A DNA stretch of 64,000 nucleotides from Gammaproteobacteria bacterium (GTDB lineage: Bacteria; Pseudomonadota; Gammaproteobacteria; UBA6429; Thiohalophilaceae), in contig JACQBC010000021.1 of the NCBI GenBank assembly GCA_016194635.1, positions 1 through 64,000 on the forward strand, in the 5' to 3' direction. Position 1 is the first letter of the stretch, and each line of letters starts with the position of its first letter. The notes below the pieces were generated by a model. That model ran no database searches, had not been told where the DNA came from, and worked only from the letters and a program-made list of their open reading frames with translations. Shown here one piece after another: positions 1 to 64,000 of this stretch. A program made the position numbers and the translations under genes.

Positions 1-141
1 CCGCGAGGCCGCCATCACTGATATGCAAGCCTACATGCGATACTATGACAGTGTTCGATTGCATTCCACGCCGGGGTATCAAACCCCGCTGGAATACGAA
101 AATAATCTTAACAATGTGTCCGGGTTGGCTTGACCACTACA
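1..141 (+). mobile_element. IS3-family transposase C-terminal remnant and right end
   Basis: An open frame runs from the window edge (first full codon at base 2) to a TGA at 131-133. It encodes the last ~43 residues of an IS3-type (DDE) transposase, with the typical YYDSVRLHSTPGYQTP tail. The coding end runs into TTGACCACTACA, which also follows the related remnant at 17256-17446 on the other strand, so this is probably the element's terminal sequence. The upstream part lies outside the window, so it cannot be said whether the copy is complete. The two remnants differ at several residues and are therefore diverged copies. Confidence 0.8.
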
Positions 142-231
142 GGAATACTCCAGCACGCCGAAACTTCCAAAAAAAGTGCTTTCAAAAAAATCTCTCTAAT
201 TTTTTTCGAATCTTGAAGGAACGAAATAATT

Positions 232-810
232 ATGTTTTATATTTTAGACCAAGATGCAGAAATAGAAGGCAGTGCGGCAGTAGATGGTTTACCTGAGTCC
301 ATAGATCCAATCGACTGGATCCGCGGCAAGATTATGCCCGCGCCACCCAAGGACTTGGTCCTTGAATTGTCCGAGGCCAGTGGCGCTTACCGTGGAGCTA
401 TTTTTGATGGCCTTATTACGCTATATCATGACACCCTCAAAAAGGCGTTGACGGAATTTGGAGTTAATAACATTCAGTATTTTCCCGTGCAGTTACGTAA
501 CCCAACGATGGACACTTTGGAGAGTGGTTATTGGATTGCAAATATCATCGGTTTAATTGAATGTGTGGACAGAGAGAATAGTATTTTAATCCCATTGCCC
601 TCAGGCACTGGGGAGGACCTTGGACCATTTCAAATTGCAGAATCGAAAACAAAAGGAGCTCCACTTTTTCGCTTGGCAGAAAGCCCTACATTAGTCATAG
701 TCACCGAGAAATTGGTCGATCATTTAATTGCATCAGATATATGTGGTGTAAGAGCTAGGGACACGAAAACAGAATTTTGGGGTGCTTTGCCCCCGTCTGC
801 GCGCCGCTAA
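232..810 (+). CDS. Imm11-like (DUF1629) immunity protein, orphan
   Basis: The 192-residue product starts at ATG 232 behind AAGGA at a 10-nt spacing. It has the layout I associate with the Imm11/DUF1629 family: an N-terminal FYIL strand, a central NIQYFPVQL block, a VDRENS motif and a C-terminal PLFRLAES segment followed by ICGV. Proteins of this family are predicted to neutralise polymorphic toxins. No toxin gene is visible upstream; the gene sits directly behind an IS3 remnant, so a partner may have been lost. The last eight or so residues (ALPPSARR) look non-homologous, suggesting the 3' end was rearranged. The family call rests on motif recall, not on a search. Confidence 0.62.
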   Translation: MFYILDQDAEIEGSAAVDGLPESIDPIDWIRGKIMPAPPKDLVLELSEASGAYRGAIFDGLITLYHDTLKKALTEFGVNNIQYFPVQLRNPTMDTLESGYWIANIIGLIECVDRENSILIPLPSGTGEDLGPFQIAESKTKGAPLFRLAESPTLVIVTEKLVDHLIASDICGVRARDTKTEFWGALPPSARR

Positions 811-1204
811 TTATCTCATCGCAAAAACTCTACCTTCGTTTCCTACAAGTGGCAGCGCAACGTGCAACACGCTTGCTTTTACTAAGCCTACCCTCTTTCA
901 ATTCGATACTGGGTTCAGTAACGGCCCCGGCGGGACAGTGCGTACGGTTGCCGGTACGCTTAACGTTGCTTTCACCCCAAGCGGCACAGCGAGCATAACC
1001 GGAGTGCACATCACGTTGACGGTAGACAATATCGCCAACCCGAGATCGACCGGTGACTTCGTTTTGGCGGCAGCGGGATATACACAACTTTACGGTGCTA
1101 CGCCAGAAGGCCACGAGCACTCCCTTAGCGATAAATATAGCAAGGCCGGTGTTTTCGTTACGCGTAACAGTCACCTTAAACTAAGCATTCCAAAAAATAG
1201 ATAA
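782..1204 (+). pseudogene. Orphan reading frame, probable gene fragment
   Basis: This 140-codon frame starts at a GTG inside the end of the Imm11-like gene and has no ribosome-binding site. From about residue 25 to 110 it looks like part of an extracellular beta-rich protein: Gly/Thr/Ser-rich, with a GTLNVAFTPSGTASITGVH stretch. I do not recognise the family. The most likely reading is an internal piece of a larger secreted protein joined to the preceding gene by a rearrangement. It may not be expressed. Confidence 0.3.
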
Positions 1205-1230
1205 CCATAATCCGAAACAGGCTCAGGGCT

Positions 1231-1404
1231 AAAGTATAGGAAATATAAACCCTCTATTCCCTGAAAAGCCACCCTACCCATCCCTGCATCAAATAGACTG
1301 TTCGGCCCAGTGCTGTGGTACAACCCGCAACTTCAAGCTGATTTCAGCCTTTTCCGGGCTCAACTCAAACGACCAGCCCAATATTATCCTTAGCCCCGCC
1401 TTTC
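1231..1404. repeat. ~174 bp dispersed repeat, copy 1
   Basis: The block from AAAGTATAGG to GCCCCGCCTTTC is repeated in the same orientation at 5041-5214. Shared blocks include TATAAACCCTCT, GCATCAAATAG, CTGTTCGGCCC and GTGGTACAACCCGCAACTTC. The copies differ by point changes and by two indels of roughly 12-20 bases. They flank the PhnD-like and GGDEF-EAL gene pair as direct repeats. The reverse strand can be read as a short peptide with a conserved LKLRVVP stretch, but no gene is evident. Origin unknown. Confidence 0.75.
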
Positions 1405-1608
1405 CGACCACATCCCTGTGATTCGCAAATGCATTTTTCTAATCAAATACGCTGGCCTGCGGCGGTACTCGGCTCTCGGGCAGGCGTGTCGATTCCTTCA
1501 TCACCGCTTTGTGTGGCCGATGGTTCGGAATTTTCTGGATTACCGCCGGGTCTTCGCTACAGGCAATGACGTTGACTGGCCCACCGCGTTACTGGCAGGT
1601 CGCGTCTG

Positions 1609-1843
1609 CGGAGTAAAAACCTTGCGGCCCTGGTGCAGATCCACGCCGATCCGATGAATCAGTGGCGAGAGTTCGGCATTCGTCGGTGCCTTGACCCAGC
1701 GGAACCGGGCGGGTCCATCAGGGCCGTCAACCTACGCCCCATCGAGAAACAGCATAGGGAAGTGGATGTTCAGATTGAGCACGGATCCAAACCGCTGGAT
1801 CAAGCGTGACTCTGACCGATCCACCGCCGTTGGGTGAATGCGC
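1609..1843 (-). mobile_element. IS91-family (Y2) transposase remnant
   Basis: Reading the minus strand from about 1843 gives IQRFGSVLNLNIHF, then PMLFLDG, a TAG stop, and VDGPDGPARFRWVKAPTNAE. This matches the central part of IS91-type rolling-circle transposases, where the segment is normally NLNIHFHMLFLDGVYV. Here the second histidine of the HFH metal-binding motif is proline and the following codon pair is interrupted by a stop, so the copy is dead. The frame degrades after KVFTPQTRPA. It has no visible ends. Confidence 0.65.
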
Positions 1844-1870
1844 TTTGGCAAAAACCAGGTGTCAACATTA

Positions 1871-3991
1871 TTAACTCGACCCCTGTACTGTTTTTTTGTT
1901 TGCATCCGTATCCGGATTCGTCAAACCCCACGGCGAGCGCTCAAGCCATTTTTCCAGTTCCGCAGCGGCCACCGGCCGGCCCATAAAATAGCCTTGCGCG
2001 GAATCGCAACCCAGTTCTTTAAGCTTATCCCAGGCCCCTTGCGTTTCAACACCCTCAGCCACCACGGTGAGTCCCAGGTTATGACCCAGGTCAACGGTGG
2101 AGCGCACGATGACTTCGTCGTTTTTATTGTTGTGCATGTCCATCACGAAGGATTTGTCGATTTTGATTTTGGCGACCAATAGTTTGCGCAAGTAGGCCAT
2201 TGAAGAGTAACCGGTTCCAAAATCGTCGATGGCGATTTGCAAACCCATACCACTAAGCTTCTTGATGTTCTCGATGGCCTTCAGCGGTTCGCTCATGATG
2301 GCGGTTTCGGTGACTTCAAGTTCGATATTCGTGGGCAGGACCTGATGTGTATGCAACATCGCCGCCATATCGGCGGGGAACTGCGGATCCTGAAGATTAA
2401 TGGCGGAAATATTAACGGCAATGGTGAGGTTGAGCCCGGCCTGGGTCCACACGGAAGATTGCTTTAAAGCCAACTCGATCACCGCGAGTGTAAAAGGTTT
2501 CATCATGCCGGCTTTTTCGGCAATCGGAATGAAGGCATCAGGGTAAATCAACCCCAGGCGCGGGTGCTGCCAGCGCACCAACGCCTCAACGCCGCTCACC
2601 TGGCGGGTGGAAAAATCGATCTTCGGTTGATAGTGCAACACCAGCTGCTGATGGCTGATGGCATGACGCAAGTCCATGTGCAGGGTCAGCCGCTCCGCAT
2701 CTTCGGCATCCAAGCTAGAATCGTAAAGCACATAACCCGCATGGGTGCGCTTGGCGACATACATAGCGGAATCGGAACGCCGCACCAAGGTCGTGGCATC
2801 ATCCCCGTGCTGCGGAAACAGCGCGATCCCGATGCTGGCGCCGATGTTGATCGAGCGCCCATCGATGACCAGCGGATCATTGAGCAACAGCAGGATTTTT
2901 TTGGCCACCACCGCCGCCTCGTCCGCACTGCTGGCGGTGGGCAGCAGCAGCGCAAACTCGTCGCCGCCCATACGCGCCACGGTGTCGGAGTGACGCAACG
3001 CGGTTTTTAGCCGCTCGGCGGTTTCTTGCAAGACCAAATCGCCGGCGTGATGTCCCAGCGAATCGTTAATCTCTTTGAACCGATCGAGATCTAAAGCCAT
3101 CAGCGCGAAGCTTTGTGTATTGCGGTGCGCGATGAGAATCGCCTGATCCAGCCGGTCATGATACAGCGTGCGGTTCGGCAACAGCGTCAGGGCATCGTGC
3201 AGCGATTGGTGTTCGAGTTTTTTATTCAGCGAGGCCAACTGCGTGGTACGTAACTCGACCCGTTTTTCAAGTTCCGTATTCAAGAGTTTGATTTCACTTT
3301 CGGCACGCCGATGCTCTTCATCCAACACGGCGAGCTTGCTCGACATATCATTAAAAGCAGCGGCGGTTTGCGCCAGTTCATCGGCGCCCTGTACCGCGAT
3401 CTGATAGCCAAGCTGGCCTTCGGCGACACGCCGTGACGCATTCTTTAAGGTTGCCAGTCCCCGCGTGAGATAAAGCCCCAGCAGGTAGGAAAAAATAGTC
3501 ACCAGTGCCATCGCCAGGGCGTCGAAAATGAATAACTTATGCCGCGCCTCCGTGAGCACTTTCTCCATGGCTTTGGTGGTGAAGCCCAGCTCCACCCGCC
3601 CGTATTTTTTAGTCGCGAGACTAATATCCGCATGGCTATCAAAAACGCTATCCGTGACACTTTCAAAAGAAGAATCGTCCACAAAGGGCTTGGCCAGCGC
3701 GCTGGGGTCGCCGCCCTGAGCCAGCACCACCCCTCGGGCCAGAACCCGGGCATAGACGATGTCGTGATTAGTCAGTATTTCGTCCATGAAACTTTCCAGC
3801 GCGGCCAGATCCGAGGCCAACACAGCATTATGCACGGTGGAAGCGAACAAGGCCGTGGTGGTCTGGGCACGTTTTAGAAGCTCTGCGTTGCTCGAGGATT
3901 TAAAAGCATTAAAACCGTAGCCATTGAGGATCAACAGCAAGATCGCCTGAATAAGCACAATACCGAGGATGGTTTTAAGCCGGAATGACAT
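1871..3991 (-). CDS. Membrane HAMP-GGDEF-EAL cyclic-di-GMP enzyme
   Basis: The 706-residue protein makes and/or degrades cyclic-di-GMP. It has an N-terminal membrane helix (about 4-24), a periplasmic sensor region, a second helix (~155-177), a HAMP domain (~178-225), a coiled coil, then GGDEF and EAL domains. GGDEF is intact at 342-346 with an inhibitory RxxD site (RHSD, 333-336). The EAL domain keeps EAL (469-471), EVTET, DDFGTGYS, KIDKSF and VAEGVET, so both activities are possible. I chose ATG 3991 over an in-frame GTG at 4042, which lies 6 nt after the preceding stop; neither has a strong ribosome site. The gene directly follows a PhnD-like binding protein, which suggests a ligand-sensing pair. 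Confidence 0.9.
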   Translation of the reverse strand: MSFRLKTILGIVLIQAILLLILNGYGFNAFKSSSNAELLKRAQTTTALFASTVHNAVLASDLAALESFMDEILTNHDIVYARVLARGVVLAQGGDPSALAKPFVDDSSFESVTDSVFDSHADISLATKKYGRVELGFTTKAMEKVLTEARHKLFIFDALAMALVTIFSYLLGLYLTRGLATLKNASRRVAEGQLGYQIAVQGADELAQTAAAFNDMSSKLAVLDEEHRRAESEIKLLNTELEKRVELRTTQLASLNKKLEHQSLHDALTLLPNRTLYHDRLDQAILIAHRNTQSFALMALDLDRFKEINDSLGHHAGDLVLQETAERLKTALRHSDTVARMGGDEFALLLPTASSADEAAVVAKKILLLLNDPLVIDGRSINIGASIGIALFPQHGDDATTLVRRSDSAMYVAKRTHAGYVLYDSSLDAEDAERLTLHMDLRHAISHQQLVLHYQPKIDFSTRQVSGVEALVRWQHPRLGLIYPDAFIPIAEKAGMMKPFTLAVIELALKQSSVWTQAGLNLTIAVNISAINLQDPQFPADMAAMLHTHQVLPTNIELEVTETAIMSEPLKAIENIKKLSGMGLQIAIDDFGTGYSSMAYLRKLLVAKIKIDKSFVMDMHNNKNDEVIVRSTVDLGHNLGLTVVAEGVETQGAWDKLKELGCDSAQGYFMGRPVAAAELEKWLERSPWGLTNPDTDANKKTVQGSS

Positions 3992-4048
3992 GAACTGGTT
4001 CCACTTTAATAAAGAGGCAAGAATATTTTCGACATGATGCACATTCGA

Positions 4049-4909
4049 TTAGTCAGGCTTAGGTGTTTGCTCCAGCGTCAAAAGCTTGAGTTTACGCACT
4101 GCCGTATAGTCGCTGTCTTGGGCCGGGACGATCCCCTTCATATTGATCGCTTTGAGCAACTCGATACCCTCGGGATCACTGGCCATTTCAAACATGGCCT
4201 TTTGTACTTTTTGTAAAACGTCCGGCGGCACGCGGGGGTGTGCGCTGAAGGTAAACGGCGGCATTGGATCGGCCGACCATAGAATGCGTAACTGATCGCG
4301 AATTTCCGGCTCCATGCTGCCGAAGGTGCGCATTTCACCTTGACCGGCGGGAAATAATCCCTTGGCCACCGCGCGGTATACCGAATCCATCGAGATTACA
4401 TAGCGGGGTGAGAAATTAATGTTTTTTCTCTTGAGATAGGTATACGCCAACATGGACGTAACCGCCGTTGGTGCGGGGAAGGCCAACTCCTTACCCTTTA
4501 GATCTTCGACCGTTTGATAAGGGCTGTCTTTGCGTACCACCATGATGCCAATGAATTTAGCATCTTTCTCTTGGGCAAAAACCTTGTAGCCAGCCTCACC
4601 GCTAAAGGCAACATAATAGTAAGCATTGATAAACGATATATCGTACAGCCCGGCCTTCATTTCTTGCTGATAGGTGGTAAGACTATTGGCCGTCTGAAAT
4701 TGTAAAGTCACGCCCGAATGCTCGGTTAAATATTGAAGAATGGGGCCCCAGCGTTTTGCGAGTTCGCGCGGCGATTGCTGCGGAACAATCGCAAAACCCA
4801 GCACCGCCGGGGATGCCTCGTTCGCCGGCGGGGACTCAACGGCAATAACCGCGCGGCCTGCGAGTAAAAACAGGACCAGGAAAATAAAACGCATGCTTCG
4901 TCTCATCAA
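4049..4909 (-). CDS. PhnD-like periplasmic substrate-binding protein
   Basis: The 286-residue protein has a signal peptide (MRRSMRFIFLVLFLLAGRAV) and the fold signature of phosphate/phosphite/phosphonate-binding proteins of the PhnD class: FAIVPQQSPRELAKRWGP near residue 40, then YDISFINAYYYV, VVRKDSPYQTVEDLKGK and a C-terminal PPDVLQKVQKAM helix. No ABC permease or ATPase is adjacent. Instead it is immediately upstream of, and co-oriented with, a membrane GGDEF-EAL enzyme with a periplasmic region. This suggests a sensory adaptor rather than a transporter component. The actual ligand cannot be told from sequence. Confidence 0.85.
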   Translation of the reverse strand: MMRRSMRFIFLVLFLLAGRAVIAVESPPANEASPAVLGFAIVPQQSPRELAKRWGPILQYLTEHSGVTLQFQTANSLTTYQQEMKAGLYDISFINAYYYVAFSGEAGYKVFAQEKDAKFIGIMVVRKDSPYQTVEDLKGKELAFPAPTAVTSMLAYTYLKRKNINFSPRYVISMDSVYRAVAKGLFPAGQGEMRTFGSMEPEIRDQLRILWSADPMPPFTFSAHPRVPPDVLQKVQKAMFEMASDPEGIELLKAINMKGIVPAQDSDYTAVRKLKLLTLEQTPKPD

Positions 4910-5040
4910 CTTGAGATTAAATTCGGTTCCCGAAGGGGGCGGCTCTGCCTGCAGCAGCGAGCACTCCGGCGAATTCCAACTCCAATATTTTGGATACCGG
5001 TTTTATCGGCGGCGCGAATCGCAAGTTGAGCACCTTGCGC

Positions 5041-5214
5041 AAGTATAGGGACTATAAACCCTCTCTTTCCTGAAAAACCACCCCACTAATTCTGCATCAA
5101 ATAGGCTGTTCGGCCCCCATCAACCGATAGCCTGCCCCGGGGTGTGGTACAACCCGCAACTTCAAGCGGCTGTCAGCCTTTTTCCGGCCCAACACTATCC
5201 TTGCCCTGCCTTTC
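5041..5214. repeat. ~174 bp dispersed repeat, copy 2
   Basis: Second copy of the block at 1231-1404, in the same orientation. Relative to copy 1 it has an extra ~20 bases (CCATCAACCGATAGCCTGCC) after CTGTTCGGCCC and lacks a ~12-base insertion near the 3' end. It fills most of the 324-base gap between the PhnD-like gene (start 4909) and the MocR gene (stop 5234). The rest of the gap shows no gene; it should hold the promoter of the PhnD-like gene. Confidence 0.75.
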
Positions 5215-5233
5215 ATAAAATGAAGAGCGTACT

Positions 5234-6748
5234 TTAGATGTTACACAACGGTTCCAGAACCTGTGCCAGTGTTCGAGCCCCGGCCTCAATTTCTTCCGAA
5301 CTCACGGCGGCAAAGCCCAGCACCAGACCAGAGGGACAAGTATTTTTGCCTGCGTAGAAAGATAACGGCCGGACTTCCACGCCCGCCTCGGCGGCCAAAC
5401 GTGTAACACGCGCGTCGTCGCTAGCTTCCGCAAGAAAGGCCGGTGCGTCCAACCCTGTGGTGATGGTAGGCAAATGCAATAACCCCGCCAGATGCATATC
5501 GGCGGCGCTCCTCAGTGCCTGGGCGCGTTCGCCATAAATCACGCGCATACGCCGGACGTGACGGCCAAAATGGCCTTCAGCAATAAATTCGTGCAAGACG
5601 GTCTGCGGGGCAAGTGTGGCATAGCGGCAGGTAAGTGACATTGCAGCCGAAAATGGCTCGACCAATTGGCCGGGCAGTACCGCATAGGCCAGACGAAGCG
5701 AGGGAAAGAGAAGCTTACTAAATGTACCCGCGTAAATAACGCGTCCAGAGTCGTCAAGGCTCTTCATCGCAGCAAGCGGGCTACCCTCGAAGCGATATTC
5801 GCTGTCGTAATCGTCTTCGATCACGGTGGCCCCGGCTTCGTCCGCCCAGGCTAAAAGCGCCAAGCGTCGATCCAGCGCCAACGGATATCCCAATGGAGAC
5901 TGTCGACCGGCAGTCACGTAGGCCAGTCGCGCATTTGGCGCACTAGCACGGCCCGCGGCAACTTTCATACCGCCAGAATCTACCGGCACACCCACGACGT
6001 TGGCACCGGTTGCTTCCAATACCATCCTCGCACCTAAGTAGCCCGGATCCTCCATCCATACCTCATCCCCCGGATCAAGCAACAACCGGGCACTTAAGTC
6101 CAGCACCTGCTGGACACTGCTCGCAATAAGCACATTGTCAGCGGAACAGACGATACCTCGCGCAGCACGCAGATGTTCGGCGATGGCCGCTCGAAGTGGT
6201 CTGAAGCCACACGCATCACCACTTGCCAGCAAGCTGCGAGGCGCGAGCCTCGATTGCCTGGCTGCAATTCGCGCCCATGTTGCAAACGGAAATTCTGATA
6301 CATCGGGCTGACTGGGACGAAATGCTCGGGCCGGATGGGCGAGCCCTTCAATCTTGAATGGAGTGCGCGACAACAGCCTGCCCCTTGCGGATAACGTAAT
6401 ATTTTGTCGGTTCAGTCCAGTGACCAAATCGACCTTGTTTGAAAGATCGGCTTGCGTGGCGATAGCTGCACCGGGTCTCTGATCCGGCAACTCTGAAGTA
6501 ACAAAACTACCTCTGCCCACTGCGCCATTAAGATAACCCTCAGCCCCAAGCTGGGCGAATACGGCAAGCACGGTTCCGCGAGATGCCTTGCACTGCTTTG
6601 CCAGATCGCGGCTAGCAGGCAAACGTGCCCCCGGCGCTAGCCTCCCAGTCAAAATGGCGGCACGAATCTCCTCGTACAGCCATCGCTGCAGCTGCATCCC
6701 GTGTGGACGCGGTTTTAACGCAATTTCAATCTCCGCTGCTCGCTTCAT
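5234..6748 (-). CDS. MocR/PdxR-type GntR-aminotransferase regulator
   Basis: The 504-residue protein joins an N-terminal GntR winged-helix domain (about 18-85, with LYEEIRAAILTGRLAPGARLP) to a class I aminotransferase-like domain. The PLP-binding signature is present: EDDYDSEYRFEG and GTFSKLLFPSLRLAY, whose lysine should carry the Schiff base. MocR proteins use PLP or an amino-compound as effector and usually control a divergent neighbour. Here the neighbour is a membrane protein gene starting at 6850, with a perfect inverted repeat (6783-6812) between the two starts. Confidence 0.93.
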   Translation of the reverse strand: MKRAAEIEIALKPRPHGMQLQRWLYEEIRAAILTGRLAPGARLPASRDLAKQCKASRGTVLAVFAQLGAEGYLNGAVGRGSFVTSELPDQRPGAAIATQADLSNKVDLVTGLNRQNITLSARGRLLSRTPFKIEGLAHPARAFRPSQPDVSEFPFATWARIAARQSRLAPRSLLASGDACGFRPLRAAIAEHLRAARGIVCSADNVLIASSVQQVLDLSARLLLDPGDEVWMEDPGYLGARMVLEATGANVVGVPVDSGGMKVAAGRASAPNARLAYVTAGRQSPLGYPLALDRRLALLAWADEAGATVIEDDYDSEYRFEGSPLAAMKSLDDSGRVIYAGTFSKLLFPSLRLAYAVLPGQLVEPFSAAMSLTCRYATLAPQTVLHEFIAEGHFGRHVRRMRVIYGERAQALRSAADMHLAGLLHLPTITTGLDAPAFLAEASDDARVTRLAAEAGVEVRPLSFYAGKNTCPSGLVLGFAAVSSEEIEAGARTLAQVLEPLCNI

Positions 6749-6782
6749 CTTTGCCTCTTCTAATTGGACTAGTCAAAATTTT

Positions 6783-6812
6783 CATAATGGTTATTTTTTG
6801 CAGACCATTATG
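6783..6812. promoter_or_regulatory. Putative MocR operator
   Basis: CATAATGGT (6783-6791) and ACCATTATG (6804-6812) form a perfect 9-bp inverted repeat with a 12-bp spacer, placing equivalent points 21 bp (two helical turns) apart. The repeat lies in the 101-bp gap between the divergent MocR gene and the membrane protein gene, just upstream of a TATACT -10-like element at 6817-6822. Position and symmetry fit a regulator-binding site; binding by the MocR protein is inferred. Confidence 0.6.
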
Positions 6813-6849
6813 GAATTATACTCATCGCACTGTTCAATTGGGGATTTCG

Positions 6850-7920
6850 ATGTCGACGACAATTTATAACCTTAATACCCAGTCCGAGAGTACAAGGAGC
6901 CGCGCTTTATTGTTTGTCTCCCCGCTTGCCGCCATGATTTATCCTTTACCGCTGATTGGATTTCACGCCTGTGTCACGGTGGCCGCTAACGCGGTGGGTA
7001 GCCCGACTTGGCTTGCCTGGTTTGCCGCGAGTATATTGTTACTCTTGGCGTTCATGCTACCTCTGGCCTCTATCCTGTCGGCTATGCGGCTTTCTGCGAT
7101 ACAGACGCCTACCAAGGCTGAACTATTAGCGCGTCGAATCGCCTTTTTATCTGTCGCCTCGCCACCGTTGTTTACCTTGGTTGGCGTCATCTTTTATATG
7201 CTGGGTATGTCAGATCTCGATAAGTGGGTCTTGGCGGTCTTTTGGGGTGCGCTGGCAATTGTTATCGCTTACTGCGACGATCACACCCAACTTACCCCAC
7301 CTCCAAAATTGGCTGAAGCAAACCTCCGGATAAGCCACGGCATCGTTGCAACGGGAATTCTGCTGATCTTCCTCGGATTCCATCTGGCTAATCATTTTTT
7401 TGGGCTCATCGGACCAGAGGCGCATACCTCTGTCATGAAAGCCTTGCGCCATATATATCGCGCACCCTTTATTGAACCTGTCCTTTTAGCAGGATTCCTC
7501 TTTCTAATCATCAGCGGTTTCTATTTGGCCTGGCAACTCACTAACAAAGCGACCGACCGTTTCCGTACCTTCCAGGTTGCCGCTGGCGTCTTCCTGCTGT
7601 TCTTCATCATCAGCCACATCAACGCGTCATTAGTGTTTGCCCGCGTGTATTTGGGTATCGATCCTGGCTGGGGATTTGCCACCGGTGCGCCTACAGGTCT
7701 GATCCATGATGCGTGGAATATTCGTCTCTTGCCGTACTACTGGCTGGGAGTATTTCTCGTTCTTTCCCATCTTGCGTCTGGAGCACGAGCGGTCATGCTT
7801 GCCCATGGCAAGCAGAAAAAACTGGCCGACGGAGTAATGATCGGGGGAGCAGCCGTGTCCGCCCTGGCTTCTACGCTCATCCTCCTTGGTATGTGTGGAT
7901 TACGCTTGCATTTTGTTTGA
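6850..7920 (+). CDS. Polytopic membrane protein of unknown function, divergent from MocR gene
   Basis: ATG 6850 gives a 356-residue product; a longer in-frame opening upstream would overlap the MocR gene and is unlikely. About nine or ten hydrophobic helices are visible. The second half carries histidines inside or next to helices: GFHLANHFFG, ALRHIYR, FIISHINAS and VLSHLASG. That spacing recalls diheme membrane anchors such as the succinate dehydrogenase cytochrome b fold, but this is only a resemblance. The linked MocR regulator suggests a PLP- or amine-related cue controls it. No family name can be assigned with confidence. Confidence 0.75.
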   Translation: MSTTIYNLNTQSESTRSRALLFVSPLAAMIYPLPLIGFHACVTVAANAVGSPTWLAWFAASILLLLAFMLPLASILSAMRLSAIQTPTKAELLARRIAFLSVASPPLFTLVGVIFYMLGMSDLDKWVLAVFWGALAIVIAYCDDHTQLTPPPKLAEANLRISHGIVATGILLIFLGFHLANHFFGLIGPEAHTSVMKALRHIYRAPFIEPVLLAGFLFLIISGFYLAWQLTNKATDRFRTFQVAAGVFLLFFIISHINASLVFARVYLGIDPGWGFATGAPTGLIHDAWNIRLLPYYWLGVFLVLSHLASGARAVMLAHGKQKKLADGVMIGGAAVSALASTLILLGMCGLRLHFV

Positions 7921-7960
7921 TCTCAGTACGACATATCAGACGCCAGCGCGATAAGGCATA

Positions 7961-8407
7961 CTATCGAGCTGACGTCGCTTTACCGAAGGAATGTTGGGCA
8001 CAGACCGCAGGGTCGTCGTCTAGCGTGGTGATGCTGGGAGCGGCCGCACCACCATAGAAGATCATCCGAATTCCTTGTTGATTCGTTCCCGGTATATCGG
8101 CGAGTGGCAATATAACAATGTAATTGACACGTCCGCTTGGTCCACAACCCAACGGATCCGGTTTCACACTTAGGTTACTTACCTTGTAGATTTCACCTGG
8201 CCCAAAGGTTCCAGCTTCCGCCACGGTGTAACTCGCGACGTGAGCAATGTCGATCGAGTTTTTTGTAATTGAAAGATCGCCGATGCGCGCACTCGCATTA
8301 TCGAGCCACTTTCCACTGAAATTCGTCGCGGATTGAGCGTCGCAACATGAAAACAATAAAACAATCGAAGGAATAATACTTAGTCGAGCCGCTTTAGCGC
8401 GTAGCAC
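7961..8407 (-). CDS. Small exported protein, possible lipoprotein
   Basis: I chose a GTG start at 8407 because AGGAG lies 8 nt upstream; the open frame continues another 51 codons upstream but that part runs towards the IS remnant. The 148-residue product begins with a signal peptide (LSIIPSIVLLFSCCDAQSA) that has an approximate lipobox (LFSC). The mature part starts FSGKWLDNAS and includes IARIGDLSITKNS-like strands and two cysteines (GCGPSG, AVCAQ). It may be a small beta-barrel of the lysozyme-inhibitor or lipocalin-like kind, but I recognise no specific family. Confidence 0.6.
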   Translation of the reverse strand: MLRAKAARLSIIPSIVLLFSCCDAQSATNFSGKWLDNASARIGDLSITKNSIDIAHVASYTVAEAGTFGPGEIYKVSNLSVKPDPLGCGPSGRVNYIVILPLADIPGTNQQGIRMIFYGGAAAPSITTLDDDPAVCAQHSFGKATSAR

Positions 8408-8556
8408 GTCTATCGCTCCTTTTAAAAAAGCCAGCGTCGTTAATACTGGGCAACGAATTCTGGGTAATGCAGTTCGATGATCCGGTACAGAAGGGTTTGC
8501 TCGGGCCGGTGGCGCTTGATCTTCCCCCGATTTCATAGACACCCGAAAAAGGGAGT

Positions 8557-9055
8557 TCATGCGGCATTGGCCAACTCACAGTCCTGTGGGGATCGTAGGC
8601 CGAAGGTGGAATATCGACGTTTCACATTGTGGAGGATAACACCCCGTGGGAATTTATGCCGAAACAGTGCCCTGCGTAGCACCGTGATCACCCATGCACG
8701 ATCAATCTGAGCACTCAAGGCATAGCCGATAACCAGACGCGAATATAAATCCAAGACCACCGCCAAATACAACCCGCCCTCGTCGATCCACACATACGTT
8801 ATAATTTTTGATTCGGCGCTCGTGCCTCGAAATTCTGCTCCAGCAGGTTCAGGGCCACCGGCAAATTGTGATGGGATTGGGTCGTGGCCTTGTGATTGCG
8901 TTTACCGGCGTGTAAGCCCAACGCGTGCATGCGCACCGCCACGCGGTTCCACTCCAGGGCTTACCCTGGTCACGGAGTTCTTCCGTAACGCGGGGCGAAC
9001 CTTGGCGGTATGTGCCGATACCACAGCATGACATTGCGGAGAATAATACCTCGGG
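8557..9055 (-). mobile_element. Decayed IS3-family transposase with internal deletion
   Basis: On the minus strand, pieces of an IS3 OrfB can be followed through several frames: YRQGSPRVTEELR, then RVAVRMHALGLHAGK, LPVALNLLEQNFEARAPNQK and YVWIDEGGLYLAVVLDLYSR. After FRHKFPRGVILH the sequence jumps straight to RRYSTFGLRSP, the C-terminal end, so most of the DDE core, including the final Asp-Glu part, is deleted. It belongs to a different IS3 subgroup from the copies at 1-141 and 17256-17446. It lies just upstream of the pilus operon promoter. Confidence 0.8.
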
Positions 9056-9170
9056 GGTTTGACGGTAAAAACCTAGTCATACTAAAAACACCAAAGTTTG
9101 AATGGAGAATTTTTTGCGCGTTTGCTTTCAAGCAATTGGTTTTTAAAACGAAGGCAACAGGTATTGTCGC

Positions 9171-9199
9171 TTGACTGATTTGACTTCGTGGTCTTTACT
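9171..9199 (+). promoter_or_regulatory. Predicted sigma-70 promoter of the pilus operon
   Basis: TTGACT (9171-9176) and TTTACT (9194-9199) are separated by exactly 17 bp and lie about 45 bp before the pilin start codon. Both hexamers match the sigma-70 consensus at four or five of six positions. No other good candidate was seen between the IS remnant and the gene. Confidence 0.5.
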
Positions 9200-9243
9200 G
9201 TTTCACCATCACTAACGAAGTGATCTAATCAGGAGCAGTGACA

Positions 9244-9822
9244 ATGGCCAAGCAGGCTCATCAACTCGCGAGCAAGTCCGTCACGTTCAATACCATCGGC
9301 ATAGTATGTTTTCATCGGCTTGATCGCGTTTACACCTTTGCGTTGGTGATCGCAGGGCTTCTGCTTGCAGGCGGCTATTTTTTTGTTCCGCTTGCGACCG
9401 CCGCGACAACGGGACAGGTAACGATCACCGGCAATGTGCCGATCGCCTGCGATCTGCTGGTGCAGCAGGAAGCGGGTGCCGACAATATTCCCGATATTTC
9501 CGCCGGCCATACCAACCGGCATGTCGCCACGGTGACGGAAACCTGTAATAGCCCCGATGGTTATACCGTCACCCTGACCGGAGCCAATTCCAGCGACCAC
9601 ACCGGCATGTTCGTCGATATCGTCAGCACCGATTCACACCCCTTCACGATTAGCTATAACGGTATTTCGGTTCCGCCCGGTGGCCTCGTCACCGACAGCA
9701 CCGTGCCCACTTTCGGTGTGCAGAAGAACGTCGATATCACGTATCCGGCGGATGAAACGCTTTCCGGCACCGTGACCAACACCTACGAAGAAACGCTTAC
9801 CTTCACCATTTCGGCTAAGTAG
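9244..9822 (+). CDS. Archaic chaperone-usher pilin subunit (putative)
   Basis: ATG 9244 has AGGAG at 8 nt and is preferred over GTG 9238. The 192-residue protein has an unusually long leader: a basic/polar stretch of ~30 residues, a hydrophobic core (TFALVIAGLLLAGGYFFV) and likely cleavage after ATA near residue 53. The mature part is a Thr/Val-rich Ig-like domain with two cysteines (IACDLL and TETCNS) that could form the pilin disulfide, and it ends in alternating strands (LTFTISAK). It is the first gene of a four-gene operon with chaperone, usher and tip, so a major shaft subunit is the simplest role. The assignment rests mainly on context. Confidence 0.7.
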   Translation: MAKQAHQLASKSVTFNTIGIVCFHRLDRVYTFALVIAGLLLAGGYFFVPLATAATTGQVTITGNVPIACDLLVQQEAGADNIPDISAGHTNRHVATVTETCNSPDGYTVTLTGANSSDHTGMFVDIVSTDSHPFTISYNGISVPPGGLVTDSTVPTFGVQKNVDITYPADETLSGTVTNTYEETLTFTISAK

Positions 9823-9831
9823 GGGACTCCC

Positions 9832-10578
9832 ATGCGAAAACTAGTGTTCATTTCTGTCCTTACCCTTTCTGCGTTGATCGCGCAGGAAGCCCAAGCCTTC
9901 CGCTTCTCGCCGTTCCGGGTGAAGTTCGAACCCTCCGGCGCGGGCGCCAACCAGCTGTTCACCGTCGAGAACAATACGGATGCACCGGCGTCGGTGCAGA
10001 TTCGCATCATGACGCGCGAGGTCGATGTTGACGGCGGCGAAAAGAATGCCGATGCTGAAAAGAATTTCACGATTTACCCGGCGCAGATGGTGCTTAAGCC
10101 GCACGCCACGCGTTCGGTGCGTGTGCAGTGGGTGGGCGATCCCAAACTCAAGGAAGAAAAAGCCTATCGCATCATCGCCGAGCAATTGCCGGTCAATCTC
10201 AACAAGGAAAAACCCAAAACCAGCACTGTCAAATTTCTTGTCACCTATCGCGGCGCGCTGTTTGTCACGCCACCGGGCCTTGCGCAAAACGTCACGCTTG
10301 ATTTTTCCGGTGCAACGCAGGACGCGGCCGGTAAAAAGATGCTGGAGATCGTGCTGCACAATCGCGGCACTCAGCATGCCTTGCTGCGTAACCTGAAACT
10401 CGATATCAAGGACGACAAGAACAATACTGTCAGTCTTTCCGGCGAGAACCAGCTCAAGGGCATCACCGGTGAAGGCATCCTGGCCAAACACCGGCGGCGA
10501 TTCATGATCCCGCGGCCCGAGGGACTTGCCGGTAAAGTGAAGCATATCGAGTTTACTTTTGATAAGCAGGCGTTCTAG
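9832..10578 (+). CDS. Periplasmic pilus-assembly chaperone (PapD-like)
   Basis: The 248-residue protein has a signal peptide (ends AQA near residue 23), followed by two Ig-like domains. Chaperone features are FRFSPFRVKFEPSG for the first strand, VENNTDAPASVQIRI, and the YPAQMVLKPHATRSVRVQW block that corresponds to the donor-strand G1 region, then AYRIIAEQLPV. It would hold pilin subunits in the periplasm and deliver them to the usher. It starts 10 nt after the pilin gene, behind AGGGGA, and its 3' end overlaps the predicted usher start by 20 bases, indicating coupled translation. Confidence 0.9.
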   Translation: MRKLVFISVLTLSALIAQEAQAFRFSPFRVKFEPSGAGANQLFTVENNTDAPASVQIRIMTREVDVDGGEKNADAEKNFTIYPAQMVLKPHATRSVRVQWVGDPKLKEEKAYRIIAEQLPVNLNKEKPKTSTVKFLVTYRGALFVTPPGLAQNVTLDFSGATQDAAGKKMLEIVLHNRGTQHALLRNLKLDIKDDKNNTVSLSGENQLKGITGEGILAKHRRRFMIPRPEGLAGKVKHIEFTFDKQAF

Positions 10579-13078
10579 ATGGCAGCGCACGGTGACAATC
10601 GCCCGAATCTTTTTTGCCCGGCTCATCCTTGCCTGTGGGCTATGTCCCTGCGCCGGTAGTCTGGCCGCCGATTTCCCGCCCAAAGAGGCCGTGCCGATTG
10701 CGGTGCCGCTCTATCTGGAGCAGCGCCAAGTGGGCATGGTGCAGATGCTCATCATGCCGAACGCGGCGGAGAGTTATGTGCTGGCCGCGCCAGTGTTGAC
10801 GCTGTTGAAAGATCGGGTGCCGCCAGAAAGTTTGAAGACGCTGGAAACTACCGTCACGCAAGGTTTTCTCAGCTTGAAAGACGGAACCAGGGGCGTAGTC
10901 GAGTTGCTCTTCGATGCAGCGCGGATTGCGCTTGTCGTCACCATCCCGTCGGAAAACAAGAAACTGCGCTCGTTGCGGGCGCGTCGCGATTTTGATGCCG
11001 CCAACAAAACCATTACGCCGCCAAACGCAGTGTCGGCTTATCTCAACGTCTTCGGCGCACAGGATTACGTCGACCGTGGCTTGCCATCGCAGCACGAAGG
11101 GCGGCAGCCGTTGCGCATGAGTGTGGACGGCGCGCTGAACATGAAAGGCTGGGTGTTGGAAAGTAGCGGCGATTACATCGAGAACGATCCGCGTCCGTGG
11201 CAGCGCGGCGACACGCGACTGGTGCACGATCTGCCGGACGACATGATCCGCACGGCGCTGGGCGATCTTTCTTATCCGGTCGAGGGTTTCCAGAGTTTCC
11301 AGCCGATGCTTGGCCTGACGGTCGCGCGCAATTTCGATTTGCAGCCTTACCGCGTTTCGGAGCCGACCGGCCGGACGTCCTTTTTTCTCGTTTCCTCTTC
11401 GCGGGTAGATATTTATATCAATGATCGCAAGGTGCAAACCTTGCAACTTAATTCCGGCCCGTACGACATGACCGATTTTCCGGTCGTCAACGGCAGCAAC
11501 AATGTCAAACTGGTGATCACCGACGCGACCGGACGCGTGGAGGTTCGTTATTTCGATATCGTCAGCGATGCCAATCTGCTGGCCGCCGGATTACACAAGT
11601 TCGCCTACAACGTCGGTGTCATCGCTACCACCGCGAATCGTGACAGGGATTATGATCGTGATCGGCCGGTTCTGTCGGCCTTTCATCGTTATGGCGTGAG
11701 CGATGGCTTCACGCTGGGCGGCAATCTGCAGGCCGATGAGATGCAACGGATGGCGGGTATCGATGCAACCATGGGCGGTAACTGGGGCGTCTTGCGCGTC
11801 GATCTGGCTGGCAGCTATCTCGACGACGCTGGCGACGGTTTCGCGTGGCAAACCCAATATCAGATTGTCGATCGCGGCAAGATCGAGAACGACGGCACGT
11901 TCAGGGGAACAAAAAATTTCACGCTGTTGGCCAGTTATCGCAGCGAGCGTTTCGCGCCGCTCGGTGTATTGCAACCGGCCAACGTCTGGTCCCAGCAAGT
12001 GACCACGCGTTACAGCCAGCAATGGTCGCCGACGGTCAGTTTCGGTGTTGGCGGCGGCTATAAGATAAGCCGCGGGGACCAGCGCGATGATTGGAATTAC
12101 ATCCTGTCGCTGAACAAGCAGTTGCCGGACGGCATTCATATCAACGTCAATCTCCAACAGCGCGCTATCGAAGGTTATGGCATGTTTGTGAGTCTTGGTT
12201 GGACGCCGCGGGATTCGCGCCAGTCGCTCCACGGCAGCCATGACAGTTTCAGCAAGACGACGCGCACTGACTGGAACTACGCACAGGAAGGTCGCGCACA
12301 AAGTATGAGCGCTTCGGTGGGCATCGTGCGTGCGCAAGATCGCTATGACAGCAGCGGCAGCGTCACCTATTACGGCCAGCGCGGCGAAGTCACGGCCAGC
12401 CATGATATCGTCACGCCGTACGGCGATACTGACAGCGCATCGAATGCGACCGAATCCCGCAGCGAGCTGCGCTTTGCCTCGGCGCTGGTTTATGCCGGAG
12501 GGCACATGGCATTGTCGCGGCCGGTCAGCAACAGTTTTGCGATCTTCGCGCCCGATGCGTCGATCAAAGATTATCCTGTCGGCATCAATCCGCAGGGCCG
12601 CCGCAGCGAAGAGCGCACCTATGAAGCCACCACCGATGGCTGGGGTCCGGTCGTGCTGCCGAATTTGACGCCCTATCTCTACCGCACGGTACGGGTGGAT
12701 GCGAGCGGCCTGCCGCCCGGTTTCGATGCTGGCGACAGCACCTATACTTTCTATCCCAGCTACCGCAGCGGCACGTTTGTGCGTCTCGGCAGCGACGCTA
12801 ACGTGCTGCTCGATGGCACACTACTATATAAGGACGAGGTACCGGTGGCGCTGCAGGCGGGAAGCCTAAGTCTTATCGGTGAGCCCGACGCCCCTGCTGA
12901 AACTTTTTTTACCAACCGCGCCGGTCGCTTCCGCATCGAAAAATTAAAACCGGGCCACTATGTCATGCAGCTTTACAGCATCCCTGGTGTTACGCTTTCT
13001 CTGACGATTCCTGAAAACGCGGCGGGGCCGACGCAGGCCGGAATATTAACGCTTCCCGTCACGGCGGAGGAACCGTAG
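10559..13078 (+). CDS. Outer-membrane usher of chaperone-usher pilus
   Basis: The 839-residue protein begins at a TTG overlapping the chaperone gene; a GTG at 10592 is an alternative that still leaves a signal peptide (IFFARLILACGLCPCAGSLAA). A long central beta-barrel region, a segment that could be the plug (PYDMTDFPVVNGSNNVKLVITDATG near 300), and C-terminal domains (GSLSLIGEPDAPAETFFTN...) fit an archaic-type usher. It would form the pore that secretes and orders the subunits. Length is in the normal range for ushers. Start choice is uncertain; the identity is supported by both sequence and neighbours. Confidence 0.88.
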   Translation: MISRRSRWQRTVTIARIFFARLILACGLCPCAGSLAADFPPKEAVPIAVPLYLEQRQVGMVQMLIMPNAAESYVLAAPVLTLLKDRVPPESLKTLETTVTQGFLSLKDGTRGVVELLFDAARIALVVTIPSENKKLRSLRARRDFDAANKTITPPNAVSAYLNVFGAQDYVDRGLPSQHEGRQPLRMSVDGALNMKGWVLESSGDYIENDPRPWQRGDTRLVHDLPDDMIRTALGDLSYPVEGFQSFQPMLGLTVARNFDLQPYRVSEPTGRTSFFLVSSSRVDIYINDRKVQTLQLNSGPYDMTDFPVVNGSNNVKLVITDATGRVEVRYFDIVSDANLLAAGLHKFAYNVGVIATTANRDRDYDRDRPVLSAFHRYGVSDGFTLGGNLQADEMQRMAGIDATMGGNWGVLRVDLAGSYLDDAGDGFAWQTQYQIVDRGKIENDGTFRGTKNFTLLASYRSERFAPLGVLQPANVWSQQVTTRYSQQWSPTVSFGVGGGYKISRGDQRDDWNYILSLNKQLPDGIHINVNLQQRAIEGYGMFVSLGWTPRDSRQSLHGSHDSFSKTTRTDWNYAQEGRAQSMSASVGIVRAQDRYDSSGSVTYYGQRGEVTASHDIVTPYGDTDSASNATESRSELRFASALVYAGGHMALSRPVSNSFAIFAPDASIKDYPVGINPQGRRSEERTYEATTDGWGPVVLPNLTPYLYRTVRVDASGLPPGFDAGDSTYTFYPSYRSGTFVRLGSDANVLLDGTLLYKDEVPVALQAGSLSLIGEPDAPAETFFTNRAGRFRIEKLKPGHYVMQLYSIPGVTLSLTIPENAAGPTQAGILTLPVTAEEP

Positions 13079-13081
13079 CCC

Positions 13082-14050
13082 ATGAAACGCCGGATTGTTT
13101 TCCTCGGTCTGCTGTTACTGCTTCCACCTGCGGCGCATGCGCTCTGCGTCAATCTGGCTTTCGGCAATGTGCCGTCACTCGTGACATTCGAAGGAGGTAG
13201 CGGCGGTTATGCGGTTTACGATCCGCAGGAATACCTGCAAACTGTCAGCTTCGAGGTGCGCGGCGAGGCGACCGGCGCGACCTGCGAGTATTTCGTGACA
13301 TTAAGCGCGGGGCAGTCGGGCGATTTCAACCAGCGCAAATTGTCGGAGATGACGAGTACGCTGAATTACAACGCCTACACGGACAGCGGCAAGAGCGGTA
13401 TTCTCAAGGCATTGCCGACCGCGACGCAAAACGAAATCATCACTGGCAGTTTTCCCGTGGTCGTCGCCTTGACCCAGACCAACGCGCATAAATTTTTCTG
13501 GACGATCGCTCCGCAGCAGGTGGTGCCGGCCGCCGACACGCCCTATACCGACGGCAACCTGACGCTCAGCCTCTATAGCGGCCTGCTGTTTCTCAGCCCC
13601 ACGCTGGAGGCCACCAAGACCATCCGCTTTCAAGCGCGCGTGGACAGCAGCGTCGATGTTTCACTGGTTGAATCCGGCCAACGGTTCGACATCAGCGACA
13701 CGACGCAACTCATCGATTTCGGTACGCTGGAGAGCGGCGAGCAGCGCGGCTTCGACGTGGTGGTGCGCAGCAACGACGGCTACGTCGTGACGATGCAATC
13801 GCAGAACCAACAACTTCTGATACATGCACGCGCACCGGCGATAAGCGACGTCGTTTCCTACAGCATCATCTTCAACGGCGGTGGCATCGATCTTTCAACC
13901 GGCGCGCCCGTGCCGGTCATCGCCGGTTCCGGTACCACACCCGCGACCGGTGTTTCTTTTCCCATCGAATTCACGGTCGGCACGCTGTCCGGTGAGGAGA
14001 CTGCCGGTACTTACGCCGATGTCATTTATGTTGAGGTCACCGCGAATTGA
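13082..14050 (+). CDS. Spore coat U-like two-domain pilus tip protein
   Basis: The 322-residue protein has a signal peptide ending AHA and two spore-coat-U-like (SCPU) domains. The first (about 22-190) contains CVNLAFGNVPSL and GATCEYFVTLSAG; the second ends in the typical strand GTYADVIYVEVTAN. Two-domain SCPU proteins act as tip adhesins in archaic (Csu-type) pili. The gene follows the usher by 3 nt and has GGAGG 11 nt upstream, so it completes the operon. Unlike Csu, only one separate pilin gene is present. Confidence 0.8.
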   Translation: MKRRIVFLGLLLLLPPAAHALCVNLAFGNVPSLVTFEGGSGGYAVYDPQEYLQTVSFEVRGEATGATCEYFVTLSAGQSGDFNQRKLSEMTSTLNYNAYTDSGKSGILKALPTATQNEIITGSFPVVVALTQTNAHKFFWTIAPQQVVPAADTPYTDGNLTLSLYSGLLFLSPTLEATKTIRFQARVDSSVDVSLVESGQRFDISDTTQLIDFGTLESGEQRGFDVVVRSNDGYVVTMQSQNQQLLIHARAPAISDVVSYSIIFNGGGIDLSTGAPVPVIAGSGTTPATGVSFPIEFTVGTLSGEETAGTYADVIYVEVTAN

Positions 14051-14252
14051 TAATTCAGTTCTCGCCAATCTTTTGTAAAGCGATATTTAATGCCCTGATA
14101 TACCTGCATTTCATTGTCCATCAGTACCGTTATGCGATGCTGAGAGTTTCGTAGCGCTTGCATCAGCGGCCCAGGCAGTTGCCCCGCAACCGGGGTTAAC
14201 CATGATCGACTGATTTGAATGAAAGACAAGGATAACGTCTTTCGCGAATACC

Positions 14253-14657
14253 TCAGGGTGAGATCAGTTTAAGTTTCGGGAAATAGGCTCTGTAGCGACT
14301 CGTATCGCGTGTCAACAGCGCGATACCACTGATCGCGGCGTGCGCGCCGATGTAAAAATCCGGCAGCGGTGAGTGTCGCTTGCCGCCCGAGCGGCGGTAT
14401 TTGATGAAACATTTTCCCGCCAGAAATCCCGCTTCCCACGGCAACGGGTCGCGGCGGAAAAAATCAGACGGTAACGTTTTATCGAGGTCTTCGATCCGGT
14501 CAAAGCCGATGGAGACCTCGCTGTAAATGATGGGGTTGATGACGAGCGTATGGCTTTCGGCTGATTTTTCAAGCTGACCGGCGGACCAGTCATACCATGT
14601 TGGGTCTTCGGTGACCACGTCAAGTATGACATTGCTATCTACTAAGATATCAGCCAT
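14253..14657 (-). CDS. vapC: VapC-like PIN-domain toxin
   Basis: The 134-residue protein is a PIN-domain ribonuclease. The acidic residues expected for metal binding are present: LVDSN near the N-terminus, YSEVSIGF, DFYIGAHA and LTRDTSRY. It lies 21 nt downstream of an AbrB-type antitoxin gene in the same direction, the usual VapBC arrangement. Targets are typically initiator tRNA or other structured RNAs, but cannot be predicted here. The motif set looks intact. Confidence 0.88.
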   Translation of the reverse strand: MADILVDSNVILDVVTEDPTWYDWSAGQLEKSAESHTLVINPIIYSEVSIGFDRIEDLDKTLPSDFFRRDPLPWEAGFLAGKCFIKYRRSGGKRHSPLPDFYIGAHAAISGIALLTRDTSRYRAYFPKLKLISP

Positions 14658-14678
14658 CGGCGGTACCCATTTTTATTT

Positions 14679-14906
14679 TCAGTTACCGCGGGTCAGCGCC
14701 ATGATTTCATCGGTGCCGAGGCGTTTGCTGGCTTTGCCGCGCATGATCGTCAACAGGCGGCGGCCGCGACGCGGGGTTTTCTGCGCTTTTTTTAAGATAA
14801 CGGTATTACCCCGGACGACAAACTCTACTTCGGTGTCAGGCAGCAACCCGGCTTTTTGCCGGACTTCAATGGGGATGGTAACCTGACCTTTACTGGTGAT
14901 ACGCAT
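14679..14906 (-). CDS. vapB: AbrB/MazE-type antitoxin
   Basis: The 75-residue protein has the SpoVT-AbrB swapped-hairpin DNA-binding domain: RITSKGQVTIPIEVRQKAGL at the start, then EVEFVVRGNTVILKKA. A short basic C-terminal tail (RRGRRLL...) would bind the toxin. It precedes the PIN toxin gene and should repress the operon. The start ATG 14906 has GAGGAGG-like sequence upstream. Confidence 0.88.
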   Translation of the reverse strand: MRITSKGQVTIPIEVRQKAGLLPDTEVEFVVRGNTVILKKAQKTPRRGRRLLTIMRGKASKRLGTDEIMALTRGN

Positions 14907-15018
14907 GCTGGCCTCCTCACATGAAATTCTTACTTAACAGAGTAATACTTGATTAAAGCAGGGTCAAGGGGAATTGTTGTAGCGAAAACCGGGGTTACCG
15001 AACTTTTTTGGCCTATTA

Positions 15019-15153
15019 TTATGACTGAGTCACATGGAAAGGATACCCTCCAACCAAGACACGCCGTCAATACATCCGTGTCGGCTCGACAGCCGCCTCC
15101 CTGCGGCTGACGGTCTTGGTTGAAGGGTATCCTTTCCGTGCGCCTCGTTAGTA
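15019..15153. repeat. Intergenic palindromic repeat, copy A
   Basis: Two 28-nt arms, 15033-15060 (CATGGAAAGGATACCCTCCA...) and 15113-15140, are complementary with two mismatches, both G-T. They enclose a 52-nt core with the conserved string CGCCGTCAATAC and an inner hairpin AGCCGC-ctccct-GCGGCT (15091-15108). The outer left edge is ACTGAGTCAC. It lies between the divergent vapB and mscS-type genes. Related copies are at 23021, 33290 and 57602, with a remnant at 26690. Confidence 0.9.
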
Positions 15154-15220
15154 AGCCGCACCGGAGCGAAAAAAACGGGTTACCGCTCGTCAACGTCCGT
15201 CACCAACACAGGAGTATTGT

Positions 15221-16027
15221 ATGAGCGATGTCATTCAGGCACTGAAATTTCTGCGCGATGTCGTGTGGCAGGATCTGCTTTTGGTTCTGGCCATCATTAT
15301 TGTTTCACGCGTCCTGGTCATGCTGTTGCGCTTGGTGATCGGACGCATCGCCGAACGGACGCCTGCGGGTACGCGCCTTGCGATCCTGCGCTGGGTACCG
15401 GTGGCGCGGCTGGCCATCGAGATGGCAACGGTCGCGTTGATCATACATATTCTTGTCGGGCCGACATTTCGGGATACCGTGGCCTTGATTGCCATGCTGG
15501 GGTTTTTTCTGGCCTTCGCTCTCAAAGACTACGGCAGCTGTCTTGTCGCCGGGTTGGTGACGATACTGGAAAACACCTATCAGCCCGGCGACTGGATCGA
15601 GATCGACGGAACCTACGGCGAAGTGAAAGCCATCGGCATGCGGGCCGTGCATATTGTAACGGCGGACGATACCGAGGTTGTCATTCCGCATTCCCGGCTC
15701 TGGTCGACCAGTGTGCACAACGCCAGCAGCGGTCAGCACAGCCTGCTGTGCGTCACGCCCTTTCATCTCCATCCCGACCACGATGCGGTTTTGGTGCGGC
15801 AGCGTCTGGTTGAGATCGCGCAATCAAGCTCGTACATCAAACCGGAAACAGAGGTGACAGTAACGGCGCTGGAAAAACCCTGGGGCACGCTCTACAGGGT
15901 GAAAGCCTATGTGCAAGAAAGCCGCGAGCAATTTCAGATGATCACGGACCTGACCGTGCGCGGCAAGCAAGCGCTTCGTGCGATGGGAGCCCGGTTCGCG
16001 CAGGTGCCTTACGCGGAAATAAAATGA
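15221..16027 (+). CDS. Small MscS-family mechanosensitive channel
   Basis: The 268-residue protein has three N-terminal membrane helices and an MscS-type pore helix and beta domain: FFLAFALKDYGSCLVAGLVTILENTYQPGDW is the usual LGFALQ...GLIIL...FKVGD signature region, followed by VHIVTADDTEVVIPHSRLW. These channels release solutes on hypo-osmotic shock. It starts 68 bp after palindromic repeat A, with AGGAG upstream of ATG 15221. A second, overlapping long frame from 15217 is a GC-rich shadow. Confidence 0.9.
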   Translation: MSDVIQALKFLRDVVWQDLLLVLAIIIVSRVLVMLLRLVIGRIAERTPAGTRLAILRWVPVARLAIEMATVALIIHILVGPTFRDTVALIAMLGFFLAFALKDYGSCLVAGLVTILENTYQPGDWIEIDGTYGEVKAIGMRAVHIVTADDTEVVIPHSRLWSTSVHNASSGQHSLLCVTPFHLHPDHDAVLVRQRLVEIAQSSSYIKPETEVTVTALEKPWGTLYRVKAYVQESREQFQMITDLTVRGKQALRAMGARFAQVPYAEIK

Positions 16028-16088
16028 AACTGCTTAACCGAATAACCCAATTTTTGGCCTAAATAGCCGATCCTAATTCCTGTCCAGC

Positions 16089-16247
16089 TCAGACTTGTAG
16101 GAACTGCACCGCCGTACCTGGATAAGGCGAGACGCCCTCCATAAAGGTTCTCGCGGCTATCATTAACTGATTCAAGGTTGTGTAACGATGGTTGCGTGTG
16201 ATCTCGTGCTCAACTCGGGGCTCCTGTGCATCGGTGATTTCTTCGTC
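16089..16247 (-). mobile_element. Transposase C-terminal remnant, possibly IS630-like
   Basis: The minus strand reads EHEITRNHRYTTLNQLM and then FMEGVSPYPGTAVQF before a TGA at 16089-16091. This resembles the C-terminal end of IS630-type DDE transposases, where a KEHxTRNHR-like stretch is common. Nothing recognisable continues upstream. The call rests on ~45 residues and is tentative. The rest of the 284-bp gap 16028-16311 shows no gene. Confidence 0.35.
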
Positions 16248-16311
16248 GATTGATCAGATCAGTCAGGAGCTTCCAAGTTCCCGAAGCGGACACCTTTTAG
16301 GAACAGCTATA

Positions 16312-16990
16312 TTAGTGGGTTGGCACTGGCCCGGATGGCCATTTAGAACGGATGCCTCGTGGATATAATTTCCACTTTTCAATGGGTAGCGCGCCCGTTC
16401 GGCAGTGCGGTTGCGCTCGAAACTCGACCACGTGCGGTTTATCTTGAACCAACTTATACACCGTATATATCCCACAACCGCTGTCACCGCCGCGAAAGAA
16501 ATCGTTATTGGTGATTGTTTGTTTTTCCTTGTCAAATTTTAGATTCCCCCACAACAATCGATCGTTATAGGTATAGAACAAATCGACCGTACTGGCGGGC
16601 ACTGTTGCGTTTGGATCAAAATACTTTGAAGGATCTGGCTCGGGTTCTTTAAAACGAAATTGTGGGAACTCCAACACCGTGCTTTGCCGGCCAGAGCCGG
16701 TGTTGCGTAGAAGAAATACAATTTTACCTTGATTGTAACTGCCTGTTCGGCAAACCACAGACACCAGTGAACTCGAATCGTGCATTCTAAACTGCGTGAC
16801 CCCCACAAAGCCGACTCCAGAATTGGCGATGTACGCCACACCGGATTCGCAGGCATCGTCCCACTTCAACAGGTTTCGCCATGCCGCCCGGGTAGCAGGG
16901 AGAGGTCCTTCTTTTACCGAATCGCACCATCCAAGCGGTAAAATTATTACAGAAAAAAAAGAAGGCAATAATAACTGCGTTGATATTCAT
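16312..16990 (-). pseudogene. Secreted protein gene frameshifted at an A8 tract
   Basis: The body (218 codons, 16312-16968) opens only at an ATT codon, so it lacks a proper start. In the next frame, ATG 16990 with GGTGG 8 nt upstream begins a good signal peptide (MNINAVIIAFFFF). The frames meet at a run of eight A on the plus strand (T8 on the coding strand, 16953-16960); one base fewer would give AFFFSVIILPLGWC and join them into a ~225-residue exported protein. The mature part has four or five cysteines (DACES, VVCRTG, GDSGCGIY, PHCRTG). I do not recognise the family. It may be a real frameshift, a phase-variable gene or a sequence error. Confidence 0.6.
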
Positions 16991-17255
16991 GCTTATAACC
17001 ACCTATCGGCTATCGGCTTTATAGCCAAACGCAGTAATAATTCTATCCTCTTCGTTATTTCTGCTATCTATTTGTCCGGCTCTTTCTTTGAACTTGTAAA
17101 GTAGTTTTTCAGCAACCGCTGAACAAGGGCGACACCAATGGCTCGGTTAGCCCCGCCAAGACCAACTGAATGTTCCAGGACTATACTACTCATATATTAA
17201 ATTCCCTTTTTGATTTAGATTGGCAAGAATATTCTTGGATAATATTACCCCACCA

Positions 17256-17446
17256 TGTAGTGGTCAAGTCATGCCGGACACCTTGTTAAGATCATTTTCA
17301 CATTCCATCAGTGTTTGATACCCCTGCGTGGAATATAATCGAACACTGTCATACCATTTCATGTGGGCGTGCATGGCGGCATCGCGGGTGTAGTAGGCCT
17401 GGTCGCCCATCCATTCTTCCTTGTAACTTTTGAAGAAACGTTCCAT
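17256..17446 (-). mobile_element. IS3-family transposase C-terminal remnant, inverted partner of 1-141
   Basis: The minus strand encodes ERFFKSYKEEWM, YYDSVRL-like KWYDSVRLYSTQGYQT and ends NKVSGMT-stop. It aligns with the remnant at 2-133 over its whole C-terminus, and both stops run into TTGACCACTACA (minus strand, 17267-17256). Only ~60 residues remain. The upstream boundary is at about 17447-17475, where the macrodomain gene begins on the other strand. The gap 16991-17255 upstream of it holds no gene. Confidence 0.8.
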
Positions 17447-17478
17447 GACCGGTCGAGCCAGCCGAAAGGTTTTCCCTC

Positions 17479-17940
17479 ATGAAGATTCGATATATCCAGG
17501 GTGATGCCACCGCTCCCTGCGGTAGCGGGACCAAGGTATTGGTGCATATTTGCAATGACCTTGGTCAATGGGGTAAGGGATTTGTGCTGGCGGTAAGCGA
17601 ACGCTGGCCATTGCCGGAAAAAACCTACCGTGCGGCATTTACCCATTCACCCAAACCCGCGTTAGGGAATGTGCAATTTGTCGCGGTGAGCGACGATCTG
17701 TACGTCGCCAACCTCATTGGTCAACATGGAATTGCAAACGCTGCCCAAGGTAAACCGCCCATCCGTTATGCCGCCGTGCGTCAAGGGTTGGCTAAGGTTG
17801 CCCGCTTTGCTAAGCAGCACGCTGCGTCGGTTCATATGCCACGCATCGGTTGCGGGCTGGCAGGCGGGTCGTGGGAAAAAATCGAACCCATTCTGAACGA
17901 CACGTTTACGGAAGTGAGCGTGACAGTGTACGACCGATAA
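17479..17940 (+). CDS. Macrodomain (ADP-ribose-binding/hydrolase) protein
   Basis: The 153-residue protein is almost entirely a macrodomain of the TARG1/ALC1-like branch: IRYIQGDATAP at the start, VLVHICNDLGQWGKGF, then PRIGCGLAGGSWEKIEPI. Such domains bind ADP-ribose and several remove it from proteins or nucleic acids. The start ATG 17479 lacks a clear ribosome-binding site and sits at the edge of an IS3 remnant, so its native promoter may have been displaced. It is convergent with the phosphatase gene that follows. Confidence 0.88.
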   Translation: MKIRYIQGDATAPCGSGTKVLVHICNDLGQWGKGFVLAVSERWPLPEKTYRAAFTHSPKPALGNVQFVAVSDDLYVANLIGQHGIANAAQGKPPIRYAAVRQGLAKVARFAKQHAASVHMPRIGCGLAGGSWEKIEPILNDTFTEVSVTVYDR

Positions 17941-17985
17941 GGAGTCGGCCCGTGGTTTTTACAGATTAAGGATAAGGCAATGCTC

Positions 17986-18017
17986 CTCTCCCTCGGTCTA
18001 TGTATGGACCGGGAGAG
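17986..18017. terminator. Hairpin between convergent genes
   Basis: CTCTCCC-t-CGGTC pairs with GGACCGGGAGAG across a ~7-nt loop, with one bulge. It lies between the ends of the macrodomain gene (17940) and the phosphatase gene (18047). There is no U-tract on either side, so it may be an RNA-stabilising stem rather than an intrinsic terminator. Confidence 0.4.
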
Positions 18018-18046
18018 AAGGACGGTGCATGGGTATGGGGCAGGGT

Positions 18047-19417
18047 TTAGTTTGACTGACAGCTGTCTCTATTTAATGCGGGCTGCGCGGTGTTCTTGGT
18101 AATACTAAAGCTGTCGCTAACCCTGCCTTGCTCATTGACAAAATTGCCCTGCAAGGTTTCGGCTTGGATATCGAGCAACAAGGCGCCACGCTCGTGTAAG
18201 GAACGCGCCATAACGGGGTGATTCAAGGGCCCGTCGTCTAATTTGGCCGAGGACCCCACCACCGCGTAGACCGCGCCTTGGTGTGGGCTGTGAATCGGCC
18301 CGGTTTTAATGTAGTGGCCGTTCGCTTCTTGGCTGAGGATCATCGCCGGGGTTAGGGTCTTGGATACGTCGTAATGACAATCGAGTAACACGCTGCGTTC
18401 ATACATATGGCTATGGCCGCTTAATACCAGGTCCACGCCGTAACGTTCAAGCAAGGGCACAAAATGCGCGCGCATTTCAACTAGCCGCCCCCAACTGTCG
18501 CGCCATTGATCCGAATCGTGCGAGCCTTTAGAGTACGGCGGATGATGGAACATCGCTAGCAACCACGGTTGCCGGTTGGCCTGTAAATCCTTTTCCAGCC
18601 ACTGGTACATCGACCCGCCGGTGCTTAAATTGCTGTCTTGTGAATCCAATACCACCACGTGTACTTGACCATGGTCAAACGCATAATAATGTTCTGTGCC
18701 CGAGGCAACCCCGCCGGATTGTCCCGCCGCGGGTAGATCAAAAATATGGAAGTAGGCGAAGCGCCGCGCATCGTGATTACCATAGGTCGGCCAGATCGGA
18801 ACCTGCGCCAACCAGGGTTGATAAGGTATGAAGAAGTTGCTTTGGAATTGCGGATTACTCCCCGAGGTATAGGCCTGATCGCCGGTGGCTAATAACAGAT
18901 CAAAATCGGCTCGGCCTGGACGCGGGTGTTGCGTCAACCAGGCTTGCACGGACTGCGTCACGCGGGCTTGCGCGCCGTCTTGTGCATAACCGGGATCACC
19001 CAGCACCACCGCGCGCACGTCCAGCGCGCTGCCGGGGAGCGGAGGTGTCTCAAAAAAATGCAAGGCATCACCCCCATAATACATCCTCTGTTCACTGCCC
19101 ACGGCATAATAATAGCGCGTGGCCGGGGTCAGGCCTGTTACGTCTATGGCGTGTTGTTCAGCGGCGTGGTTTTCCAGTACACGACGACCCCACACACCCG
19201 CGGCCGTTCCCAACTGCAGCACGCCGACCTCACTGTTTGGGGTTTGCCAACGCAGGCCCATTGTTGTTGGTGACGGCAGTTGTAGATAGGGCGCACGTAC
19301 ACCGTGATACTGGCCACCGTATACCATCACGCTATAGCGGCCAAGGGCAAATAACACCGCCAGGCTCAGCAACGTGATCAGGCTGTAACGTACTATCCGC
19401 CGGGCGATAAGTTGCAT
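18047..19417 (-). CDS. Purple acid phosphatase-like metallophosphoesterase
   Basis: The 456-residue protein has an N-terminal membrane anchor or signal (about 10-30), a fibronectin-like domain (~40-125, PYLQLPSPTTMGLRWQT) and a dimetal phosphoesterase domain. Metal-ligand motifs are in order: GDPGY (140-144), GDQAY (179-183), GNHD (213-216), FHHPPYS and GHSHMYERS. This is the purple acid phosphatase arrangement; likely a periplasmic phosphomonoesterase. It is divergent from the sulfatase-purD operon (80-bp gap). Confidence 0.88.
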   Translation of the reverse strand: MQLIARRIVRYSLITLLSLAVLFALGRYSVMVYGGQYHGVRAPYLQLPSPTTMGLRWQTPNSEVGVLQLGTAAGVWGRRVLENHAAEQHAIDVTGLTPATRYYYAVGSEQRMYYGGDALHFFETPPLPGSALDVRAVVLGDPGYAQDGAQARVTQSVQAWLTQHPRPGRADFDLLLATGDQAYTSGSNPQFQSNFFIPYQPWLAQVPIWPTYGNHDARRFAYFHIFDLPAAGQSGGVASGTEHYYAFDHGQVHVVVLDSQDSNLSTGGSMYQWLEKDLQANRQPWLLAMFHHPPYSKGSHDSDQWRDSWGRLVEMRAHFVPLLERYGVDLVLSGHSHMYERSVLLDCHYDVSKTLTPAMILSQEANGHYIKTGPIHSPHQGAVYAVVGSSAKLDDGPLNHPVMARSLHERGALLLDIQAETLQGNFVNEQGRVSDSFSITKNTAQPALNRDSCQSN

Positions 19418-19497
19418 GCCTTATGATTCCTTAAGTGTGATAAGGGCTGGTAGAGTACTTATGATATACTGCCCGCCTTAACTTTATATTGACACTT

Positions 19498-21705
19498 ATG
19501 CGCCAACTCATCAATAACATCCCGCGACTATTACGTGCCTTAGTGCTTATTTGCCTAGTCAATGTCGTAATTTTTTTTGTGCTGCGGCTGGCATTTTGGA
19601 TTGTGTTTCACCAAGTTGACGACCCGGCCAGCGGCGCGGACCTGCTGCACGCGTTTTACCTGGGCACGAAATTCGATATCCAGCTCGCCACCCTGTTCAT
19701 TCTGCCGCTTGCGCTCCTGGGCGGGTTTGGATTCATGAGTCCATTTCGTTGCAGGCCGCTGCATTGGTTTTGGATCGGCTATATCAGCCTCTGCATGACG
19801 GTGGTCTTATTGATCTATGCCATCGACTTCGGGCATTACGCCTATTTGAATACCCGGGTGAATGCCATGTTGTTTAGCCTTCTGAAAAATTTTAACGAGT
19901 CGATGCGCATGGTGTGGCAAACCTACGCCGTCGTGCCCTGGAGCTTGGTATTGGTGGCGGTGATTGGCTTCTATACCTGGTGGTTACACCGTGTGTTGAA
20001 TTACCTCCAGCGGCAACCGGCACCGGCCTTGCGCTGGCGGGGTAAAACCCTCTCGATTGCCCTGAGCACGCTGTTGATCCTCGCGGCCCTGTATGGCAAC
20101 TACACCAACCCCTGGTCGCTACTGCCAACGTTGTTATTGTTCTTCGTTTTATTGCACCGGCCTATTGTCAACCGCATCTACGCAGGATTGGCGCGTGGCT
20201 CGCGCCTTGTATCAATCATCATCGCGCCGGGCATCATCGTGCTCGCAACCGCGCTGACCAGCCTGCTGATTAATGTTGCGGTGGGTTTTTCTTATTACCC
20301 GCTGCGCTGGAGCCATGCGTTTTTCACACCCCATGCCTTCAGTACGGCCGTGGCCAGTAACCCGGTGCTTTATTTCGCCAACACCTTAAAGAATCGCAAG
20401 CTGATGTACGACTTGGCCACCACGCGAAAATATTATCCGGTGATGCGGGATTTTCTTAAACCAGACACCCCGGATGAAACCACTTTAAATTACACCCGCC
20501 ATGTACGTCAGACACCCCCGCTCACCACCCAGCCGAATATCGTAATGGTATTTCTCGAGTCCTTTGCCAGTTATAAAACCAGCACCTACGGCAACCCCCT
20601 CAATCCCACGCCGCATTTTGATCGCATCGCTAAAAGTGGATTGTTGTTCACGGATTACTACACTCCCCTCACCGGCACCGCGCGCTCGGTCTTTGCCGCG
20701 GTCACCGGTTTACCGGATATTGAATTGCACGAAACTTCCACCCGCAACCCCCTGGTCGTCAACCAACGCACCCTGATTAACGCCTATAAAAACTACGAGA
20801 AATTTTACTTTATCGGCGGCTCGGCCTCGTGGGGAAATATCCGCGGACTACTGGCGTATAACATCCCCAAGCTACACTTGTACGAAGAAGCTGATTACAG
20901 TTCGCCACGCATGGATGTATGGGGTGTGGATGATCTACATTTGTTTGACGAAGTCAACAAGGTATTGCGCCAGCAAACCAAACCGTTCTTCGCGATCATA
21001 CAAACCGCCGGCAATCATCGCCCTTATAATATTCCGCAAGACAATGACGGCTTCCAACGCGATACCCAACCGCAATCCGTGTTAGAGCAAAACGGTTTTA
21101 TCAGTAATGAGGAATACAATTCGTTCCGTTTTATGGATCACAGCATCGGTCATTTCATTAAAGTGGCGCAACGCGAAAACTATTTCGCCAACACCGTTTT
21201 TGTATTTTACGGCGACCACGGCATTGCTGGTTATGGCGGCGCCCACACGCCGGAATATATGTCCAGGCTCAAACTCAATAACTTGAATGTGCCGCTGTTA
21301 TTTTATGCTCCTAAATTAATTAAACCCCGCCGCAGCGACATGCTCGCCAGTGAAGTGGATCTCTTACCGACGATTGCGGGCCTCACCTTGAAAGAATTCA
21401 CCAATACCACCTTGGGACGGGATCTGTTGGATAGCCGCTATGACGACCAGCGCTACGCCTTTACCATGCTCGACAACACCATTGGTCTCTTAAGTAAAGA
21501 TTATTACTATACGTATAACCTCGCCAACCAACAAAAATCCCTGTTCGCTTTACACCAAGCCGATCCCCTGCAAAATATCGCGCCACAAAACCCCGCGACA
21601 CGGCAAGCGCTGGAAACCCTGTGCAACGCCATTTATGAGACCACTAAATACATGTTGTACCACAACCAAAACCCAGCGGTTGATACCGCGGTAAAGTCCC
21701 CATGA
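19498..21705 (+). CDS. LTA synthase-like membrane sulfatase
   Basis: I use ATG 19498 (735 residues); a TTG at 19489 is also in frame. Four or five N-terminal helices (about 10-260) are followed by a periplasmic sulfatase/phosphoglycerol-transferase domain. NIVMVFLESF contains the metal-binding Glu and TGTARS the nucleophile Thr; YGDHGIAGYG gives the later metal ligands. Gram-negative relatives add phosphoglycerol or phosphoethanolamine to periplasmic glucans or envelope lipids. Its stop overlaps the purD start (ATGA), so the two are co-transcribed. Confidence 0.9.
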   Translation: MRQLINNIPRLLRALVLICLVNVVIFFVLRLAFWIVFHQVDDPASGADLLHAFYLGTKFDIQLATLFILPLALLGGFGFMSPFRCRPLHWFWIGYISLCMTVVLLIYAIDFGHYAYLNTRVNAMLFSLLKNFNESMRMVWQTYAVVPWSLVLVAVIGFYTWWLHRVLNYLQRQPAPALRWRGKTLSIALSTLLILAALYGNYTNPWSLLPTLLLFFVLLHRPIVNRIYAGLARGSRLVSIIIAPGIIVLATALTSLLINVAVGFSYYPLRWSHAFFTPHAFSTAVASNPVLYFANTLKNRKLMYDLATTRKYYPVMRDFLKPDTPDETTLNYTRHVRQTPPLTTQPNIVMVFLESFASYKTSTYGNPLNPTPHFDRIAKSGLLFTDYYTPLTGTARSVFAAVTGLPDIELHETSTRNPLVVNQRTLINAYKNYEKFYFIGGSASWGNIRGLLAYNIPKLHLYEEADYSSPRMDVWGVDDLHLFDEVNKVLRQQTKPFFAIIQTAGNHRPYNIPQDNDGFQRDTQPQSVLEQNGFISNEEYNSFRFMDHSIGHFIKVAQRENYFANTVFVFYGDHGIAGYGGAHTPEYMSRLKLNNLNVPLLFYAPKLIKPRRSDMLASEVDLLPTIAGLTLKEFTNTTLGRDLLDSRYDDQRYAFTMLDNTIGLLSKDYYYTYNLANQQKSLFALHQADPLQNIAPQNPATRQALETLCNAIYETTKYMLYHNQNPAVDTAVKSP

Positions 21706-22991
21706 AGGTATTGATCATCGGTGGCGGCGGACGTGAACACGCGCTGGCCTGGAAGGCCGCGCAATCCCCACGGGTATCCCAGGTGTATGTGGCGCCGGGC
21801 AATGCGGGCACCGCGCTGGAACCCAAATGTGTGAACCTCGCTATTGAGGCCGATAACATCGAGGCGCTGGCGCGATTCGCTCAGCAACAATCAGTAGACC
21901 AAACCATCGTCGGTCCGGAGGCGCCCCTGGTCAAAGGACTGGTGGATCATTTTCGTCACTGCGGACTGCGCTGTTTTGGTCCAAGCAAATTGGCGGCTCA
22001 ACTCGAAGGCTCCAAGGCATTCAGCAAGGATTTCCTCGCCCGCCATACGATACCAACCGCGGCTTATGGTCATTTCACCGACGTTGATAACGCCATCCAC
22101 TATATACAACAACACGGCGCACCGATTGTGGTAAAAGCCGATGGCCTGGCGGCCGGCAAGGGCGTCGTCGTAGCGTCAACGCAACAAGCCGCCATGGATG
22201 CGGTACGCTCCATGCTCGCCGGTAATCAATTCGGCCGCGCCGGAAGCCGCGTGGTGATCGAAGAATTTCTGCAGGGTGAAGAAGCCAGTTTCATCGTCAT
22301 GGTTGATGGCAAGAATATTTTACCCATGGCCAGCTCGCAGGATCACAAAGCCGCCCTGGACGGTGACCGGGGCCCCAATACCGGAGGCATGGGGGCGTAT
22401 TCGCCCGCACCGGTGGTCAGCGACGCGCTGCACGCGCGCATTATGCGCGAAGTCATCGAACCCACCGTGCGCGGTATGGCGGCGGAGGGTATACCCTATA
22501 CCGGTTTTTTATACGCCGGTTTGATGATCGATCACCAGGGTAATCCCAAGGTGCTTGAATTTAATTGCCGCTTCGGTGATCCCGAAACCCAGCCGATCCT
22601 GCTACGGCTACGATCCGATCTTACCGTGTTGTGTGACGCCGCCATCGACGCCAAACTCGATACTATTCAGGCCCAGTGGGACCCTCGCCCCGCCTTAGGT
22701 GTCGTAATGGCAGCGGGTGGTTATCCCGGGGATTATCGCAAAGCAGATGTGATCCACGGCTTGCCAACCACAGCCGCCGCCGACACCAAAGTCTTTCACG
22801 CCGGCACCCTCCTCAAAGAGGAAAAGGTGATCACCAACGGCGGCCGGGTGTTATGCGTCACCGCGCTGGGTAACAGCGTCGCGCAGGCACAACGTAATGC
22901 CTACCGCGTGGTTAAATCGATACACTGGACCGGCGAACAACACCGCACCGATATCGGTTATCGCGCCGTGGCGCGGGAACACGCTAAATAG
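21702..22991 (+). CDS. purD: Phosphoribosylamine-glycine ligase
   Basis: This 429-residue enzyme joins glycine to phosphoribosylamine in the second step of purine synthesis. It shows the expected GARS layout: KVLIIGGGGREHALAWK at the N-terminus, the ATP-grasp loop VVKADGLAAGKGVVVA, then GPNTGGMGAYSPAP and LEFNCRFGDPETQ. Length is normal. The start overlaps the sulfatase stop by 4 bp, an unusual neighbour for purD. A long palindromic repeat follows it. Confidence 0.98.
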   Translation: MKVLIIGGGGREHALAWKAAQSPRVSQVYVAPGNAGTALEPKCVNLAIEADNIEALARFAQQQSVDQTIVGPEAPLVKGLVDHFRHCGLRCFGPSKLAAQLEGSKAFSKDFLARHTIPTAAYGHFTDVDNAIHYIQQHGAPIVVKADGLAAGKGVVVASTQQAAMDAVRSMLAGNQFGRAGSRVVIEEFLQGEEASFIVMVDGKNILPMASSQDHKAALDGDRGPNTGGMGAYSPAPVVSDALHARIMREVIEPTVRGMAAEGIPYTGFLYAGLMIDHQGNPKVLEFNCRFGDPETQPILLRLRSDLTVLCDAAIDAKLDTIQAQWDPRPALGVVMAAGGYPGDYRKADVIHGLPTTAAADTKVFHAGTLLKEEKVITNGGRVLCVTALGNSVAQAQRNAYRVVKSIHWTGEQHRTDIGYRAVAREHAK

Positions 22992-23020
22992 ATTTTTAGC
23001 TGGGCTCAATAACATCGTGT

Positions 23021-23163
23021 GGCGGTGATAATGCGGGTGGCCGCCGGGTTGTCCACTGGGGGTGACCGTGGGCGACAGGGATGTCGCCCCCGAGCCTACA
23101 CGGACGTATTTACGGCGAGTCACCCCCAGTGGACAACCCGGCGACCGCCCGCATTATCGTCAC
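23021..23163. repeat. Intergenic palindromic repeat, copy D (inverted, different arms)
   Basis: Arms at 23027-23066 and 23119-23158 (40 nt each, ending GTCCACTGGGGGTGAC) are complementary except at two G-T positions. They bear no resemblance to the arms of copies A-C. On the minus strand the enclosed core does match: CGCCGTAAATACGTCC, then TGTAGGCTCG, and an inner hairpin GGGCGAC-atccct-GTCGCCC (plus-strand positions 23070-23089). It sits between the convergent purD and relE-type genes and could act as a bidirectional terminator. Confidence 0.9.
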
Positions 23164-23166
23164 CCC

Positions 23167-23490
23167 CTACCGCACCAAGCGCTGCAGTAATACACTCTGC
23201 ATATCTTGTCGGCTATCGACGATACAATAAACATATACAACACCATGGATAACGCGATAAATGATCCGGTGGGGTTTGAGATAAACCTCACGGTATTCTT
23301 TAATCCCCAGTAATTTTAATTCGCGGATCAAGGTACCGCGTTCCGGTGATTCCGCCAGCCGGCTGAATTGTTCGGCAAGTTTGTCCGCGATCTGCTCGCA
23401 CCGATCCGGCGTATCAGCTTCGATCATAGGACGGCAAAGTTCTTCCAGATCATCGCGCGCCGCCTGGGTCAGCGCTACCGAAAAACTCAT
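23167..23490 (-). CDS. RelE/ParE-family toxin
   Basis: The 107-residue protein has the compact RelE/ParE fold pattern: VALTQAARDDLEEL at the start, LGIKEYREVYLKPHRIIYRV in the middle and VYVYCIVDSRQDM near the end. RelE-type toxins cut mRNA on the ribosome and ParE types target gyrase; the sequence does not decide between them. It overlaps the antitoxin gene by 4 bp and ends against palindromic repeat D. Confidence 0.88.
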   Translation of the reverse strand: MSFSVALTQAARDDLEELCRPMIEADTPDRCEQIADKLAEQFSRLAESPERGTLIRELKLLGIKEYREVYLKPHRIIYRVIHGVVYVYCIVDSRQDMQSVLLQRLVR

Positions 23491-23762
23491 TTACGCGGGT
23501 ATTTTTTACGCAGCTCATCGATGATCTTGCCCGCCGGCAGTGCCTGGCCAGATTCGATCTGCTGGTTGCCCACCGCCAGGATCTTCAATAACGCCAGGGC
23601 CTCCTGGGTTTGTTCGTAACTCTGCACGTCTTGGATCACCGCCTTGGCCTCGCCATTCTGAGTAATGATCATGGCCTGCTGGGTTTCCGCCAGCTGCCGC
23701 ACGATCCCGGCCGCATTGCCCTTGAGATAACTGATGGACTTCACTTGAGTGGAAAATTTCAT
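23487..23762 (-). CDS. Phd/YefM-family antitoxin
   Basis: ATG 23762, with AGG 7 nt upstream, gives a 91-residue protein; the longer open frame has no start signal. It begins KFSTQVKSISYLKGNAAGIV, the Phd/YefM DNA-binding fold, and continues MIITQNGEAKAVIQDVQSYE. It would repress the operon and neutralise the RelE/ParE toxin encoded immediately downstream. Confidence 0.9.
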   Translation of the reverse strand: MKFSTQVKSISYLKGNAAGIVRQLAETQQAMIITQNGEAKAVIQDVQSYEQTQEALALLKILAVGNQQIESGQALPAGKIIDELRKKYPRK

Positions 23763-23972
23763 CGCTAACCTCGCGCCGGAATCTAAGACTGAATTTAGAC
23801 CTTTTTTAGTCTGTTGCCAAGCCGGCGGTTTCCGGCGCACCCTCCACCCCATCCTGAGGGTTACTAAGCCCCGTGTTTTCAGTAGAATAAGCGGCTCGCT
23901 TTGGGGGGACCGGGGTATAGCACTAGCACCCGTGTCACAACCACAACAAGATTGAAACCGTAAGGAGTTACT

Positions 23973-24860
23973 ATGTCAGCCAAATACCCGGTGATTGCCG
24001 TAACCGGTTCTTCGGGCGCGGGTACCACCACCGTCAAGAATGCCTTTCAACACATTTTTTTTCGTGAACGGATTAATCCGCTGATCATCGAAGGGGATAG
24101 CTATCACCGTTATGATCGCGCCGCGATGAAACAAGCCATTGCCGATTACGCCGCCAAGGGTAAACAAATCAGCCACTTCGGTCCCGAGGCCAATCATTTC
24201 GATACCTTGGCCCATACCTTTAAACAGTACGGTGAAACCGGTAAATGCCAACGCCGTTATTACTTGCACAGCGACGAAGAAGCCGCTGAACATAACGCGC
24301 GGCTGCATACCACGTTAAAACCTGGCCAATTTACCCCCTGGGAAGATATCACCGAACAAACTGATTTATTATTTTATGAAGGTCTGCACGGCGGCGCCAA
24401 AGACGGCAATGTCGATGTGTCAAAATTCGTGGACTTATTGGTCGGTGTGGTGCCGATTGTTAATCTGGAATGGATCCAGAAGATCCACCGCGACAACGCC
24501 CAACGCGGTTATTCCGCCGACGCGATCGTCGATACAATTTTGCGACGCATGGACGACTACGTACATTTCATCACGCCACAGTTTTCGCGCACCGATATCA
24601 ACTTCCAACGCGTTCCCACGGTCGATACCTCTAATCCGTTCATCGCACGCGATATACCTACACCGGATGAGAGTTTTATCGTGATCCGCTTCCGCAAACC
24701 GCAGAATGTTGACTTTCCTTATCTGCTCAATATGATCAAGGACTCGTTCATGTCACGCCCTAATACGATTGTGGTCCCCGGGGGTAAGATGGGTTTTGCC
24801 ATGGAAATGGTCTTAAACCCCATCATTCGCGAATTAATTGAGAAAAAAACCAAAGGCTAG
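23973..24860 (+). CDS. prkB: PrkB-type phosphoribulokinase
   Basis: The 295-residue kinase has the P-loop VTGSSGAGTTTVKNAF, then IIEGDSYHRYDR and FYEGLHGG, all typical of class I bacterial phosphoribulokinase. It converts ribulose 5-phosphate to the RuBisCO substrate in the Calvin cycle. No RuBisCO or other cycle gene is in the window, and PrkB homologues also occur in non-autotrophs, so autotrophy is not proven. The ribosome site AAGGAG is strong. A FIST-domain gene follows after 17 nt. Confidence 0.93.
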   Translation: MSAKYPVIAVTGSSGAGTTTVKNAFQHIFFRERINPLIIEGDSYHRYDRAAMKQAIADYAAKGKQISHFGPEANHFDTLAHTFKQYGETGKCQRRYYLHSDEEAAEHNARLHTTLKPGQFTPWEDITEQTDLLFYEGLHGGAKDGNVDVSKFVDLLVGVVPIVNLEWIQKIHRDNAQRGYSADAIVDTILRRMDDYVHFITPQFSRTDINFQRVPTVDTSNPFIARDIPTPDESFIVIRFRKPQNVDFPYLLNMIKDSFMSRPNTIVVPGGKMGFAMEMVLNPIIRELIEKKTKG

Positions 24861-24877
24861 GAGGCACAAACCCCGCG

Positions 24878-25972
24878 ATGGAACACTTCCTGCTTGCCCA
24901 CAGCACCGCCACCGCCGCGCAACAGGCGGTGGACGAGTGCCTGGCACAATTACACCCTGTTCCTGCGGAGGCAACCCTGGGTTTTATCTATGCCACCGAT
25001 GCCCATGCCGCACAGTTAAACGCGATACTGCAAACACTCAAACAGCGTAGTGGCGTCGCGCATTGGGTCGGTACCGTGGGCACCGGCATTTGTTGCACCC
25101 TGCAGGAATACCTCGAACAACCTGCATTGGTACTCCTCGTCACCGATTTACCGCTACAGCATTTCCAGTTATTCAGTTCAGTCGACCAGTTGCCGCAAGC
25201 CATTACCCATGACGCGGTACGTGTCGCCGTGGTGCACGGCGACCCGCGTAATGGGCAATTACCGCAGCTGGTCGCCAATCTGCCGGATCGCTTAGGCAAC
25301 GGTTTTCTAATCGGTGGTTTGACCTCCGCCTCGAATTATTATTATCAGATCGCCGACAACCTCACCGAAGGAAACCTCTCCGGGGTAATCTTCGATGAAC
25401 ATATCCCGCTGGTCACCGGCCTCACCCAAGGGGTCTCACCGTTTGGAAAAACTCACCGGCTGACCGAATGCGACGGTAATATCGCCATCAGCATCGATGG
25501 CCGCCCGGCCTTGGATGTCATGAAAGAAGACATAGGCGAAGTCTTAGCACGGGACTTGTCACGTATCGGGGGTTATATCTTTGCCGGTTTCCCGGTACAG
25601 GACGCCGATACCGGCGATTATTTAGTGCGTAATTTACTCGGTATCGATCCCGACAGCGGCGCGATCGCCATCGGTGAATACCTGCAAGTGGGCGCGCCGA
25701 TCATGTTCTGTAAACGCGACCGCAACTCCGCCGAGGAAGACCTGCGCCGCATGGTGGATCGGGTGCACGCCCGCGCCAGCCTAAAAATCAAAGGCGGCCT
25801 GTATTTCTCCTGCCTGGGCCGGGGCGAACATATGTTCGGCCAACGTTCGCGCGAAATGCAATTGATCGCAGACCGCATCGGCGATGTCCCCTTGGTGGGC
25901 TTCTACGCCAACGGTGAAATCTCCGGTAACCGGTTATACGGTTACACGGGGATCTTGACCTTGTTTACTTAG
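24878..25972 (+). CDS. FIST-domain signalling protein
   Basis: The 364-residue soluble protein has FIST_N (about 25-210, LGFIYATDAHAAQLN, GTVGTGICC, LIGGLTSAS) and FIST_C (about 225-345, ending GEISGNRLYGYTG). FIST domains are predicted small-ligand, perhaps amino-acid, sensors and usually accompany signal-transduction genes. Here the partner is prkB, 17 nt upstream. The gene's 3' end overlaps the convergent cytochrome gene by 8 bp. Confidence 0.9.
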   Translation: MEHFLLAHSTATAAQQAVDECLAQLHPVPAEATLGFIYATDAHAAQLNAILQTLKQRSGVAHWVGTVGTGICCTLQEYLEQPALVLLVTDLPLQHFQLFSSVDQLPQAITHDAVRVAVVHGDPRNGQLPQLVANLPDRLGNGFLIGGLTSASNYYYQIADNLTEGNLSGVIFDEHIPLVTGLTQGVSPFGKTHRLTECDGNIAISIDGRPALDVMKEDIGEVLARDLSRIGGYIFAGFPVQDADTGDYLVRNLLGIDPDSGAIAIGEYLQVGAPIMFCKRDRNSAEEDLRRMVDRVHARASLKIKGGLYFSCLGRGEHMFGQRSREMQLIADRIGDVPLVGFYANGEISGNRLYGYTGILTLFT

Positions 25973-26453
25973 CGCGATAACTCGCGTGGCAGGCAACGCA
26001 ATAGCCAGTGACTTTGGCCAATTCACGCACCGACTCTTGCATATCGCCGGTTTGAGCCACCAGCGCCAGTTGACTACTGGCCTTGTGCATCGTCATTCCC
26101 AGTTCTTTCATCGCCGATGGCATGTACGGGGCCTGCCGCGCATTGTGTGGACCCAGTGAACTCACCCCGAGACTGAATTCCGCCACCTCCGCGGCCTGGT
26201 CAAAATTACCTTCCCCCAAGGCGGCTTGAATACGCTGAATATCGGTTAAATTACGCCGCATCCGTTGCAACATGGCCTGCTTGATCGGCTCGGGAAAATC
26301 CGCGACGACCCGGGTGTCCGGAGCCTCTGCCGTCGGCGGCTCGTGTCCTACCATTGAGGGTTCGTGCCCTGCCGACAACGCCGCCGTCGTAACATACGAT
26401 TGTGCAATAACACTAGCAATAACCACCAAAACACCGCGTTTGTAATTGATCAT
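25965..26453 (-). CDS. Cytochrome c' / c556-like monoheme protein
   Basis: ATG 26453 with AGGAG 7 nt upstream gives 162 residues; the longer frame is not supported. A signal peptide (VLVVIASVIAQSYVTTAALSAG) precedes a helical domain with a single heme site near the C-terminus (CVACHASYR), the position used by cytochrome c' and c556. An N-terminal insert (SMVGHEPPTAEAPDTR) is His/Pro-rich. It is divergent from a CusRS-like two-component system, and a CusR-type palindrome lies 89 bp upstream of its start. A copper-linked periplasmic electron-transfer or metal-binding role is inferred. Confidence 0.82.
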   Translation of the reverse strand: MINYKRGVLVVIASVIAQSYVTTAALSAGHEPSMVGHEPPTAEAPDTRVVADFPEPIKQAMLQRMRRNLTDIQRIQAALGEGNFDQAAEVAEFSLGVSSLGPHNARQAPYMPSAMKELGMTMHKASSQLALVAQTGDMQESVRELAKVTGYCVACHASYRAK

Positions 26454-26541
26454 AACGATTTCTCCTGTCTGTGTGACACGGGGCTTGTACCGTGAAAAAC
26501 ATACTATCCATACCCCCATGTCGCCTCAACTGAACCTTGTC

Positions 26542-26555
26542 TGACAATTTTGTCA
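26542..26555. promoter_or_regulatory. CusR/CopR-type metal-response box
   Basis: TGACAATTTTGTCA is a perfect palindrome and matches the core of the E. coli CusR box (TGACAA-nn-TTGTCA); the palindrome extends one more base pair each side (C...G). It lies 89 bp upstream of the cytochrome start and ~270 bp upstream of the response-regulator start. The adjacent response regulator and kinase belong to the heavy-metal subfamily. Which transcript it controls is not settled; the nearer one is the cytochrome gene. Confidence 0.65.
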
Positions 26556-26689
26556 GGTTAGGAGGGTGGTGTTGAACCACCGTGCTAGGCTAAGGTTACT
26601 GTTCTGAAAGAGTGAGCGATTTATAACTTCTTCAGATGATTCGGGTATCACCGGCATCTACCGGTGATAACGTTGCTGGTTGTCGGGTT

Positions 26690-26771
26690 GATTCAGTGCG
26701 GGTGACTCGCCGTCAATACCTCCCTATAGGCTCAGGCGGCATCATCACTGCACAATGAGGGTGATTTTTTT
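26690..26771. repeat. Palindromic repeat remnant, copy E
   Basis: The string CGCCGTCAATACCTCCC-TATAGGCTC (26709-26733) matches the cores of copies A-D, but the right half of the element is missing and no long arms are present. It ends in a weak hairpin ATCAC...GTGAT followed by seven T (26744-26771), which could act as a weak terminator or leader hairpin before the response regulator. A separate short hairpin, TATCACCGG...CCGGTGATA, lies just upstream (26646-26669). Confidence 0.6.
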
Positions 26772-26826
26772 AGTCAGGCTTATGAGGTGCTCCCTCTCTT
26801 AGAACGGCTATTTAGAAAGAGATTAT

Positions 26827-27498
26827 ATGCGGATATTAATTGTCGAAGATGAGGAAAAACTGGCGGCGTTACTTCAACAGGCATTAACCGTGGACCACCA
26901 TGCCGTCACTGTTTCGTTTAGCGGCGAAGATGGATTCTATTTAATTAATACAGATTCGTTTGATCTGATTGTACTTGACATCATGCTGCCTGGTCGCGAT
27001 GGACTGGAAATCCTACGCACGGTGCGCGCCCAGGGTGTACACACCCCAATATTAATGCTGACCGCGCGTGACAGCGTGGATGATCGCGTGCTTGGACTGG
27101 ATGCCGGCGCCGATGATTACATCGTCAAGCCGTTTGCGATGAGCGAACTACGCGCCCGGATCCGCGCGCTGGCACGTCGCGGTAACCCGGACGAGATCAC
27201 CTTATTGAATTACCAGGATATTGAATTAAATCTGATCACACGCAGTGTATTGCGTGCGGGTAAACCTATCGATCTCACCACCAAAGAATTCGAGTTACTG
27301 GAGTGTTTACTGCGCCACCGGCAACACATCGTGTCGCGCGAGATGCTGGCGCGTATCGTGTGGAAATCGACAGCACGCGCGACCCCCTTGGATAATGTTA
27401 TTGATGTACACATGGCGCGTTTACGCAAAAAAATCGACGAGCCCTTCGCCCCGAGTGTGCTGCATACGGTACGTGGTTTGGGGTTTGTTCTCAAATGA
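26827..27498 (+). CDS. OmpR-family response regulator, heavy-metal subfamily
   Basis: The 223-residue protein has a receiver domain (MRILIVEDEEKLAALL, phospho-acceptor Asp in LIVLDIMLPGRDG, Lys in DYIVKPF) and a winged-helix DNA-binding domain (about 128-222, ending LHTVRGLGFVLK). It closely follows CusR/CopR-type proteins. It overlaps the kinase gene by 4 bp (ATGA). The CusR-type box at 26542 in the same intergenic region is a likely target. Confidence 0.92.
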   Translation: MRILIVEDEEKLAALLQQALTVDHHAVTVSFSGEDGFYLINTDSFDLIVLDIMLPGRDGLEILRTVRAQGVHTPILMLTARDSVDDRVLGLDAGADDYIVKPFAMSELRARIRALARRGNPDEITLLNYQDIELNLITRSVLRAGKPIDLTTKEFELLECLLRHRQHIVSREMLARIVWKSTARATPLDNVIDVHMARLRKKIDEPFAPSVLHTVRGLGFVLK

Positions 27499-28847
27499 GC
27501 ATCCGTAAACGACTGCTGTACGGGTACCTGTTGTCCATCGTATTAATCGTTATACCCTTCTCGGGCGCCATCTATTGGTTTGTAGAAAACCACCTGCAGT
27601 ACATTGTTACCCATCAACTGCAACAAGACATGGCGATCATTGATAAAACCTTGCACGACTACCCCACCGAGTTCGACGAACTAGGACAACCGGGTTACGT
27701 TGAATTATTCAAGGTGACGCGCGCCGGCGCAGTAATTTATTCCAGTTCCGACTGGGAATTTGAAGATCTCGATCACGCCATCCCGCCGCGTGGTTCGGCG
27801 CCCTTACGCCGCGCCCTAACCGGCGATCATCAGGCGTATTTGATCCTTGAAAAACCGATCAGTGTTGGCGCGGATAGCTTTATTGCCAGCGTCGCGCACC
27901 CGGTTGCCGGCATGGATAACACCCTCACGGTACTGCGCCAGGGCATTATCGCTGGTTTATCGATTGCCTTAGTGCTCGCCCTGCTGGGTGGATTTATTTT
28001 TACCCAGCGGGTGTTATCTCCTTTTCAGCGCCTGGCGAATAAAGCCAAGACCATTTCTTCGGCAAATTTATCAGAGCGACTGCCCATGGATGATCCGGCG
28101 GATGAATTTGGACACCTGGCGCAGGTATTTAACGACACCTTTGCCCGGCTAGAACAATCCTTTGAGCAATTAAAACGCTTCACCCAGGACGTCTCGCACG
28201 AACTACGCACCCCTTTGACCATCCTGCGCGGCATCGGCGAACAAGCCTTAACCGCGCCGGAGGATAACCGCGTCACACGCGAAGCCCTCGGCACTATCTT
28301 GGAAGAAATCGACCGGCTCTCCAACCTGGTCGAAAGCTTATTAACCTTAAGCCGGATAGAATCGGGCCATTACCCGTTAAATAAAACCCGCCACGATCTT
28401 TGCCAACTCAGCACCGAGGTGGTGGAGTGCTTACGCATTCTCGCCGATGAAAAACACCAATCGCTCCGTATCGAGACAGAACCACCGATACTATTAGAGA
28501 TTGATGTCGGCTTGATGCGCCAGGCCATCATGAATCTGGTCTACAACGCTATTCAATACACCCCGGTCAACGGCCGGATTAATGTCAAGGTTTTTCACCG
28601 GTCGCAGCACATCGCTATCGAAGTCAGCGATGACGGGCCGGGAATTGCCACGGTACACCACTCGCGTATCTTTGAACGCTTTTATCGGGTCCATTCCGAC
28701 CGTTCACGCGCCACCGGTGGCGCCGGCCTTGGCCTAGCGATCACCGCATGGATCGCTAAAATACATGTCGCCCAGATTACACTTGAGAACAATCCCACGG
28801 CGGGAGTGACATTCCGCATTCGTTGGGTAGCCCCCACAAACCAGTGA
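27495..28847 (+). CDS. Sensor histidine kinase, CusS-like
   Basis: The 450-residue membrane kinase has two helices (about 12-33 and 150-172) around a periplasmic domain, a HAMP domain (FTQRVLSPFQRLANKA), the H-box DVSHELRTPL, an N-box (NLVYNAIQYTP), DDGPGI and GGAGLGLAI. The architecture is that of heavy-metal sensor kinases. The periplasmic domain shows no obvious Met/His metal cluster, so the signal is uncertain. It is co-transcribed with the response regulator. Confidence 0.92.
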   Translation: MSIRKRLLYGYLLSIVLIVIPFSGAIYWFVENHLQYIVTHQLQQDMAIIDKTLHDYPTEFDELGQPGYVELFKVTRAGAVIYSSSDWEFEDLDHAIPPRGSAPLRRALTGDHQAYLILEKPISVGADSFIASVAHPVAGMDNTLTVLRQGIIAGLSIALVLALLGGFIFTQRVLSPFQRLANKAKTISSANLSERLPMDDPADEFGHLAQVFNDTFARLEQSFEQLKRFTQDVSHELRTPLTILRGIGEQALTAPEDNRVTREALGTILEEIDRLSNLVESLLTLSRIESGHYPLNKTRHDLCQLSTEVVECLRILADEKHQSLRIETEPPILLEIDVGLMRQAIMNLVYNAIQYTPVNGRINVKVFHRSQHIAIEVSDDGPGIATVHHSRIFERFYRVHSDRSRATGGAGLGLAITAWIAKIHVAQITLENNPTAGVTFRIRWVAPTNQ

Positions 28848-28917
28848 ACAAATGGTATACAATCCTCACGCGTCGCATAGATAAATAATGTTCTACAACT
28901 CGATAAAGGAATAGCGT

Positions 28918-29262
28918 ATGAGTGATTGTTTATTTTGCAAAATCGTCAAGGGACAAATTAAAAGCGATATCGTCTACCAGGATGATGACGTCATCGCCTT
29001 CCGCGACATCAATCCACAGGCACCGCACCACATCCTGTGTATACCGCGTCAGCACATCGCCACCGTCAATGAGTTTACTCCAACCCAGGCGCCTTTAATT
29101 GGTAAACTGGTGCTGACCGCCAGCAACATCGCCAAACAACTTCAGGTTGATCAAGATGGCTATCGTATCGTGATGAATTGCAATCGCATGGCGGGTCAGA
29201 CCGTATTCCACGTTCACCTGCACTTACTCGCGGGCCGTCCGATGCACTGGCCACCGGGTTAA
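28918..29262 (+). CDS. hinT: HIT-family nucleotide hydrolase (HinT-like)
   Basis: The 114-residue protein begins DCLFCKIVKGQI and ends with the catalytic histidine triad HVHLH in GQTVFHVHLHLL, both typical of HinT. It hydrolyses purine phosphoramidates. The ribosome site AAGGAA precedes ATG 28918. It stands alone after the kinase gene; the 239-bp gap that follows shows no gene. Confidence 0.95.
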   Translation: MSDCLFCKIVKGQIKSDIVYQDDDVIAFRDINPQAPHHILCIPRQHIATVNEFTPTQAPLIGKLVLTASNIAKQLQVDQDGYRIVMNCNRMAGQTVFHVHLHLLAGRPMHWPPG

Positions 29263-29501
29263 TGTCCGCTTTCTCCGCGGGGCTCAACCCGGGCTTTACA
29301 CGGTTCGGCCACCATACCGTAGAACCCTTCGATTGACTGGCGGCAACGTGCTTGTCAGAACCTTCACTTTGTGAAATGGTCCGTGTTGTGGTACGTAAAA
29401 TTATCAGTGGTCTCAAATGATCTCTTAGTATGTTCCTAACAGCGGACTCTAGTATCCTGGAGTGTTAGGCATCGCCGGACAATGAAACACTATGTTATTT
29501 A

Positions 29502-30080
29502 TTATTTGAGTATACCACTGGCAACGGCGTTCTCTAATTTAGCCTGTAAGTTATTCCATACTTTGAGGCAACCTGCGGCAATCCGACTATTTACCGCAAA
29601 GACTTTTTCCTGGGGAATATTATTCTCTTTCCAGCTATGCCCGGCGCTGTAAAGGTTTTGCAGCAGGGGTGGTATGCGATCAATTGCCCTGGCATACTTC
29701 GCCTCCGCGGTTTTTCCGGCCTCAAACTCATCCCATAATTCACTGTACTCCGTGGCTTTACCTTCGGGAAGTAATTGGAGGATACGGGCTAACCCATCCG
29801 CTTCGGCCTTTTTTATTTCCGGCTTCTCACTTTCATAAATAATAGTATCGCCCGCATCGATCTCCCCCAAGTCATGAATCAGTAACATTTTAATCACGCG
29901 GTCGATAGCAATGACCTCATTGGCATAATCTTTTAGCAGTAACGCCGATAAACATACGTGCCAACTATGCTCGGCGGCATTTTCATGGCGATTCAATCCC
30001 ACCGGTCGGGTTTTTCGATACACGCTTTTAAGCTTCTCAACTTCTATTATGCAGTTTAATATTTTGTCGATTTCTTCCAA
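29502..30080 (-). CDS. HD-domain hydrolase (YfbR/HDDC2-like)
   Basis: The 192-residue protein has the metal-binding H...HD...D pattern of HD hydrolases: RHENAAEHSWHVC, then LLIHDLGEIDAGD and a later Asp in ARAIDRIPPLL. Related proteins are 5'-deoxynucleotidases or nucleoside phosphohydrolases. It is transcribed away from typA and has no operon partner. Confidence 0.88.
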   Translation of the reverse strand: MEEIDKILNCIIEVEKLKSVYRKTRPVGLNRHENAAEHSWHVCLSALLLKDYANEVIAIDRVIKMLLIHDLGEIDAGDTIIYESEKPEIKKAEADGLARILQLLPEGKATEYSELWDEFEAGKTAEAKYARAIDRIPPLLQNLYSAGHSWKENNIPQEKVFAVNSRIAAGCLKVWNNLQAKLENAVASGILK

Positions 30081-30254
30081 GCTATACTCCTTGTAACACC
30101 CAGCCAGGACAGCGTAACGAGTGTTGCCTGCCTAGAACACCACGCCAACGGCAAAATTTAACCGTTATTTGCGCTACCGCCACTAGCTACCTACTGGGCA
30201 ATACCTATATAATGCGCGACTTTTTGTTATTCCACGGTTTATCCAGGTTGTTCC

Positions 30255-32072
30255 ATGATCCAGAAACTTCGCAATATCGCTATTATCGCTCACGTCGACC
30301 ACGGCAAAACCACGCTTGTGGATCAATTACTTAAGCAATCAGGGACCTTTGCCGCGCACCAAAATGTCGGCACCCGGGTGATGGATTCCAATGACCTGGA
30401 AAAAGAACGCGGTATCACTATCTTGGCCAAGAACACCGCCATCCGGTGGCACGACTACCGGATTAACATCGTCGATACCCCGGGGCATGCGGACTTCGGT
30501 GGCGAGGTCGAACGCGTATTGTCGATGGTGGACTCGGTTTTGTTATTGGTCGACGCGGTTGACGGCCCCATGCCGCAAACCCGTTTTGTAACCCGTAAGG
30601 CTTTTGCCCAGGGCTTAAAACCTATCGTGGTGGTCAACAAGATCGACCGCCCCGGCGCGCGCCCGGATTGGGTGGTGAGTCAAACCTTTGATCTGTTCGA
30701 CAAACTCGGTGCCACCGAAGAACAATTGGATTTCCCGGTGATCTACGCCTCCGCCCTCAATGGTTACGCCGGTCCTAACCACGAAATCCGCAGCGGCACC
30801 ATGGACCCGCTGTTTCAAACCATTATCGATCGCGTGGCCGCGCCCGACGTGGACATCGACGGCCCGTTCCAAATGCAAGTCTCCAGCCTGGACTATTCCA
30901 GCTACGTCGGCGCCATCGCCATCGGCCGCATCAAACGCGGTACGATCAAACCCGGTAAGAGCATCAGTATTATCAATCCTGAAGGCAAGACCCGCACCGG
31001 CCGTATATTGCAAGTATTAGGTTTCCACGGCCTGGACCGTTACGAAGTCGAACAAGCCAGCGCCGGTGATATCGTAGCTATCAGTGGTGTTGAGGCTCCA
31101 AAAATTTCCGATACCTTCTGTGACCCGACCAAAGTGGAAGCAATGCCCGCGCTGACCGTCGATGAACCCACGGTCACCATGACCTTCGAGGTGAATAACT
31201 CACCGTTTGCGGGCAAGGACGGTAAATACATCACTAGCCGGCAGATCCGCGATCGCCTGCAGCGCGAGTTGATCCACAACGTGGCGTTACGCGTGGAAGA
31301 CACCGCCAGCCCGGACAAATTCCGGGTCAGTGGCCGCGGCGAATTACATTTAGGCGTATTGATCGAAAACATGCGCCGTGAAGGCTTTGAACTGGGCGTA
31401 TCACGTCCGCAAGTCATCATCAAAGAAATCAACGGCGAACCACATGAACCGTTTGAGACCTTGACCGTGGACGTGGAATCCGTTCACCAAGGGGCGGTGA
31501 TGGAAAAACTCGGCTTACGCAAGGGCGATCTGCTGAACATGGAACCCGACGGTAAGGGACGTGTGCGTCTGGAGTATATGATCCCTTCACGCGGCCTCAT
31601 TGGGTTTCGTACTGAATTCTTAACCTCGACGGCCGGAACGGGCTTGTTGTATTCCACCTTTGACCATTACGGTCCGATGAAAAAAGGCGAGCTGGCCAAC
31701 CGTAACAACGGTGTATTGATCTCCAATGGCATGGGTACGTCGGTGGGTTACGCTTTGTTTAATTTACAAGAACGCGGCCGCATGTTTATCGGCCACGGTG
31801 AAGACCTGTACGAAGGCATGATCATCGGCATCCACTCGCGCGACAATGACCTGGTGGTCAACCCGATGAAGGCCAAACAGCTCACCAATATCCGCGCCGC
31901 CGGTACCGATGAGAATATTATCTTGACCCCGCCGATCCGGTTGTCGCTGGAACAGGCGCTGGAATTCATCAATGACGACGAACTGGTTGAAGTCACCCCC
32001 CACCACACTCGCCTGCGTAAGCGTTACTTGAAGGAAAACGACCGCAAACGCAACGAACGCGCCGCCGGCTAA
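30255..32072 (+). CDS. typA: Ribosome-binding GTPase TypA/BipA
   Basis: The 605-residue translational GTPase has the G1 loop [28 protein letters not shown] and [10 protein letters not shown], followed by EF-G-like domains and the TypA-specific C-terminal domain ([17 protein letters not shown]). It acts on ribosome assembly and stress or low-temperature growth. Length is normal and the sequence is complete. Confidence 0.98.
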
Positions 32073-32108
32073 ACTAGCGGTGTAAAATCCACTCTTGTTT
32101 ATCGCGCT

Positions 32109-32130
32109 GGGACGGAATTAATTCTGTCCC
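32109..32130. terminator. Short inverted repeat after typA
   Basis: GGGACGGAAT and ATTCTGTCCC form a 10-bp stem with one G-T pair and a 2-nt loop, 37 bp after the typA stop. No U-tract follows, so intrinsic termination is doubtful. Confidence 0.35.
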
Positions 32131-32212
32131 TGCCTGCTGTAAGTGGAATTCTGCATTATTCTATAACTACTTGGCTCACGCCCGTCATTTGCGCGTACAG
32201 GGATCGCGATCT

Positions 32213-33214
32213 ATGCTATCACACTCATTGATCGATTCACTTAAACGCTGGTTTCCCCACGGCTCCAAAAAACACTCTCTGCCCGGATTGGTCTTGGCCC
32301 TGGGCGGCGGCGGCGCGCGCGGGCTGGCGCATATTGGCGTGTTGCAAGTATTAGCAGAACATTCCATCCCGGTGCGGGCTATCGCCGGGACCAGTATCGG
32401 TGCGGAAATTGGCGCCTTTATCGCCAGCGGCATGCCGATCGAGAAACTGACCCAAATCGCCACGGAAGTAGACTGGATCGATACCCTGCGCTTGTTCATG
32501 CCGGATGTGCCCGGAGGTGGTTTGATCTCCGGCAAGAACATTATTGAATTCTTAGACACCCATTTAGGGGACTTGCGCATCGAAGATCTCGCCTTACCGT
32601 TTATCGCCATTGCCGCCGACCTGGAAAGTGGCGCGCAAGTGGTGATCGATTCAGGCCGTGCGGTCGATGCGATACGCGCCAGCATCTCGTTGCCGGGTAT
32701 TATGGTGCCGCACGTTGCTAATTCTTATCATTTGATCGACGGAGGCGTGGTGAATCCACTGCCGTTTGATATTGCCCGGGAGCGTTTTGGCGGGCCGGTG
32801 GTCGCGATTGCGGTCGATATCACCACCCAACGTCAGAACCCGGCGGAGGAACCTGCGTCGCAATGGCCGCAACGCATTAGCCAGTTACTCGCACACTCCT
32901 GGATTCAGCGCAGCCAAGGGCTGCGTCAGTGGCTGGAGGAGCGCCGTGAATACTTCGATAAACATGAAGCACGCGCCCCACGTTGGTCAATGCGTCAAGT
33001 AATAGATCGTGCCAATGATATTCGGCAGAGTCAGATCGTGGCGTTACGTGCGCAGTTATCTCCTCCGGATTTGGTATTAACACCGGCGGTAGGCCAGATT
33101 GGCACTTTAGAGTTTTACCAAGCAGGCGCGGCAATCTCCGCCGGCCGCGACGCCGCGCTGGCTCAGTTGACAAACCTACAACAATTGGCGAAACAACACT
33201 CAAGATGGAATTGA
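32213..33214 (+). CDS. Patatin-like phospholipase (RssA type)
   Basis: ATG 32213, with an AGGGA upstream, gives 333 residues; a TTG 42 nt earlier is less likely. The catalytic elements are complete: oxyanion loop LGGGGARGLAHIGVL, nucleophile serine in AGTSIGAEIG and the Asp in DGGVVNPLPF. Members hydrolyse acyl esters of lipids. No signal peptide is seen, so it is probably cytoplasmic. Palindromic repeat B lies downstream. Confidence 0.92.
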   Translation: MLSHSLIDSLKRWFPHGSKKHSLPGLVLALGGGGARGLAHIGVLQVLAEHSIPVRAIAGTSIGAEIGAFIASGMPIEKLTQIATEVDWIDTLRLFMPDVPGGGLISGKNIIEFLDTHLGDLRIEDLALPFIAIAADLESGAQVVIDSGRAVDAIRASISLPGIMVPHVANSYHLIDGGVVNPLPFDIARERFGGPVVAIAVDITTQRQNPAEEPASQWPQRISQLLAHSWIQRSQGLRQWLEERREYFDKHEARAPRWSMRQVIDRANDIRQSQIVALRAQLSPPDLVLTPAVGQIGTLEFYQAGAAISAGRDAALAQLTNLQQLAKQHSRWN

Positions 33215-33289
33215 TTAATAAAACCTTACCCAAGACCGATCAGCCATGGCCCCATCCCGGTCTTGTGCCTTAGAGGAAAATAATCATAT

Positions 33290-33425
33290 ATTACTGAGTC
33301 ACATGGAAAGGATACCCCCCCACCAAGACACGCCGTCAATACCTCCCTGTAGACCCGTCAGCAGCATCCCTGTGCTGCGGACGGTCTTGGTGGGGGGGTA
33401 TCCTTTCCATACGCCTCATTAGTAT
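33290..33425. repeat. Intergenic palindromic repeat, copy B (perfect arms)
   Basis: The arms 33303-33329 and 33384-33410 are perfectly complementary over 27 nt, including a run of seven C matched by seven G. The core has CGCCGTCAATACCTCC, TGTAGACCCG and an inner hairpin GCAGCA-tccctg-TGCTGC (33361-33378). The left outer edge is ACTGAGTCAC as in copies A and C. It sits between the convergent patatin and kinase genes. Confidence 0.92.
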
Positions 33426-33462
33426 ACGCGCCACCCCAGAACGGCGCGCGAGCAACGGTGTA

Positions 33463-36400
33463 TTACGCAACCTTCACATACGACGTGGCCGGTAAACTCA
33501 TCACCAATTCAAAACGACGATGTTGCTCTGTGGCGGTGACATGATCAATTAATTTTATAACCACATCCCCGCCGATTTGATTAAGGAATTTTTTGATCGC
33601 ATCCATGCCCACTCCGCGGCCCGACACCTGCGTGACATTTTCGGCCGTGGACAACCCAGAGAGAAAAATCAGATTGCTAATTTGTTCGGCACTGAGGTGT
33701 TGATCAACGCTGATCAAACCCTGCTCGATCGCCTTATCCCGTATCCGCGCGAGGTCCAAACCTTGGCCATCGTCGCTCAAGGTCAAAAACAAATTATCGC
33801 CCTCTTGCTGCGAGCGCAGAGTAATCGTACCAGAGATCGGCTTGCCCAGGGCCTGACGTTGTTCTGTGGTTTCTATGCCATGGTCGATGGCATTGCGAAA
33901 CGCGTGGGTTAAGACATTTTTTAGAACCGGAGCAACATCCGATGCAAAACGCACCCCGTCGTCCTCGACCACCAATTTTGGCGTATCCTTACCCAGCCGT
34001 TGAGCCAGCTCTGGAATGGATTTATGTATGCTCTCAAGCAAGGAGCCGAGGGTTTCGGTTCCAACCGCGCGTACCAAGGTACGGATCCGCATTACACCAT
34101 CGGTGAGGCTGCGCTTGTCATTAAAGTTCACTCGGTTAATCGTCTCCTTGGCCTTTTCAAATAAATCCGAATCCACGTATACCCCGTCACTTTGATTGGT
34201 GGATAATTTATCGTGGTAGATCCGATCATAGATATCGATCAATTGCTTGGCTTGGTCGAGCTCTAACAGCAACTGTTCTTTATTCCATTGGGTAAGCTGG
34301 TGTTTACGTAATTTATCATAGGTGTTTTCGACTTCATGTACCGTATCGGTGATGAAATCAAAACCATAGGTGCGGGCATTACCTTTAATCGTGTGCATAT
34401 TACGGAATAACAACCCGATCACATCTTGGTTAATCTGATCCGTATTCAGGATAGCCTGCTGGTTCTGCGCAATAAAATCGTAGGCATTACTCAGGAAGCC
34501 TTCAAATTTTTGTTGTGATACCTTGAGTATTTGTCCAATGACCTCAAGTTCCCACTTCTGCTGTTCGGCCTCGACCTGCAAACCACGTAGTTCGGTGACA
34601 TCGCGCACTGTAACCATCATTTTGTCGATGATATCGTTTTCAAACACAATCGGATCCCAGTCTAGTTCCAGGATCTTGCTGCCGCCGTCCGGCATCTTCC
34701 TGACGTATTCATTAACCAAACAGTGTTTATTAAAGTCGTACATCATTAAGTCCTCACCCAGCACCGCCGACAGCGCCGCCTTCACTTGATCGCGCGCATT
34801 CGACCCCAGATCGGAATTATCAAATAACACCTCCATGAGGTGTTTACCGTCGATCTGCTTAGTCATTAATATTGTTTCTAGGTATGCCGAATATTCATGG
34901 TGGATCTGTTGGGAGATATCAATGGTGAATATACCCTGGTGCATATTTTGTAGCATATTATTAATATCATTGGTTTTTTGCTTTAGTTCCGCCGTACGTT
35001 CTTCTACTTTGTGCTCCAGCGTGTGGTTCTGCTCTTCAATGACGTTTAACATTTTAATATTCTTGGTCGTGACCACCGTCATACGCGCGATAGTCTCGGC
35101 AAATTCTGCGTCACTATCTTCAAATTTCACCTTGCCTATTTCGCCACAAAAATTCATCACTCCAAACACTTCATCACCATCGAACATCGGGACACAGACA
35201 ATCGCCTTGGACTCGTTGACACCCTTCAGGCCGGTGACAAATCTGGGTTCTTTGCTGGTATCTGGAATATAAATTACTCGGCGCTGTACCGCAGCCTCGC
35301 CAAGAATGCCTTCCCCAAAAGTAAAACTCTTGGCCTTGTGTTCATCCGCTTCACGCTCGGGAAAATACGCCATGATTTCCAAAAGCTTGGTTTTTTCATT
35401 AATCAAATAAACCGACCCCCATTGCACATTGGTTTTCTCGCCCATCACCTTAAGCGCGGTTTGCAGGGCGACAATCTGGTTATGTAAGCCCGCGAGGTTA
35501 TTGCCGGTATTGTTGAGGATATGTAGATCATGAATTTTCTTGCGGATCGCATCGCGCATGTTGGCGAAACTCTTGGCCAAACTGCCAAGTTCATCTTGCC
35601 GCGCGGTATCGATCTCCTGGTCTAATTTTCCCGAGGCCAAGGCCGCCGCGCTGATCTTCAAAGATTCGATCGGCCGGGTGATGGCGCGTGATAACAAGGT
35701 TCCGACGATGGTCGCCGCAATCAGCCCGGCAAGCATTAAACCGATAACCACGGCCTGGGTATCGCGCACAAGCTTCTTTAAAGCGGTACTGTCGTCTTTA
35801 CTGATTTTATATTGTTTCTCCACCAGTCGATTCAGTTCCTCTTGGATCTTGAGCGTCAACGGTGCGATTTCAGTACGAATAAGGTAGGCATCCTTACGCC
35901 AATCCGCGGCGCGATGGATTTTGAATAGTTTGTCCGCCGCCTTGAAGTAATCACTGAAGGTCTTTTTGAAATTATTAACCGATTCTATTTGCTCAAAAGA
36001 TAGAAAATTATCGTCATAACTGTATAATTTATCCGCGTCCGCCGCCGCCAGGTCACGGAAGCTGATAAAATTCCCGGCCTGGGCCTCGGCCCTAAAAGCC
36101 AGATATAACCGCAATTCATTCACCGCACTTTGTAATTTATAGCGAAGATTCCCCACTTGCATTGCGAATTTTTTGCGCTCGGGACTGGCCGCCTGATCTT
36201 CTTCATAGAGTAAGATCTCTTGTAGCGACTGCATCATGGTCTGGACCCGTGGATTCACCTCGGCCGCGGCAAACCGCATGGCCGGGATATTTTCCGCGTC
36301 GTCGGTGGCAAGCTTTAACATTAACTCCTTATAAGAGGTAAGCTTGCCAATACTTTCCTCGATTCGTTTGATTAACTCAACCATTTCCGGCTCGGTGACG

Positions 36401-36738
36401 ATTAGATCATTCTTTTTTAATTCCCGCACCGACTCATTGATGTGCTTTAAACTGTCCAGATAATCTTTTTTGTGTATAGATTCTTTACTTAATAAATAAA
36501 ATCCCAACGCCGCTGAGGCACGATCCATTTGGTCGACTAAATTCAAAGACGCGACCACGGTCGGCTGTACATCATTGACCAGCTTCACCACGCGGGTTTC
36601 GTTGCCCATCAGGCTGATCTGGGTAATAACGCCCACCACCATGAGTAATATCAATAACAGGGCAAAACCCGCCCAGATCTTGTGGCGTATGGGTAATTTT
36701 GCAAATAGACCCACTTTGGCAGACGACATAACATTCAT
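33463..36738 (-). CDS. Membrane CheA-like hybrid kinase (HAMP-GAF-PAS-HPt-HATPase)
   Basis: The 1091-residue protein combines a chemoreceptor-like sensor with a kinase output. A first helix (~20-42) and a second (~328-350) bracket a ~285-residue helical periplasmic region; then come HAMP (~350-402), GAF (~415-565), coiled coil, a PAS-like domain (~595-715), an HPt domain with the phospho-acceptor His782 (MHTIKGNARTYGF) and a HATPase with the N-box THAFRNAIDHGIE (~944-956), DDGQGLD and GRGVGMD. There is no CheW-like or receiver domain, so it probably passes phosphate to a separate regulator. A cNMP-rhodanese gene lies just upstream on the same strand. Confidence 0.85.
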   Translation of the reverse strand: MNVMSSAKVGLFAKLPIRHKIWAGFALLLILLMVVGVITQISLMGNETRVVKLVNDVQPTVVASLNLVDQMDRASAALGFYLLSKESIHKKDYLDSLKHINESVRELKKNDLIVTEPEMVELIKRIEESIGKLTSYKELMLKLATDDAENIPAMRFAAAEVNPRVQTMMQSLQEILLYEEDQAASPERKKFAMQVGNLRYKLQSAVNELRLYLAFRAEAQAGNFISFRDLAAADADKLYSYDDNFLSFEQIESVNNFKKTFSDYFKAADKLFKIHRAADWRKDAYLIRTEIAPLTLKIQEELNRLVEKQYKISKDDSTALKKLVRDTQAVVIGLMLAGLIAATIVGTLLSRAITRPIESLKISAAALASGKLDQEIDTARQDELGSLAKSFANMRDAIRKKIHDLHILNNTGNNLAGLHNQIVALQTALKVMGEKTNVQWGSVYLINEKTKLLEIMAYFPEREADEHKAKSFTFGEGILGEAAVQRRVIYIPDTSKEPRFVTGLKGVNESKAIVCVPMFDGDEVFGVMNFCGEIGKVKFEDSDAEFAETIARMTVVTTKNIKMLNVIEEQNHTLEHKVEERTAELKQKTNDINNMLQNMHQGIFTIDISQQIHHEYSAYLETILMTKQIDGKHLMEVLFDNSDLGSNARDQVKAALSAVLGEDLMMYDFNKHCLVNEYVRKMPDGGSKILELDWDPIVFENDIIDKMMVTVRDVTELRGLQVEAEQQKWELEVIGQILKVSQQKFEGFLSNAYDFIAQNQQAILNTDQINQDVIGLLFRNMHTIKGNARTYGFDFITDTVHEVENTYDKLRKHQLTQWNKEQLLLELDQAKQLIDIYDRIYHDKLSTNQSDGVYVDSDLFEKAKETINRVNFNDKRSLTDGVMRIRTLVRAVGTETLGSLLESIHKSIPELAQRLGKDTPKLVVEDDGVRFASDVAPVLKNVLTHAFRNAIDHGIETTEQRQALGKPISGTITLRSQQEGDNLFLTLSDDGQGLDLARIRDKAIEQGLISVDQHLSAEQISNLIFLSGLSTAENVTQVSGRGVGMDAIKKFLNQIGGDVVIKLIDHVTATEQHRRFELVMSLPATSYVKVA

Positions 36739-36856
36739 AAGCGTTTACCTATACTAATAAAGAGGTTAGGGTGAGCAACGGTGCGAGAAAATAAGTTACG
36801 AGCTTGTTGGAATAGTTATCGTCTGGGTGGTGCCGTTTCTAAAGTGTTTGAGAAAT

Positions 36857-37987
36857 TTAACGCACCAGGTCCTGCGCGATGCCTTGCACACCGCCCGTCA
36901 GAACACTGGTTTTATAACCGTGCTGTGCTAATAAAAATGCCGCCGCGCTGCTGCGCCTGCCCGTGCCGCAATAACAGATGTATTCCTTACCGGCTTCGAG
37001 TTCGGTCATCCGCATGCGCAACTCGTGTAACGGAATATTGATCGCGTTGGATAGGCGGCTATGGTGGTATTCCTTGGCATGGCGCACATCCAACCACAAT
37101 GCCCCCTGGCTCACCCGCGCATGGGCTTGTTCCGCGGAAATGCGATTCAACAGGGGTTCCTTGAGCAATTCATCGAAATCCGATTTCGCCAAGCGCATCA
37201 CCATGCCGCTAGACTGCATGGTCACATTTGCATTGCGCGCGCCACCGGACACCAGTGCCTCCTCGCCAAAACACGCTCCTGGTTGTAACGCAGCTAATTC
37301 AATGGTCCGGGTTACCTGCGCCGTGCCTTCGGTAAGCACGTAAAAATAATCCCCAAGTTCGCCCTGTTTAACGATCGTTTGATCTTTTTCCACCAACAGG
37401 GTCTCCATCCGTTCCAATAACGATTTGATATTGGCCGGCGGTATGTTTTTAAACGCCATGCTATTTTCCATCCGGCGCATCCAATTAACTTCCTCGTCAT
37501 TGACTGAATGGGTATCCGGATCAGTGGCAGGCTTGGGTTCAGGATCCCGCGGTTTAACCTGGCTCGTATCAGGTTCTAATCCGGCAACAGGGTTCGTCGG
37601 ACTAGCCAACTGTTCGGATACCGCCAGTTGATCCCACATCATCATATAATCCAGGACGCTGTTATCCAACCTCAGAATCTCGGCACGGCTCAGTGTTACG
37701 CACGAGGCTTGACGGGGCTGACTATCATCGATAGGAAATTTTGCGGTCGCGGCTTTTGCATTGAGCACCTTATTGAGACTACCCGAGGCGGAATTTACTT
37801 GCAGCTCACCGTCCAATAAATAAATCGTTTGGTTATCGACATCACCCTCACGAAATACGCTCATCCCCGCAGCGAGTTTTTCCACGTAGGCCAGACCGGC
37901 TAATTCTTCCCAGCGCGCGGCGGATAAATGCGCGATCGGTTCGAGGTTTTTTAGGCGTTCGATTGCAATTCGGGTTTTATCATCCAT
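36857..37987 (-). CDS. Cyclic-nucleotide-binding and rhodanese fusion protein
   Basis: The 376-residue protein has two regions with the cNMP-binding fold, one N-terminal (~15-115) and one central (~180-270, with GELGDYFYVLTEG and GACFGEEALVSGGARNA), and a C-terminal rhodanese domain (~280-376). The rhodanese active-site loop CYCGTGRRSSAA carries a cysteine in the catalytic position. The arginine-containing PBC motif is replaced by GGARNA. A role as a ligand-controlled sulfur carrier or regulator is inferred. It precedes the CheA-like kinase gene by 118 bp on the same strand. Confidence 0.88.
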   Translation of the reverse strand: MDDKTRIAIERLKNLEPIAHLSAARWEELAGLAYVEKLAAGMSVFREGDVDNQTIYLLDGELQVNSASGSLNKVLNAKAATAKFPIDDSQPRQASCVTLSRAEILRLDNSVLDYMMMWDQLAVSEQLASPTNPVAGLEPDTSQVKPRDPEPKPATDPDTHSVNDEEVNWMRRMENSMAFKNIPPANIKSLLERMETLLVEKDQTIVKQGELGDYFYVLTEGTAQVTRTIELAALQPGACFGEEALVSGGARNANVTMQSSGMVMRLAKSDFDELLKEPLLNRISAEQAHARVSQGALWLDVRHAKEYHHSRLSNAINIPLHELRMRMTELEAGKEYICYCGTGRRSSAAAFLLAQHGYKTSVLTGGVQGIAQDLVR

Positions 37988-38299
37988 CGTGACTCAATAC
38001 CATACTTTAGATGTTGTAATGTAGTCTAACATGCAGTGGAACCGCTATTAGATAGCGGATGTGAAATCCTTAGCAAGTCCTTTAAAAATCCCCAAAACGA
38101 TTTCGAATTGCCACATGCGTTACTGATTTAGGTAGAAATACACGCTGTAGGGGTCTCAACCTCGGCCATGACTGTCTGCAATTTGCCGACTCTTACGCAA
38201 CGGGGCCGGTAGATTGCCCTGCCCTAAAGTGCTTTGTTATGAGGCCGATAAGACCCTGTATTTAAACAAATATAACCTTATAATCTTAAGGATTTAGCC
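37988..38299. other. Divergent intergenic region, no gene seen
   Basis: These 312 bp separate two divergent signalling genes. No coding frame, tRNA, long hairpin with a T-tract or recognised riboswitch core was found. The AT-rich last 40 bases (AAACAAATATAACCTTATAATC) probably hold the promoter of the HDOD gene, with TATAAT at 38278-38283 as a -10 candidate. Confidence 0.5.
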
Positions 38300-39658
38300 G
38301 TGTCTTTTTCCGATTTAATAATGGCATTATTCGATAATCGCCAGCTTATATTTGAGATCAAATACGCGCCGGATACGGTAGCCCTGCGCGAAGATTGGCT
38401 GGGGCAAACCGTACCCCTGGAACAAGTCGCCCAACTTTCAATATTACAATCCGGGGTGCAATTCATCCTGGCCATTTATCCCAAAACCCATCAATTGAAT
38501 TTGCAAAAAATACGGCAGCTCATCAGTCATGATTTACGTTTTGTTGCGGCCGAACAGGTGGTACACAGTTTTCAATCCATTTTAAAGCAGCCCGCTTCGA
38601 CTGCGGCCGCAAACGTTATTATCGATGAAGAATTGAGTAATCATGATACCGTGTATTTTGAGGCCCCGCGTGCCTGTAGTTTGTTGAGTGTCGCGACCGA
38701 CCAATTGGAAAAACTCGCCGCCAAGGTATTGATGGGTTCGAGTTTTTCTGACCTGCGGGCCGGAATGTTACCTCGGCGCAGCAGCAACGCTGAACACGCT
38801 GCGATTGACCTCAAACAGCGCATGGCCAAGATCAGCCGACTGCCCGCTATGCCGGATATGCCCGCGAAAATACTCGCGCTGCGTAACAGTCCCACCAGCA
38901 CCGTCGATGATTTGATCGCTATTATCGAAACCGACCCGGCGCTCTCAGCCCAGATTATGCGTTACGCCGGCTCTGCGTTGTTTCGACACCACAGCCAGGC
39001 GCAATCTCTCAAGGACGCCATCTTTCGCGTGCTGGGTTATGAAACCGTGTTACACCTCTCCCTCGGGTATGCCCTGGGGCGAATCTTCAAATTACCGGAA
39101 CAGGGGCCCCTGGGCAGTCAATTTTTTTGGCAACACTCGATCTACAGTGCCGCTTTAGTCCAACAGCTGTCGCACGCGATGCCTAAATCAAAACGCCCCA
39201 AACCGGGGTTGGCATATTTGGCCGGGTTACTGCATGACATCGGTTATCTCGTATTGTATATGTTCTTCCGTAGTGAGTATGAATGGCTTAACAAGATGTT
39301 ACAGAATCACCCCGACCAATCCTTGTTAGTTATCGAATCGCGCCTGTTAGGTGTCTCACACAATCAGCTTGGTGCCTGGTTGTTTAAAGCTTGGAATCTT
39401 CCGCCGGAGTTGTTATGCGCGGTCGAACAGCACCATAATCTTGACTACCAGGGGCCACACGCCCACTACGTCCAGCTGCTAAACCTGAGTGAACGGCTAT
39501 TAAAAATGCACGGTATCTCCGACGCAGACAGTGACGAAATTCCACCGCAATTATTAACCATGTTGGGATTAGACGAAGAAGAGGTCTACCTCATCACCGA
39601 TAAGGTGCTACAAGACCGTGCGACATTGCACGATATGGCCCACGCCGTAGCCGGATAA
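38300..39658 (+). CDS. YbaK-like and HDOD two-domain protein
   Basis: The 452-residue protein has an N-terminal YbaK/EbsC (aminoacyl-tRNA deacylase-like) domain (~15-145: ILAIYPKTHQLNLQKIRQLI, VYFEAPRACSLL) and a C-terminal HDOD domain (~175-380, with PAMPDMPAKILALRNSP and LLHDIGYLVLY). The start GTG/ATG choice follows the 38300 frame; the region upstream is non-coding. HDOD proteins are usually scaffolds in two-component or c-di-GMP pathways. The HD pair is retained here (LLHDIG). Confidence 0.87.
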   Translation: MSFSDLIMALFDNRQLIFEIKYAPDTVALREDWLGQTVPLEQVAQLSILQSGVQFILAIYPKTHQLNLQKIRQLISHDLRFVAAEQVVHSFQSILKQPASTAAANVIIDEELSNHDTVYFEAPRACSLLSVATDQLEKLAAKVLMGSSFSDLRAGMLPRRSSNAEHAAIDLKQRMAKISRLPAMPDMPAKILALRNSPTSTVDDLIAIIETDPALSAQIMRYAGSALFRHHSQAQSLKDAIFRVLGYETVLHLSLGYALGRIFKLPEQGPLGSQFFWQHSIYSAALVQQLSHAMPKSKRPKPGLAYLAGLLHDIGYLVLYMFFRSEYEWLNKMLQNHPDQSLLVIESRLLGVSHNQLGAWLFKAWNLPPELLCAVEQHHNLDYQGPHAHYVQLLNLSERLLKMHGISDADSDEIPPQLLTMLGLDEEEVYLITDKVLQDRATLHDMAHAVAG

Positions 39659-39661
39659 TAG

Positions 39662-40225
39662 TTAGAAACGCAATCCACCCAAACGCAACATCACCCGCCG
39701 ACGGTGCCATAGCGCTCCGGCATAAAATCCTCCCCCCGCCATCACCAGCAATAAAATAATCCACAGCCACAGCCAACTGTTCCCCTGCGATGCACCCACG
39801 GCGTCTAATGCAGTGCTAAGTTGCCGGTTAGAATTACGTAACGATTCGATCTCGGCGTTCATTTGGCTAGCCGTTTGTTGAGCGCCCTTTAGTTGTGATG
39901 CCTGCTGGTCGAAGTCTTTTTTAAGCCGTTGCTGCTGGTCGGTCATTTGTTCTAACTGCAACCGTACCGGCACGTCCTGGGTGATATGTATATCTTTGAT
40001 CCAACCTTCGACCCCGTCCGCGCTCCGTACCTTGACATAATCATCAGAACGCTTTAACACTTCCAACTTCATCCCGCTGACAACCACCCCCACTGGGGGA
40101 GCATTGTTATCGGGATCTGGCCGTACACCGATACGCAGATTATCCGTTACGTACGCGGTTTCCGCGTAGACGGGTAACACCACCATCAAACAAGATATAA
40201 ACACTAGTACGCTGCAGTACTTCAT
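39662..40225 (-). CDS. Periplasmic SH3-domain, coiled-coil membrane protein (TIGR04211-like)
   Basis: The 187-residue protein has a signal peptide (cleavage after VYA), a bacterial SH3 domain (~24-88, VTDNLRIGVRPDPDNNAPPVG, GVEGWIKDIHI), a coiled coil (~92-145) and a C-terminal membrane helix (SWLWLWIILLLVMAGG). This layout matches the TIGR04211/YgiM family of Gram-negative envelope proteins. Its gene ends 3 bp from the convergent HDOD gene. Confidence 0.88.
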   Translation of the reverse strand: MKYCSVLVFISCLMVVLPVYAETAYVTDNLRIGVRPDPDNNAPPVGVVVSGMKLEVLKRSDDYVKVRSADGVEGWIKDIHITQDVPVRLQLEQMTDQQQRLKKDFDQQASQLKGAQQTASQMNAEIESLRNSNRQLSTALDAVGASQGNSWLWLWIILLLVMAGGGFYAGALWHRRRVMLRLGGLRF

Positions 40226-40316
40226 ATAGTTTCCAACCTTAAGGTTTTAACAACGATCGTCATACCGGGTTACACATACAGATGATAAACGCGGCGGGTG
40301 TCGCCCGGCCAGTGCA

Positions 40317-40664
40317 TTATGCCAATAGCAGATAGACCACCTCGCCATGGACGGTGACAGGCAACGCGGACAGATATTCACCTCGGCACGGACCTTGTAC
40401 ACAATAGCCACTGTGCGGTTGAAATAATGCCCCGTGCATGGCACATTGCAAATAGCGGTAGTACGGATCGAAAAACTGATCTTCCGTCCAATTAAGATTG
40501 ACCCCGGTATGCGGACAGGAATTTTGATAAGCATACCAAACCGTTTCCCAATGTACCAAGATCACCTCAAGGGTTACACCCCGGTGCGCGACCTCAAAAC
40601 CACGCGCGGCCGGTGCAGGTAACTCCCCCACCGGGCATAAACGTATCGATATAGGTTTTGGCAT
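40317..40664 (-). CDS. Rieske [2Fe-2S] protein
   Basis: The 115-residue soluble protein carries both halves of the Rieske cluster motif: CPHTGVNL and CAMHGALF, each supplying one Cys and one His. It is of the small Rieske-ferredoxin type that feeds electrons to oxygenases or acts alone. No oxygenase gene is nearby. No signal peptide. Confidence 0.9.
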   Translation of the reverse strand: MPKPISIRLCPVGELPAPAARGFEVAHRGVTLEVILVHWETVWYAYQNSCPHTGVNLNWTEDQFFDPYYRYLQCAMHGALFQPHSGYCVQGPCRGEYLSALPVTVHGEVVYLLLA

Positions 40665-40884
40665 GGGGAGTTTATGCGGTTTTTAGCGGGATTTAGCCTA
40701 AAATTGCTTGCCTTGAATAGTCTTCTATAGTACTGACATTACTTATAACACAGCGTCTATGGCCTATTTTAAGGCTTTTTTTACCGATTCGCTTAAAAAA
40801 TAATTTAACAAACCGTCCACAGATGCGATAATTCTGCTATTGTAACAGGAAATTTGATTCCTCTAACTCATCGCGGGAGTACCC

Positions 40885-41250
40885 ATGGCAAGCAAGAAAA
40901 AAGCAAAGAAAGATACGAGCAAGAAACCCAGCGTCAAGAACATCAGCACACCCATGTCCAAATCACAACTCTTCGGCACCCTCTCGGAAACCACGGGTTT
41001 AAAGCGCAAAGACATCGTTGCCGTCTATGACACGCTGACCAGTGTGATCAACGGACACATCAAACGGGGAGCTGCCGGTATCTTCACCCTGCCAGGATTA
41101 TTGAAGATCAAAGTCATCAATAAACCCGCTACCAAGGCACGCAAAGGTATTAACCCATTCACCGGTGAACCCACCGTCTTTAAAGCCAAACCGGCCCGTA
41201 ACGTCGTCAAGGCCCTGGCCCTCAAGGCCCTCAAGGAAATGGCCAAGTAA
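40885..41250 (+). CDS. HU-family DNA-binding protein with Lys-rich N-terminus
   Basis: The 121-residue protein starts with a ~22-residue tail rich in lysine (ASKKKAKKDTSKKPSVK) and then the HU/IHF fold: MSKSQLFGTLSETTG, FTLPGLLKIKVI and the DNA-contacting arm RKGINPFTGEPTVFKAK. Typical HU has 90 residues, so the tail is an addition. It stands alone with its own upstream region. Confidence 0.9.
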   Translation: MASKKKAKKDTSKKPSVKNISTPMSKSQLFGTLSETTGLKRKDIVAVYDTLTSVINGHIKRGAAGIFTLPGLLKIKVINKPATKARKGINPFTGEPTVFKAKPARNVVKALALKALKEMAK

Positions 41251-41317
41251 TAAGGTATGATATGAGTTCGCCATGGAGGTAGTGGACCCTACCACTGCTT
41301 CCATGCGCCGGGCTGTT

Positions 41318-42004
41318 CTAATCCAATAATCCCCATAATTCATCGAGCGTTGCGATTTGTGCGTGCAGATACGTGCCCTGTTCGTCTTGAATTCGCGTTA
41401 TATCCTCTGCCGTAAGATGCTGGGTTAATAACACCGGCTGCAAGCCAGCTTCCCAAGCACCACGATGCTCCTGACTGCCACCATCACCGATAAATAAACA
41501 TTGGTTAGCGGCGAGTTCTAACCGCGACAGGGCCTGGGCATAAATAAAGGCATGGGGTTTACGCGCTCCACAATCACAGCTAAATACAACCGTATCAAAC
41601 CTGTCCGCCAAGGGTGAGCGGTGCCAGGCATGGATCTCGGCGCTGGAGGCATTCGACACCAAGGCGCACTTATAACCTCGCTCGCGCAACCGGGCTAACA
41701 GGTCCACGGTGCTAGCCACAACGTGTAACAAAGCATGATCAAAACGCTGTTGCCGCTCGCGTGTGGCTTGCTGAATCGAGCTATCAGAGATCCCAGCATC
41801 GATACTACGGGCTAATCGGCGAACCGTGTCCAAATGCGGCGCCGGCCGGCAGATCTCGTGGCCGGGTCCGAAACATACGTGATTCCACTGCTGACGCTGC
41901 ACCCCAAGAATATCCGCGGTAAATCGCCCCACCTCACGGGGTACCGCCGCAACATTCACCAAGGTATTAAAAAGATCAAAACACAGACCCCGTATCCTGT
42001 CCAT
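41318..42004 (-). CDS. HAD-superfamily hydrolase
   Basis: The 228-residue protein has the HAD motifs: nucleophile Asp in CFDLFNTLV, LVSNASS (motif II), a Lys in CGARKPHAF and IGDGGSQEHRGA (motif IV). The cap is helical as in haloacid dehalogenase/phosphatase types. It is the last gene of a five-gene minus-strand run, 10 nt after the YfaZ-like gene. Substrate unknown. Confidence 0.9.
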   Translation of the reverse strand: MDRIRGLCFDLFNTLVNVAAVPREVGRFTADILGVQRQQWNHVCFGPGHEICRPAPHLDTVRRLARSIDAGISDSSIQQATRERQQRFDHALLHVVASTVDLLARLRERGYKCALVSNASSAEIHAWHRSPLADRFDTVVFSCDCGARKPHAFIYAQALSRLELAANQCLFIGDGGSQEHRGAWEAGLQPVLLTQHLTAEDITRIQDEQGTYLHAQIATLDELWGLLD

Positions 42005-42014
42005 GCATCACCGT

Positions 42015-42593
42015 TTAAAAACGCATGCCGATACCCACGTAAAATCCCTGCTTGATTTCTGTTTTGCTCCCCGTTTTGAGATCAATGGAGACCTTGGAAT
42101 AGCCTAGATAAATACTCGATTGTTTGGTAATTTCATATTCCGCGCGCGCGCCATATTCGATAAACCCTTGGGCATCCAGAAAAGTAACCACCCGCGGGGC
42201 AATAAACACCTTCGCGCCGAAACCAAACCCCTTAAGATTATTCGGAAAATACAGCAACTCACCGCCGATGGTTAACGCGGCGGCCTTGGCGCGGGTTTGA
42301 CCGGGAGCGTTACCGGCATCGGCATAATATGCCCTTGTGCCGATGGAGATAACCACGGGATTGTCCAAGCTGTCGTTACGCACCAACAAACCGGCGGTCA
42401 GCATGTTGTTGTTGTCTTCGTCGAAATAACCGCTGAACTCCATATCGATTGGACCGTATTGACTACCGTACAATTCGCTCGCATACACCAGATGCGCACT
42501 CTTGTTGCTCAATTCGATATTAATCGCATCGGCATTAACCCAGCCTGCCAACAACCCTAAGCAGGCCAGCAGGCAGCTGCGTTTTAACAACAT
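42015..42593 (-). CDS. YfaZ-family outer-membrane protein
   Basis: The 192-residue protein has a signal peptide (LLACLGLLAGWVNA) and alternating beta strands ending in the outer-membrane C-terminal motif GIGMRF. Strand segments such as MEFSGYFDEDNNNMLTAGL and YLGYSKVSIDLK fit the YfaZ family of small barrels. It sits between a PA2778-type lipoprotein gene and the HAD gene. Confidence 0.85.
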   Translation of the reverse strand: MLLKRSCLLACLGLLAGWVNADAINIELSNKSAHLVYASELYGSQYGPIDMEFSGYFDEDNNNMLTAGLLVRNDSLDNPVVISIGTRAYYADAGNAPGQTRAKAAALTIGGELLYFPNNLKGFGFGAKVFIAPRVVTFLDAQGFIEYGARAEYEITKQSSIYLGYSKVSIDLKTGSKTEIKQGFYVGIGMRF

Positions 42594-42643
42594 GAACGTA
42601 TCCTCTTTGGTAAAACCAGCATCGAAACCCTGCGTTATAACCT

Positions 42644-43618
42644 TTAATTTTTATGATCGGGCGATTGCGTTCGTCGCGTGAGTATGGACTGGAGTGTAGC
42701 TGAATAAATAGAGGCATGCACCCCGCCCAGCTGTAACGCGCGTCGAGCATGCGCCACCGCCTCGTCCCATTGACCCAGATCCGCCAATACTTCCGCGAGA
42801 TTATTATGCGCCGGAGCATACTCGGGGGATTCCCTCAGCACGGTCTCATAGGTGTGTTGCGCGGAAGATTTATCACCGCTTAGATAAAAGAGGTTGCCCA
42901 GCCCCATGTGTAATTCTTGGTCGTGCGGCCATTGACGTAACCCCGCCTGGTACGCAAGATGCAATTCCGTCCAACGGTGAATTTTTTCCAATCCAACGAT
43001 CGCCTGCAGGTACTGGGTTGGATCAGGTTGAACGGGCAGGGTACCGGGCCGAAGCGCCACCATGGCCCAGTAGTGCGCACGCTGCCAAGTGCGCTCGAAG
43101 GTTTTCAAGCCCAGTTCATGGCGTGCAGTGGTACCAGAATGCAGCACAATGGTTTGCTGCGTTAAGTCATAACCAATCACCACCGCGTAATGCCATTGTG
43201 GCCACCAGTTAAAACCAAGATTTTGTAGTACCAAGACCGGCCGACCTTGCTGGACTTCGCGCAGCACCGCGTCAAGTTGCGGGGCTAATTCATAGGGGAT
43301 AAAACCATGCCGCCGGGTCGCGGCGAGGATCTCAGGTTGCAAGCTACCTTTGAGATCGGGAATGTAGACCTCACTGGATAACTGTTCGGGTGTGATATCG
43401 GGTTGCAGCGGTTGTAACACCATCGCCAACGACGCCGGACCGCATTGATGAATCTCTTGCGGGAAAAACGCCACCCCGCCGAGTTCTATTGCCGCGGGTA
43501 ATCCATTGGGGGGATGTTGTACTAACTGATCAGTGAACGGGGTGCTGGCGCAACCGCCCAGTTGCAGAATCAACACCCACCCGGCCACCCGCAGGTGGCC
43601 GGAATAGGGACGGTTCAT
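42644..43618 (-). CDS. PA2778-family C39-like cysteine peptidase lipoprotein with TPRs
   Basis: The 324-residue protein has a lipobox (LQLGGC) and a C39-like papain-fold domain: catalytic Cys in EIHQCGPASLAMVLQP, His in QWHYAVVIGYD. Two or three TPRs follow (~210-310, HMGLGNLFYLSGDKSSA, PAHNNLAEVLADLGQW). It is paired with a PA2779-like gene 15 nt upstream, as in Pseudomonas. An envelope quality-control or processing role is inferred. Confidence 0.88.
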   Translation of the reverse strand: MNRPYSGHLRVAGWVLILQLGGCASTPFTDQLVQHPPNGLPAAIELGGVAFFPQEIHQCGPASLAMVLQPLQPDITPEQLSSEVYIPDLKGSLQPEILAATRRHGFIPYELAPQLDAVLREVQQGRPVLVLQNLGFNWWPQWHYAVVIGYDLTQQTIVLHSGTTARHELGLKTFERTWQRAHYWAMVALRPGTLPVQPDPTQYLQAIVGLEKIHRWTELHLAYQAGLRQWPHDQELHMGLGNLFYLSGDKSSAQHTYETVLRESPEYAPAHNNLAEVLADLGQWDEAVAHARRALQLGGVHASIYSATLQSILTRRTQSPDHKN

Positions 43619-43633
43619 GGTTGTTAAAAAAAC

Positions 43634-44029
43634 TTAACGCTTCTTAATAAAGGTAAACACATCGGTGATACCCAGAATATCCGTCACTATCAACACCAAG
43701 AAGATCAGTAACAGCAGTCCGAGCACGTCACCGCCCGCCGGCATAGTATCAATTTTATTCGCTATGCCTACCACTTCATTATCGGTCATGCTCGCCACCC
43801 GTTCCTTGGCCTGTTGCGGATCAACCCCGCGGGAAACCAATAATTCGCGTACATCGTCCCGCGCCAGCCAATCGCGGATCTGCTCGCGTTTGACATCAAT
43901 TTCCTTAGCGCTAACCAATTGTTCCGTGGTCACGATGGCGGCGACCGCCACCTGATTAATGCTTAGGCTCAGCAACGCCGTGGCTAGGAAAGCACACAAA
44001 ATTCGCTGATAGTGGCGCAAGTATCTCAT
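43634..44029 (-). CDS. PA2779-family membrane protein
   Basis: ATG 44029 with GGAG at 9 nt gives 131 residues; the upstream in-frame stretch has no start signal. It has a signal peptide or first helix (ILCAFLATALLSLSINQVAVA), a helical periplasmic region (REQIRDWLARDDVRELLVSRGVDPQQ) and a C-terminal helix (GLLLLIFLVLIVTDILG). This is the PA2779 family, which almost always accompanies the PA2778-type peptidase encoded next. Confidence 0.87.
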   Translation of the reverse strand: MRYLRHYQRILCAFLATALLSLSINQVAVAAIVTTEQLVSAKEIDVKREQIRDWLARDDVRELLVSRGVDPQQAKERVASMTDNEVVGIANKIDTMPAGGDVLGLLLLIFLVLIVTDILGITDVFTFIKKR

Positions 44030-44111
44030 AACGTACGACTCCATAAGGTAGGTTATTGTGACGGGGGCAAGTATAGATGAAATTGTGTGACGTGTCGGGG
44101 TAAAACCCGTG

Positions 44112-45017
44112 CTAGTCACTATTTTTTTTGATGATATCAACGATCCGATCCAGGCTTTCATGGTTACGTTGTTCTGATCCGCGCTGATCGGTTGACATCA
44201 ATTTATCGTGGCGGTTATGCGCTTCTAAATCGATACGATCGCGGATTGTCGGGTTATCCTTGAGTATGGTTAGAAACGCCTCACGCTCGATACATACCAG
44301 TTGGGTTTGTGATAATGCCGACACCGTGGCGGCGCGCGGCGCACCGGTCAATAGCGACCACTCACCAAAATAATCGCCCGGGCGTAACAACGCCAGATTG
44401 ATATGTTTGTTATTAATATGATGACTTACCCGTAAATTACCGTACACCACCACATAAAACGCGTCCCCTGCTTCACCTTCTTGCACCAGAATACTGCCCG
44501 GCGGCGCTCCCACCAGTGCGGAATGTTCGATCAAGATCCGCATCGAATCATCCGGCAAGTAACGCAATAACGGCACCCCGCGTAACGCCGTCTCGGTAAC
44601 CCGGTGTTTAAAACGTTGGATCACCGCATCGCGTAGTTCGGTACGCGCGTCAATGATTTGGTTGAGCACTTCGCTGGGAATTTCCAACACCACCGAGGGA
44701 CGACTCACCGTCACATCGCAAACCCGCGGCATACCGAACAACGCCGCGATCTCACCAAAAATTTCGCCTTGTTTAAGGGTAGAGATATGGGTTTTACCGG
44801 CATCACTCCCGGCCGTTACCTCGACTTCCCCGACCACCAGGATGAACACCCGGTTATCACGTTGGAATTGCCGACATAGCTGTACCCCCGGCATGACGCT
44901 ACGTACGATACCACGGTCCAGGAGATACTGCTTTTCAGCGGTGGTAAGTAAATCACCAAATAGCTGATGCCGTTCAACGGCTTGCTCGATAGCTTCAAGA
45001 ACTTGTTGTTTTTGCAT
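44112..45017 (-). CDS. Protein with two cyclic-nucleotide-binding domains
   Basis: ATG 45017 is used; ATG 45056 is an alternative with a too-close GGTGG. The 301-residue protein has two cNMP-binding folds: residues ~15-130 (VFILVVGEVEV, GEIFGEIAALFGMPRVCDV) and ~150-270 (GDAFYVVVYGNLRV, GDYFGEWSLLTGAPRAATV). The second keeps the GE(x)SLLxxxPRAAT phosphate-binding cassette. There is no output domain, so it probably acts through a partner. It heads the run leading to PA2779/PA2778. Confidence 0.85.
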   Translation of the reverse strand: MQKQQVLEAIEQAVERHQLFGDLLTTAEKQYLLDRGIVRSVMPGVQLCRQFQRDNRVFILVVGEVEVTAGSDAGKTHISTLKQGEIFGEIAALFGMPRVCDVTVSRPSVVLEIPSEVLNQIIDARTELRDAVIQRFKHRVTETALRGVPLLRYLPDDSMRILIEHSALVGAPPGSILVQEGEAGDAFYVVVYGNLRVSHHINNKHINLALLRPGDYFGEWSLLTGAPRAATVSALSQTQLVCIEREAFLTILKDNPTIRDRIDLEAHNRHDKLMSTDQRGSEQRNHESLDRIVDIIKKNSD

Positions 45018-45220
45018 AGGCCGATGTTCCAAACTCTCGTGACAAGCGTAGAGCATTCCACCATAATCGCCAAGGAAACAGGAAGCCCTTCACAATTCTT
45101 GTCGAACTATTAGTGGTAAAGGAAGGTATTCGCCGCTTGAGTACCTATATCTTGTGAGGGGATATTCGGCCATTGCTAATCGAATCTGGCCATACATTGT
45201 TAATATTTGTGAATTAATCG

Positions 45221-46663
45221 ATGATTCTAGTCCCGATCGATAGGCCTATTAACTGGCACAACCCGCCGGTGATCACCGTGCTGTTGGTTTTGGTCAACTG
45301 CGCTTGTTTTTACTTTTGGCAAAACGATGACGACATGTACCGAGAACAGGCTATGACGTATTACCTGGACTCGGGTTTAGCCGAGATCGAGCTCGGTGCT
45401 TATTACCGTTATCTCAATGCGGGTGACGCCACGTTAAACGTGCCGCAGCACTTTATCCAAAACCCAAACTCCTATCGTCGCATGCGTAACGATGGAGTCT
45501 TCTTAGAAAAACTTCAGGCAGGAGAGATTATCACCCGTGCCGATCCGCTATACCCAACCTGGGACGCACAACGTAACCACTATGCCAGTTTGGATAATCA
45601 AATCGTAGCGCATCGCTTCGCTATTAACCCGGCCCATCCTGCGTTACTCACGCTGTTTACCAGCATGTTCCTGCACGCCGACACCCAACACTTGTTAGGC
45701 AATATGTTGATGTTATTGTTGATCGGTTATGTCGTGGAAACGCTGTTGGGGCATGCGGCTTATCTCGGCGGATATTTATTTGCCGGGGTGATGGGCAATG
45801 TTTTATATGTTGTGTTATCGCCGCACGTGGACATACCCGGTATCGGGGCCTCGGGGGCGATTTTCGGGGTACTCGGCATGTACGTGGTATTATTCTGGCT
45901 ACGCAAGATCCGTTTTTTTATTTTTTTATTCGTCTATTTCAATTACTTCAAGGCGCCGGCCATTATTATGCTGTTCCCGATGCTTGCCTGGCAGTTATAT
46001 ATTGAATTTGGCATGCACACCAACCTCAATGTCAAAGCCCATATCGGTGGTCTGCTTGGCGGGACCTTGGTTGCCCTGTTGGCAAAACGTTTCTTGACCA
46101 GCCTCGACAAGGCCTACCTCGACCATGACATTACCCAAGACCGTTACCAACAATCCCTCTTGGAAGGACAAAAACAATTAGCCGCCATGAATATCAAAGC
46201 CGCGCGTCGGATATTTTCCGAGCTGTTGCGTGACCACCCGCAGGATCTCGCGGTGAAACTGCAGTTATTTAATATTCTGAAACTGACCCCTGACAGTCCG
46301 GATTTTCATCAGCTCGCGCAGCAGTTGCTGAATCTGCACGGGGCGGATCGCCGCACGGTCAAGATCCTGCACGACGTCTTTGTCGAATACCTAGTGAAGG
46401 CAAAACCTACCCCGCGCTTATCCTCGGAACTCTCCATCACGCTTGCCTTACGTTTCGCCGCCAACGATTTTTTAACCGATGCGGAAAAATTAGTGACCCT
46501 GTTACTGCAAGAAAACCCTGGGTTTGCGCGTAACGCCGAGGGATTATCGGCCTTGGCCAAATATTATAACGGCAAGGACAGCAGCAAGGCCCAACATTAC
46601 CGTAACCTGCTGGTCCGAACCTATCCCGATAGTATTGAGGCCCGGCACCTGCAACGCGCCTGA
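45221..46663 (+). CDS. Rhomboid intramembrane serine protease with TPR tail
   Basis: The 480-residue protein has an extended periplasmic loop (~40-135) between its first helix and the core, then a six-helix rhomboid fold. Catalytic residues are visible: Ser211 in GIGASGAIFG and His274 in KAHIGGLLGG, with HADTQHLLGN earlier. A C-terminal cytoplasmic region (~295-480) looks like TPR repeats. It is convergent with a zinc-finger/TPR membrane protein gene, 12 bp apart. Confidence 0.9.
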   Translation: MILVPIDRPINWHNPPVITVLLVLVNCACFYFWQNDDDMYREQAMTYYLDSGLAEIELGAYYRYLNAGDATLNVPQHFIQNPNSYRRMRNDGVFLEKLQAGEIITRADPLYPTWDAQRNHYASLDNQIVAHRFAINPAHPALLTLFTSMFLHADTQHLLGNMLMLLLIGYVVETLLGHAAYLGGYLFAGVMGNVLYVVLSPHVDIPGIGASGAIFGVLGMYVVLFWLRKIRFFIFLFVYFNYFKAPAIIMLFPMLAWQLYIEFGMHTNLNVKAHIGGLLGGTLVALLAKRFLTSLDKAYLDHDITQDRYQQSLLEGQKQLAAMNIKAARRIFSELLRDHPQDLAVKLQLFNILKLTPDSPDFHQLAQQLLNLHGADRRTVKILHDVFVEYLVKAKPTPRLSSELSITLALRFAANDFLTDAEKLVTLLLQENPGFARNAEGLSALAKYYNGKDSSKAQHYRNLLVRTYPDSIEARHLQRA

Positions 46664-46675
46664 CACCGCGGAATA

Positions 46676-48115
46676 TTATTTTACCGCGAGTTTTTCCACC
46701 ACCCCCAGATAGTCCTGTACTTCGGGGACTAAGGCGTGGCTAGGATAATATTTAAGCACAAACTGTAATATCTGCCGTGCCTTGGCGTCGTCACTAAAGT
46801 GCTCACAGAGCATTTTAGCCGCCAGCAAATACGCCGCCGGTATGCCATCAAAACTCGGGAACTCGGTATGCAGATTGGCCAACAGCGTCACCGCCATCTT
46901 GGCCTGGCCATTGGCGCGCAACATCTGGGCAATTTCCACCCGTTCGTGGGCCCGTACCGGCCGGAACTGTTTATCAAAACCCACCGCATTTTGATACACC
47001 TTGGCCGCTAAACCAATTTTATTTTCGTGAAACAGATAGGAAATATATTCTTGGCCCTGTTTGGTATGCATCACCAGATCATTGTTTAACCGCGCCACTT
47101 TTAAAATTCTCTCCCGTGCCTCGACATTGCCCGGCATGTCAATGATCAGTTCGGCTAAACGCTGGGCGGCTTGTTCACTTTTACCCTCGGCGATCAAAAT
47201 CTCGGTGGCGCGTAATTCGGGACTGACCGTAAGTTCGGCATTAGGCTGGGCGTGGACCTCGGCCTCGATCTCCACGCTGTAACCCAGCTGTTCATGGTAT
47301 TGGTACAACACATAACCCATGAGATTAAACGTCACTAACCAAAAATATAGCCCAGTAAACGCTAACAGTATCGCCGCCACTTTGGGTGACAGCAGGGTTA
47401 ACAACAACGCTTGTGAGGTGCTTAATGCAGCGCTCAATAAATACAATAACCCCATCATAAATAAATACGGCAAACCGATGCGTTTAATTACCGTGAATAT
47501 AAGCAGCGGGTTAAAAGCACTGAAGAAACTATGTTCCATTGCCAATACCATCGTACTTGCAGGTAAGGTCAAAATGATCACCGTATAGGCCAGCCAACCC
47601 ATGGTATATCCGAACATATCAAACACCGTAAAAATAACCCCGCCAAAAGCGAACATTAGCGCAAGTTGCTTAAACGGCAGAACCATGTTGTCGGTAAACA
47701 GATCATTGGTATAGGGCCGTGGTGTTAAGTGCCCGTGGGCGGTGTCTTCCAACACGACATACGCGTATTTGGCAAACCCCACCAACAACACCAATAACAC
47801 CACCATAGAAAACAATCCCAACGTGCTATTGGCAAACAGCGCCACGATCCCCGTCCCGGCCCCAACCATGGCCCAGGTAATTAACAGCGGCGTAGGATAA
47901 AAGGGATAGAGAAAAAACCGTCCTAGGCGTTGCCAAAACGGAGTGACCAAATTACCACTGCCTAACGAGGTTAAATCGCGTTGACACACGGGACAGGACG
48001 GCAACTTGCCGGGTTTGGGAATGGCGATGCAGTCCGTACAGAAATTAATCTGGCAATGCTCACACGCCCAACGTGCTGGCATATGAACATGGTATTTACA
48101 AGTGATCGACGCCAT
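46676..48115 (-). CDS. Zinc-finger, polytopic membrane protein with TPR tail
   Basis: The 479-residue protein starts with a B-box-like zinc-binding module (~5-45, CKYH, CEHCQINFCTDC, CPVC), continues with about six helices (~65-280) and ends in a ~190-residue helical TPR-like region (~300-479). The combination resembles DUF4013-like proteins with zinc ribbons. No enzymatic motif. Its TPR tail resembles that of the convergent rhomboid gene, which hints at a shared pathway. Confidence 0.75.
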   Translation of the reverse strand: MASITCKYHVHMPARWACEHCQINFCTDCIAIPKPGKLPSCPVCQRDLTSLGSGNLVTPFWQRLGRFFLYPFYPTPLLITWAMVGAGTGIVALFANSTLGLFSMVVLLVLLVGFAKYAYVVLEDTAHGHLTPRPYTNDLFTDNMVLPFKQLALMFAFGGVIFTVFDMFGYTMGWLAYTVIILTLPASTMVLAMEHSFFSAFNPLLIFTVIKRIGLPYLFMMGLLYLLSAALSTSQALLLTLLSPKVAAILLAFTGLYFWLVTFNLMGYVLYQYHEQLGYSVEIEAEVHAQPNAELTVSPELRATEILIAEGKSEQAAQRLAELIIDMPGNVEARERILKVARLNNDLVMHTKQGQEYISYLFHENKIGLAAKVYQNAVGFDKQFRPVRAHERVEIAQMLRANGQAKMAVTLLANLHTEFPSFDGIPAAYLLAAKMLCEHFSDDAKARQILQFVLKYYPSHALVPEVQDYLGVVEKLAVK

Positions 48116-48178
48116 GCGTTGTTATAACCCAAATAAATCCCGCTATACTGCAAACATTCTACTGTATTTTCTACCACA

Positions 48179-49084
48179 ATGACGCGGATTACACCCTTGC
48201 TATTACGAGCCCTGGTATATCTCCTGCTATGTGTGTCTTGCACCGGCTTGGCCACCGAGAGTTGGGCTAGAGGTGCTTTGATCACCTCTCAAGCCTTAAG
48301 TGAACAGCTGCACAACCCCGATCTGGTGTTGATCGATATGTCAGAGCAACCCCAGTACCAACGCTTTCATCTGCCAGGTGCCTTGGCCTTGCCGTATGAT
48401 GCCTTGGTCGTGCAACAAAACGGCACAAGTCAGCCACTGCCACAGCCCCAACTGATCCGGCTTTTGGGAAAACTCGGGATTCGTTCCAACGCGAATGTAA
48501 TTATTTATGACGACATAGGCGGACTGAATGCTGCACGTTTATATTGGGAACTTGAACAACTCGGACACCCACGCTGCGCCTTGCTCGACGGCGGCTTAGT
48601 CCAATGGATTTTGGAAAACCGACCCGTAACCAACCTGCTCCCAGCAGCCTTACCTCCTACCGTCTACAACGCGGCGAAGACCGGCCGATCGGCGCAGTCC
48701 GAGTTACAGGACATCGTAACCGCCACCGCCACGCACGCCATAGTGCTAGACGTACGTTCCGCGCAGGAATACCGTGGTGACCCCACCACCCCACGCAGTG
48801 GCCATGTGCCCGGTGCTAGATGGTGGGAATGGGACCACGCTGTGAATTACCCCGAGGGGTTTGTGCAACGCGACGAAACACAGTTAACAGCATCCCTGGC
48901 CGCGGTGGGTATCAAGGATAAACAACAACCTATCATTACCTATTGCCGCTCAAGCCACCGCGCCAGTCAAACTTATTTCACCTTGAAGCGTTTGGGCTTT
49001 GAAAACGTTAAACTCTACACCGGTTCAATGTTGGAATATGAGCAGCAAAAAAATTTGCCGTTAACCACCGGGATGAATCCATAG
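48179..49084 (+). CDS. Exported tandem-rhodanese sulfurtransferase
   Basis: The 301-residue protein has a signal peptide (ending SWA near residue 30), an inactive N-terminal rhodanese domain and a C-terminal one with the active cysteine in ITYCRSSHRASQ. This is the thiosulfate/3-mercaptopyruvate sulfurtransferase layout, in a periplasmic form. It fits a sulfur-metabolising lifestyle but does not prove one. The following 331 bp contain the candidate small RNA on the minus strand. Confidence 0.9.
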   Translation: MTRITPLLLRALVYLLLCVSCTGLATESWARGALITSQALSEQLHNPDLVLIDMSEQPQYQRFHLPGALALPYDALVVQQNGTSQPLPQPQLIRLLGKLGIRSNANVIIYDDIGGLNAARLYWELEQLGHPRCALLDGGLVQWILENRPVTNLLPAALPPTVYNAAKTGRSAQSELQDIVTATATHAIVLDVRSAQEYRGDPTTPRSGHVPGARWWEWDHAVNYPEGFVQRDETQLTASLAAVGIKDKQQPIITYCRSSHRASQTYFTLKRLGFENVKLYTGSMLEYEQQKNLPLTTGMNP

Positions 49085-49188
49085 CCCGCCTTCACGCCTA
49101 AGGCCAAAAAGTGGTAGCTGTGTTCACTCATTGCGGCACCTAGCCCGAGGCGGATCGCTACCCCGCTGGGCACAAGATTCCAGCGGAC

Positions 49189-49228
49189 AAAAAAAACCTT
49201 CCCAAAAACTCAGTGTTCAGCGGGAAGG
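49189..49228 (-). terminator. Rho-independent terminator
   Basis: On the minus strand a 7-bp stem CCTTCCC/GGGAAGG (loop ~18 nt) is followed directly by eight T. It terminates minus-strand transcripts, either the candidate small RNA or read-through from the gene ending at 49416. Confidence 0.8.
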
Positions 49229-49330
49229 CTCGGAAGTCTTGGCAGATTATTCTGTGTGGGTAAACACACCATAGCGCCCCAACCAGGGGACTGCAAGCCC
49301 GCCGCAGGACAGGGGTGGCTATGGGCGTAT
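49189..49330 (-). ncRNA. Candidate structured small RNA
   Basis: Three stems can be drawn in the minus-strand transcript: CCATAGC-cACCCC with GGGGc-GCTATGG (49269-49280/49312-49324), enclosing a CTGC/GCAG stem; GTGTG...CACAC (49254-49269); and the terminator stem at 49189-49228. A promoter-like pair (GTGTCA, 16-nt spacer, TATACG) lies immediately upstream, so transcription would start at the base of the first stem and run ~135 nt. The alternative is a structured 3' UTR of the sirohydrochlorin-chelatase-like gene, whose stop is at 49416. I do not recognise a known RNA family. Confidence 0.45.
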
Positions 49331-49415
49331 AGTGTGCCCGTATGTAGTGACACCCCGATGACAGAAAACCCTTGCAGTCAAGTAGTTAGCGTAATAACCC
49401 GAGGATGTTATGCGG

Positions 49416-49775
49416 TTATTTAGCCAAGCGTAACAGCGCATCGATCAAACCTTCCGCCAAACCCAGGTAGGGCGCCAGCCGCAACCTGATCGCCGGGTGG
49501 TCGGCCTGGGCCTTGGCCATCTCGGCCGGAATGTCCTTGGCCACGTGCCGTCCGGCCGACAAGAAATACGGCAGCAGCACCACTTCCTCCGCCCCCTGGG
49601 CGATGCACTGTGCAATACCTTCGGGAATCGAGGGTTCAGCCAACTCCAAGAAGGCGCAATGTACCTCGGCATAGTCTTGACCTGCGCGCTGGCGTAATTG
49701 CGCCGTGAGTCGCCGGACTTCCTGGTTGGAATCCTCACGCCGGCTGCCGTGGGCGATAATCAATAAGGCTTTCAT
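49416..49775 (-). CDS. CbiX/SirB-like sirohydrochlorin chelatase
   Basis: ATG 49775 is preferred over 49781 because AGGTGA ends 6 nt upstream. The 119-residue protein is a single-domain chelatase: LLIIAHGSRREDSN with the first His, VLLPYFLSAGRHVAKDIP with the second. This small form inserts Fe2+ or Co2+ into sirohydrochlorin for siroheme or cobalamin synthesis. No other tetrapyrrole gene is near. Confidence 0.9.
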   Translation of the reverse strand: MKALLIIAHGSRREDSNQEVRRLTAQLRQRAGQDYAEVHCAFLELAEPSIPEGIAQCIAQGAEEVVLLPYFLSAGRHVAKDIPAEMAKAQADHPAIRLRLAPYLGLAEGLIDALLRLAK

Positions 49776-49825
49776 TTTCATTCACCTGCACTATGCTTGC
49801 CAGACCAGGCCCCGCAGGATATCAC

Positions 49826-50122
49826 ATGCCCTCGATTCGCTTTATGCCCATGACCTTGGTTTGGCTAGTCTGCCTGACCAGTGTCGGTTGTCAGCGCCTC
49901 ACCAAGGAAGAAACCCTAGACATCGCCTGCGCTAAATCGATCAAGTCCGCCAACGAATTGCTGGATCGCTACCGGGAGCACTTAGAGAAAGATCAACTGA
50001 GCCAAACCCAAAATCTCATCGCCGCCGCCCAGATTGACCAAGGTCAAAAACACTTTCCCGCCTGTGAAGACAAGGCGCAACGCGCCCTGCATTTAGTATC
50101 GCAGTATGGACGCTCACCCTAA
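49826..50122 (+). CDS. Small lipoprotein of unknown function
   Basis: ATG 49826 with GGA 7 nt upstream gives 98 residues. The signal ends in a lipobox (LTSVGC), and the mature part is helical with two cysteines (DIACAKS, FPACEDK). I do not recognise the family. It is divergent from the chelatase gene and overlaps the convergent MerR-type gene by 9 bp. Confidence 0.65.
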   Translation: MPSIRFMPMTLVWLVCLTSVGCQRLTKEETLDIACAKSIKSANELLDRYREHLEKDQLSQTQNLIAAAQIDQGQKHFPACEDKAQRALHLVSQYGRSP

Positions 50123-50536
50123 GGCTTCATTGGCGTGCAGTTGATCCAGGGCATCGAGCAGCGGGCATTCACCCAACGCACCATCAAGATCACAGCGTGC
50201 GGCCAAGCGCGCTAAACCCGCGCGCATCTGTTGCAGGTCTGCCAGTTTTTGGTCGATATCGGCCATTTTACCCTGCGCGACACGTTTTACTTCCGCACAA
50301 CTGGTCTGACGGGATTGGCGCAGGTTAAGCAGTTCGGCGACCTGTTTCAACGCAAACCCCAGGGCCTTAGCGCGTTGAATAAAGCGTACCCGCCGTACAA
50401 CCTCGGCTTCATAATAACGGTAGCCGGCGGCGGTGCGTTCCGCAGGGGTCAGCAGGCCCTGCTTCTCATAAAACCGCAGTGCCTCCACCGTAACTCCCGC
50501 CTGTTTCGCCACCTGACCGATCGATAAGCGGCTCAT
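50114..50536 (-). CDS. MerR-family metal-responsive regulator
   Basis: The 140-residue protein has the MerR winged helix (LSIGQVAKQAGVTVEALRFYEKQGLL) and a dimer helix. Three cysteines match the metal-binding triad of MerR/ZntR/CadR proteins: one in RQTSCAEV and two in CDLDGALGECPLL, with the eight-residue spacing seen in Hg and Cd/Pb/Zn sensors. No metal-resistance gene is adjacent, so its target lies elsewhere. The start at 50536 is behind a GAGG. Confidence 0.88.
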   Translation of the reverse strand: MSRLSIGQVAKQAGVTVEALRFYEKQGLLTPAERTAAGYRYYEAEVVRRVRFIQRAKALGFALKQVAELLNLRQSRQTSCAEVKRVAQGKMADIDQKLADLQQMRAGLARLAARCDLDGALGECPLLDALDQLHANEALG

Positions 50537-50584
50537 AAGCACCTCGTGACGCCTACTGGGTAAACCCTGAAGTTTAGTATAGAT

Positions 50585-51616
50585 CTACGGTGGGACGTGC
50601 ATCTTGGCTTGCTGTCGTTGCCACCACTGCCGCCAACTCGCCGCCGTAGCATCCTGTTCCACCACGCCGGAGAGGCGTTGTAAGCCCTCATTGGCAGCCT
50701 CACGGACCCGATCAGAAGGATCCTCCAATGCGCCGATGAGTACCTCTATGGTCGGCGGGCTGAAATAATTACTCAATGCGTAAGCGGCATTGGCACGGAC
50801 GATATCATCCTGGTCCTTTAGACCTCGCATTAAGGTGTCAATCGCGCGGGCATCCCGTAAACGGCCAAGGGCATACATGATGGCCACACGGACATCCACC
50901 TCTTCTAGCGGGGCCCGGTCGATCAAGGTCGGCACCGCGATGACATCGTTAATTTGACCCAGGGCATACACCATCCCGGTCCGTACCGAGGGTTTGGCCG
51001 TGGGCAGGGCATCTAAGATAATCTGGGCGGCTTGCGGAAGACGATAACTCCCTAATGCAATCGCGGTGGTGGCCCGCACTTGGCGATCGGGATCATCCAA
51101 CAGCGGCAGGAGATCGGGGATGGTAGCGATTTCTCCAATTTGACCCAAGGCTTTGCTTGCCAAGCGGCGCACCTGCGGGTTGTTTTGCCGCAAGGCTTGG
51201 CGCAGCTCGGCCACCGCACCGTGGCCAATCTTGGCGATGGCTTGAGCGGCTTCTTCGCCAGGAGAGGTCGCATTGCTAGAACGGTAACCCCCGCCGATAT
51301 AACGCGAGAGTAATACCGGTGTCGTATCCGCAAATAACGCGATCAACATCGGTATGGCGGGCGCGGCCTCCGCGCCCAGTTTACCGAGTTGAAAGGCCGC
51401 CCCGGCACGTTCGAGGGGATCGTAGCCGTTCAAACGCGCGATCTTGGCCGCGATTTGCTCAGGCAGTGCGGTATTTTGTCGGGTCACTGTGAAATCCTGA
51501 TTCGCAGCCCCGTCCGCTGTGTAATAACCGCTTTGACACCCCGATAACCACAACAAGACCACCGCGTGGGCCAATAAACCGGCCACGGGTCTACACCGCT
51601 GATGTGTCAACCCCAT
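50585..51616 (-). CDS. HEAT-repeat lipoprotein
   Basis: The 343-residue protein has a lipobox (LWLSGC) and at least six HEAT/PBS-lyase repeats from ~50 to 325 (DPDRQVRATTAIALGSYRL, DIVRANAAYALSNYF, DRVREAANEGL). Such scaffolds mediate protein binding in the periplasm. No further clue to its partner; the upstream neighbour is an Rrf2 gene, divergent. Confidence 0.82.
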   Translation of the reverse strand: MGLTHQRCRPVAGLLAHAVVLLWLSGCQSGYYTADGAANQDFTVTRQNTALPEQIAAKIARLNGYDPLERAGAAFQLGKLGAEAAPAIPMLIALFADTTPVLLSRYIGGGYRSSNATSPGEEAAQAIAKIGHGAVAELRQALRQNNPQVRRLASKALGQIGEIATIPDLLPLLDDPDRQVRATTAIALGSYRLPQAAQIILDALPTAKPSVRTGMVYALGQINDVIAVPTLIDRAPLEEVDVRVAIMYALGRLRDARAIDTLMRGLKDQDDIVRANAAYALSNYFSPPTIEVLIGALEDPSDRVREAANEGLQRLSGVVEQDATAASWRQWWQRQQAKMHVPP

Positions 51617-51935
51617 ATTACCTCACTCTTGTTTACAGACAGGGTTATTCCACATTTGCCGGGGGTGTGCAAGTTTAAGCGAGGCCGTCGACCGGGCGAA
51701 TCAGGTACCAATAGATGCTTCCTCTCCTCGGCCATACCGGGTTCTTTACGCTCGTGAGTTCAAAGAATTTACAATTTTTAACAAATTAGACGTTGTATAA
51801 CTAAGGATAAATATCTACTTTTAGTGTCAGGTTTCCATGGAACGCAGATAGAACCCCACCTGCCACTCACGGAAGATGCACGGTAAAAGCCGTTTCATGG
51901 GAAGGTTTAAACTACCATTTTAAGGAAGAAAAATT
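51617..51935. other. Divergent intergenic region, no gene seen
   Basis: These 319 bp separate the HEAT-repeat lipoprotein gene from the Rrf2 gene. No reading frame, tRNA or clear terminator was found. A stretch with ACCCCACCTGCC recalls a 6S RNA segment, but no supporting structure was found. Confidence 0.4.
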
Positions 51936-52361
51936 ATGACGATCTCTTCGCGTGCTCACTATGCAATTAAAGCCATGCTCAATCTGGCGTTTCAAGTACC
52001 CAACCCGGTCTCACTCACCGCTCTAGCAAAAAAACTCGATATTTCGCTGTCATACCTGGAACAAATTTTTGCCTTATTACGCCGCCATCACCTTGTAAAA
52101 GGGGTACGTGGTCCCGGCGGTGGTTATGTACTAGGTAAACCCACCGAGGTAATTACGGTTGCGGACGTTGTTACCGCTATTGATGTTAATCGTAAAACTT
52201 CGGCATCCCACGGCCATCCTCAATCGGCCACGCTGTTGGCCTGGGGTATGTTGGAGAGCAAAATCTTCAATCACCTGGATGGCATCACCCTGGCATCCCT
52301 GCACGAAGAAACTGCTGAACGAATGAACGTGGCGGACACGTCAATACACGCCGCCGCTTGA
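51936..52361 (+). CDS. Rrf2-family regulator lacking Fe-S cysteines
   Basis: The 141-residue protein has the Rrf2 winged helix (SSRAHYAIKAMLNLAF, LAKKLDISLSYLEQIFALLRRHHLVKGVRGPGGGY). It matches IscR/NsrR over the DNA-binding domain, but the region that normally carries three cluster-binding cysteines has none; the protein contains no cysteine at all. It may be a cluster-independent regulator. It probably acts on its own or the divergent lipoprotein gene. Confidence 0.9.
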   Translation: MTISSRAHYAIKAMLNLAFQVPNPVSLTALAKKLDISLSYLEQIFALLRRHHLVKGVRGPGGGYVLGKPTEVITVADVVTAIDVNRKTSASHGHPQSATLLAWGMLESKIFNHLDGITLASLHEETAERMNVADTSIHAAA

Positions 52362-52405
52362 TACATCGCATCCACCGGGGTGTGTGATACACCGCGGTGG
52401 ATGCA

Positions 52406-52885
52406 TTATCTGACGACCGTTAGCGACTGCCGTAAGTGTGCGATCAACTGGTTTTTTTCCGCCTCATTTAAGAATTCTCCCACCTCTATTGCCCCGGGTT
52501 GCCCGCGGATTATCACTTGAGGCAGGTACCAACGCTGCGGTGATTGAATGATCACTACCCGCACGTAAAAACGTGCTGAACACCAGCGCCGCTCGATACG
52601 CCGATGTCCGTGTTCCACAATGATTTCTTGCTCTAGGATCCGAATCACTTCCAGGCGTTGGCCACGGCGCGTGACGATATAGAATATCACCACCATCGCC
52701 AACACCTCCAAACCTGCAAACGGCAAGATCATCCACGCCCCGCGCAGCGCAAATCCAATGGCGATACCAAAAGCCAGGGTCGCTACCCAGCCGATGAGGT
52801 AGAGGTTGGCCCGCCAGGTGGATGAAAGATTCGGCGCCAGCACGATGTATTGCTGGCTAGCGCTATGGGTATCGATGCGGATCAT
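52406..52885 (-). CDS. DUF2244 membrane protein
   Basis: The 159-residue protein has two closely spaced helices (~28-68) followed by a soluble beta-rich domain (QRLEVIRILEQEIIVEHGHRRIERRW). This is the DUF2244 family of inner-membrane proteins, whose function is not known. It overlaps the upstream DUF815 gene by 4 bp. Confidence 0.87.
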   Translation of the reverse strand: MIRIDTHSASQQYIVLAPNLSSTWRANLYLIGWVATLAFGIAIGFALRGAWMILPFAGLEVLAMVVIFYIVTRRGQRLEVIRILEQEIIVEHGHRRIERRWCSARFYVRVVIIQSPQRWYLPQVIIRGQPGAIEVGEFLNEAEKNQLIAHLRQSLTVVR

Positions 52886-53679
52886 TGTTCAGTGTCGAGG
52901 CTCACGTCCGCCAGATCGGCAGGGTCATATTGATTATAGAATTGTTTAGCCACCCGGCCACTGCGCGAACCGCGTTCGATCGCAAACCGATTCGCCAAAA
53001 TGTGCAGGCGGCGGCGATCGCCGCTGAAGTCGGCAAACAAACGGTCGATCATTCCAAGATACGTCGGTTGCGGTACGGGATAAAAGCTTAGGCAGAGGCC
53101 AAAGCGATCCGCTAAAGCGATCTTTTCTTCAACGCTTTCGCCCGGATGAATTTCACCGTTCACTTGGCGGGCCGCAAGATTGTCGTGGTGATAATCGGGG
53201 ACCAAGTGGCGACGATTGGAGGTCGCGTAGATCAATACATTGCGCGGTGGCAGTTCGACCGAACCCTCCAGGACATGTTTGAGCGCTTTATAGTGCCGTT
53301 CTTCGGCGTCAAACGATAGGTCGTCGCAAAACACAATGAATCGATAGTCCTGGTCGCGGATAGCGTCGACGATCTCCGCTAACTGGATCAGATCGTCCCG
53401 ATCGACCTCAATCAGCCGCAGCCCCGCCTGTCGGTAGTGATTAAAAATAGCTTTGATCAAGGACGATTTACCGGTGCCGCGGGCTCCCCACAACAAGGCG
53501 TTGTTCGCACCCTGCCCGGCCAAGAAGCGTTCGGTATTCTTTTTTAAACGCGAAATGTGCTCTTCGATACCCAGGAGATCCGCCAACGCAACCGGATCAA
53601 TCTGCAGGATAGGACGTAACCGCCCAGGATTACTGCGCCAAACGGCGGCGTAGACGTCTTTCCAATCAAAAGGTGTCAT
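52882..53679 (-). CDS. DUF815 P-loop ATPase
   Basis: The 265-residue protein is an AAA-type ATPase: Walker A GARGTGKSSLIK (~residue 60), Walker B FIVFCDDLSF and a sensor ATSNRRHLVPD. Family DUF815 is common in proteobacteria with no fixed function. Its stop overlaps the DUF2244 start, and the gene follows the cyclotransferase-like gene by 9 bp. Confidence 0.9.
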   Translation of the reverse strand: MTPFDWKDVYAAVWRSNPGRLRPILQIDPVALADLLGIEEHISRLKKNTERFLAGQGANNALLWGARGTGKSSLIKAIFNHYRQAGLRLIEVDRDDLIQLAEIVDAIRDQDYRFIVFCDDLSFDAEERHYKALKHVLEGSVELPPRNVLIYATSNRRHLVPDYHHDNLAARQVNGEIHPGESVEEKIALADRFGLCLSFYPVPQPTYLGMIDRLFADFSGDRRRLHILANRFAIERGSRSGRVAKQFYNQYDPADLADVSLDTEQ

Positions 53680-53688
53680 GGGTGACCA

Positions 53689-54132
53689 TCAGGTTACACG
53701 CTGGCCATGACGTAGTCTGCATACATAACCGGGCAGTATATAACGCTTAAACCAACGTTCATCCCAGCCATACGACAATACGTGTCTTGCGGCCGTCTGT
53801 GCAACAACATAGGTTTGAACCTCGAGTCGGGCACCCGCGGTGGTAATCACCAGCACTGCTGTGCGCAGGTAGAAATCACTCTCATAGGTATCCAAACGTT
53901 GTAACTGGACTGGACTGAGGCGGTGATATAAAACGCCTTCTACCCTGCCGCCTGGCAGGCGCAAGATACCCGGGAAAGGTTGCGCACGGACTTGGTAGCG
54001 CGCGAAATCCACTAACCATGCGGGCTGTGAAGCGGGGACTACGCCACACACCGCGCGCATAACGGGCGCGAACATCAAACTGCCATAACAAAATAAATCG
54101 GTCTTTAAGCGCACATCATTACAAAGGTTCAC
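53689..54132 (-). CDS. Gamma-glutamylcyclotransferase-like (AIG2) protein
   Basis: The 147-residue protein starts at GTG 54132 (overlapping the PilZ stop as GTGA). It has the FCYGSLMF loop that binds the gamma-glutamyl group and GVLYHRLSPVQLQRLDTYES, with Glu in the catalytic position. Members cyclise gamma-glutamyl amines. It is embedded in a run of minus-strand genes. Confidence 0.87.
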   Translation of the reverse strand: MNLCNDVRLKTDLFCYGSLMFAPVMRAVCGVVPASQPAWLVDFARYQVRAQPFPGILRLPGGRVEGVLYHRLSPVQLQRLDTYESDFYLRTAVLVITTAGARLEVQTYVVAQTAARHVLSYGWDERWFKRYILPGYVCRLRHGQRVT

Positions 54133-54500
54133 TGACGACGATTATTTTTCTTTTTAGCACGTCGGGTCCATTGTTTACGCAGCTCCTCCATGGAATAGCG
54201 CTGCCCGCCAAATTCATAGTCAATAAATACCAAGGCAATACCGTCGCGCATGGTACGAACCACCTTCATATTAAAAGCAATCTCCGGATTGGAAGAATCC
54301 AGCATATTCATCTTGATATGCGCCCCGACCGGAAGCTTGGGAACAGGATAACACTCCACAAACACTCCGCTATCGGAAATATCGCGGGTCTTGGCCATGA
54401 TCGAACCGATCGTGCCATGCATCAGTTTGATTCGCGAATTCACCAGCCGGCGTAAAAATCCACGCCGTTCCTGATAGCGGCTTTCCAGTTGTGATGCCAT
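54129..54500 (-). CDS. PilZ-domain c-di-GMP receptor
   Basis: The 123-residue protein consists of a PilZ domain with both binding motifs: RxxxR in RRGFLRRL and DxSxxG in DISDSGVFVE. A Lys/Arg-rich tail (RRAKKKNNRR) follows. It overlaps the cyclotransferase gene. A closely related PilZ gene lies 84 bp upstream, suggesting a tandem duplication. Confidence 0.92.
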   Translation of the reverse strand: MASQLESRYQERRGFLRRLVNSRIKLMHGTIGSIMAKTRDISDSGVFVECYPVPKLPVGAHIKMNMLDSSNPEIAFNMKVVRTMRDGIALVFIDYEFGGQRYSMEELRKQWTRRAKKKNNRRQ

Positions 54501-54584
54501 TTTGCTGTCCTTAATTTCCTGCCCCGAGCCCTGGCGATAACTATAGCGTACTGGGGTATAAAAGGCAGTGACTTGCCCGCGGCG

Positions 54585-54950
54585 TTAATTGCGAATTTTA
54601 AAATCTTCGATGTCCACATGGGTTATTTTCCATTGACGTCGCAATTCTTGCAGGGTATAGCGGCGTCCGTCAATTTCGTAATCAACCAGGGCCACGGCCA
54701 CCCCACGGGGATCAACGCGTGCGACGCGGGCATTAAATAAAATAGTAGGATTGGCCGATTCCAGCATCTGCAAGCCCAGATAGCCCCCCCGGGCAATGGG
54801 AGGAACAGGGGTGAGGTAAATGAACACCCCCGCATTGGAAATATCGCGGGAGTAACCTTCGAGGATACCGATGAAATTATTGGTGATCCGCATCCTGGCC
54901 TGCACGGGGTGGCGCGTTTGACGGCGGCGCTCAATGAATTGATCAGTCAC
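54585..54950 (-). CDS. PilZ-domain c-di-GMP receptor, paralogue
   Basis: The 121-residue protein has the motifs RRRQTRHP (RxxxR) and DISNAGVFIY (DxSxxG). It shares with the neighbouring PilZ protein the C-terminal pattern YEIDGRRYTLQELRRQW and an intact core, so the two are duplicates that have diverged. Both could read c-di-GMP made by GGDEF enzymes elsewhere in this genome. Confidence 0.92.
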   Translation of the reverse strand: MTDQFIERRRQTRHPVQARMRITNNFIGILEGYSRDISNAGVFIYLTPVPPIARGGYLGLQMLESANPTILFNARVARVDPRGVAVALVDYEIDGRRYTLQELRRQWKITHVDIEDFKIRN

Positions 54951-55178
54951 CTAAACTCAATCCTAATCTATGCCCCGCAACAGTATTGATCGGCGCGATT
55001 CACACCGCCGTAAATGGCAAATCAGTGCATGCCGTTTTTAGAAATGTTATGGAATAGGATTATAACCAAGCAAAGTGCTTTTCCCAGGGAAATCTACAAA
55101 AATACTCTGAGATCACAGCAGCTTAGATAATATTGCTCAAGGCTTCATCAATAATTTCACCTATTAGTCCCAACCCGC

Positions 55179-55604
55179 TCACCAGGGCAGCGGCATCACC
55201 GCTTCGCGCATCACTTGGATGTCTTGGATTTTGTCATTTTGCAGAGCCAGGGTCAGATAATAACCCGCCGGCAAATCGAGATTCAGCAGATCAGCGGACG
55301 ACACGCACTGCCCGCCCACGGCCTCCACCGCAGCGATCAACACGCCCTGGGCATCCGGCACGAATTGTTTAAAATGCCGACGGGCCAGGCACACGCGCTC
55401 ACCGCTGCGACTACTCACCACGCACCGGCGCTCGCTACCGATGTGTGAAACAGCGATACGTTTGGTCTGGGGTTGATACGCCGAGTTGAGACAAAAAAAC
55501 GCCGCCGCCAACCTCGACATTAAATCCGTGATGAAATCCACCGCGGGCTGCACCACTTCCAGGGTGGTATCCAGTGTTACCTCGACACTATTTTCGATCT
55601 GCAT
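55179..55604 (-). CDS. Hypothetical protein
   Basis: The 141-residue protein has an acidic, beta-rich start (VEVTLDTTLEVVQPAVDF), an internal region with cysteines (FFCLN, RRCVVSS, RVCLARR, GQCVSS) and a C-terminal KIQDIQVMREA. I do not recognise the family. It has no signal peptide. It lies between the PilZ genes and a small membrane protein gene in a minus-strand run. Confidence 0.55.
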   Translation of the reverse strand: MQIENSVEVTLDTTLEVVQPAVDFITDLMSRLAAAFFCLNSAYQPQTKRIAVSHIGSERRCVVSSRSGERVCLARRHFKQFVPDAQGVLIAAVEAVGGQCVSSADLLNLDLPAGYYLTLALQNDKIQDIQVMREAVMPLPW

Positions 55605-55661
55605 GCACGCCCCCTCAAAGGAAATTAACCTTGGATTATTACAAACAATTTTCGGTTTGGC

Positions 55662-55967
55662 CTATTGGCCCTTACCGGCAAACAACGGCATCACCAGCAA
55701 GCCAATCAAGGTTGCCAACAAAACATCACGGTTGATCCCCCACTGGTGCGCCAGTGCGACGGGCAAATTCGCCCCCGCCACACACCCCACGACCAATACA
55801 ATCAGCAGTAAATGGCGGTGCGCAATTAACCCCGCAATTATAATCGCCGCCAACGTGACTACGAGGATATTCGGCTCCACCCCTAGCCGCACCAACATCC
55901 CCTCCGGCAGGTTAATTGCGATACTCAACAACAAAACCAAACTGACCAGTGCATAGCGCAACCACAT
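55662..55967 (-). CDS. Small membrane protein
   Basis: ATG 55967 with a G-rich ribosome-site candidate upstream gives 101 residues. Three or four helices cover nearly the whole chain (YALVSLVLLLSIAI, ILVVTLAAIIIAGLI, LLLIVLVVGCVAG, LLATLIGLLVMPL). I do not recognise it. It begins a minus-strand run that includes the hypothetical gene at 55179. Confidence 0.6.
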   Translation of the reverse strand: MWLRYALVSLVLLLSIAINLPEGMLVRLGVEPNILVVTLAAIIIAGLIAHRHLLLIVLVVGCVAGANLPVALAHQWGINRDVLLATLIGLLVMPLFAGKGQ

Positions 55968-56124
55968 ACCCCGCCCCCCATCCCTGAGCACAGTCTGCGT
56001 GCATTGTTTAAACCCACTTGAATAAGGGTTATAGCCATCACACCCCTGTAATTCACCTCATCATTTTTCCTTAGCGCACGATATAGAAGGAATACCTCTT
56101 CCGGGTAAGTAAAATGCTAACCAC

Positions 56125-57558
56125 GTGTCCAAGACTACTCCACTAAAAGAATGGGTCCGTCGTATCAGCGAAGAAGAGATGCCGGTCTTCGCGCACACGG
56201 CCCGATCCATCGCCACCGCCTCCAAGGGACTGGATACCCCCGTGGCCGAACTCGCCCATCTAATCTTGCAAGACAGTTCCATGACGGCCAAGGTATTGCG
56301 ACTGGCCAATAGCGCCTATTACAACCCCTCGGGACGGCCGGTGAATACCATTAGCCGTGGCATTTTGTTTTTGGGTTTTGACGTGGTGCGCAGCATTGCC
56401 TTAACCATCGCTATCATTGATCCGCTGATTAAAGGATTACAACACGAATATGTGGTACGGGAGATGGCCCGCTGTTTTCACGCGGCGGTACAGGCCAAGG
56501 CCATTGCGCAGGCGCGCGGTGCCAGCAATAACGAAGAGGTGTTTATCGCCGCCTTGCTCTACCGGCTGGGAAATATGGCCTTCTGGTGTTTTCCATGCGG
56601 CCAAGCCAATGCCCTGGATAACGCCTACCAACAGTGGGACCAGCCTGAGAAGGCGGAAAACGCAGTGCTCGGCTTCAACCTCCGCCAACTTACCCAAGGG
56701 CTAAACCAGGAATGGCATTTAAGCGAATTGCTTAAATCCATTCTTACCGCAAAATCAACCAGCCCCGAAAGGGAAGATTTGCAGCAAGCGTTTAGCTTGA
56801 TCACGGCGGTTGAAGAAGGCTGGGGCAGCATCGCGGCCAAACGCTGTTGCGCCACGATTGCCGAGCTCGTCAATCGCAGTTCGGACGAAACCTGGATCAT
56901 GATCAATAAAGCCGCGTTCGAGGCGGTGCAGGTCACGCGTGAATTTGGTATTGAAACCGTCGGTAAACATATCCCCTTACCGGATAAATCCATACAAGAC
57001 GGGCACAGCACTGTCGACAGTGAACCGCGGCCACAACCCGATTTGCAATTACAAATGGGTATGCTGCGTGAACTTACCGCGATGCTGCATGAAAAGGCCG
57101 ATATCAACGCGGTTATCAGTACCGTGATGGAGGCGGTCTACCGGGTGCTGGGAATGGAACGTACCGTGATTGCCTTTATCTCCCCCGAGGATGGACACCT
57201 GCGCGCCAAATACATGCTCGGCGATCAGAAAGACAAACTTAAACGCGGCTTCAATTTTGCCGTTGCAGAACAAAGTCACGATTTCATCACCTATGTCTTG
57301 AACCAGAAAGAGGGCTGTTGGTTAAACGCCAAGACCCGTGTGCAACTCGAACCCCTGATTAGCGACGACATGCGTCAGTGTTTGGGGGTGCTGGAATTTT
57401 TTATCATGCCGATCCGGATCAACCATAAAGGCCGGGGCGTAGTATACGCGGATTGTAAATACAGCGGCCGGTCATTAACCGATGCTGATTTTCAAACCTT
57501 TGTGCATTTCAGTGAACACATTACCATTGCCTTTGATTTATTGGCAAAATCCAAATAA
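56125..57558 (+). CDS. HDOD-GAF signalling protein
   Basis: The 477-residue protein starts at GTG 56125. It has an HDOD domain (~15-275, with LAHLILQDSSMTAKVLRLANSAYYNP and LLYRLGN in place of the usual LLHDIG, so the HD pair is lost) and a GAF domain (~320-475, MEAVYRVLGMERTVIAF). It is likely a scaffold or ligand-responsive signal protein. Palindromic repeat C follows. Confidence 0.87.
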   Translation: MSKTTPLKEWVRRISEEEMPVFAHTARSIATASKGLDTPVAELAHLILQDSSMTAKVLRLANSAYYNPSGRPVNTISRGILFLGFDVVRSIALTIAIIDPLIKGLQHEYVVREMARCFHAAVQAKAIAQARGASNNEEVFIAALLYRLGNMAFWCFPCGQANALDNAYQQWDQPEKAENAVLGFNLRQLTQGLNQEWHLSELLKSILTAKSTSPEREDLQQAFSLITAVEEGWGSIAAKRCCATIAELVNRSSDETWIMINKAAFEAVQVTREFGIETVGKHIPLPDKSIQDGHSTVDSEPRPQPDLQLQMGMLRELTAMLHEKADINAVISTVMEAVYRVLGMERTVIAFISPEDGHLRAKYMLGDQKDKLKRGFNFAVAEQSHDFITYVLNQKEGCWLNAKTRVQLEPLISDDMRQCLGVLEFFIMPIRINHKGRGVVYADCKYSGRSLTDADFQTFVHFSEHITIAFDLLAKSK

Positions 57559-57601
57559 ATAGAATCCCCTCCCCTGGTACCAAACCCTACCCCGCTCTTT
57601 T

Positions 57602-57735
57602 ATTACTGAGTCACATGGAAAGGATACCCTCCCACCAAGACACGCCGTCAATACCTCCCTATAGGCTCGACAGTAGCATCCCTGCGGCGGACGGTCTTGA
57701 TTGGCAGGTGTCCTGTCCATGTGACTCAGTAGTAA
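57602..57735. repeat. Intergenic palindromic repeat, copy C (extended outer arms)
   Basis: The left arm ACTGAGTCACATGGA... (57605 on) pairs with the right arm ending TCCATGTGACTCAGT (57716-57730); the outer 15 nt are perfect, the inner part has several mismatches. The core has CGCCGTCAATACCTCCC, TATAGGCTCG and a loop GCATCCCTGC. It lies between convergent genes (HDOD-GAF and beta-barrel). Confidence 0.88.
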
Positions 57736-57770
57736 ATATGGTTAAATATACTTGACCTGAGGACCTCCGT

Positions 57771-59060
57771 CTAAAATCCATAACGCAGCTCCGCAAACGC
57801 ACCGCGGTTCGCTCCGAGGCTACCGTATTGGGTATCCGCCGCGCCATTATAAAGTGCGGCGCCCAGAGTCCCTTTCCAATGATCACTGAACGCGTAGGTC
57901 AGTAGCGGTCGAATAAAACTGTCATGGCGGGTGAGATTGAAGACGGCGAAGAGTTCGGCCTCCAAGGTGTCGTTGAACCATTTGTCGCTGATCCGAAAAC
58001 TGATGCCATGGCTGAGACGATCCCGCTGCCCATCGAGGATCGCATTTTGAATCGCGATACCGCGCTCCACCGGATCAACAATGGCGTCTGGGGTATGGTA
58101 CTGCCGTACCCGGCGCTCAAAAAACTGCAAATTGACGTTCAGATTCGCGAAAAACGTGCGGTCTAGTCCAATGATCCAAAACAGAAACGGGTTCTTGGTC
58201 GCCGGATCGGTACCGCGCTGATCGGCGCTGTCAACATACGCCAACTCACCGCGAAACCCAAAGCGGCCGAAGTTACGCGCGAAGTCTGCGCCAAATACGG
58301 TAATACGGTCATAATGAAGTGTCAGTAACGGTGCGGAGCTAACGCTAGCGATAACACCCAGATCCGGCAACAAACTAAATCCACGAAAATAACTCACTGA
58401 AGCATCAAAGCCTTCTCCCGCTTTATCGAGTTTTATCCCAACCTCGCTATGCGACAGGGTCCGCGCCGGGATTTGCTGTTTAATCGTAGCAGTGGTGGGC
58501 AACGGCATCTTGGAGGGCTCGAACCAGGGCGTCACGAAAACACTGAGGGTATGTTGTGGCGATAAATAGGTATCGAATTTAATCGCCGTGGTACCAAAAC
58601 GTTGGTCGTCCTCGAACGGCAATAACACCACGAAGTCGCGCGGGGTGAGGTTGTCGGTGGGATTAATCCCGTCAGCGCGTCCCCAGGCGACGATCTGTTT
58701 GCCGATGCGAAGATCCGCTTTTTCAAAATGCGCTGTCGCATAGCCTTCCAGTAAACGGCTTTGGGTCTCGCCGCCGTTACCGGGCGAAGCATTGGTGATC
58801 CGCGCTTCGAGCTTGGCGTCGATGCTACTGCTTAATTCCGGCAGCACTTTGATTTGTGCCGTGGCACCAAGAAAATCGGTGCCGTTATCCAAGGTGTTCG
58901 ATGAACGAAAATAATCCATGCGCAACGTACCGCTGGGTCGTTGCGCCTGCAACAAGGCCGTTAACCCGCTCGGCGCCTGCGCCACCGCCGATTCGTCGGC
59001 ATGAACCAGCGCCACACTGCCGCTGAGAACAGCAAGCATAACCCTTCCCGCCGATGTCAT
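57771..59060 (-). CDS. DUF1302-like outer-membrane beta-barrel
   Basis: The 429-residue protein has a signal peptide (MLAVLSGSVALVHA) and many alternating strands, ending in the outer-membrane signature YGF. Typical segments: LRIGKQIVAWGRADGINPTDNLTPRDF and PFEDDQRFG. This matches DUF1302-type proteins. It overlaps the lipoprotein-sorting gene by 4 bp and follows an RND permease, so it is probably the outer-membrane partner of an envelope transport system. Confidence 0.78.
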   Translation of the reverse strand: MTSAGRVMLAVLSGSVALVHADESAVAQAPSGLTALLQAQRPSGTLRMDYFRSSNTLDNGTDFLGATAQIKVLPELSSSIDAKLEARITNASPGNGGETQSRLLEGYATAHFEKADLRIGKQIVAWGRADGINPTDNLTPRDFVVLLPFEDDQRFGTTAIKFDTYLSPQHTLSVFVTPWFEPSKMPLPTTATIKQQIPARTLSHSEVGIKLDKAGEGFDASVSYFRGFSLLPDLGVIASVSSAPLLTLHYDRITVFGADFARNFGRFGFRGELAYVDSADQRGTDPATKNPFLFWIIGLDRTFFANLNVNLQFFERRVRQYHTPDAIVDPVERGIAIQNAILDGQRDRLSHGISFRISDKWFNDTLEAELFAVFNLTRHDSFIRPLLTYAFSDHWKGTLGAALYNGAADTQYGSLGANRGAFAELRYGF

Positions 59061-59872
59061 TCGCGTTCGATATAACGGGTCGTGAATACGTCGTCCGGCA
59101 TGGCCACGCCGGCTTCAATCTTGTCAAAGTTGATGATGGTTTGGTGTCCGGTCTGATGATTGATCATCTCACGGTGCAAGGCATACCACCGCGCGGTGTC
59201 GGGTTCAACCAATTGATATCGGGTAACACGCTGGGTTTTCAGCAACCGTCCCGACAGATCGTAATACTCCACTTTGGATTCCAGAAAAATATCGGTTCTC
59301 ACCCAGGTGAGTTTCTTGCTGTAACCGCTGTTGGTTTTCACTGCCTCATTGATCGGTACCGATTCAATAACGTAACACGGGTGATCGTCAATCGACTCCG
59401 TGCGCAGCAACCGGTGTTGGTATTGATCCACTTTCGGCAGAGAAATATCCCCGTACGAAAAATCCGAACCGACGAAACTGTCCTTTTTATTATTAGCCAC
59501 CAGCCGCCGACTTTTTTTCAGCGCCGGCAGATAGATCCACAAATCGTCATCGCCGTCGCTGTGTTCCACCTGCAGGAATCCGGTACCTTTAATATCGGTT
59601 GGCGTGCTGAACCTCACCAACAGCTTGGAGTCGATGCCGTTGGGTTGCAGCTTGAGCAATGTGGTGTTCTTTCGTTCCCGCTGCTGGCCTGTGTCATTGA
59701 TCAATACCATTGTCGTGTCGCTCTTGAGGGTTTTTATCTTGGAGACAAAAAAATTCTTCTCCATGATGGCGCGTGCGCCCAACTCCGCTATGACACCGGC
59801 AGCCACCGGTGCCAGCGCCGGCAATGCCACCCCCCCCAGCAACAGCGCGGCCGAGATAACCCGGCGCCTCAT
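59057..59872 (-). CDS. Outer-membrane lipoprotein-sorting protein (LolA-like)
   Basis: The 271-residue protein has a signal peptide and a LolA/LppX-like fold: MVLINDTGQQRERKNTTLL, FLQVEHSDGDDDLWIYLPAL, VEYYDLSGRLLKTQRV. Such proteins carry lipids or lipoproteins across the periplasm. It has a strong ribosome site (AGGAGG) and overlaps the RND gene and the barrel gene by 4 bp each. Confidence 0.88.
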   Translation of the reverse strand: MRRRVISAALLLGGVALPALAPVAAGVIAELGARAIMEKNFFVSKIKTLKSDTTMVLINDTGQQRERKNTTLLKLQPNGIDSKLLVRFSTPTDIKGTGFLQVEHSDGDDDLWIYLPALKKSRRLVANNKKDSFVGSDFSYGDISLPKVDQYQHRLLRTESIDDHPCYVIESVPINEAVKTNSGYSKKLTWVRTDIFLESKVEYYDLSGRLLKTQRVTRYQLVEPDTARWYALHREMINHQTGHQTIINFDKIEAGVAMPDDVFTTRYIERE

Positions 59873-62274
59873 GTCCTCCCTCCTGGCGTGACAGTGGCGA
59901 CCTTGTTAAACAACGCTTCGGGCTGATCGCCAAAGATGAAGCGCGGTTTGAAGATCATCATCAGCGCGCGCAGAAAGAACAGGGCGAAGAACGCGCTGAC
60001 CGCCATGGTTGCCGTGACCATGTTCGAGAGCTGGTTATAAAACGCAAAGTCTGACGCTTGTAAAACCGCGTAGCCGCCGATAACCGATAGCGCCACGAAC
60101 AGAATGGCCTTGCCAGAGGTTAACAAAGAGGTCTGGGTCGCGGACCGGACGTCACCGCCGCGCGCGAGTTCCTCACGGAACCGAAACAGCAAATAAATTT
60201 CGTAGTCCGCGCCAATGCCGATGGCCATGGCTGCGGTCGTCATCGCGGTAATATCGAGCGGTGTATGCAGCCAACCCATCAAACCGAAGTTCGCGATCGT
60301 CACCGCAAACAACGGTGTAATCACGAACAAACCGCCCACCCAGGATCGCAACACGATGGCACCGAGGATGAACACCACCAAGGCCATCTGCGCCATATTG
60401 CGGAACTTGTCTTGGACGATGACATCATTCAGGGCAATCAACTGCGGCAGACTGCCACCCATCTGCACGCTGACCCCGGGCGGAAAACTCTTGTCGATGA
60501 CGGTCTGGGCTTTATGCGCGAGGATATCAGCGTTGGTAGTACTGTCATTTTTGATAAACGTCCAAACGGAGGCACGCTGGTAATTGTTATCCACGAAACT
60601 GTCAAAATCCTGCGGGTCGCCGGACAGTGAGTACAGGAAGAGATATTGCGCGACCAGCTCGCGGCTCTGCGGTAGGGTATAAAACGCCTTGTCGTCCGCA
60701 TGCATCGCCTGATTCATGCGCTTGATCAGATCCACCAGCGATTGCGTCTTGCCGACGTCTGCTTGGCTCTCGAGGAAGGTCTGCAACTGCGCCATTCCCT
60801 GCAAGACCCTGGGATCTTTTATTCCATCCGGTTCAGGTGTCTGGATCAGAAATTGAATCGAGTTGGTGCCGCCAAACGTCCGGTTAAGCGCTCGATCATC
60901 GATACGCAGTTGGCTCGTCGGCTTGAAGTAGAGCTTAAAATTGTTGTCGATGCGCAGGAATGCCACACCGGTTCCCACCAGTGCGAGCAGCGCAAGTCCG
61001 CCGCCGACGATCCACGAAGCGCGTCCGCCGACGAGGTTGTTGGCCACGCCAAGCAAGAACTTGTCCAATATACCCGCTTTACGTTCGCGTTCGGCTTCGC
61101 GTTTTTTCGGAGGACGAAGCGCCGAGCGCACTGCTGGAATGACCGTCATCTCGATCACCATGGCGGCGAGCACGCCGCAACCGGCAAACACACCGAAGTG
61201 CTGCACCATAGAGATGCCGGTACTCGCGAGCGAGAAGAAGGTAATGGCCGCGATCAAGCCTGCCACGATCATCACCGGCCCGACACGGATCATCGATTCC
61301 ACCACCGCCGTCCGGTTGGCATCGCGCGCGTTCATGCCGGCGGACTGTAGCCGGTGATATTCCTCGTAATAACGTTTGAGAATCTGGATCGCGTGGCCGG
61401 CGGCGACCGCCATGACGAGAATCGGAGTCGTGGTGTTCAGGGGATCCATGTGCACGCTTAGCAAACCCATCAATCCCAGACTCCAAATGACACTCAAGAC
61501 GCCCGTCAGCATCGGTAGCAGCATCCCCTGCAAACTGCGGAACGACCAGTATTGGATAAGCATGATGACGAGCAGCGCGGCGCCGAAAAACATCGGCATC
61601 TTCATAAACTGAACATCCGCTGCTTCGCCGATCACAGGCGTCCCGCCGAGGTAGATATCCACCGTGTCGTCGCGTTCATGGTCGACGATTTTGCGCATCC
61701 CCTCGAGCAGTGCGATAAAGTTCGGAGTCTTTTCGTCCTGCTTGAAATCCGCGACGACCGCCGCCGCTTTGCCGTCCGGCGACACCAGAGCGTTGATATA
61801 AATTGGCATCGAGGCCACCGCAGCCTTGAGTCTTTCCATTTCCGCCGGCGTTTGCGGTACCGTCTCCATCATCGGGCGCACCTCCATGCCCTCGGGACTA
61901 CCCTTGATCTGCTTCACCTTGCGCGCCGCCAAGCTCAGGATATTGTGCCGAACCGCATTTGGTAACTGTTCGATCTCTTCCTGGATGTGTTTGATCTTCG
62001 CTAGTACCTGCGGCTGGTAAATGCCCCCCTGCTTGGGAACGACGCCGATCACGGTCAGGTTCCTGCCGCCGAAGACTTCCTCCAGCAGGTTCGTCGTCAC
62101 GACATAAGCATGCTTCTGGGGCGCCCAGAGATTCGGATTGGTGTCCATCTGGAGACTGCCGATGCGGGTTACTAAAAAAGCAGTGATGCCCAGGATCACG
62201 ATGACAACGAGAAGGCGATGCGAAATGATCCACTGCGCATACGGACGGAAAAAACGGGATTTAGCTACTTCCAT
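59869..62274 (-). CDS. RND/MMPL-family exporter
   Basis: The 801-residue protein has two repeats, each with one helix, a periplasmic domain and five more helices, as in MMPL-type RND exporters (SSD-like LGLMGLLSVHMDPLNTTTPILVMAVAAGHAIQI in the first, ITAMTTAAMAIGIGADYEIYLLFRFREE in the second). It likely moves a lipid across the inner membrane with the LolA-like and barrel partners. A truncated copy of its N-terminus lies upstream at 63190-63525. Confidence 0.92.
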   Translation of the reverse strand: MEVAKSRFFRPYAQWIISHRLLVVIVILGITAFLVTRIGSLQMDTNPNLWAPQKHAYVVTTNLLEEVFGGRNLTVIGVVPKQGGIYQPQVLAKIKHIQEEIEQLPNAVRHNILSLAARKVKQIKGSPEGMEVRPMMETVPQTPAEMERLKAAVASMPIYINALVSPDGKAAAVVADFKQDEKTPNFIALLEGMRKIVDHERDDTVDIYLGGTPVIGEAADVQFMKMPMFFGAALLVIMLIQYWSFRSLQGMLLPMLTGVLSVIWSLGLMGLLSVHMDPLNTTTPILVMAVAAGHAIQILKRYYEEYHRLQSAGMNARDANRTAVVESMIRVGPVMIVAGLIAAITFFSLASTGISMVQHFGVFAGCGVLAAMVIEMTVIPAVRSALRPPKKREAERERKAGILDKFLLGVANNLVGGRASWIVGGGLALLALVGTGVAFLRIDNNFKLYFKPTSQLRIDDRALNRTFGGTNSIQFLIQTPEPDGIKDPRVLQGMAQLQTFLESQADVGKTQSLVDLIKRMNQAMHADDKAFYTLPQSRELVAQYLFLYSLSGDPQDFDSFVDNNYQRASVWTFIKNDSTTNADILAHKAQTVIDKSFPPGVSVQMGGSLPQLIALNDVIVQDKFRNMAQMALVVFILGAIVLRSWVGGLFVITPLFAVTIANFGLMGWLHTPLDITAMTTAAMAIGIGADYEIYLLFRFREELARGGDVRSATQTSLLTSGKAILFVALSVIGGYAVLQASDFAFYNQLSNMVTATMAVSAFFALFFLRALMMIFKPRFIFGDQPEALFNKVATVTPGGRT

Positions 62275-62324
62275 TTTGAGTCTCCAGGTTTGATGTTTGC
62301 GACCAGTAAATAGAACTTTTGCTC

Positions 62325-63155
62325 CTAAATTCTATGCAGCCGTATGGCGGATTTTCGCTGCATTTTTGTCATGAGTTTGCGAACCGGACTGGTGTGCATA
62401 AACTTCCTCATCACGCGATTGAGGCGTCCCGGAATGTGGGACGATTGATTGGCCTGCAGCGCTTTGAGGCCCTCGGCAACGCACTGATCGACTGACATGG
62501 GTTTCATTGGCATTGAGTCTATTTCCATGCCAAATTCCTTAACTATAAGATCAGTGTTAGTCGGACCAGGAAGAAGTGTGAAGACATTCACGTTGTGCTC
62601 TTTCAGTTCAATGTGAAGGGCTTCACCGAAGGATTCGACATAAGCTTTGGTTGCGGCAATGTTGGCTATATAAGGAACCCCCAAACTTGCTCCCATCGCA
62701 CCAACCATCACGATTCCGCCACGCCCCCGGTTCACTAACGTTGGAGCAAAATAATGAACGAGTTCCAAATGCGAAATGAGATTAATACTCAGAACCTCTC
62801 GAAGTTCTGCGTGTGAGATTTTCAAGAATGCCCCGGCCTTCCCTGCACCTTGCATTGAAACAAGGAGTCCTATATCGAGACCTTTGACTGCTGTGTCGAT
62901 ATCGGAAACAAACCCGTCTTTGCTTAAATCTAGGGCAATGACCTTGCATTGTATTTTGAATTCCCGTGACAGGTTCTGCGAAAGCTCTTCTAATAGAGCG
63001 CCTCTTCGAGCGACCAGAACAAGATTCAAACCAGCACTTGCCAATTGTCTGGCAAATTCTTTTCCTATCCCGGAGGATGCCCCAGTCACTATTGCCCAAG
63101 GACCATATTTATTTTTATCAATGATTGTTTTCATTTTGTTTTCTAGTTTTTTCAT
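62325..63155 (-). CDS. Short-chain dehydrogenase/reductase
   Basis: The 276-residue protein starts at ATG 63155, with AAAGGG 8 nt upstream. It has the SDR features: TGASSGIGKEFARQL (NAD(P) binding), VDIGLLVSMQGAG in place of NNAG, and YVESFGEALHIEL around the catalytic Tyr/Lys region; note that the usual YxxxK is replaced by TKAYVES, so the active-site lysine precedes tyrosine. Function unclear; it is 50 bp upstream of the RND gene. Confidence 0.85.
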   Translation of the reverse strand: MKKLENKMKTIIDKNKYGPWAIVTGASSGIGKEFARQLASAGLNLVLVARRGALLEELSQNLSREFKIQCKVIALDLSKDGFVSDIDTAVKGLDIGLLVSMQGAGKAGAFLKISHAELREVLSINLISHLELVHYFAPTLVNRGRGGIVMVGAMGASLGVPYIANIAATKAYVESFGEALHIELKEHNVNVFTLLPGPTNTDLIVKEFGMEIDSMPMKPMSVDQCVAEGLKALQANQSSHIPGRLNRVMRKFMHTSPVRKLMTKMQRKSAIRLHRI

Positions 63156-63189
63156 ATGTATATCCCTTTAGTTGCTTGGTTAAATCTCA

Positions 63190-63525
63190 TTACTTCAGCT
63201 CTGCGATGTGGTCCTTCGCCCACTGCTCGAGGGTGCGCGCCGGGCGACTGTTCGATCGCCGCCTGGATGCGCTTGATCTTCGTCAATACTTGCGGCTGGT
63301 AAACACCCCCCTGCTTGGGAACGATACCGATCACGGTGTAGTTCTTGCCGCCGAAGATTTTATCCAGCAGGTTAGTCGTCTTGACATAGACATGCTTCTG
63401 GGGTGACCACAGGCTCGGATGGGAATCAAGTTGCAGGCTGCCCACGATCACAATAACAACCAGCAGGCGGTACGTAATGATCCATTGAACATAGGGATGG
63501 AAAAACCTGACCTCACTGTATTTGA
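63190..63525 (-). pseudogene. Truncated duplicate of the RND exporter N-terminus
   Basis: In the minus-strand frame from about 63520, the sequence reads RFFHPYVQWIITYRLLVVIVIVGSLQLDSHPSLWSPQKHVYV, clearly paralogous to the first ~90 residues of the RND gene. The start ATG is out of frame with it. After IQAAIEQSP it stops matching, and a second frame then gives ARTLEQWAKDHIAELK-stop, resembling the tail of an NmrA-like oxidoreductase. The copy is thus a fused remnant. Confidence 0.75.
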
Positions 63526-63568
63526 CATCTTGATCTCCGGTTTGGACTTGGTGAATTTTAAGAGTTTG

Positions 63569-64000
63569 TTAGATCGACTGGCACAACCGCGGCCAGGGAT
63601 AGCCTTGCTGCTTCAGGTCAGCAAGCTGTTCACGGATCGTGGTTCGCCAGTCTTTTTCAGGAACATAACCTAGCTTACGCGTGGCGTAATCACTCGGGCA
63701 GATCCAGTTCTCGCACAGGTGCACGATCGAGCGGGTGAGAAACGGGTGACCGGGTAAGAGCGGATGGAGCATCTCCATCAACCCACCGAAGGCGTAACCG
63801 GCCGGATACGGGACGCTGTACAGCGGTTTGGGAAAGCCGGTCTCGGCAGCGATCAAGCTCACCACCTCGCGCAACGTCGGGAACTCGGCTCCGCAGATAT
63901 TGAACGACTCGTAAGCGTCGAGTCCCCCGGCGACAGATGCCCGCGCAAAGGCCTGTCCTAGATCGGTGTCCGCCACCAGCGCTTGGCGTTTATGCCCACC
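63569..64000 (-). CDS. NAD-dependent epimerase/dehydratase, 5' partial
   Basis: The frame is open to the window edge; only the C-terminal ~144 residues are visible. They contain YESFNICGAEFPTLREVVSLIAAETG, YSVPYPAGYAFGG and the C-terminal ATRKLGYVPEKDWRTTIREQ, typical of the epimerase/3-beta-HSD superfamily. The nucleotide-binding end lies outside the window, so substrate class is uncertain. Confidence 0.85.
   Translation of the reverse strand, partial: GGHKRQALVADTDLGQAFARASVAGGLDAYESFNICGAEFPTLREVVSLIAAETGFPKPLYSVPYPAGYAFGGLMEMLHPLLPGHPFLTRSIVHLCENWICPSDYATRKLGYVPEKDWRTTIREQLADLKQQGYPWPRLCQSI

Follow-up and report, generated by a model that had tools for sequence, protein, structure and literature searches.

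A predicted trans-acting small RNA of Thiohalophilus relatives with a terminator loop complementary to the leader of an H1-like gene

The question raised by this locus is whether a minus-strand intergenic segment of the window (the whole 64,000-nt stretch of DNA analysed, from the genome designated G000) encodes an independent small RNA, and which transcript such an RNA would control. An earlier note had proposed a small RNA gene at 49189-49330 with its own promoter and terminator. The fold behind this proposal is present: the minus strand of 49185-49340 folds with -61.1 kcal/mol (z -3.59; equalled by 1 of 200 shuffles), and the terminal CCUUCCC...GGGAAGG stem is followed by eight T (49228-49189). 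The distance of ~190 bp given for the stop of the upstream gene was also confirmed; counted from the end of the cbiX stop codon at 49416, the terminator stem begins after ~185 bp and the T run after 220 bp. No known family had been recognised, and the Rfam 15 search of the window likewise returned no match at or above the gathering threshold; at E <= 5, it gave only a chance-level ilvH match elsewhere, on the opposite strand. The hairpin, the promoter-like site, the conserved locus, and the covariation with a target mRNA make it a well-supported prediction that a separate small RNA gene lies here, with promoter and terminator of its own; its predicted start and length differ from those first proposed. 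Our main reading, to which we assign a probability of about 0.85, is that the locus encodes a dedicated trans-acting sRNA of ~73 nt, made from its own promoter, which would pair with the leader of an H1-like gene and block its translation. Table 1 lists the features.

Table 1. Features of the predicted small RNA and its surroundings in the window.
Feature	Position	Strand	Basis or remark
Predicted small RNA, ~73 nt	49189..49261	-	Start inferred from the promoter; end is the last T of the T run
Conserved sigma-70-like promoter TTGCAG (49296-49291), 17 bases, TATGGT (49273-49268)	49268..49296	-	Comparison of loci
Seed GCUGAACACUGAGUUU in the terminator loop; partner AAACUCAGUGUUCAGU of the H1-like leader (G000:C1, outside the window)	49206..49221	-	16 contiguous pairs and covariation
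Anti-Shine-Dalgarno segment CUUCCGAG; partner CUCGGAGG of the target leader	49229..49236	-	8 pairs
CUGCCA; predicted partner UGGCAG at the target start codon	49240..49245	-	Joint fold, 6 pairs, weakest of the three helices
Intrinsic terminator: 5' arm CCUUCCC (49228-49222), loop, 3' arm GGGAAGG (49203-49197), T8 (49196-49189)	49189..49228	-	
cbiX, upstream neighbour	49416..49781	-	Pfam CbiX, E 3.7e-31
Rhodanese-type sulfurtransferase, convergent downstream neighbour	48179..49084	+	
Promoter-like GTGTCA-16-TATACG of the earlier note	49326..49353	-	Present, not conserved, outside the preferred model

We submitted the intergenic region to BLASTn against 96 genomes, its own included. Ten relatives were found at E <= 0.0015, all of the same family and all matching the terminator hairpin region only; the other listed matches had E >= 0.014. 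In the alignment of these relatives, arms of the CCUUCCC/GGGAAGG type enclose a loop with the pattern GYUGRRYRCUGAGU. Good conservation is confined to this terminator hairpin and its long loop, and the 5' half of the RNA differs between most genera. Covariance models of the hairpin were built from four hairpins (R1) and then from 25 (R2). Within the family, R2 gave a match at E <= 0.05 in 30 of 40 genomes, and 28 were accepted, namely 26 at E <= 1.1e-4 plus G007 and G021, in which loop, arms, and promoter are visible. G010 (L051) was omitted from the building of R2 and counted as present, G005 was counted among the 28 despite its lost loop and omitted from the covariation counts, and a second weak match in G020 was left uncounted. 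The R2 matches in G014 (L093) and G023 (L057) and the second match of G029 (L058) resemble ordinary terminators and were not counted either; a match in G322 is a generic terminator. By the model, 28 of the 40 family genomes have one copy of a related RNA at this locus; two more were recognised by synteny and complementarity, and five of six genomes of a second family, described below, have it as well. R2 was also run on a class-wide sample of 369 genomes at E <= 0.001, under stricter filters with which the family member G007 was missed; the three genomes recovered all belong to this family. The family includes Thiohalophilus thiocyanatoxydans, placed by NCBI in the Thiohalomonadales, and its own order is represented here by these 40 genomes of one family only. 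Strain DSM 16326 of this species has both the RNA and the target, with a promoter-like TTGCAA-17-TAGGTT and a predicted H1-like mRNA start near AAACUCAG.

The gene order around the hairpin was compared across the 28 loci. Each of them has, starting no more than 430 bp downstream of where the hairpin begins, one or more of four conserved genes (AAA-type, sulfurtransferase, B-box-like, cNMP-binding), and the genes 5' of the RNA differ among relatives while the RNA stays. That the hairpin is the terminator of cbiX was rejected because the upstream genes change and the RNA persists.

The same loci share a promoter-like site. The pattern TTGNNN-16..18-TANNNT occurs 30-140 bases 5' of the hairpin in 23 of 28 loci, compared with 326 of 5965 same-size stretches elsewhere in these loci, and the stricter CTTG[CA]-17..19-CTANNNT in 19 of 28 loci, compared with 5 of the 5965 background stretches. 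In G000, the site is TTGCAG-17-TATGGT, an assignment that rests on comparison among relatives. It places the predicted start near 49261, and the RNA would therefore measure ~73 nt and leave the large first hairpin mostly 5' of it. A consensus promoter and terminator scan reported neither this site nor the terminator, the latter because its loop is longer than the limit of the scan. A sigma-54 promoter, prompted by the TTGCA box, was considered and rejected; by eye, no TGGCAC box lies at the right distance in the sequences inspected, and the -10 box follows 16-18 bases on.

The earlier note had placed the promoter at GTGTCA-16-TATACG (49353-49326), the start near 49324, and the length at ~135 nt, and it had proposed no function. 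The letters are there, and the longer segment does fold better than shuffles; however, the site is unlisted in the consensus scan, and nothing like it is visible in G001, a relative of the same genus. It starts 57 bases further upstream than TTGCAG-17-TATGGT, the shared promoter, which sits within that first hairpin. The comparison of stems among relatives bore out the terminator hairpin and its loop, whereas the first hairpin, and with it the upstream inverted repeat to which weight had been given, is not kept. A ~135-nt RNA acting through these stems is thus improbable in our judgement, and the shorter RNA from the conserved promoter is preferred; an additional, longer transcript besides the ~73-nt RNA is possible. 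The minus strand of 49262-49335, which corresponds to the first hairpin of the earlier note, forms a long imperfect inverted repeat over the conserved promoter. None was seen in G001, and it may be an operator or a chance occurrence. A small open reading frame within the RNA was dismissed by eye in this genome and G001 only, the reading frames of which differ.

The loop itself indicated where a partner might be found. In most relatives, the changes in the loop core are A/G or C/U, which fits continued G-U-tolerant pairing with one sequence, and we therefore searched for the complement of the loop. A CsrA-type GGA loop was discarded, GGA being absent from the loop in this genome and many relatives. 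The search of the 40 genomes for CTCAGTGTTCARC resulted in 12 matches in 11 genomes, and the reversed control gave none. Seven matches lie directly 5' of the Shine-Dalgarno sequence of the H1-like gene, four are RNA genes, and one (G022) is unrelated. The gene behind the seven matches encodes a short lysine-rich protein, for example MATKKKGRKKAAKKKVV.... A sequence-only leader model (R3) found the full-length leader in 29 of 40 genomes, including this one (G000:C1:39895-39971); having been trained on site-bearing leaders, it is biased to the consensus site and not to genome-by-genome matching. From its predicted start, the G000 leader reads UAAACUCAGUGUUCAGUUAACUCGGAGGCAAUACAAAUG, and the encoded protein has 40 residues. 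No matching family was found for the protein in Pfam and NCBIfam, and at this length the name 'histone H1-like' therefore rests on its composition; the protein is predicted to package DNA. A second lysine-rich gene (MAAKKKTARRKT...) was observed at L168 and L169 (G007:C102, G021:C466), with a similar promoter and a different leader that has no loop-complementary site.

The presence of RNA and leader site was then compared genome by genome. In genus g14, complementarity revealed the RNA in G025 and G035, in the expected place; G035 was compared with the leader of its genus mate G014, and its own H1-like leader was not found. G014 itself (L216) lacks the 3' half of the RNA locus and has an intact H1-like leader with the site. 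No RNA was recognised at the readable loci of G018 and G011, contigs end within 2 kb of the marker gene in G028, G033, G030, and G032, and the marker gene itself gave no strong match in G022, G023, and G027. The leader site core is altered in G018, G011, G022, G028, and G023, where no RNA was found and the locus is readable in the first two only. G003 and G031, which have the RNA, also have an altered leader site core. The leaders of G027 and G032 keep the site, and sequence of the RNA locus is lacking there.

A second gammaproteobacterial family (f36) provided a separate check. When R3 was run on the class sample, 2 of 369 genomes outside the own family matched, both from this family, with the site AAGUUCAAUGYUCAAY. 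The best matches of R2 in these two genomes, at a lax threshold, had E values of 0.005 and 0.009 and the loop GGUUGAGCAUUGAACUU. The complementarity between each RNA with this rewritten loop and the leader of its own genome extends over 17 contiguous positions in G074 and 19 in G216. Since the R2 matches were selected without regard to complementarity, the agreement of loop and leader was a check that could have failed. Both RNAs lie upstream of the same AAA-type gene, and the rewritten loop was found beside this gene in 5 of 6 genomes of the order of the second family.

For the covariation analysis, we used 14 pairs in 21 genomes from 14 genera, comprising 19 genomes of the own family (without G005) and two of the second. 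The results show that 93.7% of the cells were paired, compared with 86.4 +/- 0.9 in shuffles. Changes on both sides were found at 7 of 14 pairs, a number reached in 1 of 500 shuffles, and the double-changed cells numbered 21, against 5.7 +/- 2.1 in shuffles (0/500). The number of pair types was not significant (66/500 shuffles). Slid alignments were paired at 23-38%; this control retains the relatedness of the genomes, which the shuffles ignore. Within the own family alone, 92.3% of cells were paired over 13 pairs, with four pairs double-changed (18/500) and 12 double-changed cells against 3.5 +/- 1.9 (0/500). G003 and G016 stayed in the set despite gaps; MAFFT set the gap of G016 at the end of the core, which cost pairs there. 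G010 has three unpaired positions among the 13 core positions compared. Additionally, a search for AACTCAGTGNNCARY with two free bases gave 37 matches in 22 of the 40 genomes and 5 in the reversed control. Seventeen of these were in H1-like leaders, with TT, CT, or TC as the only free bases, six were RNA genes, and the other 14 never carried these letters.

The complementarity to an unlinked mRNA thus has evolutionary support, in the double changes at half of the pairs and the failure of the slid controls. These data also bear on the view that the hairpin merely terminates the upstream gene or a longer transcript, its match to the leader being coincidence or descent from a shared repeat. Such a view draws on terminators being common and on the terminator being the only well conserved part of the RNA; it is opposed by the upstream genes that vary while the RNA stays, the promoter-like site in between, the loop that covaries with an unlinked leader where slid controls fail, and the rewritten partners of the second family that still match. 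We give it hardly any credence.

The strength of the predicted pairing was evaluated in the 20 genomes with both parts as identified by R2 and R3. In G000, the loop forms 16 contiguous pairs with the leader and the anti-Shine-Dalgarno segment 8 pairs with the Shine-Dalgarno sequence (Table 1). Plain RNAduplex energy was unselective, the cognate leader being equalled or beaten by 55 of 8504 stretches of the window, and was too permissive for this purpose; net binding energy after unfolding of both partners was therefore used as the target test. By this measure, G000 reached -16.6 kcal/mol, which was attained by 0 of 1993 window stretches, and in all 20 genomes the cognate leader was better than every one of its 40 mononucleotide shuffles. 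The longest contiguous run between hairpin and leader ranged from 9 to 19. The Shine-Dalgarno sequence lies within the predicted duplex in every genome of the set and is paired at 5/5 positions in 18 of them and at 4/5 in two. In the RNAduplex comparison, some other partner frequently outscores the cognate one, and G020 and G024 pair more weakly with their own than with the mean over the targets of other genera. When partners were permuted among the 20 genomes, the cognate total was -854 compared with -758 +/- 18, and none of 20000 permutations was as low. The pairing of RNA and leader is, on these sequence comparisons, strongly supported as a prediction. In G005, G006, G017, and G020, the first codons of the target pair with a central, conserved part of the RNA (e.g. 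CAUUUUCUUUGUUG). The RNA of G005 (L098) is without the ACACUGAG loop and has a longest run of 9; its target keeps the site, and the predicted duplex rests on the Shine-Dalgarno sequence and the first codons.

Combining these data, we suggest the following mode of action. The RNA would be transcribed from its own sigma-70-like promoter and end at the intrinsic terminator after ~73 nt. The 5' leader of the unlinked H1-like mRNA is very short, and the terminator loop of the RNA, together with the segment before the stem, would pair with it. In this genome, the duplex would cover the predicted mRNA 5' end (AAACUCAGUGUUCAGU) and the Shine-Dalgarno sequence (CUCGGAGG), perhaps with the start codon as well. 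The terminator stem would have to open for the full duplex, a cost already included in the computed net gain. Because a duplex over the mRNA 5' end and the Shine-Dalgarno sequence should exclude the ribosome, the H1-like protein would be repressed. Among known sRNAs, a duplex over the Shine-Dalgarno sequence usually results in repression. As RNA and leader changed in step in the relatives, the RNA most likely sets the amount of the DNA-packaging protein that is made, and a nucleoid-compacting protein would likely be held down or timed in this way.

Two other outcomes of the pairing were considered. A duplex on the predicted mRNA 5' end might instead have a protective effect, and the H1-like mRNA would then be activated or stabilised; alternatively, this mRNA could act as a sponge that titrates the sRNA from other targets. 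The presence of the Shine-Dalgarno sequence inside the predicted duplex in 20 of 20 genomes opposes these outcomes, as does the absence of a second conserved target from the loop-complement searches, in which a single sequence pattern was searched. We consider both outcomes unlikely and retain the repression of the H1-like protein.

The best-known precedent for an sRNA acting on an H1-like protein is the developmental switch of Chlamydia. IhtA of Chlamydia is described as a trans-acting sRNA that represses the H1-like protein HctA, encoded by hctA (PMC4355289, PMC3469542). The two RNAs are alike in acting in trans and in where they pair, as predicted here and known there: around the translation start of an mRNA for a lysine-rich, H1-like protein. 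IhtA uses loop 1 of its three stem-loops and ~7 nt around the AUG, with the Shine-Dalgarno sequence unused (PMC4355289). In contrast, our RNA would use a terminator loop and an anti-Shine-Dalgarno segment, 16 + 8 positions from the predicted mRNA 5' end, so that the predicted duplex is centred on the leader 5' end and the Shine-Dalgarno sequence. It matches no Rfam family, and the difference from IhtA lies in the predicted mode of pairing.

RaiZ of Salmonella, whose target is hupA (HU-alpha), also acts on a histone-like protein and may be likened to our RNA in action. However, HU is not an H1-like protein, and our RNA lies between cbiX and the sulfurtransferase gene with its own promoter-like site. 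RepG of Helicobacter pylori is described to bind a 5' UTR through a seed in its terminator loop (PMC8295292), the arrangement predicted here. The C/U-rich loop of RepG reads a variable G-repeat in tlpB, whereas here a loop of mixed sequence, GYUGRRYRCUGAGU, covaries and pairs with ACUCAGUGYYCARC, and the duplex extends over the Shine-Dalgarno sequence. The best reading is that our RNA would function like IhtA and RaiZ and belong to neither, and we filed it under none of the three.

We found no account of this RNA, nor of an sRNA in its order, in the open-access literature, which does not prove their absence. On balance, the comparisons favour an undescribed sRNA family of at least two gammaproteobacterial families that would act as a brake on an H1-like protein, with the terminator itself as the antisense element, its stem unzipped and its loop and flank bound to the mRNA 5' end through the Shine-Dalgarno sequence. 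If this is true, it would be a further independently evolved case, beside IhtA and RaiZ, of sRNA control of a bacterial histone-like protein. It would tie an sRNA to an H1-like DNA-packaging protein and make it testable why relatives of Thiohalophilus need such a brake. Both sRNA and target were read from sequence alone, from the loop complement to the leader, the covariation over 14 genera, and the rewritten pair of the second family, and the system thus offers a clean test case for finding sRNA targets from evolution in mostly uncultured bacteria.

Three further genes were noted near the RNA in the window. One encodes a 314-aa protein with a cNMP-binding domain (44112-45056, minus strand; Pfam E 2.7e-39), and 27 of 28 loci have its counterpart downstream of the RNA, at a distance of no more than 7 kb. 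Another conserved protein, of 479 aa and with a Cys/His-rich start that resembles a B-box by eye (46676-48115, minus strand), gave no Pfam match above the cut-off, and it is adjoined by a rhomboid-family protein (45221-46663, plus strand).
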